Shown piece after piece: positions 1-64,000 of a DNA stretch of 64,000 nt (the stretch's first letter is position 1; every line of letters begins with the position of its first letter). Origin of the DNA: Sandaracinus amylolyticus (GTDB taxonomy: Bacteria; Myxococcota_A; Polyangia; Polyangiales; Sandaracinaceae); contig NZ_CP011125.1 in the NCBI RefSeq assembly GCF_000737325.1, positions 7,006,001-7,070,000 on the forward strand. Reading direction: 5' to 3'. The position numbers were made by a program, and so were the translations under genes. Under the pieces are notes generated by a model. It made no database searches and was not told the origin of the DNA. It saw only the letters and a list, made by a program, of their open reading frames with translations.

Positions 1-1444
1 GAGCGTCGATCGCGCGCGCCTCGTCGGGCCCGACTCGCGCATCCGGGTGCGCGGTCAGTACGCGCTGCCGGTGCCGGGCGACGACGGTGGGCTCGCGCTG
101 CAGATGGACGCGCGGGTCGATCTCGGGCTGCTCGCGCGCGTCACGCCCGCGGTGACCGAGGCCGACGGAGACATCGTCGCGCGCCTCGCGATCAGCGGGC
201 CGATCTCGGATCCCGAGATCTACGGCGACGCGCGGCTCGAGGACGGCTCGCTGCGCGCCGCGGCGCTGCCCACGCCGGTCGAGGGGCTCGACGCGCACGT
301 CACGTTCAGCGCGCGCAGCATCCAGATCGACGAGCTGCGCGCGCGGCTCGCGGGCGGGACGATCCGCGGCAACGGCGAGGCGCAGCTCGCGGACGGTCGG
401 CTCTCGCGCTGGAACGTGCGGGTGCACGGCGAAGGGCTCGAGCTCGCGCCCGCCGAGGGCATGGATCTCGCGCTCTCGGCGGACGTCGAGGTCGGCTGGA
501 CGCGCGGCGAGCGACTGCCCACGGCGCGCGGCGAGCTGCGCGTCGGACGCCTCGCGTTCACGCGCAACATCGATCTCGGCACCACGCTCGGCGAGCTCTC
601 GCGCACGCAGCGCGCGGAGACGGAGCGCTACGATCCCGACGCCGATCGCGTCGCGCTCGATCTGCGCATCGTCGACGAGCAGCCGTTCGTCGTGCGCAAC
701 AACCTCGTCGAGGCGGAGCTCGCGATCGACGACACGCAGCGCCCGTTCCGCATCGTCGGCACCGATCAGCGCTTCGGCGTGCTCGGGAGCATGCAGTTCA
801 CGCGCGGTCGGATCTTCTTCCGCAACGCGGTGTTCGATCTGCGCGCTGGGTATCTCTCGTTCGACGACGAGACGCAGATCGATCCGACGTTCCAGCTCGG
901 CGCGGTCACCGAGGTGCGGCGCAGCGGCGACCTGACCGCGGCGCGATGGCGCATCCTGCTCGACGCGCGCGGCTCGATGGGCTCGTTCGAGATCGCGACC
1001 AGCAGCGACCCCGATCTGCCGCAGGAGGACATCCTGATGCTGCTCGCGGTCGGCATGACGCGCGGCGAGTTCGAGCAGCTCCAGACCGGCGACGTGACGA
1101 GCACCGTCGCGCTCGAGGCGCTCACGCAGATCACCGGCGTCGACCGCGAGGTGCGGCGCGCGGTGCCGCTGATCGACGACTTCCGCATCACGAGCGCGTA
1201 CTCGCTGCGGAGCGGGCGCACCGAGCCGCAGATCTCGGTCGGCAAGCGCATCGCGGATCGCGTGCGGCTCAGCGCGACGACCGGCGTCGGCGCGGGCGAT
1301 GCGCGCGACTTCCGTGCGCTCGTCGACGTGCAGCTGGACGACACCACCGGCGTCCAGTGCAGCTACGACAACTTCACGCAGGGCAGCGCGACGTCGTTCG
1401 GCAACGTCGGGTGCGACCTCCGATGGCGTCTGGAATTCGAGTGA
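1..1444 (+). CDS. tamB: TamB-like translocation and assembly module protein, C-terminal part (5' end outside window)
   Basis: The frame is open to the left edge, so only about the last 480 residues are present. TamB proteins are inner-membrane-anchored periplasmic bridges that carry lipid or outer-membrane proteins toward an Omp85 partner. The end of the protein matches the DUF490/TamB C-terminal domain: long beta-rich stretches, then the conserved DILMLLAVGMTRGE segment near nt 1030-1070, then a terminal amphipathic beta region with alternating SYSLRSG- and RLSATTGV-like strands. The next gene encodes an Omp85 protein, 142 bp downstream on the same strand, which supports the assignment. The order tamB then Omp85 is the reverse of the common tamA-tamB order. 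The identification rests on the C-terminal domain only. Confidence 0.85.
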   Translation, partial: SVDRARLVGPDSRIRVRGQYALPVPGDDGGLALQMDARVDLGLLARVTPAVTEADGDIVARLAISGPISDPEIYGDARLEDGSLRAAALPTPVEGLDAHVTFSARSIQIDELRARLAGGTIRGNGEAQLADGRLSRWNVRVHGEGLELAPAEGMDLALSADVEVGWTRGERLPTARGELRVGRLAFTRNIDLGTTLGELSRTQRAETERYDPDADRVALDLRIVDEQPFVVRNNLVEAELAIDDTQRPFRIVGTDQRFGVLGSMQFTRGRIFFRNAVFDLRAGYLSFDDETQIDPTFQLGAVTEVRRSGDLTAARWRILLDARGSMGSFEIATSSDPDLPQEDILMLLAVGMTRGEFEQLQTGDVTSTVALEALTQITGVDREVRRAVPLIDDFRITSAYSLRSGRTEPQISVGKRIADRVRLSATTGVGAGDARDFRALVDVQLDDTTGVQCSYDNFTQGSATSFGNVGCDLRWRLEFE

Positions 1445-1586
1445 GAGGCCGTCGGTCGATCGGAACCTGCGCGAACGGGAGCGAGCGGAGGTGGGGCCCC
1501 GCGCGCAGCGTTCGCGGTGCCGGCTCCGCGGGTCGGGTGGAGGGATCTTCCAAGACTCCTCCGGAAGCTCAGCGCGGTACGACGCC

Positions 1587-4500
1587 GTGGTGATCGTTCG
1601 CTGGTCGCTCCTCGCCTGCGTGTTGCTCGCGTCGGTGCTCGTCGCGCCGGCGCGCGCCGACGTGCCTTCGAGCCTCGCGGGACAGCCGATCGCCGAGCTG
1701 ACGGTCGAGGGCGGCGCGACCGAGAGCGAGCTCGCCGCCGCGGGCCTCACGCGCGGCGAGCGGCTCGACCGGCGGCGCATCCGCGACGTGATCGCGCGGC
1801 TGCTCGCGTCGGGCCGCTGGGCCGACGTGCAGATCGACGCGACGCGCACCGACCGAGGCGTGGCCGTCTCGGTGCGCCTCACGCCGCGCATCGTGATCAC
1901 GCGCATCGAGCTGCACGGGAACTCGGCGATCGACGACGACGAGCTGCGCGCGGCGCTGCGCGTGCGCGAGGGCGGCGAGCTCGAGCCGGGCGAATTGCCC
2001 GCGATGGCCGAGGCCGCGCAGGAGCTCTACGGCGCGCGCGGCTTCGTGCGCGCCGACGTGACGCTGCGACTGCGCGACACCGACGATCCCGCGCGCAAGG
2101 TGCTGCTCGCCGACGTCGTCGAGGGCGAGCCGGTGCGCGTGCGCGGCGTGGTGTGGGACGGTGCGGAGGACGCGCCGCCCACCGAGCGCGCGTGGGACGA
2201 GCTCGGGCTGCACGACGGCGACGTGCTCGATCGCCGGCGGCTCGAAGAAGGCGTGCGCCGCGTCGAGACGCGCCTTCGCGAGCACGGCTGGCTCGAGGCG
2301 AGGCTCGGCGAGCCCGCGCTCCAGCCCGCTGCGCAGGGCGTGGTGATCCACGTGCCGCTCGTGCTCGGGCGTCACTACCGCGTCGAGCTGCACGGCCACG
2401 CGCCGGTCGACGAGGACACCGTGAACGAGGTGCTGCACCTCGCGGACGAGGCGCTCGCGCCGCCGGTGATCAGCGCGGTGCGCGAGCGCATCGTCGAGCT
2501 CTATCGACGTCACGGCTTCCATCACGCGAGCGTCGAGATCCGGCGCACGCGCGATCCCGAGCGCATCGATCAGCCGCTCGCCGCGCTGCTCTCGATCGAC
2601 GTCACGCCCGGCATGCAGCTCCAGGTGATCGGCGTCTCGTTCCCGGGCGCGTCGCACTTCGAGACCGACTTCCTGCGCGATCAGATCGACAGCTACCTCG
2701 AGGAGGATCTCCCCGCGCCCGAGCTCTTCTGGCCGGTCGACTCCGAGGTCGTCGATCGCATCGGGCTGAGCGGCCAGCGCGCGCGCGCGCGGCGTCAGGT
2801 GCCCGCGGACGTCGAGGTCGTGCCCGCGCGCATCTGGTTCGAGCCGACCTACGCCGAGGCCGCGTCGCACATCCAGGAGCTCTACCAAGCGGCGGGCTTC
2901 CTCGCGGCGCGCGTGGGCACGCCCGAGCTGCGCGAGCTCGAGGACGATCGCGCGGTCGTCGTGGTGCCGGTGTTCGAGGGCCCACGCACGCTCGTCTACG
3001 ACGTGCGCGTGCACGGCAACGAGATCGCCGGCACCCGCGAGCTGCTCGAGGCCGCGCAGATCGCGCGCGGCGACGCGTTCGGCTACCTGCCGCTCGAGCA
3101 AGCGCGGCGGCGCGTGCGCGACCTCTACGCAGAGCGCGGTCATCTCTTCGCGCGCGTCGATCCCCAGGTGCGCTTCTCGCCCGACGGAGAGCGCGCGGAG
3201 ATCGTCCTCGAGATCGTCGAGCGATTCCCGGTGCACGTCGGCGACATCCGCGTCGAGGGCGCGACCACGACCGACCTCGGGCTCGTTCGCGACGTGATCG
3301 CGCTGCGCAGCGGCGACCTCTATCGTCCTTCGCAGGCGCGCGACAGCGAGGAGCGCCTGCGCACGCTCGGCGTCTTCGCGAGCGTGAACGTCGCGCCCGC
3401 GGATCCCGATCTGCCGGAGCGCGTGAAGCCCGTCGTCATCACGGTGACCGAGCGCGATCCCCAGGTCGTCGGGCTCAGCGCGGGCTTCGCGACCGGCGAG
3501 GGCGCGCGTGGCACGTTCGAGTACCAGTACCGCAACCTGCTCGGCCTCGCGCTCACGCTCACGCTGCGCATCCAGCTCGCGTACCAGCTCTTCTTCCAGG
3601 ACGACGAGCTGCGCGAGTCGATCACGGAGCTCAGCGCGCTGAACCGCCTCGAGCGCCGCGTGACGGTCGGCTTCGGAGTTCCCTGGATCCCCGGGCTGCC
3701 CAACGTGCGCGGCGCGCTCGACCTCGCGCACATCCGCGACAACGAGCGCGACTTCGGATACGACAAGAACGGCGTCACGCTCTCGTTCACGTGGGTGCCG
3801 GAGCGCGTCTTCGCGCTCACGCTCTCGGGCGAGATCGAGCACAACGGGATCCAGCTCTTCGATCAGCGCTCGCTCCAGGAGCTGCTCGAGGACGCGATCG
3901 AGCGCGGTGACGTGCGCGCCCAGCGCCTCTTGCGCGTCCCCCAGGGCAACACCGCGATCGGCAGCACGCGCCTCACGGGCTCGCTCGATCTGCGCGACAA
4001 CCCGTTCACGCCGACGTCGGGCATCTTCGCGGCGGGCGGGATGGAGCTCGTGCACAGCATCGCGAGCGAGCAGCTCCCGCCGCAGGAGGGTCTGCCGCCG
4101 CAGCCGCCGTTCTTCTCGAACTTCCTGAAGCTCACCGCGGGCCTCTCGGGCTACGTCCCGATCGCCGAGGGCTGGGTGCTCGCGCTGCAGGCGCGCGGCG
4201 GCATCGTCGCGCACCTCGAGACGGGCTCGCAGACGTACCCGAACCGCGCGTTCTACATGGGCGGCGTCGACACGCTGCGCGGCTTCCTGCAGGACCAGGT
4301 GATCCCCGAGGATCAGGCGCGCCTCGTGCGCGAGAGCGGGATCGATCCCGTCGACATCACGCGCACCGGCGATCTCTTCTACCTGTTCCGAACCGAGCTG
4401 CGCTTCCCGATCGTCGACGCGCTGCAGGGCGGCATCTTCCTCGACGTCGGCAACGTGTGGGCGGTCGTGTCGAACGTCGACGAGCTCGCGGTGCGTTGGA

Positions 4501-4631
4501 GCGCGGGGCTCGGGATGCGCTTCGCGACGCCGGTCGGACCGATCGCGCTCGACTACGGGTTCAACCTCGATCGACGCGAAGATCTCGGCGAGCCGTTCGG
4601 CTCGCTGCACTTCTCGATCGGTCTGTTCTGA
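1587..4631 (+). CDS. Omp85 family outer-membrane assembly protein (BamA/TamA-like) with many POTRA repeats
   Basis: Predicted outer-membrane beta-barrel insertase. The GTG at 1587 (a second GTG follows at 1590) begins a signal peptide (WSLLACVLLASVLVAPARA) cleaved before DVP. The frame is open further upstream, but that part is Arg-rich and has no signal peptide. Residues about 25 to 610 are a chain of POTRA-like units (R-hhxxGN-x-D-xx-Lr, then Y-xxxGF-xxAxV). I count six or seven by eye, compared with five in E. coli BamA and three in TamA. The last 400 residues are a D15/bacterial surface antigen barrel. They include a VDTLRGF motif near nt 4265, equivalent to the lid-lock VRGF/Y motif, and end in aromatic Phe (SIGLF), the usual barrel signal. 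With the upstream TamB-like gene it probably forms a translocation pair. It could also be a BamA paralogue. Confidence 0.88.
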   Translation: MVIVRWSLLACVLLASVLVAPARADVPSSLAGQPIAELTVEGGATESELAAAGLTRGERLDRRRIRDVIARLLASGRWADVQIDATRTDRGVAVSVRLTPRIVITRIELHGNSAIDDDELRAALRVREGGELEPGELPAMAEAAQELYGARGFVRADVTLRLRDTDDPARKVLLADVVEGEPVRVRGVVWDGAEDAPPTERAWDELGLHDGDVLDRRRLEEGVRRVETRLREHGWLEARLGEPALQPAAQGVVIHVPLVLGRHYRVELHGHAPVDEDTVNEVLHLADEALAPPVISAVRERIVELYRRHGFHHASVEIRRTRDPERIDQPLAALLSIDVTPGMQLQVIGVSFPGASHFETDFLRDQIDSYLEEDLPAPELFWPVDSEVVDRIGLSGQRARARRQVPADVEVVPARIWFEPTYAEAASHIQELYQAAGFLAARVGTPELRELEDDRAVVVVPVFEGPRTLVYDVRVHGNEIAGTRELLEAAQIARGDAFGYLPLEQARRRVRDLYAERGHLFARVDPQVRFSPDGERAEIVLEIVERFPVHVGDIRVEGATTTDLGLVRDVIALRSGDLYRPSQARDSEERLRTLGVFASVNVAPADPDLPERVKPVVITVTERDPQVVGLSAGFATGEGARGTFEYQYRNLLGLALTLTLRIQLAYQLFFQDDELRESITELSALNRLERRVTVGFGVPWIPGLPNVRGALDLAHIRDNERDFGYDKNGVTLSFTWVPERVFALTLSGEIEHNGIQLFDQRSLQELLEDAIERGDVRAQRLLRVPQGNTAIGSTRLTGSLDLRDNPFTPTSGIFAAGGMELVHSIASEQLPPQEGLPPQPPFFSNFLKLTAGLSGYVPIAEGWVLALQARGGIVAHLETGSQTYPNRAFYMGGVDTLRGFLQDQVIPEDQARLVRESGIDPVDITRTGDLFYLFRTELRFPIVDALQGGIFLDVGNVWAVVSNVDELAVRWSAGLGMRFATPVGPIALDYGFNLDRREDLGEPFGSLHFSIGLF

Positions 4632-4727
4632 CTCGGCCCACGATCGCGACGCCGCCCCGTACGCGTTCTCGTCCTCGTCGGACGTGCTCGTGCCCGCGCT
4701 CGGTCGTTCGCTCGGATCGGAAGTGCG

Positions 4728-4964
4728 CGGACGGCCTCCCGTTCATCGATTCGATGGAATCCCGCCCGCGGACGGCCTCCCGCTCATCGATTTGATGAAA
4801 TCCGACCCGCCGACGGCCTCCCGCTCATCGACTTGATGAAATTCGACCCGCGCACGGCCTCCCGCTCATCGATTCGATGAAATCCCACCCGCGGACGGCC
4901 CTCCCGCTCATCGGTTCGATGGAATTCCGCCCGCGAACGGCCTCCCCGCCATCGAAGAGACGAG
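4728..4964. repeat. Tandem array of 41-bp repeats with palindromic core (array 1)
   Basis: Five copies of a 41-bp unit start at 4728, 4769, 4810, 4851 and 4892 (the last is 42 bp), and a degenerate half-copy starts at 4934. Each begins CGGACGGCCTCCCGCTCATC and ends near CCCGCCCG. The core CATCGATTCGATG is an odd-length palindrome (CATCGA, T, TCGATG). Copies differ by point changes mostly outside the arms. The unit is not a multiple of three and no gene reads through, so it is non-coding. It lies in the 529-bp gap between the Omp85 gene and the DUF1592 lipoprotein. I see nothing else in the gap except a ribosome binding site just before 5161. Confidence 0.9.
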
Positions 4965-5160
4965 ATGTCGAGGGCGCATGCGCGTCCCGGCGCGCCGATG
5001 GGCTCGCGTCGGTCGCAGGAGCCCGAAATGCGCCGCGGAGAGGGTCGCGTGACCCCAGCGCGATGCACCTACACGCGTGTTTTCCGAGCCGCGATGCGTG
5101 GCACGTCCGCTGCTCTCGCCCGCGGAGCGGCGCGCGCTCTGCGCATCGCGGAGGACGAGG

Positions 5161-7737
5161 ATGGCCGTTCGCTCGAGCCCGCACGCGAGACGCCGCAACG
5201 TCGCGCCACCACGACGCGCACACGCGATCGCATCCTGGACGCTCGCGCTCGGCTGCGCGCTCGCCGGGTGCGAGGGCAACCTGTTCGACGGCCCGAGCGG
5301 TCCACGCGGCAGCTCGCGCCCCGACACGCCGAATCCGACGGTGCTGACGCCCGCGCCCGCGATGCTGCATCGGCTCACGCGCGCCGAGTACGAGCAGACG
5401 ATCCGCGATCTCTTCCCCGCGGGCACGACCGTGCCCGGCGATCTGCCGAACGACACGCTGCTGCACGGCTTCAGCACCGTCGGCGCGTCGGAGCTCACCA
5501 TCCCGCCGCTCGAGGTCGAGCAGTACGAGTCCGCGGCGAGCTCGCTCGCGACGCAGATGCTCGCCGATCCCGCGCGGCGCACGGCGTTCTTCGGCTGCGA
5601 CGTGGCGAGCGAGGGCGAGCCCTGCCTGCGCGCGTTCGTCGTGCGCTTCGGTCGGCTCGCGTGGCGTCGCGCGCTCGAGCCGAGCGAGGTCGACGCGCTG
5701 ATCGCGATCGCGACCGACACCGGCGCGATGCTGCGCGATGCGTGGCGCGGCGCGGGCTTCGCGCTGACGGCGATCCTTCAGTCGCCGCACTTCCTCTTCC
5801 GCGTCGAGCGCGGCGAGCCGGATCCCGCCGAGCGCACGCGGCTCCGCTACACGGGCTCCGAGATGGCGAGCCGACTCTCGTACTTCCTGTGGGGCAGCAC
5901 GCCGGACGAAGAGCTGCTTCGCGCCGCCGCGGCGGGCGAGCTCGTGACCGAAGAAGGCCTGCGCGCGCAGGTGACGCGCATGACGCGCGATCCGCGCGCG
6001 ACCGCTGCGATGACGCGCTTCTGGGGCGAGTTCATGCAGCTCGAGCGGCTCGACACGGTGAGCAAGGACCCCGAGCTCTTCCCGACGTTCACGCCGTCGC
6101 TGCGCGCGTCGATGCGCGCGGAGATCGACGGGATCTTCGCCGACGTCTACGAGCGCGACGCCGACGTGCGCGAGGTGTTCTCGACCGACGTGACGTTCGT
6201 CGACGCCGAGCTGGCCGCGCACTACGGGCTCCCCGCGCCGACCGGCTCCGAGCGCATGCGCGCCACGCTGCCCGCCGATCAGCACCGCGGTGGCGTGATG
6301 GGCCGCGCCGGCGTGCTCTCGATGTGGGCCCACGCGACGCTCACCTCGCCCACGTTCCGCGGCAAATTCGTGCGCGCGAACCTGCTCTGTCAGGACATCC
6401 CGCCGCCGCCGCCGGGCATCTCGACCGAGCTGCCCGAGGGCAGCGGCGAGCCCGAGACGCTGCGGCAGCGGCTCGATCGCCACCGCACCGATCCGGTCTG
6501 CGCGGGGTGCCACACGCTGATGGATCCGCTCGGGTTCACGTTCGAGCACTTCGATCCGGTCGGTCGCTTCCGCGATCTCGACAACGGCTTGCCCATCGAC
6601 GCGAGCGGTGACGTCGACGGAGTCGCGGTCGACGGCGCGGACGAGCTCGGCGCCCACCTCGCGCAGAGCGAGCGCGTCGGAGCGTGCTTCACGCGTCGGT
6701 TCTATCGCTGGGCCTCGGGCCACCTCGAGACGCGCGGCGAGCAGGTCGAGATCGAGCGCCTCGCGCGCGAGTTCGCGAGCGCGGGGCACCGCATGAGCGC
6801 GCTGATCGAGCTCGTCGTGCTCTCGCCCGGCTTCCGCTACGCGAGCTACGCGCCCGGCGACTGCGAGGACGGCGAGACGCGCGACTGCACCAACGCGTGC
6901 GGCGCGGGCACGCAAGCGTGCGAGCGCGGCGCGTGGACGGCGTGCAGCGCACCGAGCGGGACCACCGAGACCTGCAACGCGGTCGACGACGACTGCGACG
7001 GCACGACCGACGAGGGCGTCGCGCGCGCGTGCACGACCGAGTGCGGCGCGGGCGTCGAGACGTGCGTCGCGGGGTCGTTCACCGCGTGCAGCGCGCGCAC
7101 CCCGACGACCGAGAGCTGCAGCCACGCCGACGACGACTGCGACGGACGCATCGACGAGGGCTTCGCGCCGCAGTCGGTCTCGAGCACGTTCACCGCGCTG
7201 CGCGAGCACCATCCGATCTGCGACGGCGCGACCCAGCGCAGCGGCCTCGAGTGCAACGAGGCGATCCACGGGCTCTGCGGATCGGCCGCGGGCACCTGCG
7301 GATCGAGCGGCTTCGGTCCGGTCGAGAACAGCGGCGACGTCGCGCACGTCGCGTGCGTGAGCGCGACGCTGCGCACCACGACCTTCGCCGAGCTCGCGTC
7401 GCACCACGCGGGCTGCGACGGCGCGAGCGAGCGGCTCGGCATGCAGTGCAACGCCGCGATCCATCGCTACTGCGCGAGCGCCGGGCTCACGACCGGCTAC
7501 GGCCCGGTGCGCGTCGCGGGCAGCAGCGTGACGGTCGCGTGCACGCCGGGCGCGGAGACGGTCGGCACGACGTACTCGGCGCTCTCCGCGATCCACGCGG
7601 GGTGCAACGCGACGTCGCGCATCGGCCGCGACTGCAACGCGGCGATCCATCGCTTCTGCGGCTCGCGCGGCGCGGTGAGCGGATACGGGCCGCTCGAGAA
7701 CGGCGGCGACGATCTCCAGGTCGCGTGCGTGCGGTGA
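5161..7737 (+). CDS. DUF1592-family lipoprotein with c-type-heme-like motif, MopE-like motif and three C-terminal Cys repeats
   Basis: 858 aa. ATG 5161 is chosen because GGAGG lies at 5150-5154 and the product has a lipoprotein signal ending in LAGC. The body follows the order of the planctomycete/myxobacterial PSD1-type family: DUF1587 (about 60-120), DUF1595, DUF1592 (SRLSYFLWGSTPDEELL near 235-255), DUF1588 (GVLSMWAHATLTSPTFRGKF near 380) and DUF1585. A CAGCH motif near residue 446 could bind heme. After residue 560 come two DDDCDG-type MopE-like metal-binding motifs and three repeats of about 60 residues built on F/Y-xx-L-xx-H-xx-C and CN-A-IH. The DUF1552 gene follows 14 bp later, the usual partner. 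The biochemical function of these families is not established; cell-surface redox or polymer degradation has been suggested. Confidence 0.85.
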   Translation: MAVRSSPHARRRNVAPPRRAHAIASWTLALGCALAGCEGNLFDGPSGPRGSSRPDTPNPTVLTPAPAMLHRLTRAEYEQTIRDLFPAGTTVPGDLPNDTLLHGFSTVGASELTIPPLEVEQYESAASSLATQMLADPARRTAFFGCDVASEGEPCLRAFVVRFGRLAWRRALEPSEVDALIAIATDTGAMLRDAWRGAGFALTAILQSPHFLFRVERGEPDPAERTRLRYTGSEMASRLSYFLWGSTPDEELLRAAAAGELVTEEGLRAQVTRMTRDPRATAAMTRFWGEFMQLERLDTVSKDPELFPTFTPSLRASMRAEIDGIFADVYERDADVREVFSTDVTFVDAELAAHYGLPAPTGSERMRATLPADQHRGGVMGRAGVLSMWAHATLTSPTFRGKFVRANLLCQDIPPPPPGISTELPEGSGEPETLRQRLDRHRTDPVCAGCHTLMDPLGFTFEHFDPVGRFRDLDNGLPIDASGDVDGVAVDGADELGAHLAQSERVGACFTRRFYRWASGHLETRGEQVEIERLAREFASAGHRMSALIELVVLSPGFRYASYAPGDCEDGETRDCTNACGAGTQACERGAWTACSAPSGTTETCNAVDDDCDGTTDEGVARACTTECGAGVETCVAGSFTACSARTPTTESCSHADDDCDGRIDEGFAPQSVSSTFTALREHHPICDGATQRSGLECNEAIHGLCGSAAGTCGSSGFGPVENSGDVAHVACVSATLRTTTFAELASHHAGCDGASERLGMQCNAAIHRYCASAGLTTGYGPVRVAGSSVTVACTPGAETVGTTYSALSAIHAGCNATSRIGRDCNAAIHRFCGSRGAVSGYGPLENGGDDLQVACVR

Positions 7738-7751
7738 AGGGAGAGAGCGCG

Positions 7752-9140
7752 ATGAAGAAGACCAAGTCTCTCTCGAAGACCGCGATGAAGCGCCGCACGT
7801 TCCTGCGCGGCGTGCTCGCGACCGGCGCGGCGGTGAGCGTCGGCGTGCCGATCCTCGACACGATGCTCGACGAGAACGGCGTCGCGTTCGCGGGCGGCGA
7901 GCCGCTGCCCGTTCGCTTCGGCGTGTGGTTCTGGGGCAACGGGGTGCGGCCCGAGCGCTGGACGCCGAGCGGCGCCGTCGACTGGACGCCGAGCGAGGAG
8001 CTCGCGCCGCTCGCGACCGCCGGCGTGAAGCCGTGGGTGAGCGTGGTGACGGGCTGCGAGATCAAGACCGCGACGCACCCGCACCACTCGGGCATGGCCG
8101 GCATCATGACCGGCGCGCACTTCCACCAGAACGGCAACACGCGCGACACGATCGTCTCGACGTTCGCGTATCCCTCGGTCGATCAGATCGCGGCCGCGCA
8201 CTTCGAGGGCATGGCGCCGTTCCGCTCGCTGGAGTTCGGCATCACGCGCTTCCGCGGCACCGACGAGGGCACGAGCTTCCAGCACCTCTCGCACAACGGG
8301 CCGAACAACCCGAACCCGAGCGAGTACTCGCCGTCGCGCATGTACGCGCGGCTCTTCGGCGCGCCGGTCGACGCGCAGATCGATCTCGCGCGACAGAGCG
8401 TGCTCGACGCGGTGGGCCAGCAGATCCGCGCGCTCCAGCCGCGCGTGTCGCGCGCGGATCGCGTGCGCCTCGAGCAGCACTTCGACAGCGTGCGCGCGCT
8501 GGAGATGCGCCTCGCCGCGGGCGCGTCGACGTGCACGCCGCCCGAGAATCCGGGCGATTTCCCGGACGTCGGAGGTCGCGAGCCGATCGCCGATCAGAAC
8601 CGCGCGATGAGCGATCTCTGCGCGCTCGCGCTGGCGTGCGATCTCACCCGATCGTTCTCGATGTTCTTCAGCACCGCGGGCTCGGGCGTGATCATGTGGC
8701 CGGTCGGCGCGAGCAACGGCCTGCACCAGATCAACCACGACGAAGGACCGCCGCACGACACGGTGCACGCCGCGACGGTGTTCACGATGGAGCAGCTCGG
8801 GTACTTCCTCGCGCGGCTGCGCGACACGCCCGACGCGGCCGGGAGCAACGTGCTCGACAACTGCTCGATCCTCGCGACGAGCGAGCTCAGCGAGGGCTGG
8901 ACCCACAGCAACCGCGAGTTCCCGATCCTCGTGTGCGGCCGCGGCGGCGGCGCGCTGCGCGGGAACGTGCACCACCGCGTGGATCGCGAGAGCACGAGCA
9001 TCGCCGTGCTCACCGCGCTGCGCGGCGCGGGCATCCCGGCGGAGTCGTTCGGCGTCGACGAGAGCTACACGTACAACGGCTCGAGCGTGTTCAGCCCGGG
9101 CCGCGCGACGACGGCGTACGGCGAGCTGCTCGCGGGGTGA
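7752..9140 (+). CDS. DUF1552 domain protein, predicted Tat-exported
   Basis: 462 aa. ATG 7752 follows a purine-rich AAGGGAGAGAG stretch. The N-terminus carries a twin-arginine signal (KRRTFLRG, then a short hydrophobic segment), so folded export is expected. The rest is the DUF1552 domain, distantly related to sulfatase/alkaline-phosphatase-like DUF1501 proteins. It has VWFWGNGV near residue 60, HPHHSGMAGIMTG near 115 and a late ILATSELSEGWTHSN stretch whose acid/His pattern resembles metal ligation. It is co-transcribed with the DUF1592 lipoprotein upstream (14-bp gap). The pair is recurrent in Myxococcota and Planctomycetota. A perfect hairpin 50 bp after the stop probably ends this transcript. 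Confidence 0.85.
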   Translation: MKKTKSLSKTAMKRRTFLRGVLATGAAVSVGVPILDTMLDENGVAFAGGEPLPVRFGVWFWGNGVRPERWTPSGAVDWTPSEELAPLATAGVKPWVSVVTGCEIKTATHPHHSGMAGIMTGAHFHQNGNTRDTIVSTFAYPSVDQIAAAHFEGMAPFRSLEFGITRFRGTDEGTSFQHLSHNGPNNPNPSEYSPSRMYARLFGAPVDAQIDLARQSVLDAVGQQIRALQPRVSRADRVRLEQHFDSVRALEMRLAAGASTCTPPENPGDFPDVGGREPIADQNRAMSDLCALALACDLTRSFSMFFSTAGSGVIMWPVGASNGLHQINHDEGPPHDTVHAATVFTMEQLGYFLARLRDTPDAAGSNVLDNCSILATSELSEGWTHSNREFPILVCGRGGGALRGNVHHRVDRESTSIAVLTALRGAGIPAESFGVDESYTYNGSSVFSPGRATTAYGELLAG

Positions 9141-9190
9141 CCAGATCCTGATCGCGATGCGCGCCCCCGCGCGGAGCGATCGCTCCATGG

Positions 9191-9229
9191 ACGCCGCAGA
9201 ACGGCCTTTCTCGGCGCGTTCTGCGGCGT
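9191..9229 (+). terminator. GC-rich hairpin, probable terminator after the DUF1592/DUF1552 pair
   Basis: A perfect 13-bp stem, ACGCCGCAGAACG (9191-9203) with CGTTCTGCGGCGT (9217-9229), around a 13-nt loop. There is no T-tract, so it may be an intrinsic-like or Rho-assisted end. It also argues that the next gene starts downstream of it, at 9265, and not at 9157. Confidence 0.65.
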
Positions 9230-9264
9230 TCCTCGTGGCGCATCGCTTGCTCGACGACGCGCTC

Positions 9265-11292
9265 GTGCGTGCTCGCTTCCTCTGCATCCTCTCGGCGCTC
9301 GCGCTCGGCGCGTGCGGCGGTGACGTCGACAACCCACGCGGCGGCGACGGCGCGATCCCGGCGCGCGACGCGTCGGTGAGCGACGGCGGAACGCCCACCC
9401 AGGACGACGACGCCGGCACGCCGGGCTGCGAGGCAGCGCCTCCGGCACGCGCGCTCGCGTTCGACGGCACCGACGACGCCGCGTCGATGGGCGTCGCGCG
9501 TCCGCTCGGGCTCGCGCGCTTCACCGTCGAGGCGTGGGTGCGCCGCGACGGTCCGGGCGTCGCGGCGGGCACCGGCGTCGGCGGCGTGCAGGTCGTGCCG
9601 ATCGCGGGCAAGGGACGCGGCGAGGACGACGGCAGCAACGTCGACTGCAACTACGCGTTCGGCTTCGTCGGCGACGTGCTCGGCGCGGACTTCGAGGACA
9701 TGGCGACGGGCGCGAACCATCCGGTCGTCGGGCGGACGCGCGTCACGCCGGGCGAGTGGCACCACGTCGCGGTCACGTACGACGGCACCACGTGGCGCCT
9801 CTACCTCGACGGCGCGCTCGACGGCTCGGCGCGCGCGAACGCGACCCCGCGCGCCGACAGCATCCAGCACTTCGGGATCGGCACCGCGCTCGACTCGATG
9901 GGCCGCGCCGCGGGCCGCCTGCACGGCGCGGTGAGCGAGCTGCGGGTGTGGGATCGCGCGCGCACCGCGGAGGAGATCGCGAGCGCGCGCTTCGAGCGCG
10001 TCGCGACGGGCGAGGGCCTCGTCGGACGATGGGCGCTCGACGGCGACGCCGCCGACGCGATCGGCGATCTCGACGCGACGATCACCGGCGCGACGTTCGT
10101 CGAGACCGGCCCGGTGCTCGATCGCGGCCTTCCTCCGACGATCACCGGCACGATCCCGAGCGACGATCTCGCGGTCACCGGGAACAGCGTCGAGCTCAGC
10201 GTCGGCGCGACCGATCCCGAGGGCGACGCGCTCGACGTGACGTTCCACCTGCGCGCGCTCGGCGAAGAGGACGGGTTCACCGTCGTCGTGCTGCCCGACA
10301 CGCAGTACTACACGGTCGACGATCGCAACCTCGAGCGCTTCTTCTACGACCAGACGCAGTGGATCGTGGACAACCACGACGCGTACGACATCCGCGCGGT
10401 CATCCACAACGGCGACCTCGTGAACAACGGCGACTCGCAGGTCTTCCAGTGGCGCGTCGCCGACCGCGCGATGACGACGCTCGAGGGCGCGCTGCCCGGG
10501 ATGCCCGACGGAATGCCCTACGGCGTCGCGGTCGGGAACCACGACCTCAGCGTCGTCAGCCAGGTCGGTCCTGCGACCCGCTACAACGAGTTCTTCGGCG
10601 TCGAGCGCTTCGAAGGCCGCGCCTACTACGGCGGCCACTACGGCAGCACGAACGACGAGCACTGGTTCACGTTCTCCGCGGGCGGGATGGACTTCGTCGT
10701 CGTCGACATGAAGTTCGATCCCGAGCCCGACGCCGCGGTGCTCGCCTGGGCGCGACGCGTGCTCGAGACGCACCCCGATCACTTCGGCATCGTCAACGCG
10801 CACTACATCCTGAACAGCGCGGGCAACTTCGGGCCGCAGGGCCAGGCGATCTACAACGCGCTCCGCAGCGTGCGGAACCTGCACCTCATGACGTGCGGGC
10901 ACATCAGCGCGGAGAGCCGTCGCAACGACACGTTCGAGGGGCATCGCATCGACTCGATGCTCGCGGACTACCAGTCGCGCGAGAACGGCGGCAGCGGGTT
11001 CATGCGCATCTGGGAGTTCTCGCCCGCCGAGGGCGAGCTCACGGTGCGCACCTACTCGCCGACGCTCGACCGCTGGGAGACCGACGCGAACAGCGAGTTC
11101 ACGCTGCGCGTCCCGCTGCGCGGCGCGGGCGGCGTGTTCGAAGAGGTCGCGCGCGCCGAGCGCGGCGCATCTCCGGCGACGGCGACGATCGAAGGGCTCG
11201 AGCCCGGCCGCGTGTACGAGTGGTACGCGACGGTGCGCGACTGCGATCACACGGTGCGCACGCCGGTCTCGCGCTTCACGACCACGCCGTGA
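9265..11292 (+). CDS. Lipoprotein with LamG domain and calcineurin-like metallophosphoesterase domain
   Basis: 675 aa if GTG 9265 is used. That start gives a compact lipoprotein signal (FLCILSALALGAC) and avoids the hairpin at 9191-9229; the frame is open back to 9157. An Asp/Gly-rich linker follows, then a LamG/concanavalin-like domain (about 60-280; FTVEAWV, GEWHHVAVTYDGTTWRLYLDG). The metallophosphoesterase (about 340-580) shows its metal ligands in order: PDTQ, HNGDLVNNG, VGNHD, NAHYI and CGHIS. A short Fn3-like domain closes the protein. It is predicted to be a surface-anchored phosphoesterase bound to a polysaccharide or other ligand; the substrate is unknown. Its 3' end overlaps the convergent HupE gene by 17 bp. 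Confidence 0.85.
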   Translation: MRARFLCILSALALGACGGDVDNPRGGDGAIPARDASVSDGGTPTQDDDAGTPGCEAAPPARALAFDGTDDAASMGVARPLGLARFTVEAWVRRDGPGVAAGTGVGGVQVVPIAGKGRGEDDGSNVDCNYAFGFVGDVLGADFEDMATGANHPVVGRTRVTPGEWHHVAVTYDGTTWRLYLDGALDGSARANATPRADSIQHFGIGTALDSMGRAAGRLHGAVSELRVWDRARTAEEIASARFERVATGEGLVGRWALDGDAADAIGDLDATITGATFVETGPVLDRGLPPTITGTIPSDDLAVTGNSVELSVGATDPEGDALDVTFHLRALGEEDGFTVVVLPDTQYYTVDDRNLERFFYDQTQWIVDNHDAYDIRAVIHNGDLVNNGDSQVFQWRVADRAMTTLEGALPGMPDGMPYGVAVGNHDLSVVSQVGPATRYNEFFGVERFEGRAYYGGHYGSTNDEHWFTFSAGGMDFVVVDMKFDPEPDAAVLAWARRVLETHPDHFGIVNAHYILNSAGNFGPQGQAIYNALRSVRNLHLMTCGHISAESRRNDTFEGHRIDSMLADYQSRENGGSGFMRIWEFSPAEGELTVRTYSPTLDRWETDANSEFTLRVPLRGAGGVFEEVARAERGASPATATIEGLEPGRVYEWYATVRDCDHTVRTPVSRFTTTP

Positions 11293-12229
11293 GCACGATC
11301 GCGAGCGTGCGATCGACGAGCCACATCGCGCCGAGCGCGCCCAGCGCGTAGCAAGCGAGCGGACGCGCCCGCGCGACGACTCGCTCGTCGCGCACGACCG
11401 TTCGGCCGATTCCGACCAGCAGGAAGACGAGCGCGACCAGCGCGAGCTGCCCGAGCTCCACGCCGACGTTGAACGCCGCGAGCGCGCCCACGAGGCCGCG
11501 CTCGGGCAGTCCGACCTCGCGCAGCGCGCCCGCGAACCCGAGGCCGTGCACGAGCCCGAAGAGCAGCGCGACGAGCCACGGCCAGCGCCGCGACAGCGTC
11601 GCGCGATCGTGCAGCGCCTCGCGCGCGACGAGCACGACGCTCCCGGCGATGGTCGCCTCCACCGGCGCCGAGGGCAGGCGCAGCACGTCGAGCGCCGCGA
11701 GCGCGAGCGTGATCGAGTGCGCGATCGTGAACGCGGTGATTGTGATCACGATGCGCCGCTCGAAGCCGACGAGCAGCACGAGCCCGAGCACGAACGCGAC
11801 GTGGTCGAGCCCGAACGCGATGTGCTCGACGCCGATCGCGATCCACCGCGACCACGACGGGTCCCGCGCGAGCCTCACGCGCGGCTCGGCGCCCGTCGCG
11901 ATCGCCTCGAGGTGCTCGCCGTCGTGCGTGCGCAGCGTGACCACCACGCGCGTTCGCGGATCGAGCGGGCCCTCGATCGCGATCTCGCCCGCCTCGAGCG
12001 CGCCGGGCTCGCACGCGAGGCGCGCGCCGTTCGCGTCGCACCCCGGGGGATACACGACGCGCAGCGATCCGTCGGGTGTGCGCGCGTCGACCGGTGCCGT
12101 CCACGCGACCGCGAAGTCACCGGGCGCGCGCTCGGCGATCGCGAGCACGCCGGGGCTCGAGTCGTGCGCACGAGCGCGCGCCGTGATCGCGATCACGATC
12201 GCCGCGACGCACCACGCGCGCACCGTCAT
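11276..12229 (-). CDS. HupE/UreJ family membrane protein
   Basis: 317 aa. A cleavable signal (AIVIAITARARA) leads to a beta-rich periplasmic domain of about 120 residues, then about six membrane helices. The family motif GVEHIAFGLDHVAFVLGL (HxxxGxDHxxF) lies at the first helix pair, and FGLVHGLGFAGAL in a later one supplies more His residues. Members are thought to be metal (Ni or other) permeases or accessory proteins of metalloenzymes. No hydrogenase or urease gene is nearby, so the substrate is open. ATG 12229 overlaps the stop of the upstream isomerase gene by four bases (ATGA), so the two are translationally coupled. The 3' end overlaps the convergent phosphoesterase gene. Confidence 0.82.
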   Translation of the reverse strand: MTVRAWCVAAIVIAITARARAHDSSPGVLAIAERAPGDFAVAWTAPVDARTPDGSLRVVYPPGCDANGARLACEPGALEAGEIAIEGPLDPRTRVVVTLRTHDGEHLEAIATGAEPRVRLARDPSWSRWIAIGVEHIAFGLDHVAFVLGLVLLVGFERRIVITITAFTIAHSITLALAALDVLRLPSAPVEATIAGSVVLVAREALHDRATLSRRWPWLVALLFGLVHGLGFAGALREVGLPERGLVGALAAFNVGVELGQLALVALVFLLVGIGRTVVRDERVVARARPLACYALGALGAMWLVDRTLAIVLTAWS

Positions 12230-13038
12230 CGCACCACCACGTCCCAGCGCTCGCGCAGCCGTGCGAGCTCGCGCGCGCGCGCCTCGATCGTGCGCTGCTC
12301 GCGCAGATCGTGGAGCACGTCCTCGCGCGCCGCCTCGAAGTCCGCCTCGCTCGCCGCGCTCCGCGCGTCGACGCGCACGACGTGCCACCCGAAGCGCGAC
12401 GGCAGGAGCGCCCACGCGCCCTGCTCCATCGATTCGACCCCACGCGCGAGCTCCGCGCCGAAGATCTCCTCGAGCTGCGCGATCGTGCGCCCACGATAGC
12501 GGCGCCCACCGGAGAACGTGTCGCCGAGCCCGCTCGGCGACGCGCCCGCGATCACCTGCGCGAGCAGCGCCTCGGCGCGCGCCCGCGCGTCCTCGTGCTC
12601 GCTCGAGACGAACACCTGCGTGAAGTCGATGCGCGCCTCGTGCGCCCACTGCTCGCGATGCGCGGCGAAGTGCGCGCGCAGCTCGTCCTCGGTGGGCTCG
12701 CTCGCGAGCGCCTGAGCGTCGAGCACGTATCCCATGCTCGACGCGAGCCGTGAGCGGACCTGCGGATCGTCGCGATCGAGGCCGCGCTCGAGCGCCTCGC
12801 GGTAGAGGATCTCGTCGTCGATCCAGCGCGCCACGAGCGCCTCGAGCTCGGCCTGCGAGGGAGGCGCGCCGTGCGCGTGCTCCCACGCGTCGGCGAGCTC
12901 GGCGCGCACGCCCTCGTCGACCACGATCGAGCGCTCGCGCGTGTCCTCCGCGGCCCCGCCCGCCAGCGCGCGATCGAGCGCGAGCAGCGCCATCCCGAGC
13001 ACGACGAAGTGCAGCAGCGGCTCGCGGAGCCAGGACAT
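12226..13038 (-). CDS. Membrane-anchored parvulin-type peptidyl-prolyl isomerase
   Basis: 270 aa. ATG 13038 (MSWLREPLLHFVVLG) begins a single N-terminal membrane anchor. The next part is a SurA/PpiD-like helical region (YREALERGLDRDDPQVRSRL near 100). It is followed by a rotamase-like domain with DTFSGGRRYRGRT and QGAWALLPSRFGWHVVRV, the conserved parvulin C-terminal strand, and a charged helical tail. It probably assists folding of exported proteins, perhaps the periplasmic domain of HupE, with which it is coupled by an ATGA overlap. The same isomerase-HupE pairing is common in other proteobacteria. A frame extension to 13092 exists but would put residues ahead of the anchor. Confidence 0.8.
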   Translation of the reverse strand: MSWLREPLLHFVVLGMALLALDRALAGGAAEDTRERSIVVDEGVRAELADAWEHAHGAPPSQAELEALVARWIDDEILYREALERGLDRDDPQVRSRLASSMGYVLDAQALASEPTEDELRAHFAAHREQWAHEARIDFTQVFVSSEHEDARARAEALLAQVIAGASPSGLGDTFSGGRRYRGRTIAQLEEIFGAELARGVESMEQGAWALLPSRFGWHVVRVDARSAASEADFEAAREDVLHDLREQRTIEARARELARLRERWDVVVR

Positions 13039-13130
13039 CGCCGCGAGAGTGCCACGTTCCGCGGATGGCCCGGTGTTTGACACGCGCGGCACGGTCCCTA
13101 GACTCGGCGGCCCGAGAGGAAAAAGCCCCG

Positions 13131-13334
13131 ATGGCGTACAAGGACTTCCTGATCGACAAGCGCATCCTCCAGCGGAACATCGACAAGGGGCTCGTCGACG
13201 CGAAGCAGTACGACAAGCTGCTCACGTCGCTGCCCGACCGCGCCGACAACGCCGCGACCGCGGCCGTCGAGGACGAGCTCACCGACGTCGACGACATCGA
13301 CGAGGGTGAGGACGACGAGGACGAAGAGGGCTGA
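13131..13334 (+). CDS. Small acidic-tailed protein of unknown function
   Basis: 67 aa. ATG 13131 has GAGAGGA at 13114-13120. The N-terminal 45 residues are basic/amphipathic and probably helical (KDFLIDKRILQRNIDKGLV), and the last 20 are almost all Asp/Glu. No family is recognised. It lies 30 bp before a DUF1844 gene and in the same direction as clpB. The three genes are probably one transcript starting in the 92-bp divergent gap with the isomerase gene. The strong ribosome binding site and third-position GC support a real gene. Confidence 0.75.
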   Translation: MAYKDFLIDKRILQRNIDKGLVDAKQYDKLLTSLPDRADNAATAAVEDELTDVDDIDEGEDDEDEEG

Positions 13335-13364
13335 GGAGCGCGCACGCGCGAGGCCGGGGGAACC

Positions 13365-13679
13365 ATGTCGAACGACGACGATCGCGACATCGACGAGACC
13401 GGCCTCGCCCCGCTCCCGGGCGCCGAGGCCACGGCGCCGATCGACTTCACGACGTTCATCCTGTCGATGAGCACGTCGTGCATGATCCAGCTCGGTGAGA
13501 TCCGCGACCCCGAGGGTCGCACCGCGATCGACCTCGAGTCGGCGCGGCACACGATCGAGATCCTGCAGATGCTCGACCGCAAGACCGAGGGAAACCTCAG
13601 CGGCGAGGAAGATCGGATGCTCGCCCACGTCATCGCGGATCTCCGCGAGCGCTACCTGGCGAAGCACCGCGGACGCTGA
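13365..13679 (+). CDS. DUF1844 domain protein
   Basis: 104 aa. ATG 13365 follows a GGGGGAA ribosome binding site. After an acidic 20-residue lead come the DUF1844 features: FTTFILSMSTSCMIQLGEI, a helix with DLESARHTIEILQML, and KTEGNLSGEED before a basic tail. Members are small cytosolic proteins, usually about 100 aa, of unknown role. Its position between a small acidic protein and a ClpB-like ATPase is the only hint of function here. Confidence 0.85.
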   Translation: MSNDDDRDIDETGLAPLPGAEATAPIDFTTFILSMSTSCMIQLGEIRDPEGRTAIDLESARHTIEILQMLDRKTEGNLSGEEDRMLAHVIADLRERYLAKHRGR

Positions 13680-13718
13680 GGAACAGAGCCGCGAGGGCCG
13701 TTGTATGCTCTCGCCCTC

Positions 13719-16352
13719 ATGTCGACGCTCACCCTCCGCCTCGAGGCCTACGACCGTGATGCGCGTGCCGTCATCGCCGCCGCGCAAGGCCTCGCCGACG
13801 AGCGCAAGAACCCCGAGGTGGAGCCGCTCCACCTGCTCTATCGGCTGATCGAGCGCAGCGAGCCCGTGCAGCAGGCCATTCGTCGCGCCGGGGTCGACCC
13901 GGTCGACGTGCTGGTCGAGAGCGAGGCGCAGCTCCGCCGGCTCACGAAGGTCGAGGGCGCGGTCGCGTACCTCTCTCCGCGCATGCTCGAGCTGCTCGGG
14001 CGCGCCGAGGGCGAAGCGGCGCGCGGCGGCGGCGTGCCGGTCGACGTGATGCACCTGCTGATCGCGTGCTCGCAGGACACCACCGCGGCGGTGAGCGGCG
14101 TGCTCAAGGCGTGCGGGCTCTCGGGGCCGGTGCTGCGCGCGACCGCGTCGGGCGAGACGCTGCAGCCGGCGACCGCGACCAACGGCCAGAGCGGCGCGTC
14201 GCGACCCGCGTCGAGCGGCGGCAAGGGCGACCCGCTCGAGCAGTACGGGCGCGACCTCACGCGGCTCGCGCGCGAAGGCAAGTTCGATCCCGTGATCGGC
14301 CGCGACGGAGAGCTGCGACGCATCCTGCAGGTGCTCGCGCGGCGCCACGAGAACAACCCGCTGCTCGTCGGCGAGGCGGGCATCGGCAAGAGCGCGATCG
14401 TGAACGCGCTCGCGATGCGCATCGTGCGCGGAGACGTGCCCGCGACGCTGCAGGGCAAGCGCCTGATCGCGCTGGAGACCGGCGCGCTGCTCGCGGGCGC
14501 GAAGCTGCGCGGCGAGGCCGAGGAGCGGATGAAGGCGCTGCTCGCCGCGATCCGCGATCGCGCGGGCGAGATCATCCTGTTCATCCCGGATCTCGGCGCG
14601 CTCGCGGGCGATCGCGCGCCGAGCGGCGCGGGCCAGCTGCTCTCGACCGCGCTCGGGCGCGGCGAGCTGAAGGTGATCGGGCTCGCGACGACCGACGGGA
14701 TGCGCAAGGCGTTCGAGGCGGACCCCACGCTCTCGCGACGCTTCGTCGCGATCGCGATCGATCCGCCGACCGCCGACGAGACCATCGCGATCCTTCGCGG
14801 CGTGGTGCCGCGCTACGAGCAGGCGCACGGCGTGCGCATCGCCGATCCCGCGCTGCTCACCGCGGTGCGCCTCGCGCGTCGCTACGTGCCGGGCGCGCAG
14901 CTTCCGAAGGCCGCGATCGATCTGATCGACGAGGCCGCGGCGCGCGTGCGCGTGGAGATCGACGGCGTGCCTGCGGAGCTCGACGCGCTCGAGCGTCGGC
15001 TCGAGGCGCTCGAGATGCAGGCGCACTCGCTCGAGGACGACGTCGACGACGAGAGCAAGCGCCACAAGGCGCGCATCGACGCGGAGATCGCGCAGCTGCG
15101 CCCGAAGGCGAGCGACGGGCGCGCGCGCTGGGCCGCCGCGCTCGCGCGCACGAAGGAGGTGCGCGGCATCGAGCAGGAGCTCGAGGCGACGCGCAAGCAG
15201 TACGAGGACGCGAAGAGCTCGGGCGATCACGCGAAGGCGGGCGAGCTGCGCTTCGGCACGCTCCCGCTGCTCGAGAAGAAGCTCGAGGACGCGCGCGCAC
15301 GCGCCGGTGCGATCGCGGGCGGCGGCGACAACGAGCCGCGGGTGCGCGATCAGGTCGTCGAGGCGGACGTGGCCGACGTGGTCGCGGCGTGGACCGGCGT
15401 GCCGGTGTCGCGGATGCTCGAGGCCGAGACCGTCAAGCTGCTCAGCATGGAGGACAAGCTCCGCGAGCGCGTGGTCGGCCAGGATCCCGCGGTCGCCGCG
15501 GTCGCGAAGGCGGTGCGTCGTGGTCGCGTCGGGCTGCGCGATCCCAAGCGCCCGATCGGCAGCTTCTTGTTCCTCGGTCCGACCGGCGTCGGCAAGACCG
15601 AGCTCGCGAAGGCGCTCGCCGAGTTCCTCTTCGACGACGAGCTCTCGCTCACGCGCCTCGACATGAGCGAGTTCATGGAGAAGCACATGGTGGCGCGCCT
15701 GCTCGGCTCGCCGCCCGGCTACGTCGACAGCGAAGAGGGCGGCTTCCTCACCGAGGCGGTGCGCAAGCGGCCCTACTCCGTGATCCTCTTCGACGAGATG
15801 GAGAAGGCGCACCCCGACGTCTTCAACATCCTGCTGCAGGTGCTCGACGACGGTCGCCTCACGGACTCGCGCGGTCGGCTCGCGTACTTCGCGGACACCG
15901 TGATCATCATGACGAGCAACGTGGGCTCGCAGGCGATCCTCGATCACGGCGAGGGCGTCACGCGCGAGGCGATCCGCGAGACGCTCGACGCGCAGCTGCG
16001 CAAGCACTTCCGCCCCGAGTTCCTGAACCGCATCGACGACGTCGTGATCTTCGATCCGCTCGGCAAGCACGAGCTGCGCGGCATCGTCGAGATCCAGCTG
16101 CGCGGACTGCAGAAGCTCGTCCAGGATCGCCGGCTCACGCTGAACGTGACCGACGCCGCGAAGGATCGCCTGACCGAGCTCGGCCACGAGCCCGCGTTCG
16201 GCGCGCGCCCGCTCAAGCGCGTGATCCTGAAGAACCTGCAGGACCCGCTCGCGGAGGAGATCCTGCGCGGCGGCTACCAGCCCGGCGACACGATCGAGAT
16301 CGACGCGAAGGACGGCGCGTTCGTGTTCCACCGCCTGCCCGCGACGACCTGA
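13719..16352 (+). CDS. clpB: Divergent ClpB-type AAA+ disaggregase paralogue
   Basis: 877 aa, full ClpB architecture: Clp_N double repeat (1-145), NBD1, a coiled-coil middle domain (about 410-530) and NBD2. The ATG at 13719 is preferred to the TTG at 13701. NBD2 keeps Walker A (GPTGVGKT, 620-627) and Walker B (ILFDE, D692/E693). NBD1 keeps Walker A (GEAGIGKS, 218-225), but where ClpB has ILFIDE it reads ILFIPD (P290, D291). The substrate-gripping tyrosines are also replaced: pore loop 1 KYRG is KLRG (L263) and pore loop 2 GYVGYEEGG is GYVDSEEGG (D670, S671). ClpB normally extracts polypeptides from aggregates with DnaK. This copy probably has altered ATPase and threading behaviour and is likely not the only ClpB in the genome. 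The 3' end faces a minus-strand gene six bases away. Confidence 0.88.
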   Translation: MSTLTLRLEAYDRDARAVIAAAQGLADERKNPEVEPLHLLYRLIERSEPVQQAIRRAGVDPVDVLVESEAQLRRLTKVEGAVAYLSPRMLELLGRAEGEAARGGGVPVDVMHLLIACSQDTTAAVSGVLKACGLSGPVLRATASGETLQPATATNGQSGASRPASSGGKGDPLEQYGRDLTRLAREGKFDPVIGRDGELRRILQVLARRHENNPLLVGEAGIGKSAIVNALAMRIVRGDVPATLQGKRLIALETGALLAGAKLRGEAEERMKALLAAIRDRAGEIILFIPDLGALAGDRAPSGAGQLLSTALGRGELKVIGLATTDGMRKAFEADPTLSRRFVAIAIDPPTADETIAILRGVVPRYEQAHGVRIADPALLTAVRLARRYVPGAQLPKAAIDLIDEAAARVRVEIDGVPAELDALERRLEALEMQAHSLEDDVDDESKRHKARIDAEIAQLRPKASDGRARWAAALARTKEVRGIEQELEATRKQYEDAKSSGDHAKAGELRFGTLPLLEKKLEDARARAGAIAGGGDNEPRVRDQVVEADVADVVAAWTGVPVSRMLEAETVKLLSMEDKLRERVVGQDPAVAAVAKAVRRGRVGLRDPKRPIGSFLFLGPTGVGKTELAKALAEFLFDDELSLTRLDMSEFMEKHMVARLLGSPPGYVDSEEGGFLTEAVRKRPYSVILFDEMEKAHPDVFNILLQVLDDGRLTDSRGRLAYFADTVIIMTSNVGSQAILDHGEGVTREAIRETLDAQLRKHFRPEFLNRIDDVVIFDPLGKHELRGIVEIQLRGLQKLVQDRRLTLNVTDAAKDRLTELGHEPAFGARPLKRVILKNLQDPLAEEILRGGYQPGDTIEIDAKDGAFVFHRLPATT

Positions 16353-16358
16353 TCGCGG

Positions 16359-17417
16359 TCAGATCACGATCCCGAGCACCACGCGGATCGGGAACGCCCA
16401 GCCGGTCCAGCCGAGCGCGCGCTCGCGCGCGAACACGAGCTGGATGCCGCGGCCCACGAACGTCGCGCCGCCTTCGACGCGCACGAAGAAGCGGTCGACG
16501 ATCGTCCACCGCGCCTGGAGGAGCAGCGACGCCTCGAACGTCGCGTCGATCGCCTCGCGCTCGACCACGTCGTCTTCCGTCGCGCTGCCGCTGCTCACCG
16601 CGAGCCCGGGCGTGAGCTCCAGCCGCGCCCCGAGATCGAGCGCGCCGAGCACCACCGCCACGTCGGCGAAGAGCGCGGCACCGGCGAGCGAGAGGCGCAG
16701 CGTGCCGTGCGACACGTCGCGCGCCGCGTGACGTAGCGAGAGCGCGAGCCCGGCGTGCGCGCGCAGCACGCTCGAGGCGAGCGCGATCGAGCCCTCGACC
16801 TGCCCTCCCGCGAGCACGTCCGCCGCGCGCGCTTCGATGGCGAGAGCGCCGCCGAGCGCGAGCTCGAGCCCTTCGATGCGCAGCGCGTCTCCTCCTTCGA
16901 TCACCGGCGCGCCCGGCACGTCGAGCGCGCGTGCGCGCGGATCGACCGCGCGCTGCGCCGACGGCGCGACCGGATCCGCGATCACCTCGCCCTCCGCGAT
17001 CAGCTCGTCGGGCTCGGGCACGACGACCTCGGGCGGCGCGCCCTCGCGATGCAGATCGACGAGCGCGATCGCGAGAGTGCGCGCGCGGTTCCAGCCGCTG
17101 ACGTCGAGCAGGTCGATCACCCGCGCACGCGGCGCTCCGTCCGCGTCGTGCGCCTCGAGCACGATCGACGACGCGTCGGGCACGCCCTCGTCGCACTCGG
17201 CGCGCACGACGAGCCTCGCGTTCGCGTCGGTGGCGCGCACCACGTCGAGCTCGATCCCGAGCGCGCGCAGCTCCACCCGGACCAACGGCGCGAGCTGCTC
17301 GAAGCTCGCCCACTCCACCTCGCACGCCGGCACCTCGAGCCCGAGCGCGCGCGGCTGCGCCTGCGCGGTGTGGCCCACCGCGACGACGAGAGCCGCCACG
17401 ACCGCGCCCCACCTCAA
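16359..17417 (-). CDS. Exported protein of sigma/FecR operon, probable outer-membrane-associated
   Basis: 352 aa from a TTG start at 17417 whose last two bases are part of the upstream FecR-gene stop (TTGA overlap). The start gives a signal peptide (VVAALVVAVGHTAQAQ). Residues 25-130 are an alpha/beta region with a Cys pair (C-x-VEW, AECDEG). The last 150 residues alternate hydrophobic and polar residues with aromatic caps, as in a small beta-barrel or beta-sandwich. No family is recognised. As the last gene of an ECF sigma-FecR operon it is probably the cell-envelope effector or sensor of that regulon. Confidence 0.7.
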   Translation of the reverse strand: MRWGAVVAALVVAVGHTAQAQPRALGLEVPACEVEWASFEQLAPLVRVELRALGIELDVVRATDANARLVVRAECDEGVPDASSIVLEAHDADGAPRARVIDLLDVSGWNRARTLAIALVDLHREGAPPEVVVPEPDELIAEGEVIADPVAPSAQRAVDPRARALDVPGAPVIEGGDALRIEGLELALGGALAIEARAADVLAGGQVEGSIALASSVLRAHAGLALSLRHAARDVSHGTLRLSLAGAALFADVAVVLGALDLGARLELTPGLAVSSGSATEDDVVEREAIDATFEASLLLQARWTIVDRFFVRVEGGATFVGRGIQLVFARERALGWTGWAFPIRVVLGIVI

Positions 17418-18505
17418 GGCGTCGACTCGACCTCGCTCGCATCGAGCGCGAGCAGCCGGCGCTCGACGTCCGCGCGCAGCGCCGCGGGCACACCGAGCTC
17501 GCGCGCTCGCTCCAGCGCGCGGCGCGCATCGTCGGGGCGATCGAGCGCGTCCATGAGGAGCCGCCCGAGCGTCACCGCCGCGAGGGCGGCCGACTCGTCG
17601 CGCGGATGCTCGGCGAGCAGGCGCTCGAGCGGCGCGACGGCCTCCACGGGATGCCCCGACAGGCGCGCGACGTCGGCCAGCAAGAGCAGCTGCTCGGGCG
17701 TCGCGCGCTCGGCCTCGCGCACGATCCCGCGGCCGCGCAGCGCTTCGTACGCTTCGTCGTGGCGTCCTCGCGTCGCGAGCTCGCGCCACTCGACCGATCG
17801 CACGACCGGCGCGCGCGGTGCGGGCGCGAGCACCTCCTCCTCGAGCGGCTCGACGCTCGTCACCACGACGGGCTCGATCGGCATCGGCGTGTCGCGCTCG
17901 ACGATCACGTCCTCGCCGGCGCGCAGCGTCACCGCGCCGCCCGGCACGCGAGGTCCCGACACGCGCACGACGCCGCGCTCCACCGACACGCTCGTGCGCG
18001 CGACCGAGCGCTCCACCTCGAACACCGTGCCGACGACCTCGACCTGCACGTCGCCCGCGACGACGCGCCACGCACGCCCGAGCCCCGGGGTCACCGAGAA
18101 GCGCACGCGCCCACGCTCGAGCTCGGTCTCGAAGCGCGCGCCGTCGTTGTGCAGCGGCACGAGCCTCGCGCTCGGCCAGAGCGTGATCTCGCTCGCCTCC
18201 GCGAAGCGCAGCGTCTCGGGCGCGGCGCCCTCGCGCACCTCGCGCACGACCGGCGATCCACCCCCCTCGAGCAGCAGCACGCCGCGCTCCCGCGCGACCG
18301 GCTCCTCGCGCCGCGCGAGCACCACGAGCGCGACCACCGCCGCCGCCGCGATCACGACCACCGCGACCCCTCCGGCCGTCCGCCGGGCCGGCGTCCCCGC
18401 GCGTCGCCGAGCACCACGCCACGTGCGCTGCACGCGCGCCTCCTCGACCGCGAGATCGAGCGTGTCCGCGATCCGCTCCGGAAGGTTCGGCAGCGAGCGC
18501 TTCAT
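17414..18505 (-). CDS. FecR-domain protein with C-terminal TPR-like region (putative anti-sigma partner)
   Basis: 363 aa. A cytoplasmic N-terminal 44 residues precede one membrane helix (VAVVVIAAAAVVALVVLA). A periplasmic FecR domain (about 75-200) follows, with WRVVAGDVQVEVVGTVFEV and SVERGVVRVSG, the family core. The last 130 residues form helical repeats typical of TPRs (LLADVARLSGHPVEAVAPLE). FecR proteins relay an envelope signal to an ECF sigma factor. No TonB-dependent receptor gene is adjacent, so iron-citrate sensing is unlikely. ATG 18505 overlaps the sigma gene stop by four bases (ATGA), and its own stop overlaps the next start, giving a tightly coupled three-gene operon. Confidence 0.85.
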   Translation of the reverse strand: MKRSLPNLPERIADTLDLAVEEARVQRTWRGARRRAGTPARRTAGGVAVVVIAAAAVVALVVLARREEPVARERGVLLLEGGGSPVVREVREGAAPETLRFAEASEITLWPSARLVPLHNDGARFETELERGRVRFSVTPGLGRAWRVVAGDVQVEVVGTVFEVERSVARTSVSVERGVVRVSGPRVPGGAVTLRAGEDVIVERDTPMPIEPVVVTSVEPLEEEVLAPAPRAPVVRSVEWRELATRGRHDEAYEALRGRGIVREAERATPEQLLLLADVARLSGHPVEAVAPLERLLAEHPRDESAALAAVTLGRLLMDALDRPDDARRALERARELGVPAALRADVERRLLALDASEVESTP

Positions 18506-19140
18506 CGCACCCTCCCCGCGACGTGCGCGTCGATGCGCGCCTGCGCCGCCGCGATGCGTCGCTTCGCCGTCGCGAGCGAGCACCCGATCCACGACGCGAT
18601 CTCCTCGAGCGCCTCACCGTGCACGTGACGAAGCATCCACGCGATGCGCTCGTCGGCGGGCACCCGCCGCAGCGCTTCGTCGAGCATCGTCAGCTCCGCG
18701 AGCACCTCGGGGCTCGTCGCGGGCGTCGCCTCGATCGCGAGCGTCGCGTCGTCGACCGAGCCATCGATCCCGAGGAACCGCAATAGCCTCCGCTTGCGCA
18801 GCACCTTGCGCGCCCGGTTCATCGCGATGCGGTAGAGCCACCCGCGGAACGCCTCGGGCTCGCGAAGCCGAGCGAGGTCACGCAGCACGTCGGCGAACGT
18901 GTCCTGCAGCACGTCGTCCGCGTCGGCGACGTTCCCGACGATGTGCGTGACCCTCCCCGCGAGCGGCGTCATGTAGCGCCGGAAGAGCACCTCTTGCGCC
19001 CATCGATCTCCTTCGCGCGCGCGCACGACGAGCACCGCGTCGGAGTGACCACCGTCGAACAGCGCGCGACGTGTCGCGACCGATCCGACGTCGTCGGGGG
19101 CTGCGATCCGTCGCGCGCGAGAGGAGCTCGGCTCGGGCAT
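18502..19140 (-). CDS. ECF-type RNA polymerase sigma factor
   Basis: 212 aa. Region 2 is clear: FRRYMTPLAGRVTHIVGN, DADDVLQDTFADVL and EAFRGWLYRIAMNRARK, the last matching the promoter -10 recognition helix. Region 4 has VPADERIAWMLRHVHG, then LEEIASWIGCSLATAKRRI, the HTH that reads the -35. ATG 19140 is the first Met after an unconserved stretch; an upstream GTG is possible. It heads the FecR and exported-protein operon. The lipoprotein gene upstream ends 38 bp away and may share its transcript. It presumably directs its own operon in response to an envelope signal relayed by FecR. Confidence 0.9.
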   Translation of the reverse strand: MPEPSSSRARRIAAPDDVGSVATRRALFDGGHSDAVLVVRAREGDRWAQEVLFRRYMTPLAGRVTHIVGNVADADDVLQDTFADVLRDLARLREPEAFRGWLYRIAMNRARKVLRKRRLLRFLGIDGSVDDATLAIEATPATSPEVLAELTMLDEALRRVPADERIAWMLRHVHGEALEEIASWIGCSLATAKRRIAAAQARIDAHVAGRVR

Positions 19141-19178
19141 GGGCTCGACCAGTTGGGCTTCGGAGTCGGAGGAACGGC

Positions 19179-20765
19179 TCACTGGACGAGCGAAAAACGT
19201 TGGACGTACACGCGCAGGCGAGACGAGCTCGCGTCCCCGATGGCACCGGACCCGAAGTCGAGGCTCCCGACGGCGGTGCCGGTCACGAACCATTCGTGGC
19301 CGTCGGGGCTCGTCGCCGTCGAAGAAGCGTTCGTCGAGCCCGGGCCGCCGGTGCTCGCGCGGCTGCACTGGTGGGCGCCCGTCTCGCCGAACGTCGCCGC
19401 GAAGAGCTGTCCCTGGCCCGCCAAGGGTGCGACGCCGCCGCTCAGGTCCAGCGCCGGTCCGGTGAAGCGCCCGGCGACGTGCATCTGGCTCGCGCGATCG
19501 ACCTCGATGCCGGCGAGCGAATCGACGCCTTCGTTGGCGAAGATCTCGCTCCACTGCGTCTCGCCGGTCGCGGCGTCGAGGCTCGCGATCACGAGGTCCC
19601 AGTCGGATCCGCTCGTGAAGCCGATCAGCGGCCCGTTCCCGAGATCCGCCGCGCCGAGCACGCGTCCCGCGATGATGAGCGTGCCGTCCCGCTCGCGGAC
19701 CTCGGTCACGTGCACGTGCGACGGGTGCGGGTGCACCGGGTGAGGCAGCGTCCGGTACCCGCGCGCCCATCGCACGGCGAGATCGGGTGACAGCCGCGCG
19801 ACCAGCCCTGCCGGCATGGAGCCCGTCGATGCCGCGGGCCGGACGATCGACTCGGTGCCGAAGGTGTCCGCGGCCGACGCGCCGGCGACGAGCACGTCGC
19901 CACCGGTCGCGATGGTCACGCGCGAGATCGTCGCGCCCGAGAAGCCCACCGCACGTCGACACGTGGGCGACCGCGCGCCGGTCACGGGATCGGTCATGAG
20001 CGCGGCGACGTCGAGACGCGCGATCTGCACGTCGCCCGTCGTCGCGCCGCAGCCGGGATACTGGCCTCCCGCCGCGAGGATCTCGCTCGCGCCCGCCGCG
20101 GCGAGCTTGCCGTCGTAGACCTGCGCGAACACTGGCGCGCCGTCCGAGACGCGCAGCGCCGCCACGAACCCGGTGCTCATCGGCCACGAGGACGTGACGA
20201 GCGGCGGGAGATCTCCCGACGTGCCCGGCACGTGCAGATCGAGCTCGCGGTCGAACGTGCCGGAGACGATCACCAGATCGCCCACCACGAGCGCCGCGGA
20301 GACGGTGTGGTCGCCGTCGAGCGCGTCGCCGAACACACGCGCCCAACGGACCGCACCGCTCGCCGTGAGCGACACGAGGAATCCGTCGCGCCGATTGGCG
20401 CCCGTCGCGTCGAGCGTGGTCGCCGTGCGCACCGTCAGCCGGTCGCTGAACGCACCGCCGACGTAGAGGTTTCCGGCAGTGTCTGCCGCCACCGTGAGCC
20501 CGTCGGCGCCGGACTCCGCCGTCGCGACCTCGAGGATCGTCGCCGGCGTCGCGCAGTCGCGCGGATCGAACGTCCCGCCGGCATCGTTCTGCGACGTGCC
20601 CGAGTCACTCGAGATCATCCCGGAGTCGGCGCGCCCCGAGTCCGAGGATCCCGCGTCGTAGCCGTCGTTCGACGCGTCGATCGGGTCGAGCGGCGTCCTG
20701 CTGATCGCGCACCCCACGAGCGCCAGCGAGACCAAGAAGCAAGAAGACCAAGCTCTTTCGTTCAT
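19179..20765 (-). CDS. Lipoprotein with beta-propeller-like repeats
   Basis: 528 aa. Lipoprotein signal ending LALVGC, then a Ser/Asp/Gly-rich linker of about 50 residues (DASNDGYDAGSSDSG). The rest is made of recurring units of the type G-N-L-Y-V-G-G-A-F and G-x-V-R-W-A-R, as in SBBP/quinoprotein-like beta-propellers found in many myxobacterial surface lipoproteins. Cys residues late in the chain (CGATTG, CRRAVG) may pair. No catalytic motif is visible; ligand binding or a structural role is likely. It lies 38 bp upstream of the sigma gene and 46 bp downstream of a phosphoesterase gene, all on the same strand. Confidence 0.78.
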   Translation of the reverse strand: MNERAWSSCFLVSLALVGCAISRTPLDPIDASNDGYDAGSSDSGRADSGMISSDSGTSQNDAGGTFDPRDCATPATILEVATAESGADGLTVAADTAGNLYVGGAFSDRLTVRTATTLDATGANRRDGFLVSLTASGAVRWARVFGDALDGDHTVSAALVVGDLVIVSGTFDRELDLHVPGTSGDLPPLVTSSWPMSTGFVAALRVSDGAPVFAQVYDGKLAAAGASEILAAGGQYPGCGATTGDVQIARLDVAALMTDPVTGARSPTCRRAVGFSGATISRVTIATGGDVLVAGASAADTFGTESIVRPAASTGSMPAGLVARLSPDLAVRWARGYRTLPHPVHPHPSHVHVTEVRERDGTLIIAGRVLGAADLGNGPLIGFTSGSDWDLVIASLDAATGETQWSEIFANEGVDSLAGIEVDRASQMHVAGRFTGPALDLSGGVAPLAGQGQLFAATFGETGAHQCSRASTGGPGSTNASSTATSPDGHEWFVTGTAVGSLDFGSGAIGDASSSRLRVYVQRFSLVQ

Positions 20766-20811
20766 GCCGCCACAGGTCCGCCGGCCCGCACGAACGGCTC
20801 ACGAATTCGCC

Positions 20812-21621
20812 TCAGAGGATGCGCCTCAGGTACGTGCCCGCGCCGAGCTTCGCGTCCCAGTCGCGCGGATACCCGAGGCTCACCTCCTCGAAGCGCACTC
20901 CGTCGCGGTGATCGGTCGCCCGCACGTGCAGGTGCCCGCTCACCACCACCTCCGCGCGATACCGCACGTGCCAGTCCTCGGTGACGCGCGTCCCGCACCA
21001 CGGAACGTAGCGCGGCACCCGCGGGATGCGCACGAGGTCGCGCCGCAGCGGCCAGTGGTTCACGAGCACGAGCCTATGCGTGCGCGACGCCTCTTCGAGC
21101 CGCGGCACGGTGCGCGCGATGCGCGCGCGGCACCACCCGTCGATCGACGGATGCGGATCCGGATGCAGCAGCGCCTCGTCGGCCGCGACGATCCCGTCCT
21201 CCGCCGCCCACGCGCGCGCCGCGTCCGCGCCCACGATCCCATCCGGCGCGAACGAGTAGTCGTAGAGCACGAAGAGCGGCGCGATGCGCAGCGATCGATC
21301 GCCCGGCCACTCGACGTACTCGTCCTCCGGCGTGAGCACGCCGCGCGCGCGACACGCCGCGACCATCGCGTCGTAGCGCGCCTCGCCGCGCTCGCGCTCC
21401 CCGCTGCGCGGCACCGTCCAGAGCTCGTGGTTGCCCGGCACCCAGACGACCTGCGCGAACTTCGGGCGCAGCACGTCGAGCGCGTGCTCGACGCTCGCGA
21501 TCGACTCGCTCACGTCGCCCGCGAGCACGAGCCAGTCGTCGGGGTGCGGCGGAAGCGCGACGAGCGCATCGCGGTTGGCTCGATGCTCCACGTGCACGTC
21601 CCCGATGGCCAGCAGTCTCAA
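20812..21621 (-). CDS. Calcineurin-like metallophosphoesterase
   Basis: 269 aa, no signal peptide, so cytosolic. Motifs appear in order: GDVHVEH (residues 7-13), LAGDVSES, VPGNHELW, VNHWPLR near 188 and SGHLHVR near 225. Together they give the dinuclear metal site of the family. The start is TTG 21621 (LRLLAIGDVH), because the first motif begins only six residues later and no in-frame ATG lies closer. The substrate cannot be told; relatives include Icc-like and UDP-diacylglucosamine-type hydrolases. The 92-bp gap upstream separates it from a divergent Zn-peptidase gene. Confidence 0.85.
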   Translation of the reverse strand: MRLLAIGDVHVEHRANRDALVALPPHPDDWLVLAGDVSESIASVEHALDVLRPKFAQVVWVPGNHELWTVPRSGERERGEARYDAMVAACRARGVLTPEDEYVEWPGDRSLRIAPLFVLYDYSFAPDGIVGADAARAWAAEDGIVAADEALLHPDPHPSIDGWCRARIARTVPRLEEASRTHRLVLVNHWPLRRDLVRIPRVPRYVPWCGTRVTEDWHVRYRAEVVVSGHLHVRATDHRDGVRFEEVSLGYPRDWDAKLGAGTYLRRIL

Positions 21622-21713
21622 GCGCCACTCTCCGTCCGCGCAGGGGCGTGCTTCTTGCTCGACGAATTCGCGGTGGTTACTCGTGCCTCAGCTTCCACCG
21701 GAGGCCACCCGAG

Positions 21714-22406
21714 ATGATCCTCGACCCGCTCTACTTCGTCCTGCTCGCCCCCGCCATGCTGCTCTCCGCATGGGCCGCGTTCGCCACGCGCTCGCGCTTC
21801 CAGCGCTGGTCGCAGGTGCCGAACCGGCGCCACGTGAGCGGCGCACAGGCGGCGCGTTACATCCTCGATCGCAACGGGCTGACCGACGTCCAGATCCAGC
21901 CTGCGCGCGGCATGCTCAGCGATCACTACGACCCGATCCACCGGGTCGTCCGGCTGTCGGAGGACGTCTACTACGGCAGCTCGATCTCGTCGCTCGCGGT
22001 CGCGGCGCACGAGGTCGGCCACGCCATCCAGCACCAGCAGCGCTACCTCCCCATGCAGCTGCGCAACCTCGCGGTGCCGGTCGCCAGCCTCGGCTCCAAC
22101 CTCGGCTGGTTCCTGATCATGATCGGCTTCCTGCTCTCGTTCGCGCAGATGATCTGGGCGGGCGTGATCCTCTTCACCGCGACCGTCGCGTTCCAGGTCG
22201 TGACGCTGCCCGTCGAGCTCGACGCGTCGCGCCGCGCGAAGCTGGAGCTCGATCGACTCGCGATCGTCTCGCCCAGCGAAAAGCCCGGCGTCTCGAAGGT
22301 GCTCACCGCCGCCGCGATGACCTACGTCGGCGCCGCGATCACCGGGATCCTGACGCTGCTCTACTTCCTGCTGCGCCTCGGGGCGTTCTCGCCGCGCGAG
22401 GAGTGA
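21714..22406 (+). CDS. YugP-type neutral zinc metallopeptidase (membrane)
   Basis: 230 aa. ATG 21714 has a perfect GGAGG at 21700-21704. An N-terminal membrane helix leads to a domain with the family stretch DHYDPIHRVVRLSEDVYY. Then comes the zincin motif HEVGHAIQH, with H99, E100 and H103 as metal ligands/base, followed by two or three membrane helices. PF04298 members are of this length. The physiological substrate is unknown. The gene stands alone and its transcript probably ends at the strong hairpin 22418-22448 shared with the convergent DUF420 gene. Confidence 0.88.
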   Translation: MILDPLYFVLLAPAMLLSAWAAFATRSRFQRWSQVPNRRHVSGAQAARYILDRNGLTDVQIQPARGMLSDHYDPIHRVVRLSEDVYYGSSISSLAVAAHEVGHAIQHQQRYLPMQLRNLAVPVASLGSNLGWFLIMIGFLLSFAQMIWAGVILFTATVAFQVVTLPVELDASRRAKLELDRLAIVSPSEKPGVSKVLTAAAMTYVGAAITGILTLLYFLLRLGAFSPREE

Positions 22407-22417
22407 CGCGTGCCGCA

Positions 22418-22448
22418 GCGATCGCGTGGCATCGCGCCACGCGATCGC
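22418..22448. terminator. Bidirectional hairpin between convergent genes
   Basis: A perfect 13-bp stem, GCGATCGCGTGGC (22418-22430) with GCCACGCGATCGC (22436-22448), and a 5-nt loop. It exactly fills the 43-bp gap between the Zn-peptidase stop (22406) and the DUF420 stop (22450), so it probably ends transcription from both sides. No T-tract is present. Confidence 0.7.
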
Positions 22449-22449
22449 A

Positions 22450-23001
22450 TCAGCCGATCGCGAGCCGCAGCATCAGGAACACCGCGACGCCGGTCACCGA
22501 CACGTAGAGCCAGATCGGCAGCGTCCAGCGCGCGAGCTTGCGATGCGTCGCGAAGCGGTTGCGCAGCGCGAACCAGAACGTCCCGAGGATCATCGGGAAC
22601 ACCACGATCGACAGCACCACGTGCGACGCGAGCACCACGAGGTAGAGCCCGCGCAGCGGTGCGCCCTCGGGATACCGCGTGTCGCCGTGCACCCAGTGGT
22701 AGACGAGATAGCCGACGAGGAAGAGCGCCGACGCGCCGAACGCCGAGAGCATCAGCGCGCGGTGGAGGTCGCGCTTGCCGCGCTGGATCGCGATCCATCC
22801 CGCGGCGAGACAGCTCGCGGCGATGCCGTTCATCGTCGCGTTCACGGCGGGCATGAACGCGAGCGCGCCCGTGTCGCCCGTGGGCTCGCGCAGCACGAGG
22901 ATCCACCCGAGCAGCGCGACCGCCGCCAGCGAGATCGCGGCGTTGGCCAGGTAGAACGCGCGGTCCGAGCCCTCGCGCGAGGAAGAAGCGGCGCTCGACA
23001 T
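22450..23001 (-). CDS. DUF420 family membrane protein
   Basis: 183 aa with four or five membrane helices. Conserved His residues of the family are visible: DLHRALM, VYHWVHGD, ASHVVLS and FATHRKLARWTLPIWLYVS. This resembles CtaM/YozB-type proteins, which assist cytochrome oxidase maturation in some bacteria. ATG 23001 is used; an in-frame ATG at 23022 would add seven residues. No oxidase gene is nearby, so the link to heme-copper oxidase is by family only. The kinase gene on the same strand ends 50 bp upstream. Confidence 0.82.
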   Translation of the reverse strand: MSSAASSSREGSDRAFYLANAAISLAAVALLGWILVLREPTGDTGALAFMPAVNATMNGIAASCLAAGWIAIQRGKRDLHRALMLSAFGASALFLVGYLVYHWVHGDTRYPEGAPLRGLYLVVLASHVVLSIVVFPMILGTFWFALRNRFATHRKLARWTLPIWLYVSVTGVAVFLMLRLAIG

Positions 23002-23050
23002 CGCGCGCAGGACTAGTGCCATCGCGCGTGATGGTCCAGCCGCGGCGCGA

Positions 23051-23926
23051 TCACCGCACGAGCGCGCGCAGCGCGTCGCGCATCGCGTGCGCGGTCTGCC
23101 ATCGCGCGTCGCGGTCCTTCGCGAGCGCGCGCGCGAAGAACGCATCGACGCTCGCGCCGAGCGCGGGCACCAGCGCGCTCGGCGACGAAGGGTCGCTCCG
23201 CACGATGGTCGCGACCATGCGCGCGCCGCGCAGCCCGAACGGCGCGCGCCCGGTCAGCGCGCGGTACGCGACCACCGCGAGCGCCCAGAGATCCGCGCGC
23301 GCATCGGGATCCATGCCCGGCGTGAGCTGCTCCGGCGCGAGGTACGCGAGCGTGCCCACCAGCGCCTGCGGCGCGGTCAGGCGCGGACCGGTGTCGCGCA
23401 GGTCGCGCCCCACCCCGAAGTCGAGCAGCTTCGCGCGCTCGTCGCCCGACGCATCGCGCACCACGACGAGGTTCGCGGGCTTCAGATCACGATGCAGGAT
23501 CTGCGCGTCGTGCGCGGCCCCGAGCCCCGCGAGCACGTCGTCGAGGAGCCGCACCGTGCGCTCGAGCCCGAGCGGCGCCTCGCGCTGCAGCAGCGCCTCG
23601 AGCGTCTCGCCCTCCAGCAGCTCGAGCGCGATCCAGATCTGCCCCGTCTCGATCCACCCGGTCGCGAAGAGACGCACGATCGAAGGATGATCGAGCCGCG
23701 CGACGATCTCCGCCTCCCGCTCGAGCCGCGTCGCGGAGATCGTCCCCCGCGCGAGCGACGCGCGCAGCACCTTCAGCGCGACCGCGCCGCCGCCCTCGAG
23801 CGCACGCGCGCGGTAGACGATCGACGTCGTGCCGTGGCCGATCACCGACTCGACGACGTACCTCTCGCCGACGAGGCTGCCGGGCACGAGCTCGGCGTTG
23901 GGATCGTGGAGCGCACGCGACGTCAC
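23051..23926 (-). CDS. Soluble Hanks-type Ser/Thr protein kinase
   Basis: 291 aa from GTG 23926; a TTG at 23941 would add five residues, and neither has a good ribosome binding site. A single kinase domain fills the protein: glycine loop IGHGTTSIVYRA, VALKVL lysine, catalytic HRDLKPANL, LDFGVG, YLAPEQL and DLWALAVVAYRALTG. There is no membrane helix or sensor domain, so it is a cytosolic kinase that depends on partners for input. The gene for signal peptidase I diverges from it across a 95-bp gap. Confidence 0.9.
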   Translation of the reverse strand: MTSRALHDPNAELVPGSLVGERYVVESVIGHGTTSIVYRARALEGGGAVALKVLRASLARGTISATRLEREAEIVARLDHPSIVRLFATGWIETGQIWIALELLEGETLEALLQREAPLGLERTVRLLDDVLAGLGAAHDAQILHRDLKPANLVVVRDASGDERAKLLDFGVGRDLRDTGPRLTAPQALVGTLAYLAPEQLTPGMDPDARADLWALAVVAYRALTGRAPFGLRGARMVATIVRSDPSSPSALVPALGASVDAFFARALAKDRDARWQTAHAMRDALRALVR

Positions 23927-24021
23927 GAGACCATCATGCAAGGCTCGAGGAATGACGCCAGCGGCGCGACGGTTCGCCGCGGCCGGGGTCGACTCCGCAC
24001 GGGGTGGGAGGAAGCAGCACG

Positions 24022-24645
24022 ATGGCGCACGAGCGCAACGAAGGGTGGCGCGGTCATGCGAAGACGATCCTCCTCGCGATCGTGCTCGCGTTCGGTGTCC
24101 GCATCGGGATCGCGCAGGCGTACGAGGTGGACGGCCCTTCGATGGAGCCGACGATGTTCCAGTCCGAGCGGCTCTTCGTCGCGCGCTGTGCGTACGGGCT
24201 CTCGCTGCCCTTCGTCGACGAGGCGCTGGTGCGCTGGGGCACGCCGCAGGCCGGCGACGTCGTGATCGTGCAGAGCCCGCGCGACGGGCTCGATCTCGTG
24301 AAGCGCGTGATCGGTGTCGCGGGTGACGTGATCGAGATCCGCGACGGGGTCATCCACCGCAACGGCGTCGCCATCACGCAGCGCGAGGTCGGGGAGTGCG
24401 ACCCGGCGCGCCAGCTCGATCCCGATCCCGGCTGCCGCGTCTACGAGGAGACGCTCGACACCGCGGAGCCGCGACACTGGCACATCAGCCGATCGGCGTT
24501 CGACCTCGAGGATCTCCCGGCGGTCGACGTCCCCGAGGGCCACCTGTTCGTCGTCGGCGACCATCGCGACCGCAGCAACGACAGCCGCTTCTTCGGCCCG
24601 GTGCCGGCCTCGCGCCTCCGCGGCCGCGTGCTCTTCGTCGACTGA
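24022..24645 (+). CDS. lepB: Signal peptidase I
   Basis: 207 aa. ATG 24022 with GGGAGGAAG at 24006-24014. One N-terminal membrane helix is followed by the S26 catalytic boxes: box B GPSMEPT with Ser40, box C/D DLVKRVIGVAGD with Lys94, and box E GDHRDRSNDSRFFGPV near the end. It cleaves signal peptides of Sec- and Tat-exported proteins at the outer face of the inner membrane. It has one anchor, where the E. coli enzyme has two. There are no obvious operon partners; an AraC regulator gene follows after 62 bp. A short disulfide-capable insertion (EVGECDP, DPGCRVYEE) precedes box E. Confidence 0.92.
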   Translation: MAHERNEGWRGHAKTILLAIVLAFGVRIGIAQAYEVDGPSMEPTMFQSERLFVARCAYGLSLPFVDEALVRWGTPQAGDVVIVQSPRDGLDLVKRVIGVAGDVIEIRDGVIHRNGVAITQREVGECDPARQLDPDPGCRVYEETLDTAEPRHWHISRSAFDLEDLPAVDVPEGHLFVVGDHRDRSNDSRFFGPVPASRLRGRVLFVD

Positions 24646-24707
24646 GCCGGGCGCGCGCGGATGGCGCGATTTGTGGTCGCGGCGGCGTCTTCGGTACGCT
24701 GCGGCCC

Positions 24708-25712
24708 GTGAACCGTGCGGACGCAAGCATCGACGGAGGCGCGATCCGCGTCTCGTCCTTCGTCCTCACCTGGCCGCGCCTCCTCGGGCTGTCCCTCGAG
24801 GAGGTCGCGCGCGCCTCGGACATCCCACTCGCGCAGCTCGAGAGCGGCGCCGAGCTCTCGTACGAAGAGACGCTCGCGCTCTGGCGCGCGCTCGAGGCGC
24901 TCACCGACGATCCCGTCGTCGGCCTCCACGCCGGCGCGCGCTTCACGCTCGATCAGATGGGCGTCGTCGGTCCCGCGCTCGCGCACTGCACGCACCTCGA
25001 CGCCGCGATCGACGCGCTCGTGCGCATCATGAAGATCTTCGTGCGCAACGCGCACATCGCGCGCGTGGACACCGACGACGGTGCCGGCATCGAGTACCGC
25101 ATGCCCACGCTGCGCACGCGACAGGGCGCGGACACGATCTTCGCCGCGACGACCGCGCTCGTGCGCCACTGCACCGCGACGCACGTCGTCCCGATCGCGC
25201 TCGAGCACCAGATGCCCCGCTGCGGCGAAGCGGAGTACGAGCGCTTCTTCGGCGTGCGACCGCGCTGGGATCGCCCGACGAGCTACCTGCTCTTCGCGCG
25301 CGCCGATCTCGCCCTGCCCTTCCGCGGCGCCGCGCCCGAGCTCGCCGCGCTGCTCTCCGAGCACGCGCCGCGGCTCCTCACGAAGAGCGAGAGCGTCTCG
25401 TTCGATCAGGAGCTCGAGCGCGCGTTCTGGGCCGCGCACGCGCGCGGCGAGGCGAGCCTCGAGACCACCGCCGCAGCGCTGGGCGTCGGCGCGCGCACGC
25501 TGCAGCGTCGCTTGACCTCGATGGGCTCGAGCTTCGCGCAGCGGCGCAGCGAGATCCTCCATCGCCGTGCGGTCCAGCTCCTGCGCGACGAGCAGATCCC
25601 GATCGACGTGATCGCCGAGCGCCTCGGCTACAGCTCGCGCACCGCGTTCGAGCGCGCGTTCACGAGGTGGTGCGGGAAGACGCCGCACGCGGTGCGCCTC
25701 GAGTCGCGCTGA
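24708..25712 (+). CDS. AraC-family transcriptional regulator
   Basis: 334 aa from GTG 24708 (VNRADAS). The N-terminal 190 residues match the arabinose-binding-like sensor domain of OruR/ArgR-type AraC proteins (LTWPRLLGLSLEEVARASDIP, DQMGVVGPALAHC). The C-terminal 100 residues hold the two HTHs: ETTAAALGVGARTLQRRL and IDVIAERLGYSSRTAFERAFTRW. The inducer and targets are not evident. The downstream membrane protein gene (84 bp on) is the nearest candidate target. Upstream is signal peptidase I, which is unlikely to be under its control. Confidence 0.88.
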   Translation: MNRADASIDGGAIRVSSFVLTWPRLLGLSLEEVARASDIPLAQLESGAELSYEETLALWRALEALTDDPVVGLHAGARFTLDQMGVVGPALAHCTHLDAAIDALVRIMKIFVRNAHIARVDTDDGAGIEYRMPTLRTRQGADTIFAATTALVRHCTATHVVPIALEHQMPRCGEAEYERFFGVRPRWDRPTSYLLFARADLALPFRGAAPELAALLSEHAPRLLTKSESVSFDQELERAFWAAHARGEASLETTAAALGVGARTLQRRLTSMGSSFAQRRSEILHRRAVQLLRDEQIPIDVIAERLGYSSRTAFERAFTRWCGKTPHAVRLESR

Positions 25713-25796
25713 GCGCGCTGACACCGAACGCGCCGCGCGTCCCTCCGTCCGTTCCATGCGCGGGCCCGTGTTGCGCGCCGCGATCAGCCTCGGCGC

Positions 25797-26423
25797 ATGA
25801 GGCTCCATCGGACCCCCGCGCACTGGCGCCCGCAGGGCGCGCCGCTTCGCTTCGTCTCGTTCGGCGATCAAGGCCGCCCGTGGTGGTCGATCGCGATCGC
25901 CATCGGCGCGCTCGCGCTCGCGGTGGTCCTCGGCGTCGATGTCGTCGAGGGGCTGATGCGCCCCTCCGTCCGCGTCCCGATGTTCGCGATCCTTTTGCCG
26001 CTCGCGTCGCTCGCGGTCGCGATCGGATGCGCGTACGCCGCCGCCGATCGTCTGCTGCGCGGGCCCGATGGCGCGGTCGAGCTCGACGTCGCGCGCCGCG
26101 CGATGCTCATCCTGCGCACCGCGGGCATCGAGGGCGCGCGCCCCGCCGATCCCGACGCGCCCGGCTATCGCGCGCCGACCGCGCTCGAGCTCGCGTTCGA
26201 CGGCATCGAGTCGATCGCCGTCGCGCGCCAGCAGGTGATCACGCAGTACGTCTGGAAGCACAGCGGCGAGAAGGCCTATCGCGAGTCGACGACCGTGCTC
26301 CGCGTGCTCGCGCTCCCGATGGGCGTCGTCCTGCTCCGCGACGAGATCCCCCACGCGGTCGCGCGCGATCGCGCGTCACGCATCGCCGCCGCGATCGGTG
26401 TCCCGGTACGCGACCTCGGGTGA
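25797..26423 (+). CDS. Membrane protein of unknown function
   Basis: 208 aa. Two membrane helices (SIAIAIGALALAVVLGVDVV and VPMFAILLPLASLAVAIGCAYA) sit in the first 85 residues. A cytosolic beta-rich domain follows with a charged loop (YVWKHSGEKAYRESTT) and ends VARDRASRIAAAIGVPV. That layout resembles PH-like/YcxB-type domains, but I cannot place it in a family. The ATG at 25797 begins a basic N-terminus. A hairpin 13 bp after the stop suggests its transcript ends there. Confidence 0.65.
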   Translation: MRLHRTPAHWRPQGAPLRFVSFGDQGRPWWSIAIAIGALALAVVLGVDVVEGLMRPSVRVPMFAILLPLASLAVAIGCAYAAADRLLRGPDGAVELDVARRAMLILRTAGIEGARPADPDAPGYRAPTALELAFDGIESIAVARQQVITQYVWKHSGEKAYRESTTVLRVLALPMGVVLLRDEIPHAVARDRASRIAAAIGVPVRDLG

Positions 26424-26435
26424 CATTCCAGCATT

Positions 26436-26456
26436 CCGCGCGGGACAATCGCGCGG
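26436..26456 (+). terminator. Hairpin after the membrane protein gene
   Basis: A 7-bp GC stem, CCGCGCG (26436-26442) with CGCGCGG (26450-26456), and a 7-nt loop, 13 bp after the stop at 26423. There is no T-tract. It separates this gene from the Lrp-type regulator. Confidence 0.5.
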
Positions 26457-26524
26457 CCGCTCGCGATCGCGTTTGGCACGTCCCCGAAAGGGATCGCGTG
26501 ACGAGCGTCACACAGCCGAAGAAT

Positions 26525-26661
26525 GTTTGGCGCGTCGCGTCGAGATCACGAATCCAGCCAAACGCCATTCGGCAGTTTTGGTCGGTGCCGGAATGGCTGT
26601 ACGAAAAAGCCGATGGCGGCCGAAATACGTTGTTGACACGCCGCGTCAGGGCACGTACACC
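26525..26661 (+). promoter_or_regulatory. Promoter and inverted repeats upstream of the Lrp/AsnC gene
   Basis: This gap is visibly richer in A/T than its surroundings. A perfect -35 TTGACA (26633-26638) is 17 bp from a -10-like TACACC (26656-26661), which puts the start of transcription within a few bases of ATG 26671, i.e. an almost leaderless mRNA. Upstream are two dyads: GTTTGGC/GCCAAAC (26525-26531 and 26557-26563), and CCATTCGGCA/TGCCGGAATGG (26565-26574 and 26586-26596, one extra base). These are plausible operator sites, most simply for autoregulation by the Lrp-type product. Confidence 0.6.
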
Positions 26662-26670
26662 GTTGCCTCG

Positions 26671-27213
26671 ATGTCACGCTCCGCGGCGCCCCTGCTCGAC
26701 GCGATCGACCGAGCGCTCCTCGATGCGCTCCAGGACGACTGCAAGCAGCCCCTCGCGAAGCTCGGCGAGCGCGTCGGCTTGTCCGCGCCCTCCGTGCTCG
26801 AGCGCGTGCGCAAGCTCGAGCAATCGGGGCTGATCACCGGCTACCACGCGGTGATCGATCCGCGCGTCGCGGGCTTCGACGTCGGCGCGTTCATCGGCAT
26901 CGGCATCGACCATCCGCGCTCGATCCCCGGGTTCGAGGAAGCGGTGCTGGCGATCCCCGAGGTGCTCGAGTGCCATCACGTCACCGGGCGCCACACCTTG
27001 ATGATCAAGGTCCGCACGCAGAACACCGAGTCGCTGCACCGGCTGATCAGCCTGCTGCGCGAGCTCCCCGGTGTGGCGCGGACCGAGACGATGGTCGTGC
27101 TGGAGACGCAGCTCGAGCGCCAGCGCCTCGTGCTGCCGGCGGTGTCCGAGGAGGACACGCCAACGCCGCGTCGTCGCGCGCGCCACACGCGCAGTGAAGT
27201 GCCCGAGGCCTGA
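26671..27213 (+). CDS. Lrp/AsnC-family transcriptional regulator
   Basis: 180 aa. N-terminal HTH (DRALLDALQDDCKQPLAKLGERVGLSAPSVLERVRKLE split over residues 12-50), then the RAM/effector domain with GAFIGIGID, VLECHHVTGRHTLMIKVRT and LPGVARTETMVVLET. A basic, poorly conserved tail of about 30 residues follows. Lrp-type proteins sense amino acids and control nitrogen metabolism. gltBD lies 111 bp downstream on the same strand, and Lrp is a known activator of gltBD in enteric bacteria, so this is the likely local target. A weak hairpin (GCCTGA/TCAGGC, 27208-27224) overlaps the stop codon. ATG 26671 was chosen from the promoter position and domain start. Confidence 0.88.
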   Translation: MSRSAAPLLDAIDRALLDALQDDCKQPLAKLGERVGLSAPSVLERVRKLEQSGLITGYHAVIDPRVAGFDVGAFIGIGIDHPRSIPGFEEAVLAIPEVLECHHVTGRHTLMIKVRTQNTESLHRLISLLRELPGVARTETMVVLETQLERQRLVLPAVSEEDTPTPRRRARHTRSEVPEA

Positions 27214-27324
27214 CTCGCTCAGGCGTCGCGCGCCGTTCCGTTCCGATCGCTTGGTGATGAGTCGCTCGCGCGCACCGGTCGCTTGCCGGGCGCGACGAGA
27301 CCGTTCGCAGGGGAGAGGGTCGCC

Positions 27325-31908
<4,584 letters not shown>

Positions 31909-31929
31909 GCCCGAGGAGGACTGACGACC

Positions 31930-33381
<1,452 letters not shown>

Positions 33382-33396
33382 GCGCGCGCGCGCGCG

Positions 33397-33413
33397 GCCC
33401 GGGGCACCCGGGC
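33397..33413 (+). terminator. Hairpin after gltD
   Basis: A 7-bp all-GC stem, GCCCGGG (33397-33403) with CCCGGGC (33407-33413), around a 3-nt loop in the 76-bp gap between the convergent gltD and kinase genes. No T-tract. It may serve both strands. Confidence 0.55.
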
Positions 33414-33457
33414 TCGCGCCGCGTCCTCTCGCGCGTGGCGAGCCGACCACCTTCGAC

Positions 33458-37305
<3,848 letters not shown>

Positions 37306-37440
37306 CGCGCGCGAGTGTGCCAGCGCGTCTTCGACGCCGGCAAGGACGCTCGGCGGCGCGGATCCGCGCCCTCGATCAGTCGCGACGGGCGCGTCGCCCG
37401 TCGCGTCGCGTGGGCGCGCTCGGGTACGCTCCGCCCGTCG

Positions 37441-38193
37441 ATGATCACGCTCTACTGCCTGCCGCCGCTCGATCGGGCGCCGAGCCTCAGCCCCTTCTCG
37501 ATGAAGGTCGAGACCTACCTGCGGATGACCGGCACGCCGTACCGCTGCGTGCACGTCGTCGACGCGCAGCGCGGCCCCAAGGGGAAGGTGCCGTACATCG
37601 AGGACGGCTCCGTCCGCCTCGGCGACTCGGGGCTCATCCTCGAGCACCTCGCGCGCACGCGCGGTCACTCGCTCGACGCGGGGCTCTCCCCCGCGGAGCA
37701 CGCGACCGGCCACGCGGTCCGTCGGATGCTCGAGGAGCACTTCTACTGGGTCGTGGTCTACTCGCGGTGGTTCCACGGCCCGCACTGGCCGCGGATGCGC
37801 GAGGTGTTCCTCGGGCACCTGCCCCGACCGGTCGCTCGCGCCGTCGGCGAGGTCGCGCGCGTCGCGATGCGCCGGACCCTGCGCGCCCACGGCATCGGCC
37901 GGCACCACGAGGACGAGATGTTCGCGCTCGGTCGGGCGGACCTCGACGCGCTCTCCGCGACGCTCGGCGAGCGCTCCTTCCTCCTGGGGGACGAGCCGCG
38001 CTCGTACGACGCGATCGCGCATGCGTTCGTCGCGAGCGTGCTCGACGTCGACATGGACACGCCGTTGCGCGCGCACGCGCGAGGCCTCGAGAACCTCGTC
38101 GCGTACGGGGATCGGATGCGCGCCCGGTACTACCCCGAGATCGCCGCCCCGAGCGCGTCGGCTCCTGCGCGAGCGACGCCGGCGTCGCGCTGA
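37441..38193 (+). CDS. Glutathione S-transferase-like protein (Fax/metaxin type)
   Basis: 250 aa. ATG 37441. The N-terminal thioredoxin-like domain reads MITLYCLPPLDRAPSLSPFS, then KVETYLRMTGTPY and KGKVPYIEDG, with the cis-Pro in KVPY. The C-terminal all-helical GST domain starts near residue 85. The SPFSMKVETYLRM pattern is that of failed-axon-connections/metaxin-type GST proteins and not of classic detoxifying GSTs. No canonical Cys, Ser or Tyr catalytic residue is certain. The gene diverges from the broken kinase gene across 135 bp. A role in xenobiotic or lipid metabolism is only a family-level guess. Confidence 0.82.
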   Translation: MITLYCLPPLDRAPSLSPFSMKVETYLRMTGTPYRCVHVVDAQRGPKGKVPYIEDGSVRLGDSGLILEHLARTRGHSLDAGLSPAEHATGHAVRRMLEEHFYWVVVYSRWFHGPHWPRMREVFLGHLPRPVARAVGEVARVAMRRTLRAHGIGRHHEDEMFALGRADLDALSATLGERSFLLGDEPRSYDAIAHAFVASVLDVDMDTPLRAHARGLENLVAYGDRMRARYYPEIAAPSASAPARATPASR

Positions 38194-38272
38194 TCCACAG
38201 CGCGATCGCCGGAGCGCCGCGCGCGCTCGCTCTCTCGGCACCCCGGCGCGCGAACGACGCTCGCGCTCGGGC

Positions 38273-38288
38273 CTGAGGATCCCCTCAG
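38273..38288 (+). terminator. Small hairpin between the GST and lipoprotein genes
   Basis: A 6-bp stem, CTGAGG (38273-38278) with CCTCAG (38283-38288), and a 4-nt loop, 80 bp after the GST stop. Weak and without a T-tract. Confidence 0.3.
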
Positions 38289-38365
38289 TGCACGACGCCG
38301 CGGGGCGTCGCGCATCGTTCCCTCGGCCTCGCTCTCGAGCGCGAGGCACGAGGAGGGATCGCGCG

Positions 38366-39316
38366 ATGTCGAGTCGATTCGGTTGGGGAAGCACGCTCCT
38401 GGGGTGCACGCTGCTGCTGCAGGCGTGCGTGGCGGAGGTGGGTGCCACCGCGCCCGCGGCGATCGAAGCCGAGTCGCTCGTTTCGCTGCCGCCGCCGCCG
38501 CCGCTGCCCACGTGCCCGCCGCGCATGGAGATGGTGTCCGGGGGGTGCACGCCGACGCCGATGTTCGTCGGCGGCGTCGAGCTCTGGCTGCGTGCGGACC
38601 GCGGAGTGCAGACGACGCGGGGTGGACGCGTCGTGCGCTGGGGGGACCAGTCCGGAAACGCCTCCCACGCCGACGTCATCGTCGATGGTACCGGGCCCGT
38701 CGCCATCACCCCGAGCTGGCTCGCGCCGCGCCATGCGCTCCGCTTCGCGAGGACGGGCGAGTGGTCCGCCGCCACCGAGGACGTCGGCGTCCTCGCGGTC
38801 GATCTCTCGGCGCTCGCCGAGTCCGCCGACACGACCGTGATGATCGTGGCGACGCGCTCGGACGTCCTCACGAACGACGCGCATACGCTCGTGCTCGGCA
38901 GCGGGACCGGCGCCGCGCAGTGCCGCGAGGCGTTCGCGATGGGCTGGACCGACGTCGTGTGGGCGACGATCACGAACGGGTGCGAGGCGACCCACGCCGT
39001 CGCGTGGCCGACGGGTGATCCGCAGATCCTCACCGGCCGCGTGCGTTCCGGGTTCCTGGGGGCGGGTCATCAGCGCTCGCTCCTGGTGGACCACGCCGGA
39101 ACGGGCGCGGTCGGCACCTCGTTCGCGCCCTTCCTCGACGAGGGGCCGATCGACGGCCGGATCGGGCGGGGCTTCGGCGGCAGCGCCGACACCCGGTTCG
39201 AGGGCGACGTGCACGAGATCGTCGTCTTCGATCACGCGCTCGAGGGCGATCCGGACGACGCGACGACCGAGCTCGGGATGGCGACGAGCTGGCTGCGTCG
39301 GCACTGGTCGATCTGA
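38366..39316 (+). CDS. Lipoprotein with LamG/concanavalin-like domain
   Basis: 316 aa. ATG 38366 with AGGAGGGA at 38350-38357. Lipoprotein signal ending TLLLQAC, then a Pro-rich linker (SLPPPPPLPTCPP). The remaining 250 residues look like a lectin/LamG fold: VELWLRADRGV, VVRWGDQSGN, HALRFAR and a final FEGDVHEIVVFDHAL, which is the typical last strand of this fold in sialidase- or pentraxin-like domains. No enzyme motif is seen. Probably a surface carbohydrate-binding lipoprotein. It stands alone, convergent with a LuxR regulator gene 37 bp away. Confidence 0.78.
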   Translation: MSSRFGWGSTLLGCTLLLQACVAEVGATAPAAIEAESLVSLPPPPPLPTCPPRMEMVSGGCTPTPMFVGGVELWLRADRGVQTTRGGRVVRWGDQSGNASHADVIVDGTGPVAITPSWLAPRHALRFARTGEWSAATEDVGVLAVDLSALAESADTTVMIVATRSDVLTNDAHTLVLGSGTGAAQCREAFAMGWTDVVWATITNGCEATHAVAWPTGDPQILTGRVRSGFLGAGHQRSLLVDHAGTGAVGTSFAPFLDEGPIDGRIGRGFGGSADTRFEGDVHEIVVFDHALEGDPDDATTELGMATSWLRRHWSI

Positions 39317-39353
39317 GGCTCGGGTCGCGGTGGCCCGTCGAGCGGCTCCCCGC

Positions 39354-40205
39354 TCACATCCGGAGCAGCTGAGCGATCAGCGCGGTCCGGGACGGTGCGC
39401 CCGCCTTCCGCAGAACCGACGAGACGTGGAGCTCGACCACCGAGATCGAGCGCCCCCACCGCGCCGCGATGTCCTTGTTGGAGGCGCCCGCTGCGATCAG
39501 CGCGAGCGCCTCGCTCTCTCTCGGGGTCAGACCCCAGGCGCTCGCGGCGCGCGCGGCCCGCGCCTCGTGGTCCTCGCCGCCCGCCGGCCGAGCGGCGTCC
39601 CTCGAGCGCGCGAGGAGCTCGGTGACCAGCGCGCGCAGCGCCACTTCGGGCGTGGGCGGACGGTGCGCGGGGCGCGGAAACGCCCGCACGCGCAGCGTCG
39701 CGCCGTCGATCTCGTGCTCGCAGCGGATCGCCTGCGGGAAACGCGGCGGGATCGCGGCGCGCGTGCCGCCGAGCACGATGCGCCAGAACGCGGCGCTCGA
39801 GCGGTACGAGTCGGCGTGCTCGTAGGTCAACAGGAGCTCGCTCCCGCGGTCTTCGAGGCGACACGAGACGTGCGACGCGAAGCTCGTCATCGCGACGTCG
39901 GACATCACCCGGAGCCGCTCGCGCTCGTTGGCGACGCCGCTCGCGAGCCCACGGGCGAGCGGCGACATCGCCGTGAAGCGCTCTGCATACGCCACGAGCG
40001 CGTCGGGCCCGCCGAGGTCCGCTTCGATGCGCTCGACGAGCTCGACGAAGTCGTCCCAGGGCACGTGCCGGTCCGGGTCACCGAGCGGACCGACCGCGAG
40101 CCCATGCGTGAGCGCGTCCCGCCGCCGCGGTGCGCTCTCGACGTGCGTCAGCACCAGATCGACGGCCAGGCCTCGGACGGGTCGGAAGGTCGCACGGGGT
40201 CCCAT
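39354..40205 (-). CDS. LuxR-family HTH transcriptional regulator
   Basis: 283 aa. The C-terminal 65 residues are a clear LuxR/FixJ HTH: WGLTPRESEALALIAAGASN, KDIAARWGRSISVVELHVSSVLRKAGAPSR. The N-terminal 200 residues are a sensor-like region with no recognised family. There is no REC phospho-acceptor pattern, so it is not a standard response regulator. The ATG at 40205 begins MGPRATFRP. The linker to the HTH is Ala/Arg-rich. The upstream 222-bp gap is shared with a divergent gene for a membrane protein of unknown function, which it may control; I see no clear operator there. Confidence 0.82.
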   Translation of the reverse strand: MGPRATFRPVRGLAVDLVLTHVESAPRRRDALTHGLAVGPLGDPDRHVPWDDFVELVERIEADLGGPDALVAYAERFTAMSPLARGLASGVANERERLRVMSDVAMTSFASHVSCRLEDRGSELLLTYEHADSYRSSAAFWRIVLGGTRAAIPPRFPQAIRCEHEIDGATLRVRAFPRPAHRPPTPEVALRALVTELLARSRDAARPAGGEDHEARAARAASAWGLTPRESEALALIAAGASNKDIAARWGRSISVVELHVSSVLRKAGAPSRTALIAQLLRM

Positions 40206-40427
40206 CGCGGACCCACTCTACCGCCTGTCGATCGTTCGTCGCAGCCCGTCGAACGACGTCGGGATCTCCGCGGGCTCCGCATCCGCGACCGGCCGACTGC
40301 GTCCCGCCGAGCGCGCCCGCGCCGCGGCCCACGATGACCGCCGCCCCCGATGTCGCGACGCACCGCTCGTTCACCGCGGCTTACGATGGTCGGTGCGCCA
40401 GCGTCACGCGCATGCGAGGGATCGCCC

Positions 40428-41174
40428 GTGCGTGACGCCCTCGCGTTGGTCTTCTCCCTGACGGTCACGGCCATCCTCGCGCTCGCGGTGTGGCGTCGGC
40501 TGCGCGGTCCGCTCACGCGCGTCGGGCTCCGCGCCGAGCCCGATCGCCCACGCTCGTTCGGTTACAAGTCGACGTGGCTCGCGCTGCGCTCGGACGATCC
40601 GCGGGAGGTCGTTTCGGTGCTGCGCGCGACCGATCCGCGCTTTCGAGACGCGACACCGTGCAACTGGGAGCACGGCTTCGCGCGCGTGTTCGGTGCGCCG
40701 ATGTCGCGCGATGCGTTCGTGACGCCCTCGGTCGCCGGATGGGTCTTCGTCGTCGGCTACACGCCGCAGGCGCACCCGGCGACCTCGACTCGCGGAGACG
40801 CGCAGGCCGCGCTGCGCGCGCTCGAGCAGCTGAGCACCTCTCTCGCGCGGCCGCTCTGGTACTTCGGCTCCCATCGCGGCGTCGACTATGTCGACTGGGT
40901 GGCCGTGGAGGATGGCCGGACGAAGCGTGCCTATGGCCACTCCGATGGAACGACGCTGTACGACGTCGGCGCGCCGACGCGCGACGAGCAGGAGCTCGGG
41001 CTCGTCTTCCACGACGCCGCGCGGAACGCGCCGGACGACGAGCAGGACGCGCTCTCGGAGCGGCTGCCGAACGAACGCACGGTCGTCGAGCTCGCGTCGC
41101 GCTGGACGTGGACCCCGCTCGAGCTCGACGCGTGCGAGGAGCCGAGCAGCGGTGTCCTGGTGCGCCTCCGCTGA
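40428..41174 (+). CDS. Protein of unknown function with one N-terminal membrane helix
   Basis: 248 aa from GTG 40428. The first 22 residues form a single hydrophobic helix (LALVFSLTVTAILALAVW), followed by a basic stop-transfer patch. The soluble domain has WALRSD-like and VVSVLRATDP segments, a WEHGFARVFGAP stretch, GVDYVDWVAVEDGRTKRAYGH, and ends with a TWTPLELD segment. Similar unnamed proteins with a Y-x-x-W-V-x-V-x-x-G-x-x-x-R-A-Y core occur in actinobacteria and myxobacteria, but I cannot name a family. An upstream in-frame ATG at 40386 is possible. It may be a target of the divergent LuxR regulator. Confidence 0.6.
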   Translation: MRDALALVFSLTVTAILALAVWRRLRGPLTRVGLRAEPDRPRSFGYKSTWLALRSDDPREVVSVLRATDPRFRDATPCNWEHGFARVFGAPMSRDAFVTPSVAGWVFVVGYTPQAHPATSTRGDAQAALRALEQLSTSLARPLWYFGSHRGVDYVDWVAVEDGRTKRAYGHSDGTTLYDVGAPTRDEQELGLVFHDAARNAPDDEQDALSERLPNERTVVELASRWTWTPLELDACEEPSSGVLVRLR

Positions 41175-41197
41175 GCGATCCCCGGCAGTGTGCGCGG

Positions 41198-43723
41198 TCA
41201 CGTGCGCGCCGAGCGCGTGCGACGAGGCGCTACCGCACCCAGGTCGCGCCAGACCTGGCGCAGAACGGAGGCCGGTCGTCGTACGGCCGAGCCCCGCGCG
41301 TCACCGTCTCGCTCGCGGCACCTGCCGACGTCATCGCTGCTGGCGCGCCCGACGTCGCGCTGCACGAGGGCACGTCGATCCAGGCGCGCATCGCGCGCAC
41401 CTGGGAGCTCACGCGGCGGCTCTTCGCCGGCCGAGCGACCCGCGAAGTCCCGCGTCGCGAGCTGCCCGGCGAGGTCTTCGATCTCCGTGCGGAACGTCGA
41501 CGAGCCACCGCGCGAGCGCTCTCGCGCGAGCTCGCCCCGTCTCGCTCGGGGTCGGGCGCGGCGCCGCGCGATCGCGAGCCCGAAGGCGGCGAGCACGAGC
41601 CACGCCGCGGCCACGGGCTGCGATCCGGCGCCCGCGCGGCACGCGCACCCGCCGCTCGACCCGGCCATCGCATCGCCCGCGTCGAGACGCCCGGCGTCGC
41701 CGCCGGCCGAAGCATCGCCGCGCACCGAAGCATCGTCGCGCACCGACGCATCGTCGCTCACCGACCCATCGACGCCGGCGTCGGTGCACGCGTCCGTATG
41801 AGTGCACGCATCCGCCTCGCACGCGTCGTCGGTGCACGGGTCTCCGTCGTCGCACTCCGAGCTCGCGTGGCAGCACTCGGGCACCGCGGTGTGGCTGCAG
41901 GTCCCGCCCGGGCCGCTGCACGCGTCCGCGGTGCACACCTCGCCGTCATCGCAGTCCGAGTCGAGGTTGCAGCAGCCGGCGATCGGCGTGTGCTCGCACG
42001 CGCCGCCGGGCTCGGTGCACGCCTCGGAGGTGCAGAGGTCTCCGTCGTCGCAGTCGATCGGAGCGCCGCTCGTGCACGCGCCCGCCTGGCAGACCTCGGC
42101 GCCGTCGCACGCGATCGCATCCGCGCACGGAGATCCGTCGGCCACCGAGACGTCGGTCGGGCACGCCGTCGCGGCGCCGGTGCACGCCTCCGCCGCGTCG
42201 CAGATCCCCGCGGCGCTCCGGCAGATCGTCCCCGCCGCGACGAGCGCGTCGGCGGGACAGCTCGCGGTGCCGGTGCACGTCTCCGCCACGTCGCACGCGC
42301 CCACGGCCGCGCGGCACGTCGTGCCCGGCGCGGCGAGCGCGTCGGCAGGACAGGCTGCCGTGCCGGTGCAGGTCTCCGCGACGTCGCACCCGCCCGCGGC
42401 CACGCGGCAGGTCGTGCCCGGCGCCGCGAGCACGTTCGCGGGGCACGCGGTGCTGGTCGGAGAGCAGGTCTCGACGGGGTCGCACGCGCCCGCGGACGCT
42501 CGACACGTGGTCGTGCTCGCGACCGCGGCGCGGAGCGGTCCGCACGTGCCGTCGGTCGCGCCTCCGCTCGCCACGCTGCACGCCCGGCAGTCAACAGCGC
42601 CGCCGCCGCACGCGTCGTTGCAGCACACGCCGTCCACGCACGTGCGCGCGCCGGGGCAGTGCGCGGCGGCCGTGCAGAACCCCGAGTAGATCACGATCGT
42701 GTCGGTCGCGGTGCGCCCGCCCGCGTCGGTGACGCGGAGCGTGATCGTCTGCGGCGACGGCGAGGTGCTCGGCAGCGGTCGCGTCGCGCCGGTGCCGAGC
42801 GATCCCGAAGCCGAGCTCGACCACGCGTACGTGTACGGCCCGACGCCGCCGGTCGCGGTGCCGGTGAGCGTGATCGGGCCGGCGCTGAACGCGACGTGCT
42901 GGGCCGCGTCGGCCGGCGCGGTGATCCGCGCGACGAGCGGCGCCGGCGAGAGGAACGTCACCGAGACGGCCGTCGCCGACGTGTTCCCGCCGTGCCAGGC
43001 GACCGGGTAGAGCTCGACGCCGCTCGGCTGGATGCCGGTCGGCGGGTACCCCGTGCTCGAGTTGTCGTAGATCCACGCGCCGCCGGTCGGCCCTCCGCAG
43101 CTCGCGTCGCACGGGCGCCAAGCGACCTCGGGGTACGACCAGAGCGCGTGCGCGGGATCGACCGAGGCGTGTAGCGGAACCGCGTAGTACCTCCCTCCGA
43201 TCGGGTTCATCCCGATCTGCGCGAGGAGGCGGTTCGCCGCGTTCGCGAACATGGACCAGGCGGTCCCGACGAGCAGTCCGCCGCCACGCTCCTGCAGCGC
43301 GCGGAGGTAGTTCCGGAGGAGCGCCAGCTCGCCTGCGGGAGGCGTCCCGGTGGTCCACACCGACGACAGGATGCGCGCGTCGAGGATCGCGTGGGGTCGT
43401 CCGCGGTCGACGTACCACTGCCCGACGCGCGTCGCCGCGGCGACGATCGGCGTGGCGGTGTCGGCCCCGGCCGTGAGGTCGATCCACCAGATCTGCTGGA
43501 ACGTGTCGAGCGAGGGCAGCGGCGCGCTCGTCGTCGTCACGTGGAACGTGCTCACCGTCGCGCCCGCAGCGGTGAGCGTCGTCCCGATCCGCGCGACCTC
43601 GGGCCCGTAGGTGACGGCGCCGTCCTCGATGGTCACGATCGCCACCCGTTGAGCGCGCGCGGTCGCAGCGGCACCGAACGAGATCGCGAAGAGAGCGGCC
43701 GCGAGGGCGTGGATGGTGCGCAT
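41198..43723 (-). CDS. Cys-rich exported protein with internal MYXO-CTERM-like segment and unusual C-terminal extension
   Basis: 841 aa. Signal peptide after ATG 43723 (LAAALFAISFGAAATARA). Residues 20-220 are a flavodoxin/amidotransferase-like alpha/beta domain (VAIVTIEDGAVTYGPEV), followed by a PKD-like domain (GVGPYTYAWSSSASG). About 300 residues of Cys-rich repeats come next (CDVAETCTGTAACPADAL, five versions; then CDDGDxCTxDAC units). A Ser/Asp-rich spacer leads to SSGGCACRAGAG, a hydrophobic helix and RRRARPRARR, a typical MYXO-CTERM sorting tail. Such tails normally end the protein, but here about 105 Arg/Asp-rich residues follow before the stop at 41198. They may come from a lost stop codon. 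Confidence 0.8.
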   Translation of the reverse strand: MRTIHALAAALFAISFGAAATARAQRVAIVTIEDGAVTYGPEVARIGTTLTAAGATVSTFHVTTTSAPLPSLDTFQQIWWIDLTAGADTATPIVAAATRVGQWYVDRGRPHAILDARILSSVWTTGTPPAGELALLRNYLRALQERGGGLLVGTAWSMFANAANRLLAQIGMNPIGGRYYAVPLHASVDPAHALWSYPEVAWRPCDASCGGPTGGAWIYDNSSTGYPPTGIQPSGVELYPVAWHGGNTSATAVSVTFLSPAPLVARITAPADAAQHVAFSAGPITLTGTATGGVGPYTYAWSSSASGSLGTGATRPLPSTSPSPQTITLRVTDAGGRTATDTIVIYSGFCTAAAHCPGARTCVDGVCCNDACGGGAVDCRACSVASGGATDGTCGPLRAAVASTTTCRASAGACDPVETCSPTSTACPANVLAAPGTTCRVAAGGCDVAETCTGTAACPADALAAPGTTCRAAVGACDVAETCTGTASCPADALVAAGTICRSAAGICDAAEACTGAATACPTDVSVADGSPCADAIACDGAEVCQAGACTSGAPIDCDDGDLCTSEACTEPGGACEHTPIAGCCNLDSDCDDGEVCTADACSGPGGTCSHTAVPECCHASSECDDGDPCTDDACEADACTHTDACTDAGVDGSVSDDASVRDDASVRGDASAGGDAGRLDAGDAMAGSSGGCACRAGAGSQPVAAAWLVLAAFGLAIARRRARPRARRGELARERSRGGSSTFRTEIEDLAGQLATRDFAGRSAGEEPPRELPGARDARLDRRALVQRDVGRASSDDVGRCRERDGDARGSAVRRPASVLRQVWRDLGAVAPRRTRSART

Positions 43724-43772
43724 GTCGAGGCTCCGGGGCCGCGATCGCCGCGGCTCGAAAAGAACGCCCACG

Positions 43773-43960
43773 CTAGCACTCCAACGCCCTCGAACGGCAC
43801 CAGTACGCGCCCTGATCGGCGCTCGCGAGCACGGCATCCGGGCCGCACGTGATGCCGCGCGAGTTGACGTGCTTCACACACGCGCTCGCCCACGCCCCGG
43901 GAGGAACGAGAGGCCGTGCACGTTGATGCGCGTGACCTGCCCGTGCGCGAGCTCGTCGGG
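43773..43960 (-). other. Possible gene remnant in a 240-bp gap
   Basis: Between the Cys-rich protein start and the WYL regulator stop, the minus strand reads DELAHGQVTRINVHGLSFLP in one frame. Shifted by one, it continues ACVKHVNSRGITCGPDAVL and QGAYWCRSRALEC to a TAG at 43773-43775. The composition looks protein-like and not random, but there is no start and no family is recognised. It could be a decayed 3' end of an exported Cys-containing protein, or chance in a GC-rich gap. Confidence 0.2.
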
Positions 43961-43963
43961 TTC

Positions 43964-44641
43964 CTACCCCGACGATGCACGCCAGCGCCGCCGGAGCGCG
44001 GCGGGCCCCTCGGCGTAGCGCGTGCGGAGGAACTCGATGCGGCGGATGCGATCGACGCGGAAGATGCGGAAGTCGTCGCGCAGCTCGCACCACGCGATCA
44101 CCACCCGCACCCTCGTCACGTAGCCGACGAGGAACGGGTGGATCACGCGCTCGCTCGTCGCTTCGTCGGCGTCGGCGTACTGGATCGCGAGCTTGCGGCC
44201 CGCGCGACACCACTCGCGCAGACGCGGCACGTCGGGCTCGCTCGGGCTCGCTCGCCGGCGCGGCGGCGTGCCGACCACCGGATCGTCGATCAACGGGCGA
44301 AGGCTCTCCGGGACGATCGCGGCCACCTTCGCGCGCACGTCGAGCGCCGCGCGCACGAGGTCTTCGTCCGCATGCGCGACAACCCACTGACAGCCGAGCG
44401 CGACCGCTTCGATCTCGTCGGCCGTCAGCATCAGCGGCGGCAGGTCGAACCCGCGATCGAGCACGTAGCCGACGCCCGCCTCGCCTCGGATGGGCACTCG
44501 CTGTGCGACGAGCGCGCCGACGTCGCGGTAGATCGTCCGCTTGCTGGTCTCGAGCTCGGCGGCGATCGCGTCTGCGGTCATCGGGCGCGTCGCGCGCCTC
44601 AGCACCTGGATGATCTCGAACAGTCGGTCGGCCCGACGCAT
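43964..44641 (-). CDS. WYL-domain transcriptional regulator
   Basis: 225 aa. N-terminal winged HTH (DRLFEIIQVLRRATRPMTAD, then LETSKRTIYRDVGAL) followed by the WYL ligand-binding domain (GVGYVLDRGFDLPPLMLTADE, LAIQYADADEATSERVIHPF, RVDRIRRIEFL). YafY-type regulators of this length repress or activate adjacent genes, often sensing nucleic-acid or small ligands. It lies 7 bp downstream of the DUF1761 membrane protein gene, so the two are co-transcribed. Three dyads in the intergenic gap upstream of the pair are candidate binding sites. Confidence 0.9.
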   Translation of the reverse strand: MRRADRLFEIIQVLRRATRPMTADAIAAELETSKRTIYRDVGALVAQRVPIRGEAGVGYVLDRGFDLPPLMLTADEIEAVALGCQWVVAHADEDLVRAALDVRAKVAAIVPESLRPLIDDPVVGTPPRRRASPSEPDVPRLREWCRAGRKLAIQYADADEATSERVIHPFLVGYVTRVRVVIAWCELRDDFRIFRVDRIRRIEFLRTRYAEGPAALRRRWRASSG

Positions 44642-44648
44642 GGGAGGA

Positions 44649-45065
44649 CTACCCCAGGCCGACGAGGATAACGCACGACATCAGGCTCCCGAGCACGAAC
44701 ATCGGCGCGTTGATCGCGGCGTAGTGGAGCGGCCGCGGGAAGAGCGGGTTGATCGCGATGTTCACCGTCATCGCGACGAGGTACCCGACGCCCACCACGA
44801 GCCCGAGCCCGAGCGCGTCGGCGAACGTGGTGATCCCGAGCGCTCGCATGAGCACCGCGCTCGTGACGATCGTGGCCGCGCTGCAGACGAACGGACCCAC
44901 GAGGAAGATCGCGCTCGGCTTCTCGGGCGGACGGTCGGCGATGCCGAGCGCCACCGCGTACTGCTTGCCGAAGAGGCCCATGAACCACACTCCGCCCAGC
45001 ACGAAGTGCGCGACGCTCGCGAGCACCACTGCGAGCCAATTCACCTGCGACAGCGCGACGATCAT
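44649..45065 (-). CDS. DUF1761 family membrane protein
   Basis: 138 aa, four membrane helices. It starts MIVALSQVNWLAVVLASVAHF, with the conserved NW and the FVLGGVWFMGLFGK motif of the family, and a later INAPMFVLGSLMS. A GGAGGAG ribosome binding site precedes ATG 45065 on the minus strand. The function of DUF1761 is unknown. It shares an operon with the WYL regulator. Confidence 0.85.
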   Translation of the reverse strand: MIVALSQVNWLAVVLASVAHFVLGGVWFMGLFGKQYAVALGIADRPPEKPSAIFLVGPFVCSAATIVTSAVLMRALGITTFADALGLGLVVGVGYLVAMTVNIAINPLFPRPLHYAAINAPMFVLGSLMSCVILVGLG

Positions 45066-45123
45066 GACGCTCCTCCTTCTTCGGTCGGGCCCTCGCGCCC
45101 GACGAGGTGGAGATAGCGGAGGC

Positions 45124-45205
45124 CTGCTGCCACCGTTCTGTCAGCAGCGTGACGCGCTCCATCACGCCGCGGCCGCACCGTGACCAAACCGGGACTAGCG
45201 GTCAC
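45124..45205. promoter_or_regulatory. Cluster of three inverted repeats between divergent DUF1761 and Kelch genes
   Basis: CTGCTG/CAGCAG (45124-45129, 45142-45147), CGTGA/TCACG (45148-45152, 45162-45166) and GTGACC/GGTCAC (45180-45185, 45200-45205) lie end to end in the 152-bp divergent gap. They are plausible regulator sites, for example for the WYL protein. No good -35/-10 pair is evident. Confidence 0.35.
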
Positions 45206-45217
45206 CCTAGCGCCGGC

Positions 45218-48200
45218 ATGAGCGAACCTCGGACCTCCCTCCGCGTCGGTGTCTGGACGAGCCTCTTGATGATGCTCGCCGCGTGCGAGCCGAGCGCGCC
45301 GCCGGCTGCTGGCGTCGTCGCTGGAGAGCTCGTCGGGTGGAGCCCGCTCCCACAGCTCGCGGCGCCGCGAGGACAGCACGCCGCGGCGCTGCTCCGCGAC
45401 GGCCGCGTGCTCGTCGTCGGCGGCGTCAACCGCCTCGGCTTCGTCACGGCCGCCGAGGTCTTCGATCCCGCCGCCGGCACTTGGTCGAGCGCCGGGAGCC
45501 CGGGAATCCAGGGAAACGTCACGGCGGGGCTGGTCCTGCCGAGCGGCGAGGTCTTCTTCCACGCCGACAGCGGCGACACGGCCCTCTACGAGCCGGCGAC
45601 CGGCGCGTGGTCCGCCGGCCCTGCGATCCCCGGGCGCACCTTGGCGACGTTCACCCTGCTGCGAAGCGGCCAGGTCCTGATCGCCGGCGGCAGCAACGAG
45701 GCGTCGGCCGTCCTCTACGACCCCGCGACGGACGCGGTCACCCCGACGGGCTCGATGGAGATCGCGCGACGGGCCGCGACCGCCGCGCTCCTCCGCGACG
45801 GCCGGGTGCTCGTGGTCAGCGGGTTCAACTCCTCCGGGAGCGAGGTCCCGAGCGCGGCGCTCTACGACCCTGCGGCCGGCACGTGGACGGCTGCGGCCCC
45901 GCCGCTCGTCCCGCGCCACTACGCCACCGCGACGCTCCTCCCCGACGGGCGCGTGCTGCTCGCGGGCGGTTTCAGCTCCGCCGGCGTGACCAACCACGCC
46001 GAGCTCTACGACCCCGTCGCCAACACTTGGACCGCGACCGGAGCGCTCTCCCGCGCGCGCAACGGCCACAGCGCGACGCTGCTGCCCTCGGGCGAGGTGC
46101 TCGCCCTCGCCGGCGCCGACGGCGCGCGAAACCCCGTCGCGCTCTCCGAGCGCTACGACCCGGCGACCGGCACCTGGACTGCGACGACCAACCTGGCGAT
46201 CCCGAGCGAGAACCACACCGCCACGCTCCTGCCGACCGGCCGCGTGCTCGTCGCCGGCGGCTTCTCGCTCTCCCCCGCGACGACCTTCTACGAGCGCGCG
46301 GATCTCTACGATCCGGGCGACGAGCGCTGGGTGCCCGCCGGGAACCTCGCCCAGGGGCGCGCGCCGGCGACCGCGCTCCTGCCCACCGGCCGCGTGCTCC
46401 TCGCCGGCGGCCGCGGGGTGGCTGGCGTCTCGTCCACCACCGAGATCTACACGCGCAGCTCGAACACCTGGGCACCCGCGGCACCGCTCGCCGCGGCGCG
46501 CGAGCGGGCGACCCTCACCGTGCTCCGGTCGGGCGAGGCGCTCATCGTCGGCGGCTCCAACGGGGCCGGGCCGTTGGCGACGGCCGAGCGCTTCGATCAC
46601 GCTGCCGACGTCTGGCAACCGGCCGGCGCGATGACGTCTCCGCGCGACGGTCACACCGCGACGCTCCTCGCGTCGGGCAGCGTGCTCATCGCAGGTGGCG
46701 GGGACGCCACCGCCGAGCTCTACGATCCCGCCACCGGCACCTGGTCCAACGGCGCGCGGATGGCGACCGACCGCACGAACCACGCGAGCGTGCGGCTCCC
46801 CGACGGTCGCGTGCTGGTCGTCGGTGGCGAGCAAGGTGGCGTGCCCCTGGCGTCCGCCGAGCTCTACGACCCGGTGACGAATGCGTGGTCGCCCGCCGCG
46901 TCGCTGAGCCAGGCGCGCGCGTCGTTCACGCTCGTCCTGCTCCCCTCGGGCGGCGTGCTCGCCGCCGGCGGGACGACCCTGGCCACCGAGCTCGCCTCGG
47001 CAGAGCTCTACGATGCCGTCGCGAACGTGTGGTCGCCGGCGGGCACGCTCACCGGGCCGCGCGCCAGGCACGCGGCCGTGACCCTGCCGTCGGGCATCGT
47101 CCTCGTCGCGGGCGGCCAGGGTCCCGGCGGCGCCGTGCTCGCGACCGCCGAGATCTTCGATCCCGCCACCCGTCGCTGGGAGCCGGTCAGCGGCCTCGCG
47201 GCGCAGCGCCTGCGCCTGGGCCTCGAGGTGCTGCCGTCGGGCGAGGTGCTCGCCGTCGGCGGCCAGGGCGCCGGCGGCGCTTGGTTGGCGAGCGCCGAGC
47301 TCTTCGAGCCGACGGGCGCGCAGCCGGCGTGGCGTCCGGTCGTGACGTCCACGACGCTGACCCGCGGCTGCCCGAGCGCGATCCGCGGCACCGGGCTCCG
47401 CGGGATCTCCCAGGCGAGCTACGGCAGCACCATGAGCTCGCCGACCAACTACCCGGTGGTGCGTCTGACCGCCGCGGAGGGCGGCCGGACGTGGCCCCTC
47501 GCGAGCCGCGACGGGTCGGACACCGGCGTGACGATCGACGTGCCGCCCGACGTCCCGCCCGGCCCCTACGTGCTCACGGTCTACGCCAACGCGATCCCCG
47601 GCGGCGCGATGGCGACCGTCGTCGACAACACGCCGCCGGCCGCCGACGACGGCGCGGTCACCACCCCGTACGGCGTGCCCGTCGAGATCACGCTCGGTGC
47701 GACCGACGTCGAGGGGGACGAGCTGACCCTCACGATCGTCACCCCGCCGGAGCACGGGACGCTCGGCACCATCGAGTCCGGCCGCGTGACCTACTCGCCC
47801 GAGCCGGGCTTCGTCGGCGCCGACACCTTCGTGTTCCGCGCGCGCGACTGCGGCCTCGACGGCAACGAGGCGACGATCGAGATCGCGGTGGTCGATGCCA
47901 CGGCGCCGAGCGTCACCTGCCCCGCCGACGTCGCGGTCGTGACCGACGGCGCGAGCGCCTCCGCGACCTGGCCCGCGCCGACCGCGAGCGACGACGTCAC
48001 GACGTCGCCGGCGATCGTCTCCTCCGCGGAGCCGGGAAGCACGTTCCCGCTCGGCACGACGACCGTGACCGTCACCGCGAGCGACGGCGCGGGGAACACC
48101 GCGACCTGTACGTTCGACGTGACGGTGCGCGACGACACCGCGCCGGCCGTGACGTGTCCCGCGGACGTCGACGCCGAGGCGACGGGCTCGACCGGCGCGG

Positions 48201-48475
48201 CGGTCACGTGGCCGCCCGCGACCGCCGACGGCGCGACGCTCACGTACTCCGCGGAGTCGGGGAGCACGTTCCCGCTCGGCACGACGACCGTCGAGGCCAC
48301 CGCGACCGACGCCGCGGGGAACACCGCGACCTGCACGTTCGACGTGACGGTGCGGAGCGCGCGGGCGCCGAGCAGCGGCTGCGGCTGCGGCGTAGCCGGC
48401 ACCGCGCGCGGCGGCCTCGAGGTGCTCCTCGTCGGCCTGGTCCTCGGGGCGCTCTGGTCGAGGCGGCGGCGCTGA
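45218..48475 (+). CDS. Kelch-repeat lipoprotein with cadherin-like, HYR and MYXO-CTERM domains
   Basis: 1085 aa. ATG 45218; lipoprotein signal ending LLMMLAAC. From about residue 45 to 700 I count 14 Kelch-type units, each with a HxATLLPxGRVLVAGG core and an AELYDPxTxxW strand, which would suit two seven-bladed propellers. Next come a cadherin-like/Big domain (GVPVEITLGATDVEGDELTL) and two HYR domains, each with TVTCPADV-like openings and GNTATCTFDVTV ends. The C-terminus is a MYXO-CTERM tail: SSGCGCGVAG, hydrophobic helix, RRRR. It thus carries sorting signals at both ends. Predicted surface adhesin or carbohydrate-binding protein. The transcript probably ends at 48500-48533. Confidence 0.88.
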   Translation: MSEPRTSLRVGVWTSLLMMLAACEPSAPPAAGVVAGELVGWSPLPQLAAPRGQHAAALLRDGRVLVVGGVNRLGFVTAAEVFDPAAGTWSSAGSPGIQGNVTAGLVLPSGEVFFHADSGDTALYEPATGAWSAGPAIPGRTLATFTLLRSGQVLIAGGSNEASAVLYDPATDAVTPTGSMEIARRAATAALLRDGRVLVVSGFNSSGSEVPSAALYDPAAGTWTAAAPPLVPRHYATATLLPDGRVLLAGGFSSAGVTNHAELYDPVANTWTATGALSRARNGHSATLLPSGEVLALAGADGARNPVALSERYDPATGTWTATTNLAIPSENHTATLLPTGRVLVAGGFSLSPATTFYERADLYDPGDERWVPAGNLAQGRAPATALLPTGRVLLAGGRGVAGVSSTTEIYTRSSNTWAPAAPLAAARERATLTVLRSGEALIVGGSNGAGPLATAERFDHAADVWQPAGAMTSPRDGHTATLLASGSVLIAGGGDATAELYDPATGTWSNGARMATDRTNHASVRLPDGRVLVVGGEQGGVPLASAELYDPVTNAWSPAASLSQARASFTLVLLPSGGVLAAGGTTLATELASAELYDAVANVWSPAGTLTGPRARHAAVTLPSGIVLVAGGQGPGGAVLATAEIFDPATRRWEPVSGLAAQRLRLGLEVLPSGEVLAVGGQGAGGAWLASAELFEPTGAQPAWRPVVTSTTLTRGCPSAIRGTGLRGISQASYGSTMSSPTNYPVVRLTAAEGGRTWPLASRDGSDTGVTIDVPPDVPPGPYVLTVYANAIPGGAMATVVDNTPPAADDGAVTTPYGVPVEITLGATDVEGDELTLTIVTPPEHGTLGTIESGRVTYSPEPGFVGADTFVFRARDCGLDGNEATIEIAVVDATAPSVTCPADVAVVTDGASASATWPAPTASDDVTTSPAIVSSAEPGSTFPLGTTTVTVTASDGAGNTATCTFDVTVRDDTAPAVTCPADVDAEATGSTGAAVTWPPATADGATLTYSAESGSTFPLGTTTVEATATDAAGNTATCTFDVTVRSARAPSSGCGCGVAGTARGGLEVLLVGLVLGALWSRRRR

Positions 48476-48499
48476 TCGGAGAGACCTCGCGTCGACCGA

Positions 48500-48533
48500 A
48501 CGAGCTCGGATCGCGAACGCGGTCCGAGCTCGT
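48500..48533 (+). terminator. Strong hairpin after the Kelch gene
   Basis: ACGAGCTCGGATCGCG pairs with CGCGGTCCGAGCTCGT (one G-T wobble), except that the innermost bases form a small GAAC-type loop. This gives about 15 bp of stem, 25 bp after the stop. No T-tract. Confidence 0.65.
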
Positions 48534-48707
48534 CCCGCATCTCATCGGGGGACGACCGTCCTTCGGGAAGCAGCGAGTCACGCGGCCGTGCTCCTCGTTG
48601 TCGCGGGTGGCCGCAGCCTCGAACCACGCGAAGTCGGCATCGCACGCACCTGGCACGGCATGCCGGTCGGCGGAGCGTGCGGGAACTCCGAGCGCGCGCG
48701 GTTGTCG

Positions 48708-49382
48708 ATGCCGACCGTGCGTACCTCGATCGTCGTCCTCGCTGCGCTCGTGCTCGCTCCGGCGGACGCGGTCGCCTGCCACAACGTCACCGTGATCGAG
48801 GTGGACCGCGTCGCGCGCCGCGTCGACGAGGCCGAGCAGACGCTCCTCGCGGGCACGACGCGCGAGTCGATGCGTGGTGCAGCGTGGTCCCTGCGCGTCC
48901 TGCGGGGGAGCGACCCGGAGTACGAGCTCGTCCTCGACGGACCGACGGCCGAGCGACGCGCCCGCACGCTGCGCGCGCGCGCCACCCGCGTGCTCGCGCT
49001 CGCGGTCGTGCGGCGCGAGGGCCGCGTCGACCGACGTCGGTGGGTCCCGACCTCGCGCGTCTCGGAGGAGGCGCGCCGCGAGAACCTGACCTGGGCGCTC
49101 GAGGTCTTGGCGGATCAGGATCGAGGCGACGAGCCGCGCGCCCGAGCGAGCCATGCCGAGGCGCTCGCGCGCTTCGACGCGCACCGCGAGGAGGCGCGCC
49201 GCATCCTGATCGAGCTCGCCGATCGCGATCTGATGCCCGACGCATGGGGCTACCGCGTGCTCGCCGAGCTGAGCGACCGCATCGGCGATCACCCGCGGCG
49301 CGATCGCTCGATCACGACGTGTCACGCGCGGGCGGGCGCGCTCGCCGACGCGATCTGTCCGCGGCTCGTCGCGGTGCGATGA
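48708..49382 (+). CDS. Exported protein of unknown function
   Basis: 224 aa. ATG 48708 gives a signal peptide (TSIVVLAALVLAPADAVAC). The Cys could also be a lipid site, although the -3 position (AVAC) is atypical. The mature part is helical, rich in Arg/Glu/Ala, with repeated RR and EEARR blocks, and two Cys near the end (TTCHARAG, AICPRL). No family is recognised. It overlaps the next cytochrome gene by four bases (ATGA), so the two are coupled and probably function together in the periplasm. Confidence 0.65.
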   Translation: MPTVRTSIVVLAALVLAPADAVACHNVTVIEVDRVARRVDEAEQTLLAGTTRESMRGAAWSLRVLRGSDPEYELVLDGPTAERRARTLRARATRVLALAVVRREGRVDRRRWVPTSRVSEEARRENLTWALEVLADQDRGDEPRARASHAEALARFDAHREEARRILIELADRDLMPDAWGYRVLAELSDRIGDHPRRDRSITTCHARAGALADAICPRLVAVR

Positions 49383-50530
49383 GGCGCGCGCTCGCGTGCG
49401 CGCTCGTCCTCGCAGCGGGCTGCACCGCCGAGCCGGCCCCGGCCCCGGTCGCGATCGCCTCGCGCTGGGCGATCCGAGGAGATGCCGCGCGGGGCCGTGC
49501 GCTCTTCGAGTCGATGGAGTGCACGCGCTGCCACGAGCACCCCGTCGTCGAGCCTCCGCCCGCTGCGCGCGACTGCACCGGCTGCCACCGCGCGATCCAC
49601 GCGGGCACCCACGATGCGCCCGCCGCCGCGATCGCGCGCTGGAGCGCGCGCATCACGAGCCTCGTGCACGTGCCCGCGCTCGGACGCTCGCGCCTCTCGC
49701 GCGATTGGATCGCGCGCTTCCTGATCGAGCCCCACGACGTGCGTCCCGCGCTCGCGGCGACGATGCCACGGCTCCCGATCGACGCGCGGGACGCCGCCGA
49801 TCTCGCGACGTTCCTCGTGCCCGACGAGCCACTGGACGGCGCCCCGCTTCCACGCGACGCGGAGACGATCGCGCGAGGACGAGCGCTCTTCGAGGCGCGC
49901 GGGTGCGCGAGCTGTCATGCGCCCTCCGCGATCGGCACACTCGATCCCGCGCTCGCCCTCGCGCCCGATCTCCGCTGGACGCGCGAGCGCATGACCGACC
50001 GCGCGATCGTCGACTGGATCCTCGACCCCTCGCCGCCGATGCCACGCCTCGTCGCCGCGCGCGAGGACGCGGTGGCGATCGCTGCGTACCTGGTCTCGTC
50101 GGCGCTCGATCCCATCGAGATCGTGACGCCCGCCGATCCGCTCCCGCTCCTCGACCGGCCGGTCTCGTTCACCGAGGTCCGCGATCGCGTGCTCCGGCGC
50201 ACGTGCTGGCACTGTCACTCCGACGCCGGCCTCGCGCTCGGAGAGGGTGGTCCCGGCAACACCGGGGGCTTCGGCTTCGCTGCGCGCCGGCTCGATCTCT
50301 CCGACTACGAAGGCGTGATGTCGGGATCGCTCGACGACGCGGGGGAGCGGCGATCGATCTTCCGCGAGGTCGACGGAGTGCCCCTCCTCGTCGCGGTGCT
50401 CGAGGCGCGCGCCAGCGAGGAGCGTGGGCACGCGAGCGAGCTCCGCGGCATGCCGCTCGGACTCCCCGCCGTCTCGCCCGAGGAGATCCAGATCGTGCGC
50501 TCTTGGATCGCGCAGGGGCGACCGCAGTGA
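49379..50530 (+). CDS. Cytochrome c-type lipoprotein with four CXXCH motifs
   Basis: 383 aa. Lipoprotein signal MRRALACALVLAAGC. Four heme-attachment motifs: CTRCH (48-52), CTGCH (66-70), CASCH (176-180) and CWHCH (276-280). Each of the first and third follows an ARGRALFE helix typical of monoheme cytochrome c folds. Distal Met candidates include TMPRLPID near 129 and PMPRL near 221. After the last motif a 100-residue domain ends EIQIVRSWIAQG, the usual last helix of such domains. It is probably a periplasmic electron carrier anchored to a membrane. It is coupled by ATGA overlap to the exported protein upstream. No oxidase or reductase gene is adjacent. Confidence 0.88.
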   Translation: MRRALACALVLAAGCTAEPAPAPVAIASRWAIRGDAARGRALFESMECTRCHEHPVVEPPPAARDCTGCHRAIHAGTHDAPAAAIARWSARITSLVHVPALGRSRLSRDWIARFLIEPHDVRPALAATMPRLPIDARDAADLATFLVPDEPLDGAPLPRDAETIARGRALFEARGCASCHAPSAIGTLDPALALAPDLRWTRERMTDRAIVDWILDPSPPMPRLVAAREDAVAIAAYLVSSALDPIEIVTPADPLPLLDRPVSFTEVRDRVLRRTCWHCHSDAGLALGEGGPGNTGGFGFAARRLDLSDYEGVMSGSLDDAGERRSIFREVDGVPLLVAVLEARASEERGHASELRGMPLGLPAVSPEEIQIVRSWIAQGRPQ

Positions 50531-50678
50531 GGGGAGCGGAACGGCGTGCAGCGTGCGGACGACGAGCACGCCGAGCTACGAGGTCAGCGCGAGGGTCACG
50601 GCACGCGCGGCCTGCGCGGCGGTGCTGCGTCGACGCTCGCACCGGTGACGTCTCCCGTGCTGGCCACCTCGACGTCGC

Positions 50679-51320
50679 TCAGCGCGACGTCGCGTTGCGG
50701 GGCAGCGCCGAGGCGTGGCCGAGCTCGCCGGCGCTCAGCCGAGCGAAGCTCGGGTCTCGCTCGCGTGCCGCATCGACACACGCGCGGACGTGTCGCTCGT
50801 CGTACGCGCGCAGCGCGGCGAGCGCGTAGCGCGTCGCGTCCGTCTCGAGCCGGCCGGCCCGCGCCGCGCGCGCCGCGATCACGTAGCGCTCGACGGCGAT
50901 GCACTCGATTCCGCGAAGCCGCGGCTCGAAGGCGGCCGCGGCACGAGCGACACCGGCGACGCGGAGCTCTTCCAGCGAGTCGCGCAGGGCACGCGCGAGC
51001 CGCTCGTAGATCCTCGCCTGCTCCACGAAGGCAGCGAGTGTCCAGTGCGGCACGTGGAGCTCGATGACCCGCTGATAGCGCTCGCTCGCGACCCCCGCGC
51101 GGCGCGCCGCGTCCTCGATCGACTCGCCGAGGGCCTCGACGTACGTCTCGAGGCTCGACGTCGCGGGCGCTCGGATCGTCAGATCGTCGGCGTCGTGGAA
51201 CGACGCGGCATGCTCGAACGCAGCGCGCGCAGCGTCCTCTCGCCCGATGCCCGGCGCCTCTTGCGCGAGCGCCATGGAGGGGACGCAGAGCAGTGAGAGC
51301 GCGACGACGCACGACCGCAT
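50679..51320 (-). CDS. Exported protein of unknown function
   Basis: 213 aa. ATG 51320; signal peptide (SCVVALSLLCVPSMALA) cleaved before QEAPG. The mature protein is almost entirely helical and Ala/Arg-rich, with two Cys (GIECIAVERY, VRACVDAA). No family is recognised. It converges with the cytochrome gene (148-bp gap) and, on its 5' side, marks the last ordinary chromosomal gene before the restriction-remnant island. Confidence 0.65.
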   Translation of the reverse strand: MRSCVVALSLLCVPSMALAQEAPGIGREDAARAAFEHAASFHDADDLTIRAPATSSLETYVEALGESIEDAARRAGVASERYQRVIELHVPHWTLAAFVEQARIYERLARALRDSLEELRVAGVARAAAAFEPRLRGIECIAVERYVIAARAARAGRLETDATRYALAALRAYDERHVRACVDAARERDPSFARLSAGELGHASALPRNATSR

Positions 51321-51509
51321 GCGATCGATCGTGCGCGGGCGTCGACAGTGGGATCAAGCCTTCCCCGGAGCGTCGCGCGTCCGTAGCACCCGATGTCGAC
51401 GCGACTCTTCGCCCGCGGTGCCACACACGACGAGATCGAGCTCGCTCGACGATGCGACAGCGTCCTCCCTGTCCGGCCGCTATTCGTGTAGCCTCGTAGT
51501 CCGGCTGTC

Positions 51510-52965
51510 ATGCCTCGGGGTGCATCGCCATCGCCGAACTTCGCCTTCTTGGCGGAGCACGAAGAGACACTCGTCCTGCTCGCGGCGCAGGCGGAGGCGC
51601 TCTACGCCGTCGACGCGGTCGCGACGATTACGAAGGTGCGCGTCTTCGGCGAGGTCCTCGCGCGCGAGGCCGCGGCCCGAGTCGGCATCTACACATCGAG
51701 CCAGGAGCAGCAGATCGATCTGCTCCGCCGCCTGCGTGATCGCGGCGCGCTCGGCACCGACGCCGACCAAGCATTCCACGCGATCCGCGAGGCCGCGGCC
51801 CACGGCGAGGTCGCGGACGCCGCGGTCGTGAAGATCACCGGCACCTCCGACCGTCCGCTCGAGCTCATCCGCCGCTTCAAGAACGAGCGGCTCCCAAACG
51901 TCGCGGTCACCGTCGGTCTCCTCACCACCGGCGTCGACGTCCCGCCGATCACCAGCGTCGTCTTCGTGCGGCGCACGAAGAGACGCATCCTCTACGACCA
52001 GATGCTCGGCCGTGCGACGCGCCGCTGCGACGAGATCGGCAAGGAGATCTTCCGCGTCTTCGACGCCGTCGATCTCTACGAGGTCCTCCAGCCGTACTCG
52101 GCGATGAAGCCGATCGTCACGGACGTCTCGATCCCCTTCGCCACGCTCACCCACGAGCTCGCGACCCTCGACGACGCGAAGCACCGCGAGGAGGTGCTCG
52201 TGCAGTTCATCACCAAGCTCGATCGCCGACGCCGATGCCTCGAGCCGCGCGACCGCGAGCTCTTCGAGGCCGAGGCCGGCATGCCCCCGAGGCGCTCCTC
52301 GCGCTGCTGCGCAAGAAGGGCGCCGAGGATCGCGAAGCCGTGGTTCACCGAGCACTCCGGTTCGGCGAGGTGCTCGATCGCCACCGCGCCGCCCGCCCCC
52401 AGCCCACGCTCATCTCCAAGCACGACGACGAGCTCGTCAGCGAGGAGCGCGGCTACGGCGACGGCCGCGGACGCCCCGCGCACTACCTCGATGGTTTCGC
52501 GAAGTTCGTGCGCGAGCAGGCCGACCACCTCCCCGCGCTCGTCATCGTCACCCAGCGCCCCCGCGAGCAGCTCAAATCTAACGCGTTCGCGCTCGATGAG
52601 GCGGGCTTCTCCGAGGCCCAGCCCCGCGCCGCGTGGCGCGACCGCGCCAACCAGCACGTCGCGGCGTCGAGCATCGGCCACATCCGCCAGGCTGCGCTCG
52701 GCGACCCGCTCGTCCCCTACGAAGAGCGTGTGTCGAAGGCGCTCACCAAGCTCCTGGCCTCGCGCGTCTGGACCCAGCCTCAGCGCAAGTGGCTCGAGCG
52801 GGATTGGCAAGCTGCTCAAGGCCGGGTCATCGTCGATCGCGACTCGCTCGACCGCGGCCAGTTCGCCGCCGAGGCGGCTTCACGCAAATGAACAAGGTCT
52901 TCGAGGGGAAGCTCGAAACGAGCTTGGGCGACCTCGCAGACGAGAGGTGGAGGAGCGGAGCGTGA
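51510..52965 (+). pseudogene. hsdR: Decayed type I restriction endonuclease subunit (hsdR remnant)
   Basis: ATG 51510. Residues 1-95 match the N-terminal DUF4145-like domain of EcoEI-type HsdR (NFAFLAEHEETLVLLAAQAE, RVGIYTSSQEQQIDLLRRLR). Then, in frame, the sequence jumps to the helicase C-terminal lobe (EVADAAVVKITG, VAVTVGLLTTGVDVPP, MLGRATRRCDEIGKEIFR). The nuclease and the helicase N-lobe with Walker A, about 350 residues or more in intact homologues, are missing. At a C-run (52284-52288) the frame shifts: the EcoEI_R_C domain continues in another frame (PEALLALLRKKG, ALGDPLVPYEERV). It shifts again near 52870, where GGFTQMNKVFEGKLETSLGD completes the usual C-terminus. It cannot make an active translocase. 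Confidence 0.88.
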
Positions 52966-54410
52966 ACGCACTCAGCAAGGAAATGCGGTTGCTTGCCAAG
53001 TCGTGGACGAACAGCGTCGAGTGGCCGAAGCGGCTGGAGTGGCTCGAGATCTCCGGGATTCGAGGCTGGACCGGGCAGAGGGTCGAGTTTGCGTTCCCGA
53101 TCACCGCAATCTGCGGCGAGAACGGAATGGGAAAGAGCACCGTGCTGCAAGCTGCGGTTTCGTCGTACCGCAGCAAGAGTGGTGCGGAGACTTACTTCGC
53201 GTCCCAGTTCTTTCCCGACACGGCGTGGGAGAAGATCAAGGACGCCAGCATCAAGTACAGCGTCCGCGAGGGAACACATGTTACCGAAGGGCGCGTGAGA
53301 AAGCCGACATCGCGATGGCTGGGCAATCGTGATCGGCGCATGCGCACCGTCCGCTACCTGGACCTGCGCCGCACTCAGCCTTTCGTCGCTCAGCGCGGGT
53401 ACCAGAAGCTCGTCAAGAACGGCGTCTCGGAAGCTGGGAGCTCTGCGTTCGAGGGGACCACCGTCGCTCGCCTCTCGTCCATACTCGGGCGTACGTATTC
53501 CGTCGCGAAGCGCTCATGGACGAACGTCGATCACAAGCTGATGATGTCCGTCCTACAGGATCAAAACGCCGCGTACTCCGGCTTTCACCAGGGCGCGGGT
53601 GAGGTGACTGTCGCGGAGCTTCTGACGCTGGACTTTCCGGAGCACTCGCTCGTTGCGATCGACGAAGTGGAGACCTCGCTGCACCCGCGTGCTCAGCGTC
53701 GCCTTATCCGAGATCTAGCCGAGGTCGCACGGTTGCGGCACGTGCAGGTGCTGCTCACGACGCATTCGCCTTATATCGTCGAAGAGCTCCCGCCGGAGGC
53801 GCGCTTGTACGTGGCGGGCGGCAGTGCGGGCCGCTCCGTCATCCGCGGCATCAGCGCCGATTTCGCTTTGACCAAGATGGACGAGGATGCCCATCCCGAA
53901 GGGGAGATCTTCGTCGAGGACGCCGAAGGCGAGCGCTTGGTGCGTGAGGCTCTCGTAATCGAAGACGAGGACCTCGCGCGGCGCGTGCAGATCGTCAAGG
54001 CGGGAGCCTCGTCGGTCGTCAAGGCGCTGGGGATCATGGTCAAGAAGAAGAGTTTCCCGCGACCCTGCGCCGCAATCGTCGATGGCGACGTGGGCGCGGC
54101 GGACGGGTGCATCGTACTCCCAGGGGGCGATGCGCCCGAGCGAGTGGTGTTCGCGGGGCTGAAGCAGATCGGCTTCCCGGATGTCGCGATGGCCGTAGGG
54201 CGCTCGCATAGCGAGCTGGTAGATGCGCTCGAGAACGCGATGACGCTGCCCGATCACCACGACTGGCTCCAGTCTGCAGGAGACACCGTTCTCCTCGGCA
54301 AGATGGAGCTCTGGAACGCGATGGTGCGCGTCTGGCTGAAGAAGTGCGTGCCGGCGGCGGATCGCGCCCAGCTCGTGCAGGCGATCCAAGACACTCTGCA
54401 GCTCCCGTGA
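52962..54410 (+). CDS. ABC/AAA ATPase with C-terminal TOPRIM domain (OLD/GajA/PARIS-like putative defence nuclease)
   Basis: 482 aa. GTG 52962 has AGGAG at 52951-52955. SMC/ABC-type ATPase: Walker A GENGMGKS (52-59), a C-loop-like QGAGE near 215, Walker B LVAIDEVETSLHP (D234, E235) and H-switch TTHSPY (H268). The rest is TOPRIM-like: acidic FVEDAEGERL (E319, E324), then AAIVDGDVG (D374, D376), the DxD metal site. It has the plan of OLD-family nucleases and of fused AriA-AriB, shorter than GajA. No UvrD/GajB-like helicase gene is adjacent. Its frame is continuous with the hsdR remnant, but its own start is good. A/T-ending codons are commoner than in neighbours. It is probably an anti-phage effector with the PD-(D/E)xK-like gene downstream. 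Confidence 0.82.
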   Translation: MNALSKEMRLLAKSWTNSVEWPKRLEWLEISGIRGWTGQRVEFAFPITAICGENGMGKSTVLQAAVSSYRSKSGAETYFASQFFPDTAWEKIKDASIKYSVREGTHVTEGRVRKPTSRWLGNRDRRMRTVRYLDLRRTQPFVAQRGYQKLVKNGVSEAGSSAFEGTTVARLSSILGRTYSVAKRSWTNVDHKLMMSVLQDQNAAYSGFHQGAGEVTVAELLTLDFPEHSLVAIDEVETSLHPRAQRRLIRDLAEVARLRHVQVLLTTHSPYIVEELPPEARLYVAGGSAGRSVIRGISADFALTKMDEDAHPEGEIFVEDAEGERLVREALVIEDEDLARRVQIVKAGASSVVKALGIMVKKKSFPRPCAAIVDGDVGAADGCIVLPGGDAPERVVFAGLKQIGFPDVAMAVGRSHSELVDALENAMTLPDHHDWLQSAGDTVLLGKMELWNAMVRVWLKKCVPAADRAQLVQAIQDTLQLP

Positions 54411-54414
54411 AGCC

Positions 54415-54885
54415 GTGCCCCCCGCTACGTACATCGTCCAGAAGCTCTGGAACCTCTGCCGCGTCCGTCGCGACGACGGCATCACATATCGCCAGTACGC
54501 CGGCGAACTGACGTGGCTCCTGATTCTCAAGATGCCGCAGGGAACGCAGCGTGAGTGGCAGCTGCTCAAATGCGGTTCCTGGGCCGACCCCGAGCAGAAG
54601 GACGGCATCGAGCTGCTCACGTTTTCCCGGAACGTGCTGCTCCACCTCGGAACCCAGAGCTCACCGCGCGTGCAGCCAAACTTCGCGAACGCGTCGACGT
54701 CGCTGAAGAGCCCGATCGACGATCTCGAAGGGTATTCGAAGACCGATGCCCTCGGCGAGATGTACGAGCGCCTGTTCGAGAAGAACGCGAGCGAGCGTCG
54801 CGACGCTACCTGCGCGGTGGTGAGAGTCGGACATGGGGCGGTCGCCGGAGGGCGGTCGCGACGTCTGGAAAGTCACGATGAATGA
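54415..54885 (+). pseudogene. hsdM: hsdM N-terminal fragment 1 (truncated before the methylase domain)
   Basis: GTG 54415, four bases after the ATPase stop. The first 130 residues match the HsdM N-terminal helical domain: IVQKLWNLCRVRRDDGITYR, LTWLLILKMP, then LLHLGTQSSPRVQ, NANTS-like and LGEMYERLFEKNASER. Intact HsdM continues here with SGAGQYFTP, the start of the SAM-binding domain. This one instead runs 22 unrelated residues to a TGA at 54883-54885, overlapping the next gene by 8 bp. The reading frame is intact, so a 156-aa protein could be made, but it cannot methylate DNA. Confidence 0.75.
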
Positions 54886-56458
54886 CTCCGACGAGCAGGT
54901 TCTCGGCGACGAGGCCGAGGGCGTCTTCGAAATGTGGGCGCGGCGCGTTCACATTCGCTACGGTCGTCTCGAGCCTGATCGGTACGGAATCGACCGATGG
55001 TTCGAAATCCCTGCGCCCATGGCGCCCGCCACGACTACGTTAGACCGGCGCGCTGGAGGGATTCAGGGGTATTTACAGATCAAGGGCACGCGAGACGCGT
55101 CCCGTGGATCCGATATCGCGCTCTCCGTTTGGGATCGCTTCGTGAAGTCCGATCTTCCGTGTTTCGTGCTGTGCCTCGAGTTTGACGAAGGGCTAAACGT
55201 TCGCGCGGCGTTTCTCTCCCATGTTGGACCGGCAAAGATTCCCGACGTGCTCCGCCGCTTGCGCGCGGCGCGTTCGGACGATCTGCACAAGAAGACTCAT
55301 CGGCAGAAGTGGTCGCGAGCCAACGCAATCGATTCGCCCTTTGATCTCGGCCTTGTGAGAAAGATGCGAATGCACGTCGGCGACCCTGCGACGTACGCCG
55401 CGCGCAAGGCGAAGATTCGAGACACAGCGGGGTATGGCTCGGGTTCGCATAGGCTGCATGTGCGCTCTCGTGCCGATGATGAGCAGGTCGTGGAAGCGCT
55501 GTTAGAGGGGCACCAGATACCCGTGGACATACTCGGGATCACTGAAACGCGCTTCGGCATCGAATCACCTGAGGAGATTCCCAAAGCCGCGAGCTTCGGC
55601 GTCAAGTTCGGGCCGTCCGAGTCGAAACCGTCCATGCTCACGATCCAGTCGCCCACTGCGCTGACCATGATGAACGGTCAATCGCGCGTCGCCGGCACTT
55701 CGGCCCTGGGCTTGCCGCCTTCCCGGGAGGTTCTCCGCTTCGAGGCACCCGCGCTGCGGGTGGACGTGCGCGACAGTGGTACGACACTGACTGTTACGCA
55801 TCTCGGCTTGGAGCGAGTGGATGACCGGTTTTCGCTACGCGATCTGCGCAACGCGACGAACATGATCGTGAACTTTCTTCGGGAGAGGCGAACGATCACG
55901 CTGGAGGTGGCGGGGCATCCGCATACGTTCGAGGGCGGCGTGCCCGATCGTGATTCCGCTGAAGCCTTCGGAATTGCGATCGCGTTCCGCTGGGCCGCAG
56001 TTGCCGTGGAAATGGCCGGACTGCCCGATGACATCGAGGTGCAGCCTCGCGAAATCCTGTCTCAGATCGACGAACTCCGGTCTTGGGGAATCCACACGGA
56101 CCGCGACGCAACCCATTTCATCGTGAGATTTGCTACCAACGATTTCCCGTTCAACAACGACTTCACCACGGTTCTGCCCGCCTGGTTCGCAATCGGACGA
56201 CACGTCATTGTCCAAGCGTTCGCGTCTGAGGCGGTACCTACCGAGCCGTCCGAGGCAGACAAGCGGCAATTTCGCTTGCAGCCGGTACGTAGCGGACGTC
56301 CGCATGTCCTGGATCGCAACGCTGCGGCGTCGTTCGACCCGGTCACTGCTACGCTCCCGCTGCGTGAGGAGCTGCAGCGGGGTCGTCCGCTGCTCGCGCT
56401 CGACGATGATATCCGTCGACACTGGCGCGAGTTCGTTGAAGGTCTGACCTTGGCATGA
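54878..56458 (+). CDS. DUF4365-like protein, putative PD-(D/E)xK nuclease partner
   Basis: 526 aa. ATG 54878. The N-terminal 150 residues have a restriction-nuclease-like pattern: an early acidic helix (LGDEAEGVFEMWA), YGIDRWFEI with D39, and GYLQIKGT with Q67 and K69. This is the D-xn-QxK form seen in DUF4365/Mrr-like folds. A charged segment follows, then a 350-residue C-terminal region with no recognised family. Base composition is lower in GC than the neighbours, and rare codons such as TTA (55073) occur, suggesting horizontal transfer. It follows the TOPRIM ATPase gene with only the hsdM fragment between them. A second hsdM fragment lies just after its stop, so it is bracketed by hsdM sequence. 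Confidence 0.7.
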   Translation: MNDSDEQVLGDEAEGVFEMWARRVHIRYGRLEPDRYGIDRWFEIPAPMAPATTTLDRRAGGIQGYLQIKGTRDASRGSDIALSVWDRFVKSDLPCFVLCLEFDEGLNVRAAFLSHVGPAKIPDVLRRLRAARSDDLHKKTHRQKWSRANAIDSPFDLGLVRKMRMHVGDPATYAARKAKIRDTAGYGSGSHRLHVRSRADDEQVVEALLEGHQIPVDILGITETRFGIESPEEIPKAASFGVKFGPSESKPSMLTIQSPTALTMMNGQSRVAGTSALGLPPSREVLRFEAPALRVDVRDSGTTLTVTHLGLERVDDRFSLRDLRNATNMIVNFLRERRTITLEVAGHPHTFEGGVPDRDSAEAFGIAIAFRWAAVAVEMAGLPDDIEVQPREILSQIDELRSWGIHTDRDATHFIVRFATNDFPFNNDFTTVLPAWFAIGRHVIVQAFASEAVPTEPSEADKRQFRLQPVRSGRPHVLDRNAAASFDPVTATLPLREELQRGRPLLALDDDIRRHWREFVEGLTLA

Positions 56459-56470
56459 CAACAAACTGGC

Positions 56471-56577
56471 GACAGCGTCCAGAAGCTCTGGAACGTCCGC
56501 CACGTCCTGCGCGACGACGGCATCACCTACCACCAGTACGTCACCGAGCTGACGCGGCTCCTGTTCCTCAAGACAGC
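56471..56577 (+). pseudogene. hsdM: hsdM N-terminal fragment 2
   Basis: Just after the DUF4365-like stop, the same frame reads SVQKLWNVRHVLRDDGITYH and QYVTELTRLLFLKTAG, the first 35 residues of an HsdM, without a start codon, then diverges. It aligns with fragment 1 (54433-54535) at roughly 80% of bases by eye, but the two are not identical, so they come from different hsdM alleles or an old duplication. Confidence 0.8.
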
Positions 56578-56661
56578 TGGTCGTTTGTGCGGAGTGCGAT
56601 GGTCGACGCGATCGAGCGGAAGCGACCTCGCCGTATCTGATCACCGTTGCTCGCGTCTTGC

Positions 56662-57012
56662 TCACTCGACGCGGGACTGCGCGTCAATCGTCGCGTTGAG
56701 CCGCTGGGCCCACGCTCTCGTCTCCTCGGCCGTGCGCAGCGTGTCGGGAAGCACGCGGACACAGACCTCGGGCGTGCGGTCGTTGCAGACGATCACCGCG
56801 GTGACCTCGTCGTCGGTGTTCAGCTCGTCGCCGGTCCCATTCGGGACGTGCCGGCCGCGTCGGACCTCGACGAAGTAAACGGTACCGGTCTCGCCATCCT
56901 GCGCGGTGCCCTCGATGCGCGCGGTGCGGTAGGGAGCCGCAGCGCAGGCTGGAACGAACGCTGCGATCGCGACGACGATCGCGAGCACGCGACTGCGTCG
57001 GCTGCTCGTCAT
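56662..57012 (-). CDS. Small lipoprotein of unknown function
   Basis: 116 aa. ATG 57012; lipoprotein signal VLAIVVAIAAFVPAC. The mature part is a small beta domain (TARIEGTAQDGETGTVYFVEV, VTAVIVCNDRTPEVCVRVLP) with a Cys pair about eight residues apart. No family is recognised. GC content is back to the chromosomal norm, so it marks the right border of the island. Confidence 0.7.
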   Translation of the reverse strand: MTSSRRSRVLAIVVAIAAFVPACAAAPYRTARIEGTAQDGETGTVYFVEVRRGRHVPNGTGDELNTDDEVTAVIVCNDRTPEVCVRVLPDTLRTAEETRAWAQRLNATIDAQSRVE

Positions 57013-57265
57013 GCGTCGACTCTATCGCACGAGCGCTGCTGCGAGCGGGTGCCAAGCGGCCGGGCCGTTGCGCGCGGCGCGGTGCACCGCGACACGCTCG
57101 TGCACGGCCCGCGCTCCCCGGTCGCTCCGGACGCGGAGGACTCCTTTCGTAGCAGCGATCGCGCGACGAGCCCTGGCGGATGCGGAGGCCGCTCGACGCT
57201 GATCGGTGGCGTCGCCCGCTTCTGTATCAGTGAGGATGACTCCCGACGCTCTCCGGGCCGTCCCG

Positions 57266-57466
57266 ACCACCACCCGACCTCCAAGAACGCTTGCGCAAGC
57301 GTCCCCAACACCACCCGACCTCCCGTCCCGCTTGCGCAAGCGTCCCCACCACCACCCGACCTCCTGAAACGCTTGCGCAAGCGTCCTCACCACCACCCGA
57401 CCTCCTGAAACGCTTGCGCAAGCGTCCTCACCACCACCCGACCTCCCGCGATCGCTTGCGCAACGT
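57266..57466. repeat. Tandem array of 41-bp repeats with perfect 14-bp palindrome (array 2)
   Basis: Units of 41 bp (ACCACCACCCGACCTCC, about 5 variable bases, CGCTTGCGCAAGCG, TCCTC). The palindrome CGCTTGCGCAAGCG is perfect at 57288-57301, 57329-57342, 57370-57383 and 57411-57424, and half-preserved at 57453-57465. It sits in the 580-bp gap between the small lipoprotein and the unknown gene at 57593. The rest of the gap (57013-57265 and 57467-57592) shows no convincing gene; AGGAGAGG (57580-57587) serves the next start. The identical period in two unrelated arrays (see 4728) is notable. Confidence 0.9.
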
Positions 57467-57592
57467 TCTCCGCGCCACTTCCACACCCGCCGCGCATTTC
57501 GTACGCAACGCTCGGCAACACGCGCCGACACCTCTCTCGCGCAACGGGCCGGTCACTTCGACCGGGCGTCGCGCTCGAAAGGAGAGGTCCTC

Positions 57593-58366
57593 GTGTCCCA
57601 GCTCAACACTCCGGTCTTCGGTGGGTACGTCGATGCGATGCGCATCACTGCCGACAATGCGCAGCCGTGCGCGCGCGAGCTCGTCAATCACGCGCCCGCG
57701 GATGCCGATCCGCGGGAGAAGAAGGCGCTTCGTCGCGTCGGTGACCGCGCTTCCGAGATCGACGAGGTGCTCAAGGAACGCGAGCGCGACCCAGGCGTGA
57801 AAGTGCGCCCGGTCGTGACCGCGTTCTGCAACGGATGGGGCGGCCTGAGCGACGCGATGCTCGGTCTCACCCGCATCCCCAACGAGCGCGGCGAGCGCGC
57901 GGCGGCACTGCACGCGCGGCTGTTCCCGGCCGGGATGCTCTGGCTGCGCGAAGACGCTCGGACGATCTGGAGCCAGGGGAACCGGCTCGTGCAGCGCATC
58001 GACGAGGAGAACCTGGCGCGCGAGATCGATCAGCTGATCGGCGCCGACGTGCGGGAGGCAGTCACCCGCGTGACGAACGAGCTCGGCGAAACCATCGGCG
58101 TCGGCCGGAAGCGCCGTGAGTCGGTGAGCACGACCGGCGTGCAGGAAAAGCTGCTCGCGTTCTCGCGCGCGGTGGCGTTCTACTGCCGGCAGCTCGCGGC
58201 GAACGTCGACGAGTCGGACCCGAAGTCGATCGAGCGGTTCCGCCTCGCGGTCGCGCCGATCGATGCGTACCGCTCGACGCGCACCGTGCGCGACTCCGAG
58301 CCGCCGCGGCCGGAAGCGCCGGCGATAGATCCCGTGACCCCCGACCCGGTGGCGGATGAGAGCTGA
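57593..58366 (+). CDS. Protein of unknown function
   Basis: 257 aa. GTG 57593 with a strong AGGAGAGG site. No signal peptide or membrane helix; mainly helical, with charged residues throughout (KKALRRVGDRASEIDEVLKE). It has a central FCNGWGGLSDAMLGLTRIP segment, then LHARLFPAGMLWLREDART, and a Pro-rich acidic tail. No family is recognised. A perfect hairpin follows 10 bp after the stop, so the gene is a well-delimited single unit. The palindromic array ends 127 bp before the start and may influence its expression. Confidence 0.68.
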   Translation: MSQLNTPVFGGYVDAMRITADNAQPCARELVNHAPADADPREKKALRRVGDRASEIDEVLKERERDPGVKVRPVVTAFCNGWGGLSDAMLGLTRIPNERGERAAALHARLFPAGMLWLREDARTIWSQGNRLVQRIDEENLAREIDQLIGADVREAVTRVTNELGETIGVGRKRRESVSTTGVQEKLLAFSRAVAFYCRQLAANVDESDPKSIERFRLAVAPIDAYRSTRTVRDSEPPRPEAPAIDPVTPDPVADES

Positions 58367-58376
58367 TGCGTCGTCG

Positions 58377-58405
58377 GAGGGGCCGCTCGATCCGAGCGGC
58401 CCCTC
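58377..58405 (+). terminator. Strong hairpin after the unknown gene
   Basis: A perfect 13-bp stem, GAGGGGCCGCTCG (58377-58389) with CGAGCGGCCCCTC (58393-58405), and a 3-nt loop, 10 bp after the stop. No T-tract. Confidence 0.7.
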
Positions 58406-58464
58406 GCGTCACGCGGGCTCGTGAGCGCTTTCGCTGACGCGAGCGCGCGACGAACATCCGCGCG

Positions 58465-58690
58465 ATGCGCGCCCTCGTCCTCGCGCTCGCGGCCGGCCCA
58501 CCACGCCTCCGCTCGACGTCGCGGCGCCCCCGCCCACCGCGAACCGATGCTGCGCCTCTGCATCTTGCCGCCGGGCTCGGGCCAGCGCGACGATCGCGTC
58601 CGCGTGCACTGCACCGGCTGGACCACCGACGGGCGCACGTTCGACAGCTCGCACACCCGCGGCGAGCCCGCGTCGTTCGCACCCGTTCCC
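58465..58690 (+). pseudogene. FKBP-type isomerase pseudogene (degraded copy of the gene at 59494)
   Basis: From about 58440 the DNA nearly repeats that upstream of and within the intact FKBP gene (GAGCGCGCGACGAACATCCG, then ATG 58465). Relative to the intact copy it has lost a block of roughly 120 bp covering the lipobox and linker, and two shorter blocks. It then diverges after the segment encoding DSSHTRGEPASF, so the catalytic C-terminal half is gone. In one frame it still reads LRLCILPPGSGQ and VRVHCTGWTTDGRTFDSS. It cannot be functional. Confidence 0.8.
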
Positions 58691-58737
58691 TTCGTCCCGG
58701 CGGCTGCGAGCTCGAACGCTCGACGCGCGGAGCTTCG

Positions 58738-59319
58738 TCAGGTTCGGTAGCTCAGGATCACTCGGCCGGACTCCGTCGACCTCGAGTCGATCAGCTCGAG
58801 CGAGCGCCGTCGATCGATGCCTGCGAAGAGCGGCTTGCCGCCGCCCAGCAGGATCGGGTGGACGATCAGTCGGAGCTCGTCGAGCAACCCGTCGTTCAGC
58901 AGGCTGGCGACGAGCGTCGCGCCGCCGACGACGTAGATGTTCTTCCCGGGCTGGTGCGCGAGACCGCGCAGCTCCGCCACGCTCCGCACGATCTTGGCCG
59001 TGGGAGGCCACTCGACGCGGTCGAGCGTCGTGGAGACGACGAAGTGGGGCGCCTTCGCCGCAAGCTGCGCGTACGCGACCTCACGTTCGTAGGGAGCTCG
59101 CGTCTGGTAGGGCGGGATGCTCCGGGGATTCTCGTAGATCGCCTTCCAATAGGCGCCGTAGCCCGGATGCATGCCTGCGCCCTGGACGAAGGTGTCGACC
59201 TCGGGAATCAGCTCGATCGCGTCGGCCCACGAGTCGACCCACGGGGCCTCTCCGCGGTCTTCTCCCTGGGTGAAGCCGTCCAACGAGACCTGCAGCGCAG
59301 CGATCATCTTCCGAGTCAT
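58738..59319 (-). CDS. Dihydrofolate reductase/RibD C-terminal family protein
   Basis: 193 aa. ATG 59319 (MTRKMIAALQVSLDGF); a GTG at 59328 would add three residues. The fold markers are present: the opening beta strand with SLDGF, a FVVSTTLDRVEW stretch, NIYVVGGATLVASLL (nucleotide-binding GG), then LRLIVHPILLGGGKPLF, the family end. These proteins are NADPH-dependent reductases related to RibD-C; most are uncharacterised and are not true folate enzymes. It is oriented opposite to the FKBP gene and its pseudogene, which flank it. Confidence 0.88.
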   Translation of the reverse strand: MTRKMIAALQVSLDGFTQGEDRGEAPWVDSWADAIELIPEVDTFVQGAGMHPGYGAYWKAIYENPRSIPPYQTRAPYEREVAYAQLAAKAPHFVVSTTLDRVEWPPTAKIVRSVAELRGLAHQPGKNIYVVGGATLVASLLNDGLLDELRLIVHPILLGGGKPLFAGIDRRRSLELIDSRSTESGRVILSYRT

Positions 59320-59493
59320 GGTGTCCACGTCCTCCGTCGTTCTCGGTGGCGTCGTCGCCGCCGCGGAGGGGATCTACGTCGTGGGCACGAGCGCGAGGAG
59401 TAACATCGGTGGCGCAATCGGCGCTCTCGATGCGACGTGATCGACGCGTGAGAGCGCTTGCCCTCGCGCGAGCGCGCGACGAACATCCGCGCG

Positions 59494-60021
59494 ATGCGCG
59501 CCCTCCTCGCTCTCGTCCTCGTGCTCGCGGCCGGCTGTGGAGCGCGACGCGCCCAGCCCTCGACGTCCGACGAGCAAGCGACGAACGGCGCGGAGACGCC
59601 CGAGCCGACGCCACCCACCGACGGGCCGTGCTCGAGCTGGGATCCGAGCGCCGATCCCACCACGCCTCCGCTCGACGTCGCGGCGCCGCCGGCCACCGCG
59701 AACCGCGGCCGCGACGGCCTGCGCTTCTGCATCCTGCGGCCGGGCTCGGGCCAGCGGCGCCCCTCGCGCGACGATCGCGTCCGCGTGCACTACACCGGCT
59801 GGACCACCGACGGGCGCATGTTCGACAGCTCGCACACCCGCGGCGAGCCCGCGTCGTTCCCGCTGACCGACGTGATCCGCGGCTGGACCTACTCGCTCGA
59901 GTCGATGACCGTGGGCCAGGTGCGCCGGGTGTGGATCCCCGAGGAGCTCGCGTACCAGGGCCGCGCCGGCGCGCCGGCGGGCATGCTGGTGTTCGACATC
60001 GAGCTCCTCGCGATCGAGTGA
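59494..60021 (+). CDS. FKBP-type peptidyl-prolyl isomerase lipoprotein
   Basis: 175 aa. ATG 59494; lipoprotein signal ALVLVLAAGC, then a Ser/Thr/Pro linker. The FKBP domain occupies about 75-175: VRVHYTGWTTDGRMFDSSHT, SFPLTDVIRGWTYSLESMTV, RRVWIPEELAYQGR and LVFDIELLAIE. The active-site Tyr, Phe-Asp and Ile-x-x-W positions are retained. It probably helps fold exported proteins at the inner or outer membrane surface. A partial decayed copy lies about 1 kb upstream. It converges with the PD40-like lipoprotein gene 10 bp away. Confidence 0.92.
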   Translation: MRALLALVLVLAAGCGARRAQPSTSDEQATNGAETPEPTPPTDGPCSSWDPSADPTTPPLDVAAPPATANRGRDGLRFCILRPGSGQRRPSRDDRVRVHYTGWTTDGRMFDSSHTRGEPASFPLTDVIRGWTYSLESMTVGQVRRVWIPEELAYQGRAGAPAGMLVFDIELLAIE

Positions 60022-60031
60022 GCCGCGCCGC

Positions 60032-61048
60032 TCAGGGATCGACGTAGCTCAGCGTCGTCGCGGTGCTCAGCTGCGAGCGCACCAGGACCTCGCAGCCGTC
60101 GGGCGAGACGCTCAGATCGCCGACGCGCGCGAGGCTCACGCTCGACGGCAGCGGCTGCGCGCGGCGCCACGCCGCGTTCCAGTCCGAGCGGGTGACGTAG
60201 AAGCCGATGCGCGTCGGCTCGTCGGCGTGGCGCTGCTGCACGCCGACGAGCACCCGCTCGTCGTGCGTCACCGAGGGCCTGTTCGTGTCGTAGCCCGGCT
60301 CCAGGCCCTCGATGACCACGCGCGTCGGGGGCGCGAAGTCGCGGCCGAGCGCGTCCCTCTCGCCCACGTGGATGAACTGAACGCCGTCGTCCGGTGCGTA
60401 GTAGAGGCGCAGCCCGTGGGGCGCGAGCCTCGGCTCCCAGGTGACCAGCGCGGGCGGCGAGAGCGCCGTCACTTCCTCGAGCGGCCCCCACGCGCTCGTC
60501 GCGGTGCCGCGCGCCGCGCGGAGCACGCTGCGCGTGCCCGACACACCTTCGTCGGAGGCCACGAAGAGCTCGAGCGCGTCGGGCGAGAGGCTCGGCGCGT
60601 CGAGATACGCCGTGGCGCCGTTCACGGAAGCGATCGGCTCGGGCGCGCCGTAGGGCTCGCGGGGACCGGAGCGCGTGACGCGGTAGATGTCTCCGCGCAG
60701 CGAGTAGTAGACGGAGCAGCCGTCGGGCGAGAACGTCGCGTTGCGCGCTTCGCCGTCGGTGAATCGGTCGTCGCCGAACTGATCGACCAAGGTGAACCCT
60801 TCGCGCGACCAGTCGCAGCCCTCGGGCCTCACCCAGCAGGTCGTCGCGAGCGGGGCCGGCGGCTCCGGCGTCGCACCATCACGCGGCGGATCGACCCCGC
60901 CGTCGTGCGCGCCGCGGATGCAGATCCCGGCGGCCTCGTCGCACTGCCAGCCGTCGGCGCAAGGGCACGGCAGACCCTCGAGGAGGTCGGGGCCCACGCT
61001 GCAGCCGACGCACAGGGCGAGCGCTGCCAGGATCGAACGCGCGCGCAT
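60032..61048 (-). CDS. Lipoprotein with WD40-like (PD40) beta-propeller repeats
   Basis: 338 aa. ATG 61048; lipoprotein signal ILAALALCVGC. A short Cys-rich EGF-like segment (CPCADGWQCDEAAGIC) precedes a propeller with TolB-like PD40 cores: ARNATFSPDGCSVYYSLRGD, LDAPSLSPDALELFVASD, EPRLAPHGLRLYYAPDD and VGDLSVSPDGCEVLVRSQ. No catalytic residues are seen. Myxobacterial genomes contain many such lipoproteins. Its start overlaps the stop of the upstream TPR protein gene by one base (TGATG), so the two are co-translated. Confidence 0.82.
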   Translation of the reverse strand: MRARSILAALALCVGCSVGPDLLEGLPCPCADGWQCDEAAGICIRGAHDGGVDPPRDGATPEPPAPLATTCWVRPEGCDWSREGFTLVDQFGDDRFTDGEARNATFSPDGCSVYYSLRGDIYRVTRSGPREPYGAPEPIASVNGATAYLDAPSLSPDALELFVASDEGVSGTRSVLRAARGTATSAWGPLEEVTALSPPALVTWEPRLAPHGLRLYYAPDDGVQFIHVGERDALGRDFAPPTRVVIEGLEPGYDTNRPSVTHDERVLVGVQQRHADEPTRIGFYVTRSDWNAAWRRAQPLPSSVSLARVGDLSVSPDGCEVLVRSQLSTATTLSYVDP

Positions 61049-61821
61049 CAGAACACCGCGCCTAGCCCGCCTCCCGAGGGCCGCAGCGCCTGCGCGCCCG
61101 GCGAGGATGCGCTCGCGAGCACGACGATCCCCCAGATCACACCGGCCAGCGCGAGCGTCCCGCCCACCGCGAAGGCGACGTCCGCTCCGATCGCGAGGCC
61201 CTCGGCCCGCTCGGCCAGCGGCCACGCAGCCTCGTGGCTGGGCGCGCTGCGGACCTGGCTCACCGTGTCCTCGAACACCACGGCGAGCGCCACCGCGGCG
61301 CCCAGCACGACGACGCCGCCGCCGGCGAGCACCCACGGCGCCGGGTCGAAGGGGGTGCCCGGGGCGAGCTCGACCTCGGGGGAGACCGGCGCGGCCGAGA
61401 CCGACGCAGCCGGGGGCGTCGAAGGCGAAGCCTCGCTGTCGCTCTGCCCCGCTCGGATCAGCGCGCTCAGCCGCGCGACCTCGGCCTGCATCCGTGCTCG
61501 GGCCTCGTCGTCGAGAGCGAGGCGGAGGGCGTTCCGGTACTCGGCGCGCGCCTCCTCCCACCTGCCGAGCTCCGCGAGAGACCGCGCGAGGTTGTGGCGC
61601 AGCGCCGGCGTCTCGTGCAGGTAGATGGCCTCGCGCAGCAGGACCACCGCCGCCTCGAGATCGCCTTCCGCGAATCGCTCTCCGGCGCGCTCGGCGAGGA
61701 CCGCCGCCGCCTGCTCGCACTCCGCGGGCGACGCGCACGGCCGCGCGCTCTGCGCGCAGAGCGGTGCCGTCCGGAGCCACGACAGCATCGCGCAGACCGC
61801 GATGAGCAGACATCTCGACAC
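61048..61821 (-). CDS. Exported TPR protein with C-terminal membrane helices
   Basis: 257 aa. GTG 61821; signal peptide (LLIAVCAMLSWLRTAPLCA). Residues 35-125 form two or three TPR units (AGERFAEGDLEAAVVLLREA, ALRHNLARSLAELGRWEEAR). An Ala/Pro/Ser linker leads to two hydrophobic helices (WVLAGGGVVVLGAAVALAVV and IGADVAFAVGGTLALAGVIWGI). The layout is common among myxobacterial proteins encoded next to kinases. A PEGA-domain kinase gene lies upstream on the same strand, but the palindromic array between them probably separates the transcripts. Confidence 0.78.
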   Translation of the reverse strand: MSRCLLIAVCAMLSWLRTAPLCAQSARPCASPAECEQAAAVLAERAGERFAEGDLEAAVVLLREAIYLHETPALRHNLARSLAELGRWEEARAEYRNALRLALDDEARARMQAEVARLSALIRAGQSDSEASPSTPPAASVSAAPVSPEVELAPGTPFDPAPWVLAGGGVVVLGAAVALAVVFEDTVSQVRSAPSHEAAWPLAERAEGLAIGADVAFAVGGTLALAGVIWGIVVLASASSPGAQALRPSGGGLGAVF

Positions 61822-61868
61822 GCTCAGCTCAGCTCCTCCGGAGGGGCTGTCGCCAGCCCCTCCCCCGC

Positions 61869-62053
61869 GACACTTCGCGGCGATCAGTCCGCGAAACAGC
61901 TAACACTTCGCGGCGATCAGTCCGCGAAACAGCTAACACTTCGCGGCGATCAGTCCGCGAAACAGCTAACACTTCGCGGCGATCAGTCCGCGAAACAGCT
62001 AACACTTCGCGGCGACAGCCCGCGAAGCAGCGAACACTTCGCCGCTCCGCGGC
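61869..62053. repeat. Tandem array of 33-bp repeats with hairpin-forming core (array 3)
   Basis: Four near-identical units start at 61869, 61902, 61935 and 61968 (AACACTTCGCGGCGATCAGT then CCGCGAAACAGCT); a degenerate unit is at 62001 and a partial one at 62033. Each contains TTCGCGG-8 nt-CCGCGAA, a 7-bp stem. The array lies in the 295-bp gap between the kinase stop (62117) and the TPR gene start (61821), and nothing else is seen there. Because 33 is a multiple of three it reads open on both strands as an 11-residue repeat. The lack of a ribosome binding site or any family, and the conserved dyad, argue for a non-coding role, possibly as stacked terminators for the kinase gene. Confidence 0.9.
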
Positions 62054-62116
62054 TGCGCGCGGGGCCCCTACCCCGCTTGCGAACACGGAAGAGATTCTCA
62101 TCGGCGTTCCTCCAGC

Positions 62117-63628
62117 TCACCAGTACGTGTCGAGCGGCGACGCCCGCTTGCTCCGGGGGCTCGGCGACTCGCGGCGCGCCGCGCGGCGCTCACGCGCCGG
62201 CGGGGACGGAAGCGCCGCCAGCACGAGCTCCAGGTGGCGGCTCTCGTCGGGCACGACCGACTCGATGCGACGCGCGTATCCGTCGAGCGTGAGCGTGAGC
62301 TGCCGCCGGTCGGTCGAGCGCGGGAGCTCCACGCTCGCCGGGGTGCGGACCGGCTCGAGCCCCTCGATCTCGACCCACGCGCCCGGCGGAACGGTCTCCA
62401 CCTCGATCGTCACGCGCGCGGGCGCCGCCGCGGCCGGGAGCTCCGGGGGCGCCGCATCGCTGCTCGTGGTCGCACGCGCCGGCGGCTCGCCCGAGTCCGC
62501 GACGGCGAAGACCACGCCGCCCGTCGCCCCGAGGACGAGCGCCAGCGCGAGCGCCGTCGCGCGCTGCGACCAGCGCCTCGCGAGCGCGGGCCGGGTCGCC
62601 TCGCTCGTCGTCGTCGGGTCGGCTTCGGCCGCGCCGGCCAGCTCGCCGAGCGCCGTCTGGATCGCACGCTGACGCTCGGCCTGGACGCTGCCGAAGGCCT
62701 CGCGCACGAACTCCTCGAGCGGATGCGCGCCCTCGAGCTCGACGAGCTGGTGGACGATCGCATCGAGACGATCCGCCACCGCGCGCGCGCTCTCGGGACG
62801 GTCTGCGGGATCTTTCGCGAGGAGCGAGACGAGGAGCTGCTGCGCGTCGGGCGCGACGTCCATCCGCAGCTCTCCGATGTCGGGCGGCGGCTCGTCGAGG
62901 ATGCGCCGCGCGCGCGCGCCGTCGTCCTCGCCCCCGTAGAGCCGGCGGCCCGCGAGCAGCTCGTAGAAGACCACGCCCAGCGCGAACAGGTCGGTCCGCG
63001 CGTCCGCGCCGCGGAACTGCAGGACCTCGGGCGCCATGTAGCCGAGCTTGCCCTTGAGCACCCCGCTGCTCGTGCGGTGCTCACGCCCCGTCACCTTCGC
63101 GATCCCGAAGTCGGTCACGCGGACCACGCCATCGAACCCGATCAGGATGTTGTGCGGCGAGACGTCGCGATGAACGAGCCCGAGCGCGCCACCGTCGTGC
63201 GACGTCAGGTCGTGCGCGGCGGCCAGGCCGCGCGCGGCTTGGGCGACGATCCGGCAGCCGATCTGGACCGAGGTCGGCAAGGCGCTGCGCTGCGCCTCGA
63301 CGATCACGTCGCGCGCGGTGATGCCGCCGACGTACTCGATGACGAGGAAGGGCCCTCGCTCGTCTTCGCCGACGTCCAGGACCGGGACGACGTTCGGATG
63401 GTGGATCAGGCCGGCGAGACGACCTTCCTCGAGGAACATCGCGCGCGCGTCGGCGTCCGCCGCGACCGCGGGACGGAGCCTCTTGACCGCGTAGAGCCGC
63501 TGGAAGCTCGGGCCGCGCCGAACGCTCAGCTCCACCCGCCCCATGCCGCCCTCGGCCAGATCGAAGAGGCGCTGGTAACGCGTGGTGGCGCCCGCGCGGT
63601 CGGGCGTGGGCGCGTCGACGTGAACCAT
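62117..63628 (-). CDS. Membrane-anchored Hanks-type Ser/Thr kinase with PEGA domain
   Basis: 503 aa. ATG 63628. Kinase domain about 17-290: LAEGGMGRVEL, LYAVKRL, HRDVSPHNIL, VTDFGIAKV, GYMAPEVLQF. A helical juxtamembrane segment follows. One membrane helix (ATALALALVLGATGGVVFAV) is near 370. Then an extracytoplasmic PEGA domain (VTIEVETVPPGAWVEIEGLE, TPASVELP, LTLTLDGYARR) and a basic tail. The HRDVSPHN form is characteristic of myxobacterial kinases. PEGA domains probably bind envelope polymers, so this kinase may sense the cell surface. The gene is divergent from the partial gene at 63723 across 94 bp. Confidence 0.92.
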   Translation of the reverse strand: MVHVDAPTPDRAGATTRYQRLFDLAEGGMGRVELSVRRGPSFQRLYAVKRLRPAVAADADARAMFLEEGRLAGLIHHPNVVPVLDVGEDERGPFLVIEYVGGITARDVIVEAQRSALPTSVQIGCRIVAQAARGLAAAHDLTSHDGGALGLVHRDVSPHNILIGFDGVVRVTDFGIAKVTGREHRTSSGVLKGKLGYMAPEVLQFRGADARTDLFALGVVFYELLAGRRLYGGEDDGARARRILDEPPPDIGELRMDVAPDAQQLLVSLLAKDPADRPESARAVADRLDAIVHQLVELEGAHPLEEFVREAFGSVQAERQRAIQTALGELAGAAEADPTTTSEATRPALARRWSQRATALALALVLGATGGVVFAVADSGEPPARATTSSDAAPPELPAAAAPARVTIEVETVPPGAWVEIEGLEPVRTPASVELPRSTDRRQLTLTLDGYARRIESVVPDESRHLELVLAALPSPPARERRAARRESPSPRSKRASPLDTYW

Positions 63629-63722
63629 CGGGTCGGGGTCAGGCTACCACGCGCTCCGAGCCGAGATCATCACGGCCACGGTGCGCTCCGAGCGCGCGGC
63701 GACGCCGTGTAGACTCGCTCGG

Positions 63723-64000
63723 GTGAGCGAGGAGCTCTTCCGGTGCGCGGCCGAGGCATGCGAGCACGGAACGATCACCGGCGCGCGCGTGCACCCGCCG
63801 GAGCTCCTCGATCGCCTGGACGCGGTCGCGACGCCGGAGGCGCAGGCCTGGGGATGGCTGCTGCGCGCGCAGCACGCCGCGCTCAGCCGAGCCGGCGACG
63901 GCGCGCTCGAGGTGCCGGCCCACGTGCTCTCGACGTCGACGTCGCGCGACGTCGTCCGAAGAGGCCTGCCCATCCTCGCGCGGCTCGCGCTGCTCGCGTT
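63723..64000 (+). CDS. Start of an unidentified gene, cut by the right edge
   Basis: GTG 63723 (VSEELFRCAAEACEHGTITG) opens a frame with no stop to the edge, 92 residues so far. The composition is helical and Leu/Ala/Arg-rich (EAQAWGWLLRAQHAALSRAG), with strong third-position GC. No family can be recognised from this part. It diverges from the PEGA kinase gene. Confidence 0.5.
   Translation, partial: MSEELFRCAAEACEHGTITGARVHPPELLDRLDAVATPEAQAWGWLLRAQHAALSRAGDGALEVPAHVLSTSTSRDVVRRGLPILARLALLA

Follow-up and report, generated by a model that had tools for sequence, protein, structure and literature searches.

A ClpB paralogue of the Polyangiales with a degenerate first ATPase ring and a strictly conserved second ring

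The 64,000-nucleotide stretch of the Sandaracinus amylolyticus genome analysed here (the window; G000:C1:7006001-7070000, on a single 10,327,335-bp contig) encodes a ClpB-family protein, P0001, which departs from ordinary ClpB at catalytic positions of NBD1 and in the pore loops of both rings. The question raised by this locus is what such a protein can still do. The original prediction saw in it a specialised or non-threading ClpB relative that had lost the NBD1 Walker B acids and both pore-loop tyrosines in a coordinated way. The features of the locus are collected in Table 1.

Table 1. Features of the paralogue locus; positions are those of the window and residue numbers those of P0001 unless E. 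coli ClpB is named.
Feature	Position	Strand	Basis or remark
DUF1844 (PF08899) small protein	13365..13679	+	21-39 bp upstream of the paralogue, depending on the start codon
ClpB-family paralogue P0001, 877 aa	13719..16352	+	ORF, profile and alignment
NBD1 Walker A region GEAGIGKSA, residues 218-226	14370..14396	+	Lys and Ser retained in the Sandaracinus protein
NBD1 pore loop KLRG, L263 at the E. coli Y251 position	14502..14513	+	alignment to E. coli ClpB
NBD1 Walker B IILFIPD, residues 285-291; P290 and D291 at the E. coli D278 and E279 positions	14571..14591	+	alignment
M domain with its coiled coil in the Sandaracinus protein; residues 414-544, approximate limits	14958..15350	+	alignment, predicted model
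NBD2 pore loop GYVDSEEGG, residues 667-675; Tyr retained, G-Y changed to D-S (D670, S671)	15717..15743	+	alignment
NBD2 Walker B acids FDE, residues 691-693	15789..15797	+	D and E intact in 85/85

The reading frame of P0001 begins with an ATG at 13719, and an in-frame TTG is found at 13701. The protein could be aligned over its whole length with the ClpB of T. thermophilus (1qvr, 8e-233) and with that of E. coli, and Pfam, the alignment and a predicted model agree on the architecture N, NBD1, coiled-coil M domain, NBD2 and D2-small. The predicted monomer (mean pLDDT 87.0, pTM 0.62) contains a complete NBD1 AAA+ fold and the PDB entries that it matches best are ClpC, Hsp104 and ClpB. With the ClpB equivalog profile TIGR03346 the protein reached 985.8 bits, which is below the curated cut-off of 1232.1. 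The search for a canonical ClpB elsewhere in the genome, which had been proposed together with the original prediction, gave a copy at C1:8889058 (1368 bits to the same profile, 48% identity to P0001), thus P0001 is not the sole ClpB of its genome. A ClpV-like protein is encoded at C1:6888959 (L057), with the pore loop GASVKGEFE, and three adjoining ORFs with Clp-type AAA+ matches (1167, 1220 and 798 aa) are located at G000:C1:5659077-5667675. In the literature searched, the coverage of which was partial, no paper was found that describes a comparable ClpB paralogue.

Orthologues of 52-98% identity were detected in the 38 related genomes searched, and they separate from the canonical copies, which stand at 45-50%. 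Among 377 genomes from the phylum, 54 matched the DNA pattern of the GY[VA]DS pore loop (54/71 in the own order, 0/306 elsewhere), so the suggested conservation in myxobacteria holds within the order Polyangiales and does not extend to myxobacteria in general. A scan over 84,980 species returned at least 117 loci, nearly all from Polyangiales among the matches listed; Sandaracinus, Sorangium, Polyangium, Byssovorax and Labilithrix are among the genera that carry the paralogue. In a tree computed with the trait columns left out, the 85 paralogue rows were placed on a single branch with an SH-aLRT of 100, together with ClpB, and a duplication within the order's own canonical ClpB was not rejected by the AU test (p 0.195). 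The majority of the paralogue-bearing genomes have a canonical ClpB as well; in the draft genome G030 (380 contigs) the paralogue was found and canonical ClpB was not, and in G011 a second ClpB is present, broken by a contig end. The paralogue was not found in some small-genome members of the order, e.g. G012 and G020, the completeness of which is 100%. A further deep ClpB-like lineage with intact motifs, which belongs neither to canonical ClpB nor to the paralogue, occurs in two genomes from this order (L053, L054). Since the substitutions are common to relatives across the order, chance or sequencing error could be ruled out as their source, and the view of P0001 as a specialised, conserved ClpB relative is upheld.

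For the site counts 85 clade members were set against 18 canonical ClpB sequences from the same order. At E. coli position 251 the clade has Leu in 83 members, with one Ala and one Val, versus Tyr in 10 and Phe in 8 of the canonical copies, which confirms the predicted replacement of KYRG by KLRG. A DNA-pattern scan for KLRG, in which YTN also reads Phe, gave a single KLRG (L297) among the 30 loci read, the others being KFRG. The NBD1 Walker B pair DE is found in 18/18 canonical copies versus 3/85 clade members (the two deep members L022 and L034, plus L104), and 29 different dipeptides occur in the clade, SS, RG, PN, LG and similar pairs among them. In P0001 itself only one of the two Walker B acids reported as lost is really gone: the position of D278 is occupied by Pro, and at E279 the acid is shortened to Asp and not removed. 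The Walker A Lys is Lys in 66 and Arg in 19 of the 85 members; from the Arg pair the interface R331 is kept in 78/85 and the Arg finger R332 in 55/85, being lost in 30/85. Since the Sandaracinus protein has GKS in Walker A, the two Arg fingers and, where E. coli has Glu279, an Asp, its NBD1 may still bind ATP and may hydrolyse it slowly. The pore-loop changes of both rings are fixed in the clade, whereas the decay of Walker B is ragged; they look like separate events, and the idea of a coordinated loss does not quite hold.

In the NBD2 of P0001 the sensors and the Arg finger are intact, and so are Walker A (GPTGVGKT) and Walker B (LFDE), the latter two in agreement with the original prediction, which had also described the full-length M domain correctly. 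Each of the residues K611, T612, D677, E678, N719, R756 and R815 (E. coli numbering) is present in 85/85 clade members. The reported loss of the NBD2 pore tyrosine was based on the wrong residue: in E. coli ClpB the GYVGYEE motif begins at residue 652, so Tyr653, which forms the substrate clamp together with V654 (PMC6546751), is the first Tyr of the motif. Its equivalent, Y668, is retained in P0001 and is a Tyr in 84 of the 85 members (Phe in one), and it is the neighbouring pair that has changed, G655D and Y656S being found in 85/85 clade members versus 0/18 canonical copies. This fixed G-Y to D-S change beside the tyrosine is the best candidate for an altered substrate grip or preference. 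GYVDS as a sign of a dead NBD2 was ruled out, since Hsp100 proteins of cyanobacteria, actinobacteria, acidobacteria and Bacteroidota carry the same motif while their catalysis is intact. In the cyanobacterial L133, L180, L196 and L203 GYVDSEKGG stands together with KYRG. A ClpB-type protein of Nostoc sp. WHI (L189, NZ_WBKM01000208.1), outside the clade and with intact Walker motifs, combines KLRG with GYVDSERGG, and this pairing is convergent.

The M domain, the element which couples the ClpB motor to DnaK according to the literature cited in PMC6593972, is not present in every member of the clade. In 10 loci it is cut to 0-13 aligned residues, a linker of 15-24 residues replacing the approx. 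130-residue domain. These are a seven-member clade (including the chromosome-level records L119 and L173), L106 with L156, and L138, and parsimony on the tree requires at least 3 changes. The predicted monomer of one of them (L153, mean pLDDT 80.9) contains both AAA+ domains. The repeated loss of a DnaK-coupling element argues that at least the M-less members do not use this control.

The divergence of the paralogue relative to the canonical copy was calculated from 11 genomes carrying both (55 pairs). The ratio was 2.79 for NBD1 and 2.97 for the NBD1 small domain, versus 1.15 for NBD2, 0.95 for D2-small, 1.02 for N and 1.31 for M; NBD1 identity in the same genomes was 0.515 for the paralogue versus 0.826 for canonical ClpB. 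Since NBD2, D2-small and N evolve near the canonical rate, the change has affected only NBD1 and, to a lesser degree, M. The dN/dS of P0001 against L010 (0.044 in NBD1, 0.015 in NBD2) corresponds to purifying selection and rules out a pseudogene. From the 17 residues fixed in the clade and not in the canonical copies, 12 are within NBD2.

In the clade the Walker B acids are lost while the Arg at the interface is retained and so, for the most part, is the Lys of Walker A, the pattern expected of a structural, non-hydrolysing ring. ClpB with a mutated NBD1 Walker B is still able to assemble with ATP, and the main role of the first Arg in the pair is to hold the interface (PMC4239642). In E. coli ClpB the main threading motor is NBD2, Y653 is essential and Y251A is partly active (PMC6593972). 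In Pex1/Pex6 a catalytically dead, ATP-bound D1 ring lies over an active D2 ring (PMC10518020). From these data taken together we infer, with a probability of roughly 0.68, that the protein is an order-specific ClpB paralogue in which NBD1 has become a non-hydrolysing structural ring and NBD2 the sole ATP-driven threading motor; it would then probably be driven by a single motor where ordinary ClpB has two. NBD1 would have ceased to hydrolyse ATP, might still bind it and would help hexamer assembly, and threading would be carried out by the NBD2 loop with the Tyr653 equivalent. Docking of DnaK at the M domain would be less necessary, and the substrates would form a set unlike that of ordinary disaggregation, as proposed from the retention of a canonical ClpB beside the paralogue. 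In E. coli ClpB disaggregation drops strongly when the Walker B of NBD1 is mutated, so a dead NBD1 would need compensating changes; derepression can partly offset NBD1 defects there (PMC6593972).

The alternatives were weighed against the same data. A non-threading remodeller or holdase, its pore grip gone in both rings, as the original prediction had it, would fit the clade-wide loss of the NBD1 pore tyrosine and the two changed residues beside the NBD2 tyrosine. However, the ring that is the main threading motor in E. coli is complete and strongly conserved here, with its gripping Tyr in all members except one and all seven catalytic residues invariant, and since Hsp100 proteins whose Walker motifs are intact, ClpB-type ones of cyanobacteria among them, also contain GYVDS, this motif alone does not indicate lost threading; we consider this reading very unlikely. 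Equally improbable is an ordinary but slow two-motor ClpB, in which NBD1 of the Sandaracinus protein would work with D291 in place of Glu. The intact GKS and Arg pair speak for it, but the Walker B Asp of the same protein is a Pro, and relatives with SS, RG, PN or LG pairs and with Arg for the Walker A Lys indicate that the clade can do without catalysis by NBD1.

The paralogue could also be an accessory subunit that forms mixed hexamers with canonical ClpB and tunes it by an ATP-bound, non-hydrolysing NBD1. The co-occurrence of the two copies in most genomes is consistent with this, and Walker B-dead subunits do raise the ATP hydrolysis of the active ones in mixtures with wild-type E. coli ClpB (PMC6593972). 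Nevertheless, NBD1, the assembly ring, falls to about half identity within the clade, the two Sandaracinus proteins are less than half identical, the strict conservation of NBD2 suggests a motor of its own, the M domain is wholly lost in some members, and no canonical copy was found in the draft G030; this arrangement thus has little chance of being the correct one.

The single-motor protein shares with ClpB/Hsp104 the layout of N, NBD1, M, NBD2 and D2-small and a complete NBD2 with the Tyr653 equivalent, and it differs from them by the loss of the NBD1 Walker B and pore Tyr, by GYVDS in NBD2, and by an M domain that is dispensable in three lineages. With P-D in its NBD1 Walker B, P0001 lacks the two complete Walker A/B pairs of the TIGR03346 equivalog; it has the domain order of the wider ClpB/Hsp104 family, although M is missing from 10 other clade members, which share a ClpA-like layout with ClpA/ClpC. 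In the aligned stretch between NBD2 sensor 1 and the Arg finger, TSNVGSQAILDHGEGVTREAIRETLDAQLRKHFRPEF, no ClpP-docking IGL/IGF loop was seen by eye, as in ClpB/Hsp104, and for this reason the paralogue probably releases unfolded protein and does not degrade it. An NBD1 pore loop without Tyr is known from ClpV/TssH, but the ClpV-like copy of the genome retains its NBD1 Walker B (IDE), and P0001 reached 679.4 bits with TIGR03345, under the cut-off of 884.95. Pex1/Pex6, the AAA+ motor of eukaryotic peroxisomes, also consists of two stacked rings, the first catalytically dead and the second an active threading motor (PMC10518020). It is a heterohexamer from another AAA+ branch with other N domains and substrates, therefore the likeness is a mechanistic analogy and not membership; by this analogy the best explanation is an arrangement like that of Pex1/Pex6 which arose inside the ClpB family.

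The neighbouring DUF1844 gene has a single copy in the Sandaracinus genome. It lies close upstream of the paralogue in about 20 distinct genomes, the M-less clade included, but not on much of the Polyangiaceae side, so the predicted conservation of this neighbourhood is true for the present locus and for only a part of the clade. DUF1844 is present in 49/59 genomes of the class, mostly outside the order, where the paralogue signature was not found. As a strict rule, an obligate partnership was ruled out by this, and with a gene so widespread in the class linkage is no proof of partnership. In about 30 genomes the paralogue is followed on the same strand by a gene for a Mur ligase that resembles Mpl most, with scores of 322-356 bits that stay under the cut-off of 388.7; examples are L218:11355-12830 (+), L210:11405-12847 (+) and L213:10725-12350 (+), and the distance is sometimes 4-13 bp. 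No such gene was found beside the paralogue in the window, where the other neighbours are a DUF1552 (HXXSHH) protein (6684-9140), a LamG and metallophosphoesterase protein (9157-11292) and, on the minus strand, a 785-aa HupE/UreJ-domain protein (11276-13633). No secretion family, which would have pointed to the type VI secretion context of ClpV/TssH, occurred among the scanned neighbours.

ClpB copies near DUF1844 were also met in two genomes that belong to the class but not to the order. In L257 (genome G393; 4729-7407, minus strand, overlapping the DUF1844 frame at 7377-7793, minus strand) Y251 is Leu (KLRG) with Walker B DE and GYVG intact, and in L259 all checked motifs are intact. L257 is a possible transitional form by its motifs. 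The two join the paralogue clade with an SH-aLRT of only 80, and the AU tests reject neither placement of L257 (p 0.456 with the paralogues, 0.462 with the rest), thus they were not upheld as settled sisters. If the placement is confirmed, they would be the stem of the clade, with Y251L as the first change. A series can be tentatively drawn, possible though rather doubtful, from all motifs intact (L259) through Leu in the NBD1 pore only (L257), next the change of both pores and after it the loss of NBD1 catalysis, to loss of M, which would yield a DnaK-independent unfoldase with a dedicated substrate. If true, it would be an ordered natural route from a two-motor Hsp100 to a single-motor machine.

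The paralogue is a genuine and conserved feature, in which NBD2 had been over-read by the original prediction. The roles of each ring in double-ring Hsp100 proteins have so far been studied mostly with engineered mutants. The clade is a natural experiment in which NBD1 has probably been inactivated and M repeatedly deleted while NBD2 has stayed fully constrained. It bears on the changes that let NBD2 run alone, and on the use of such a machine beside a retained normal ClpB, and its M-less members make it possible to test if docking to Hsp70 is required in any case.
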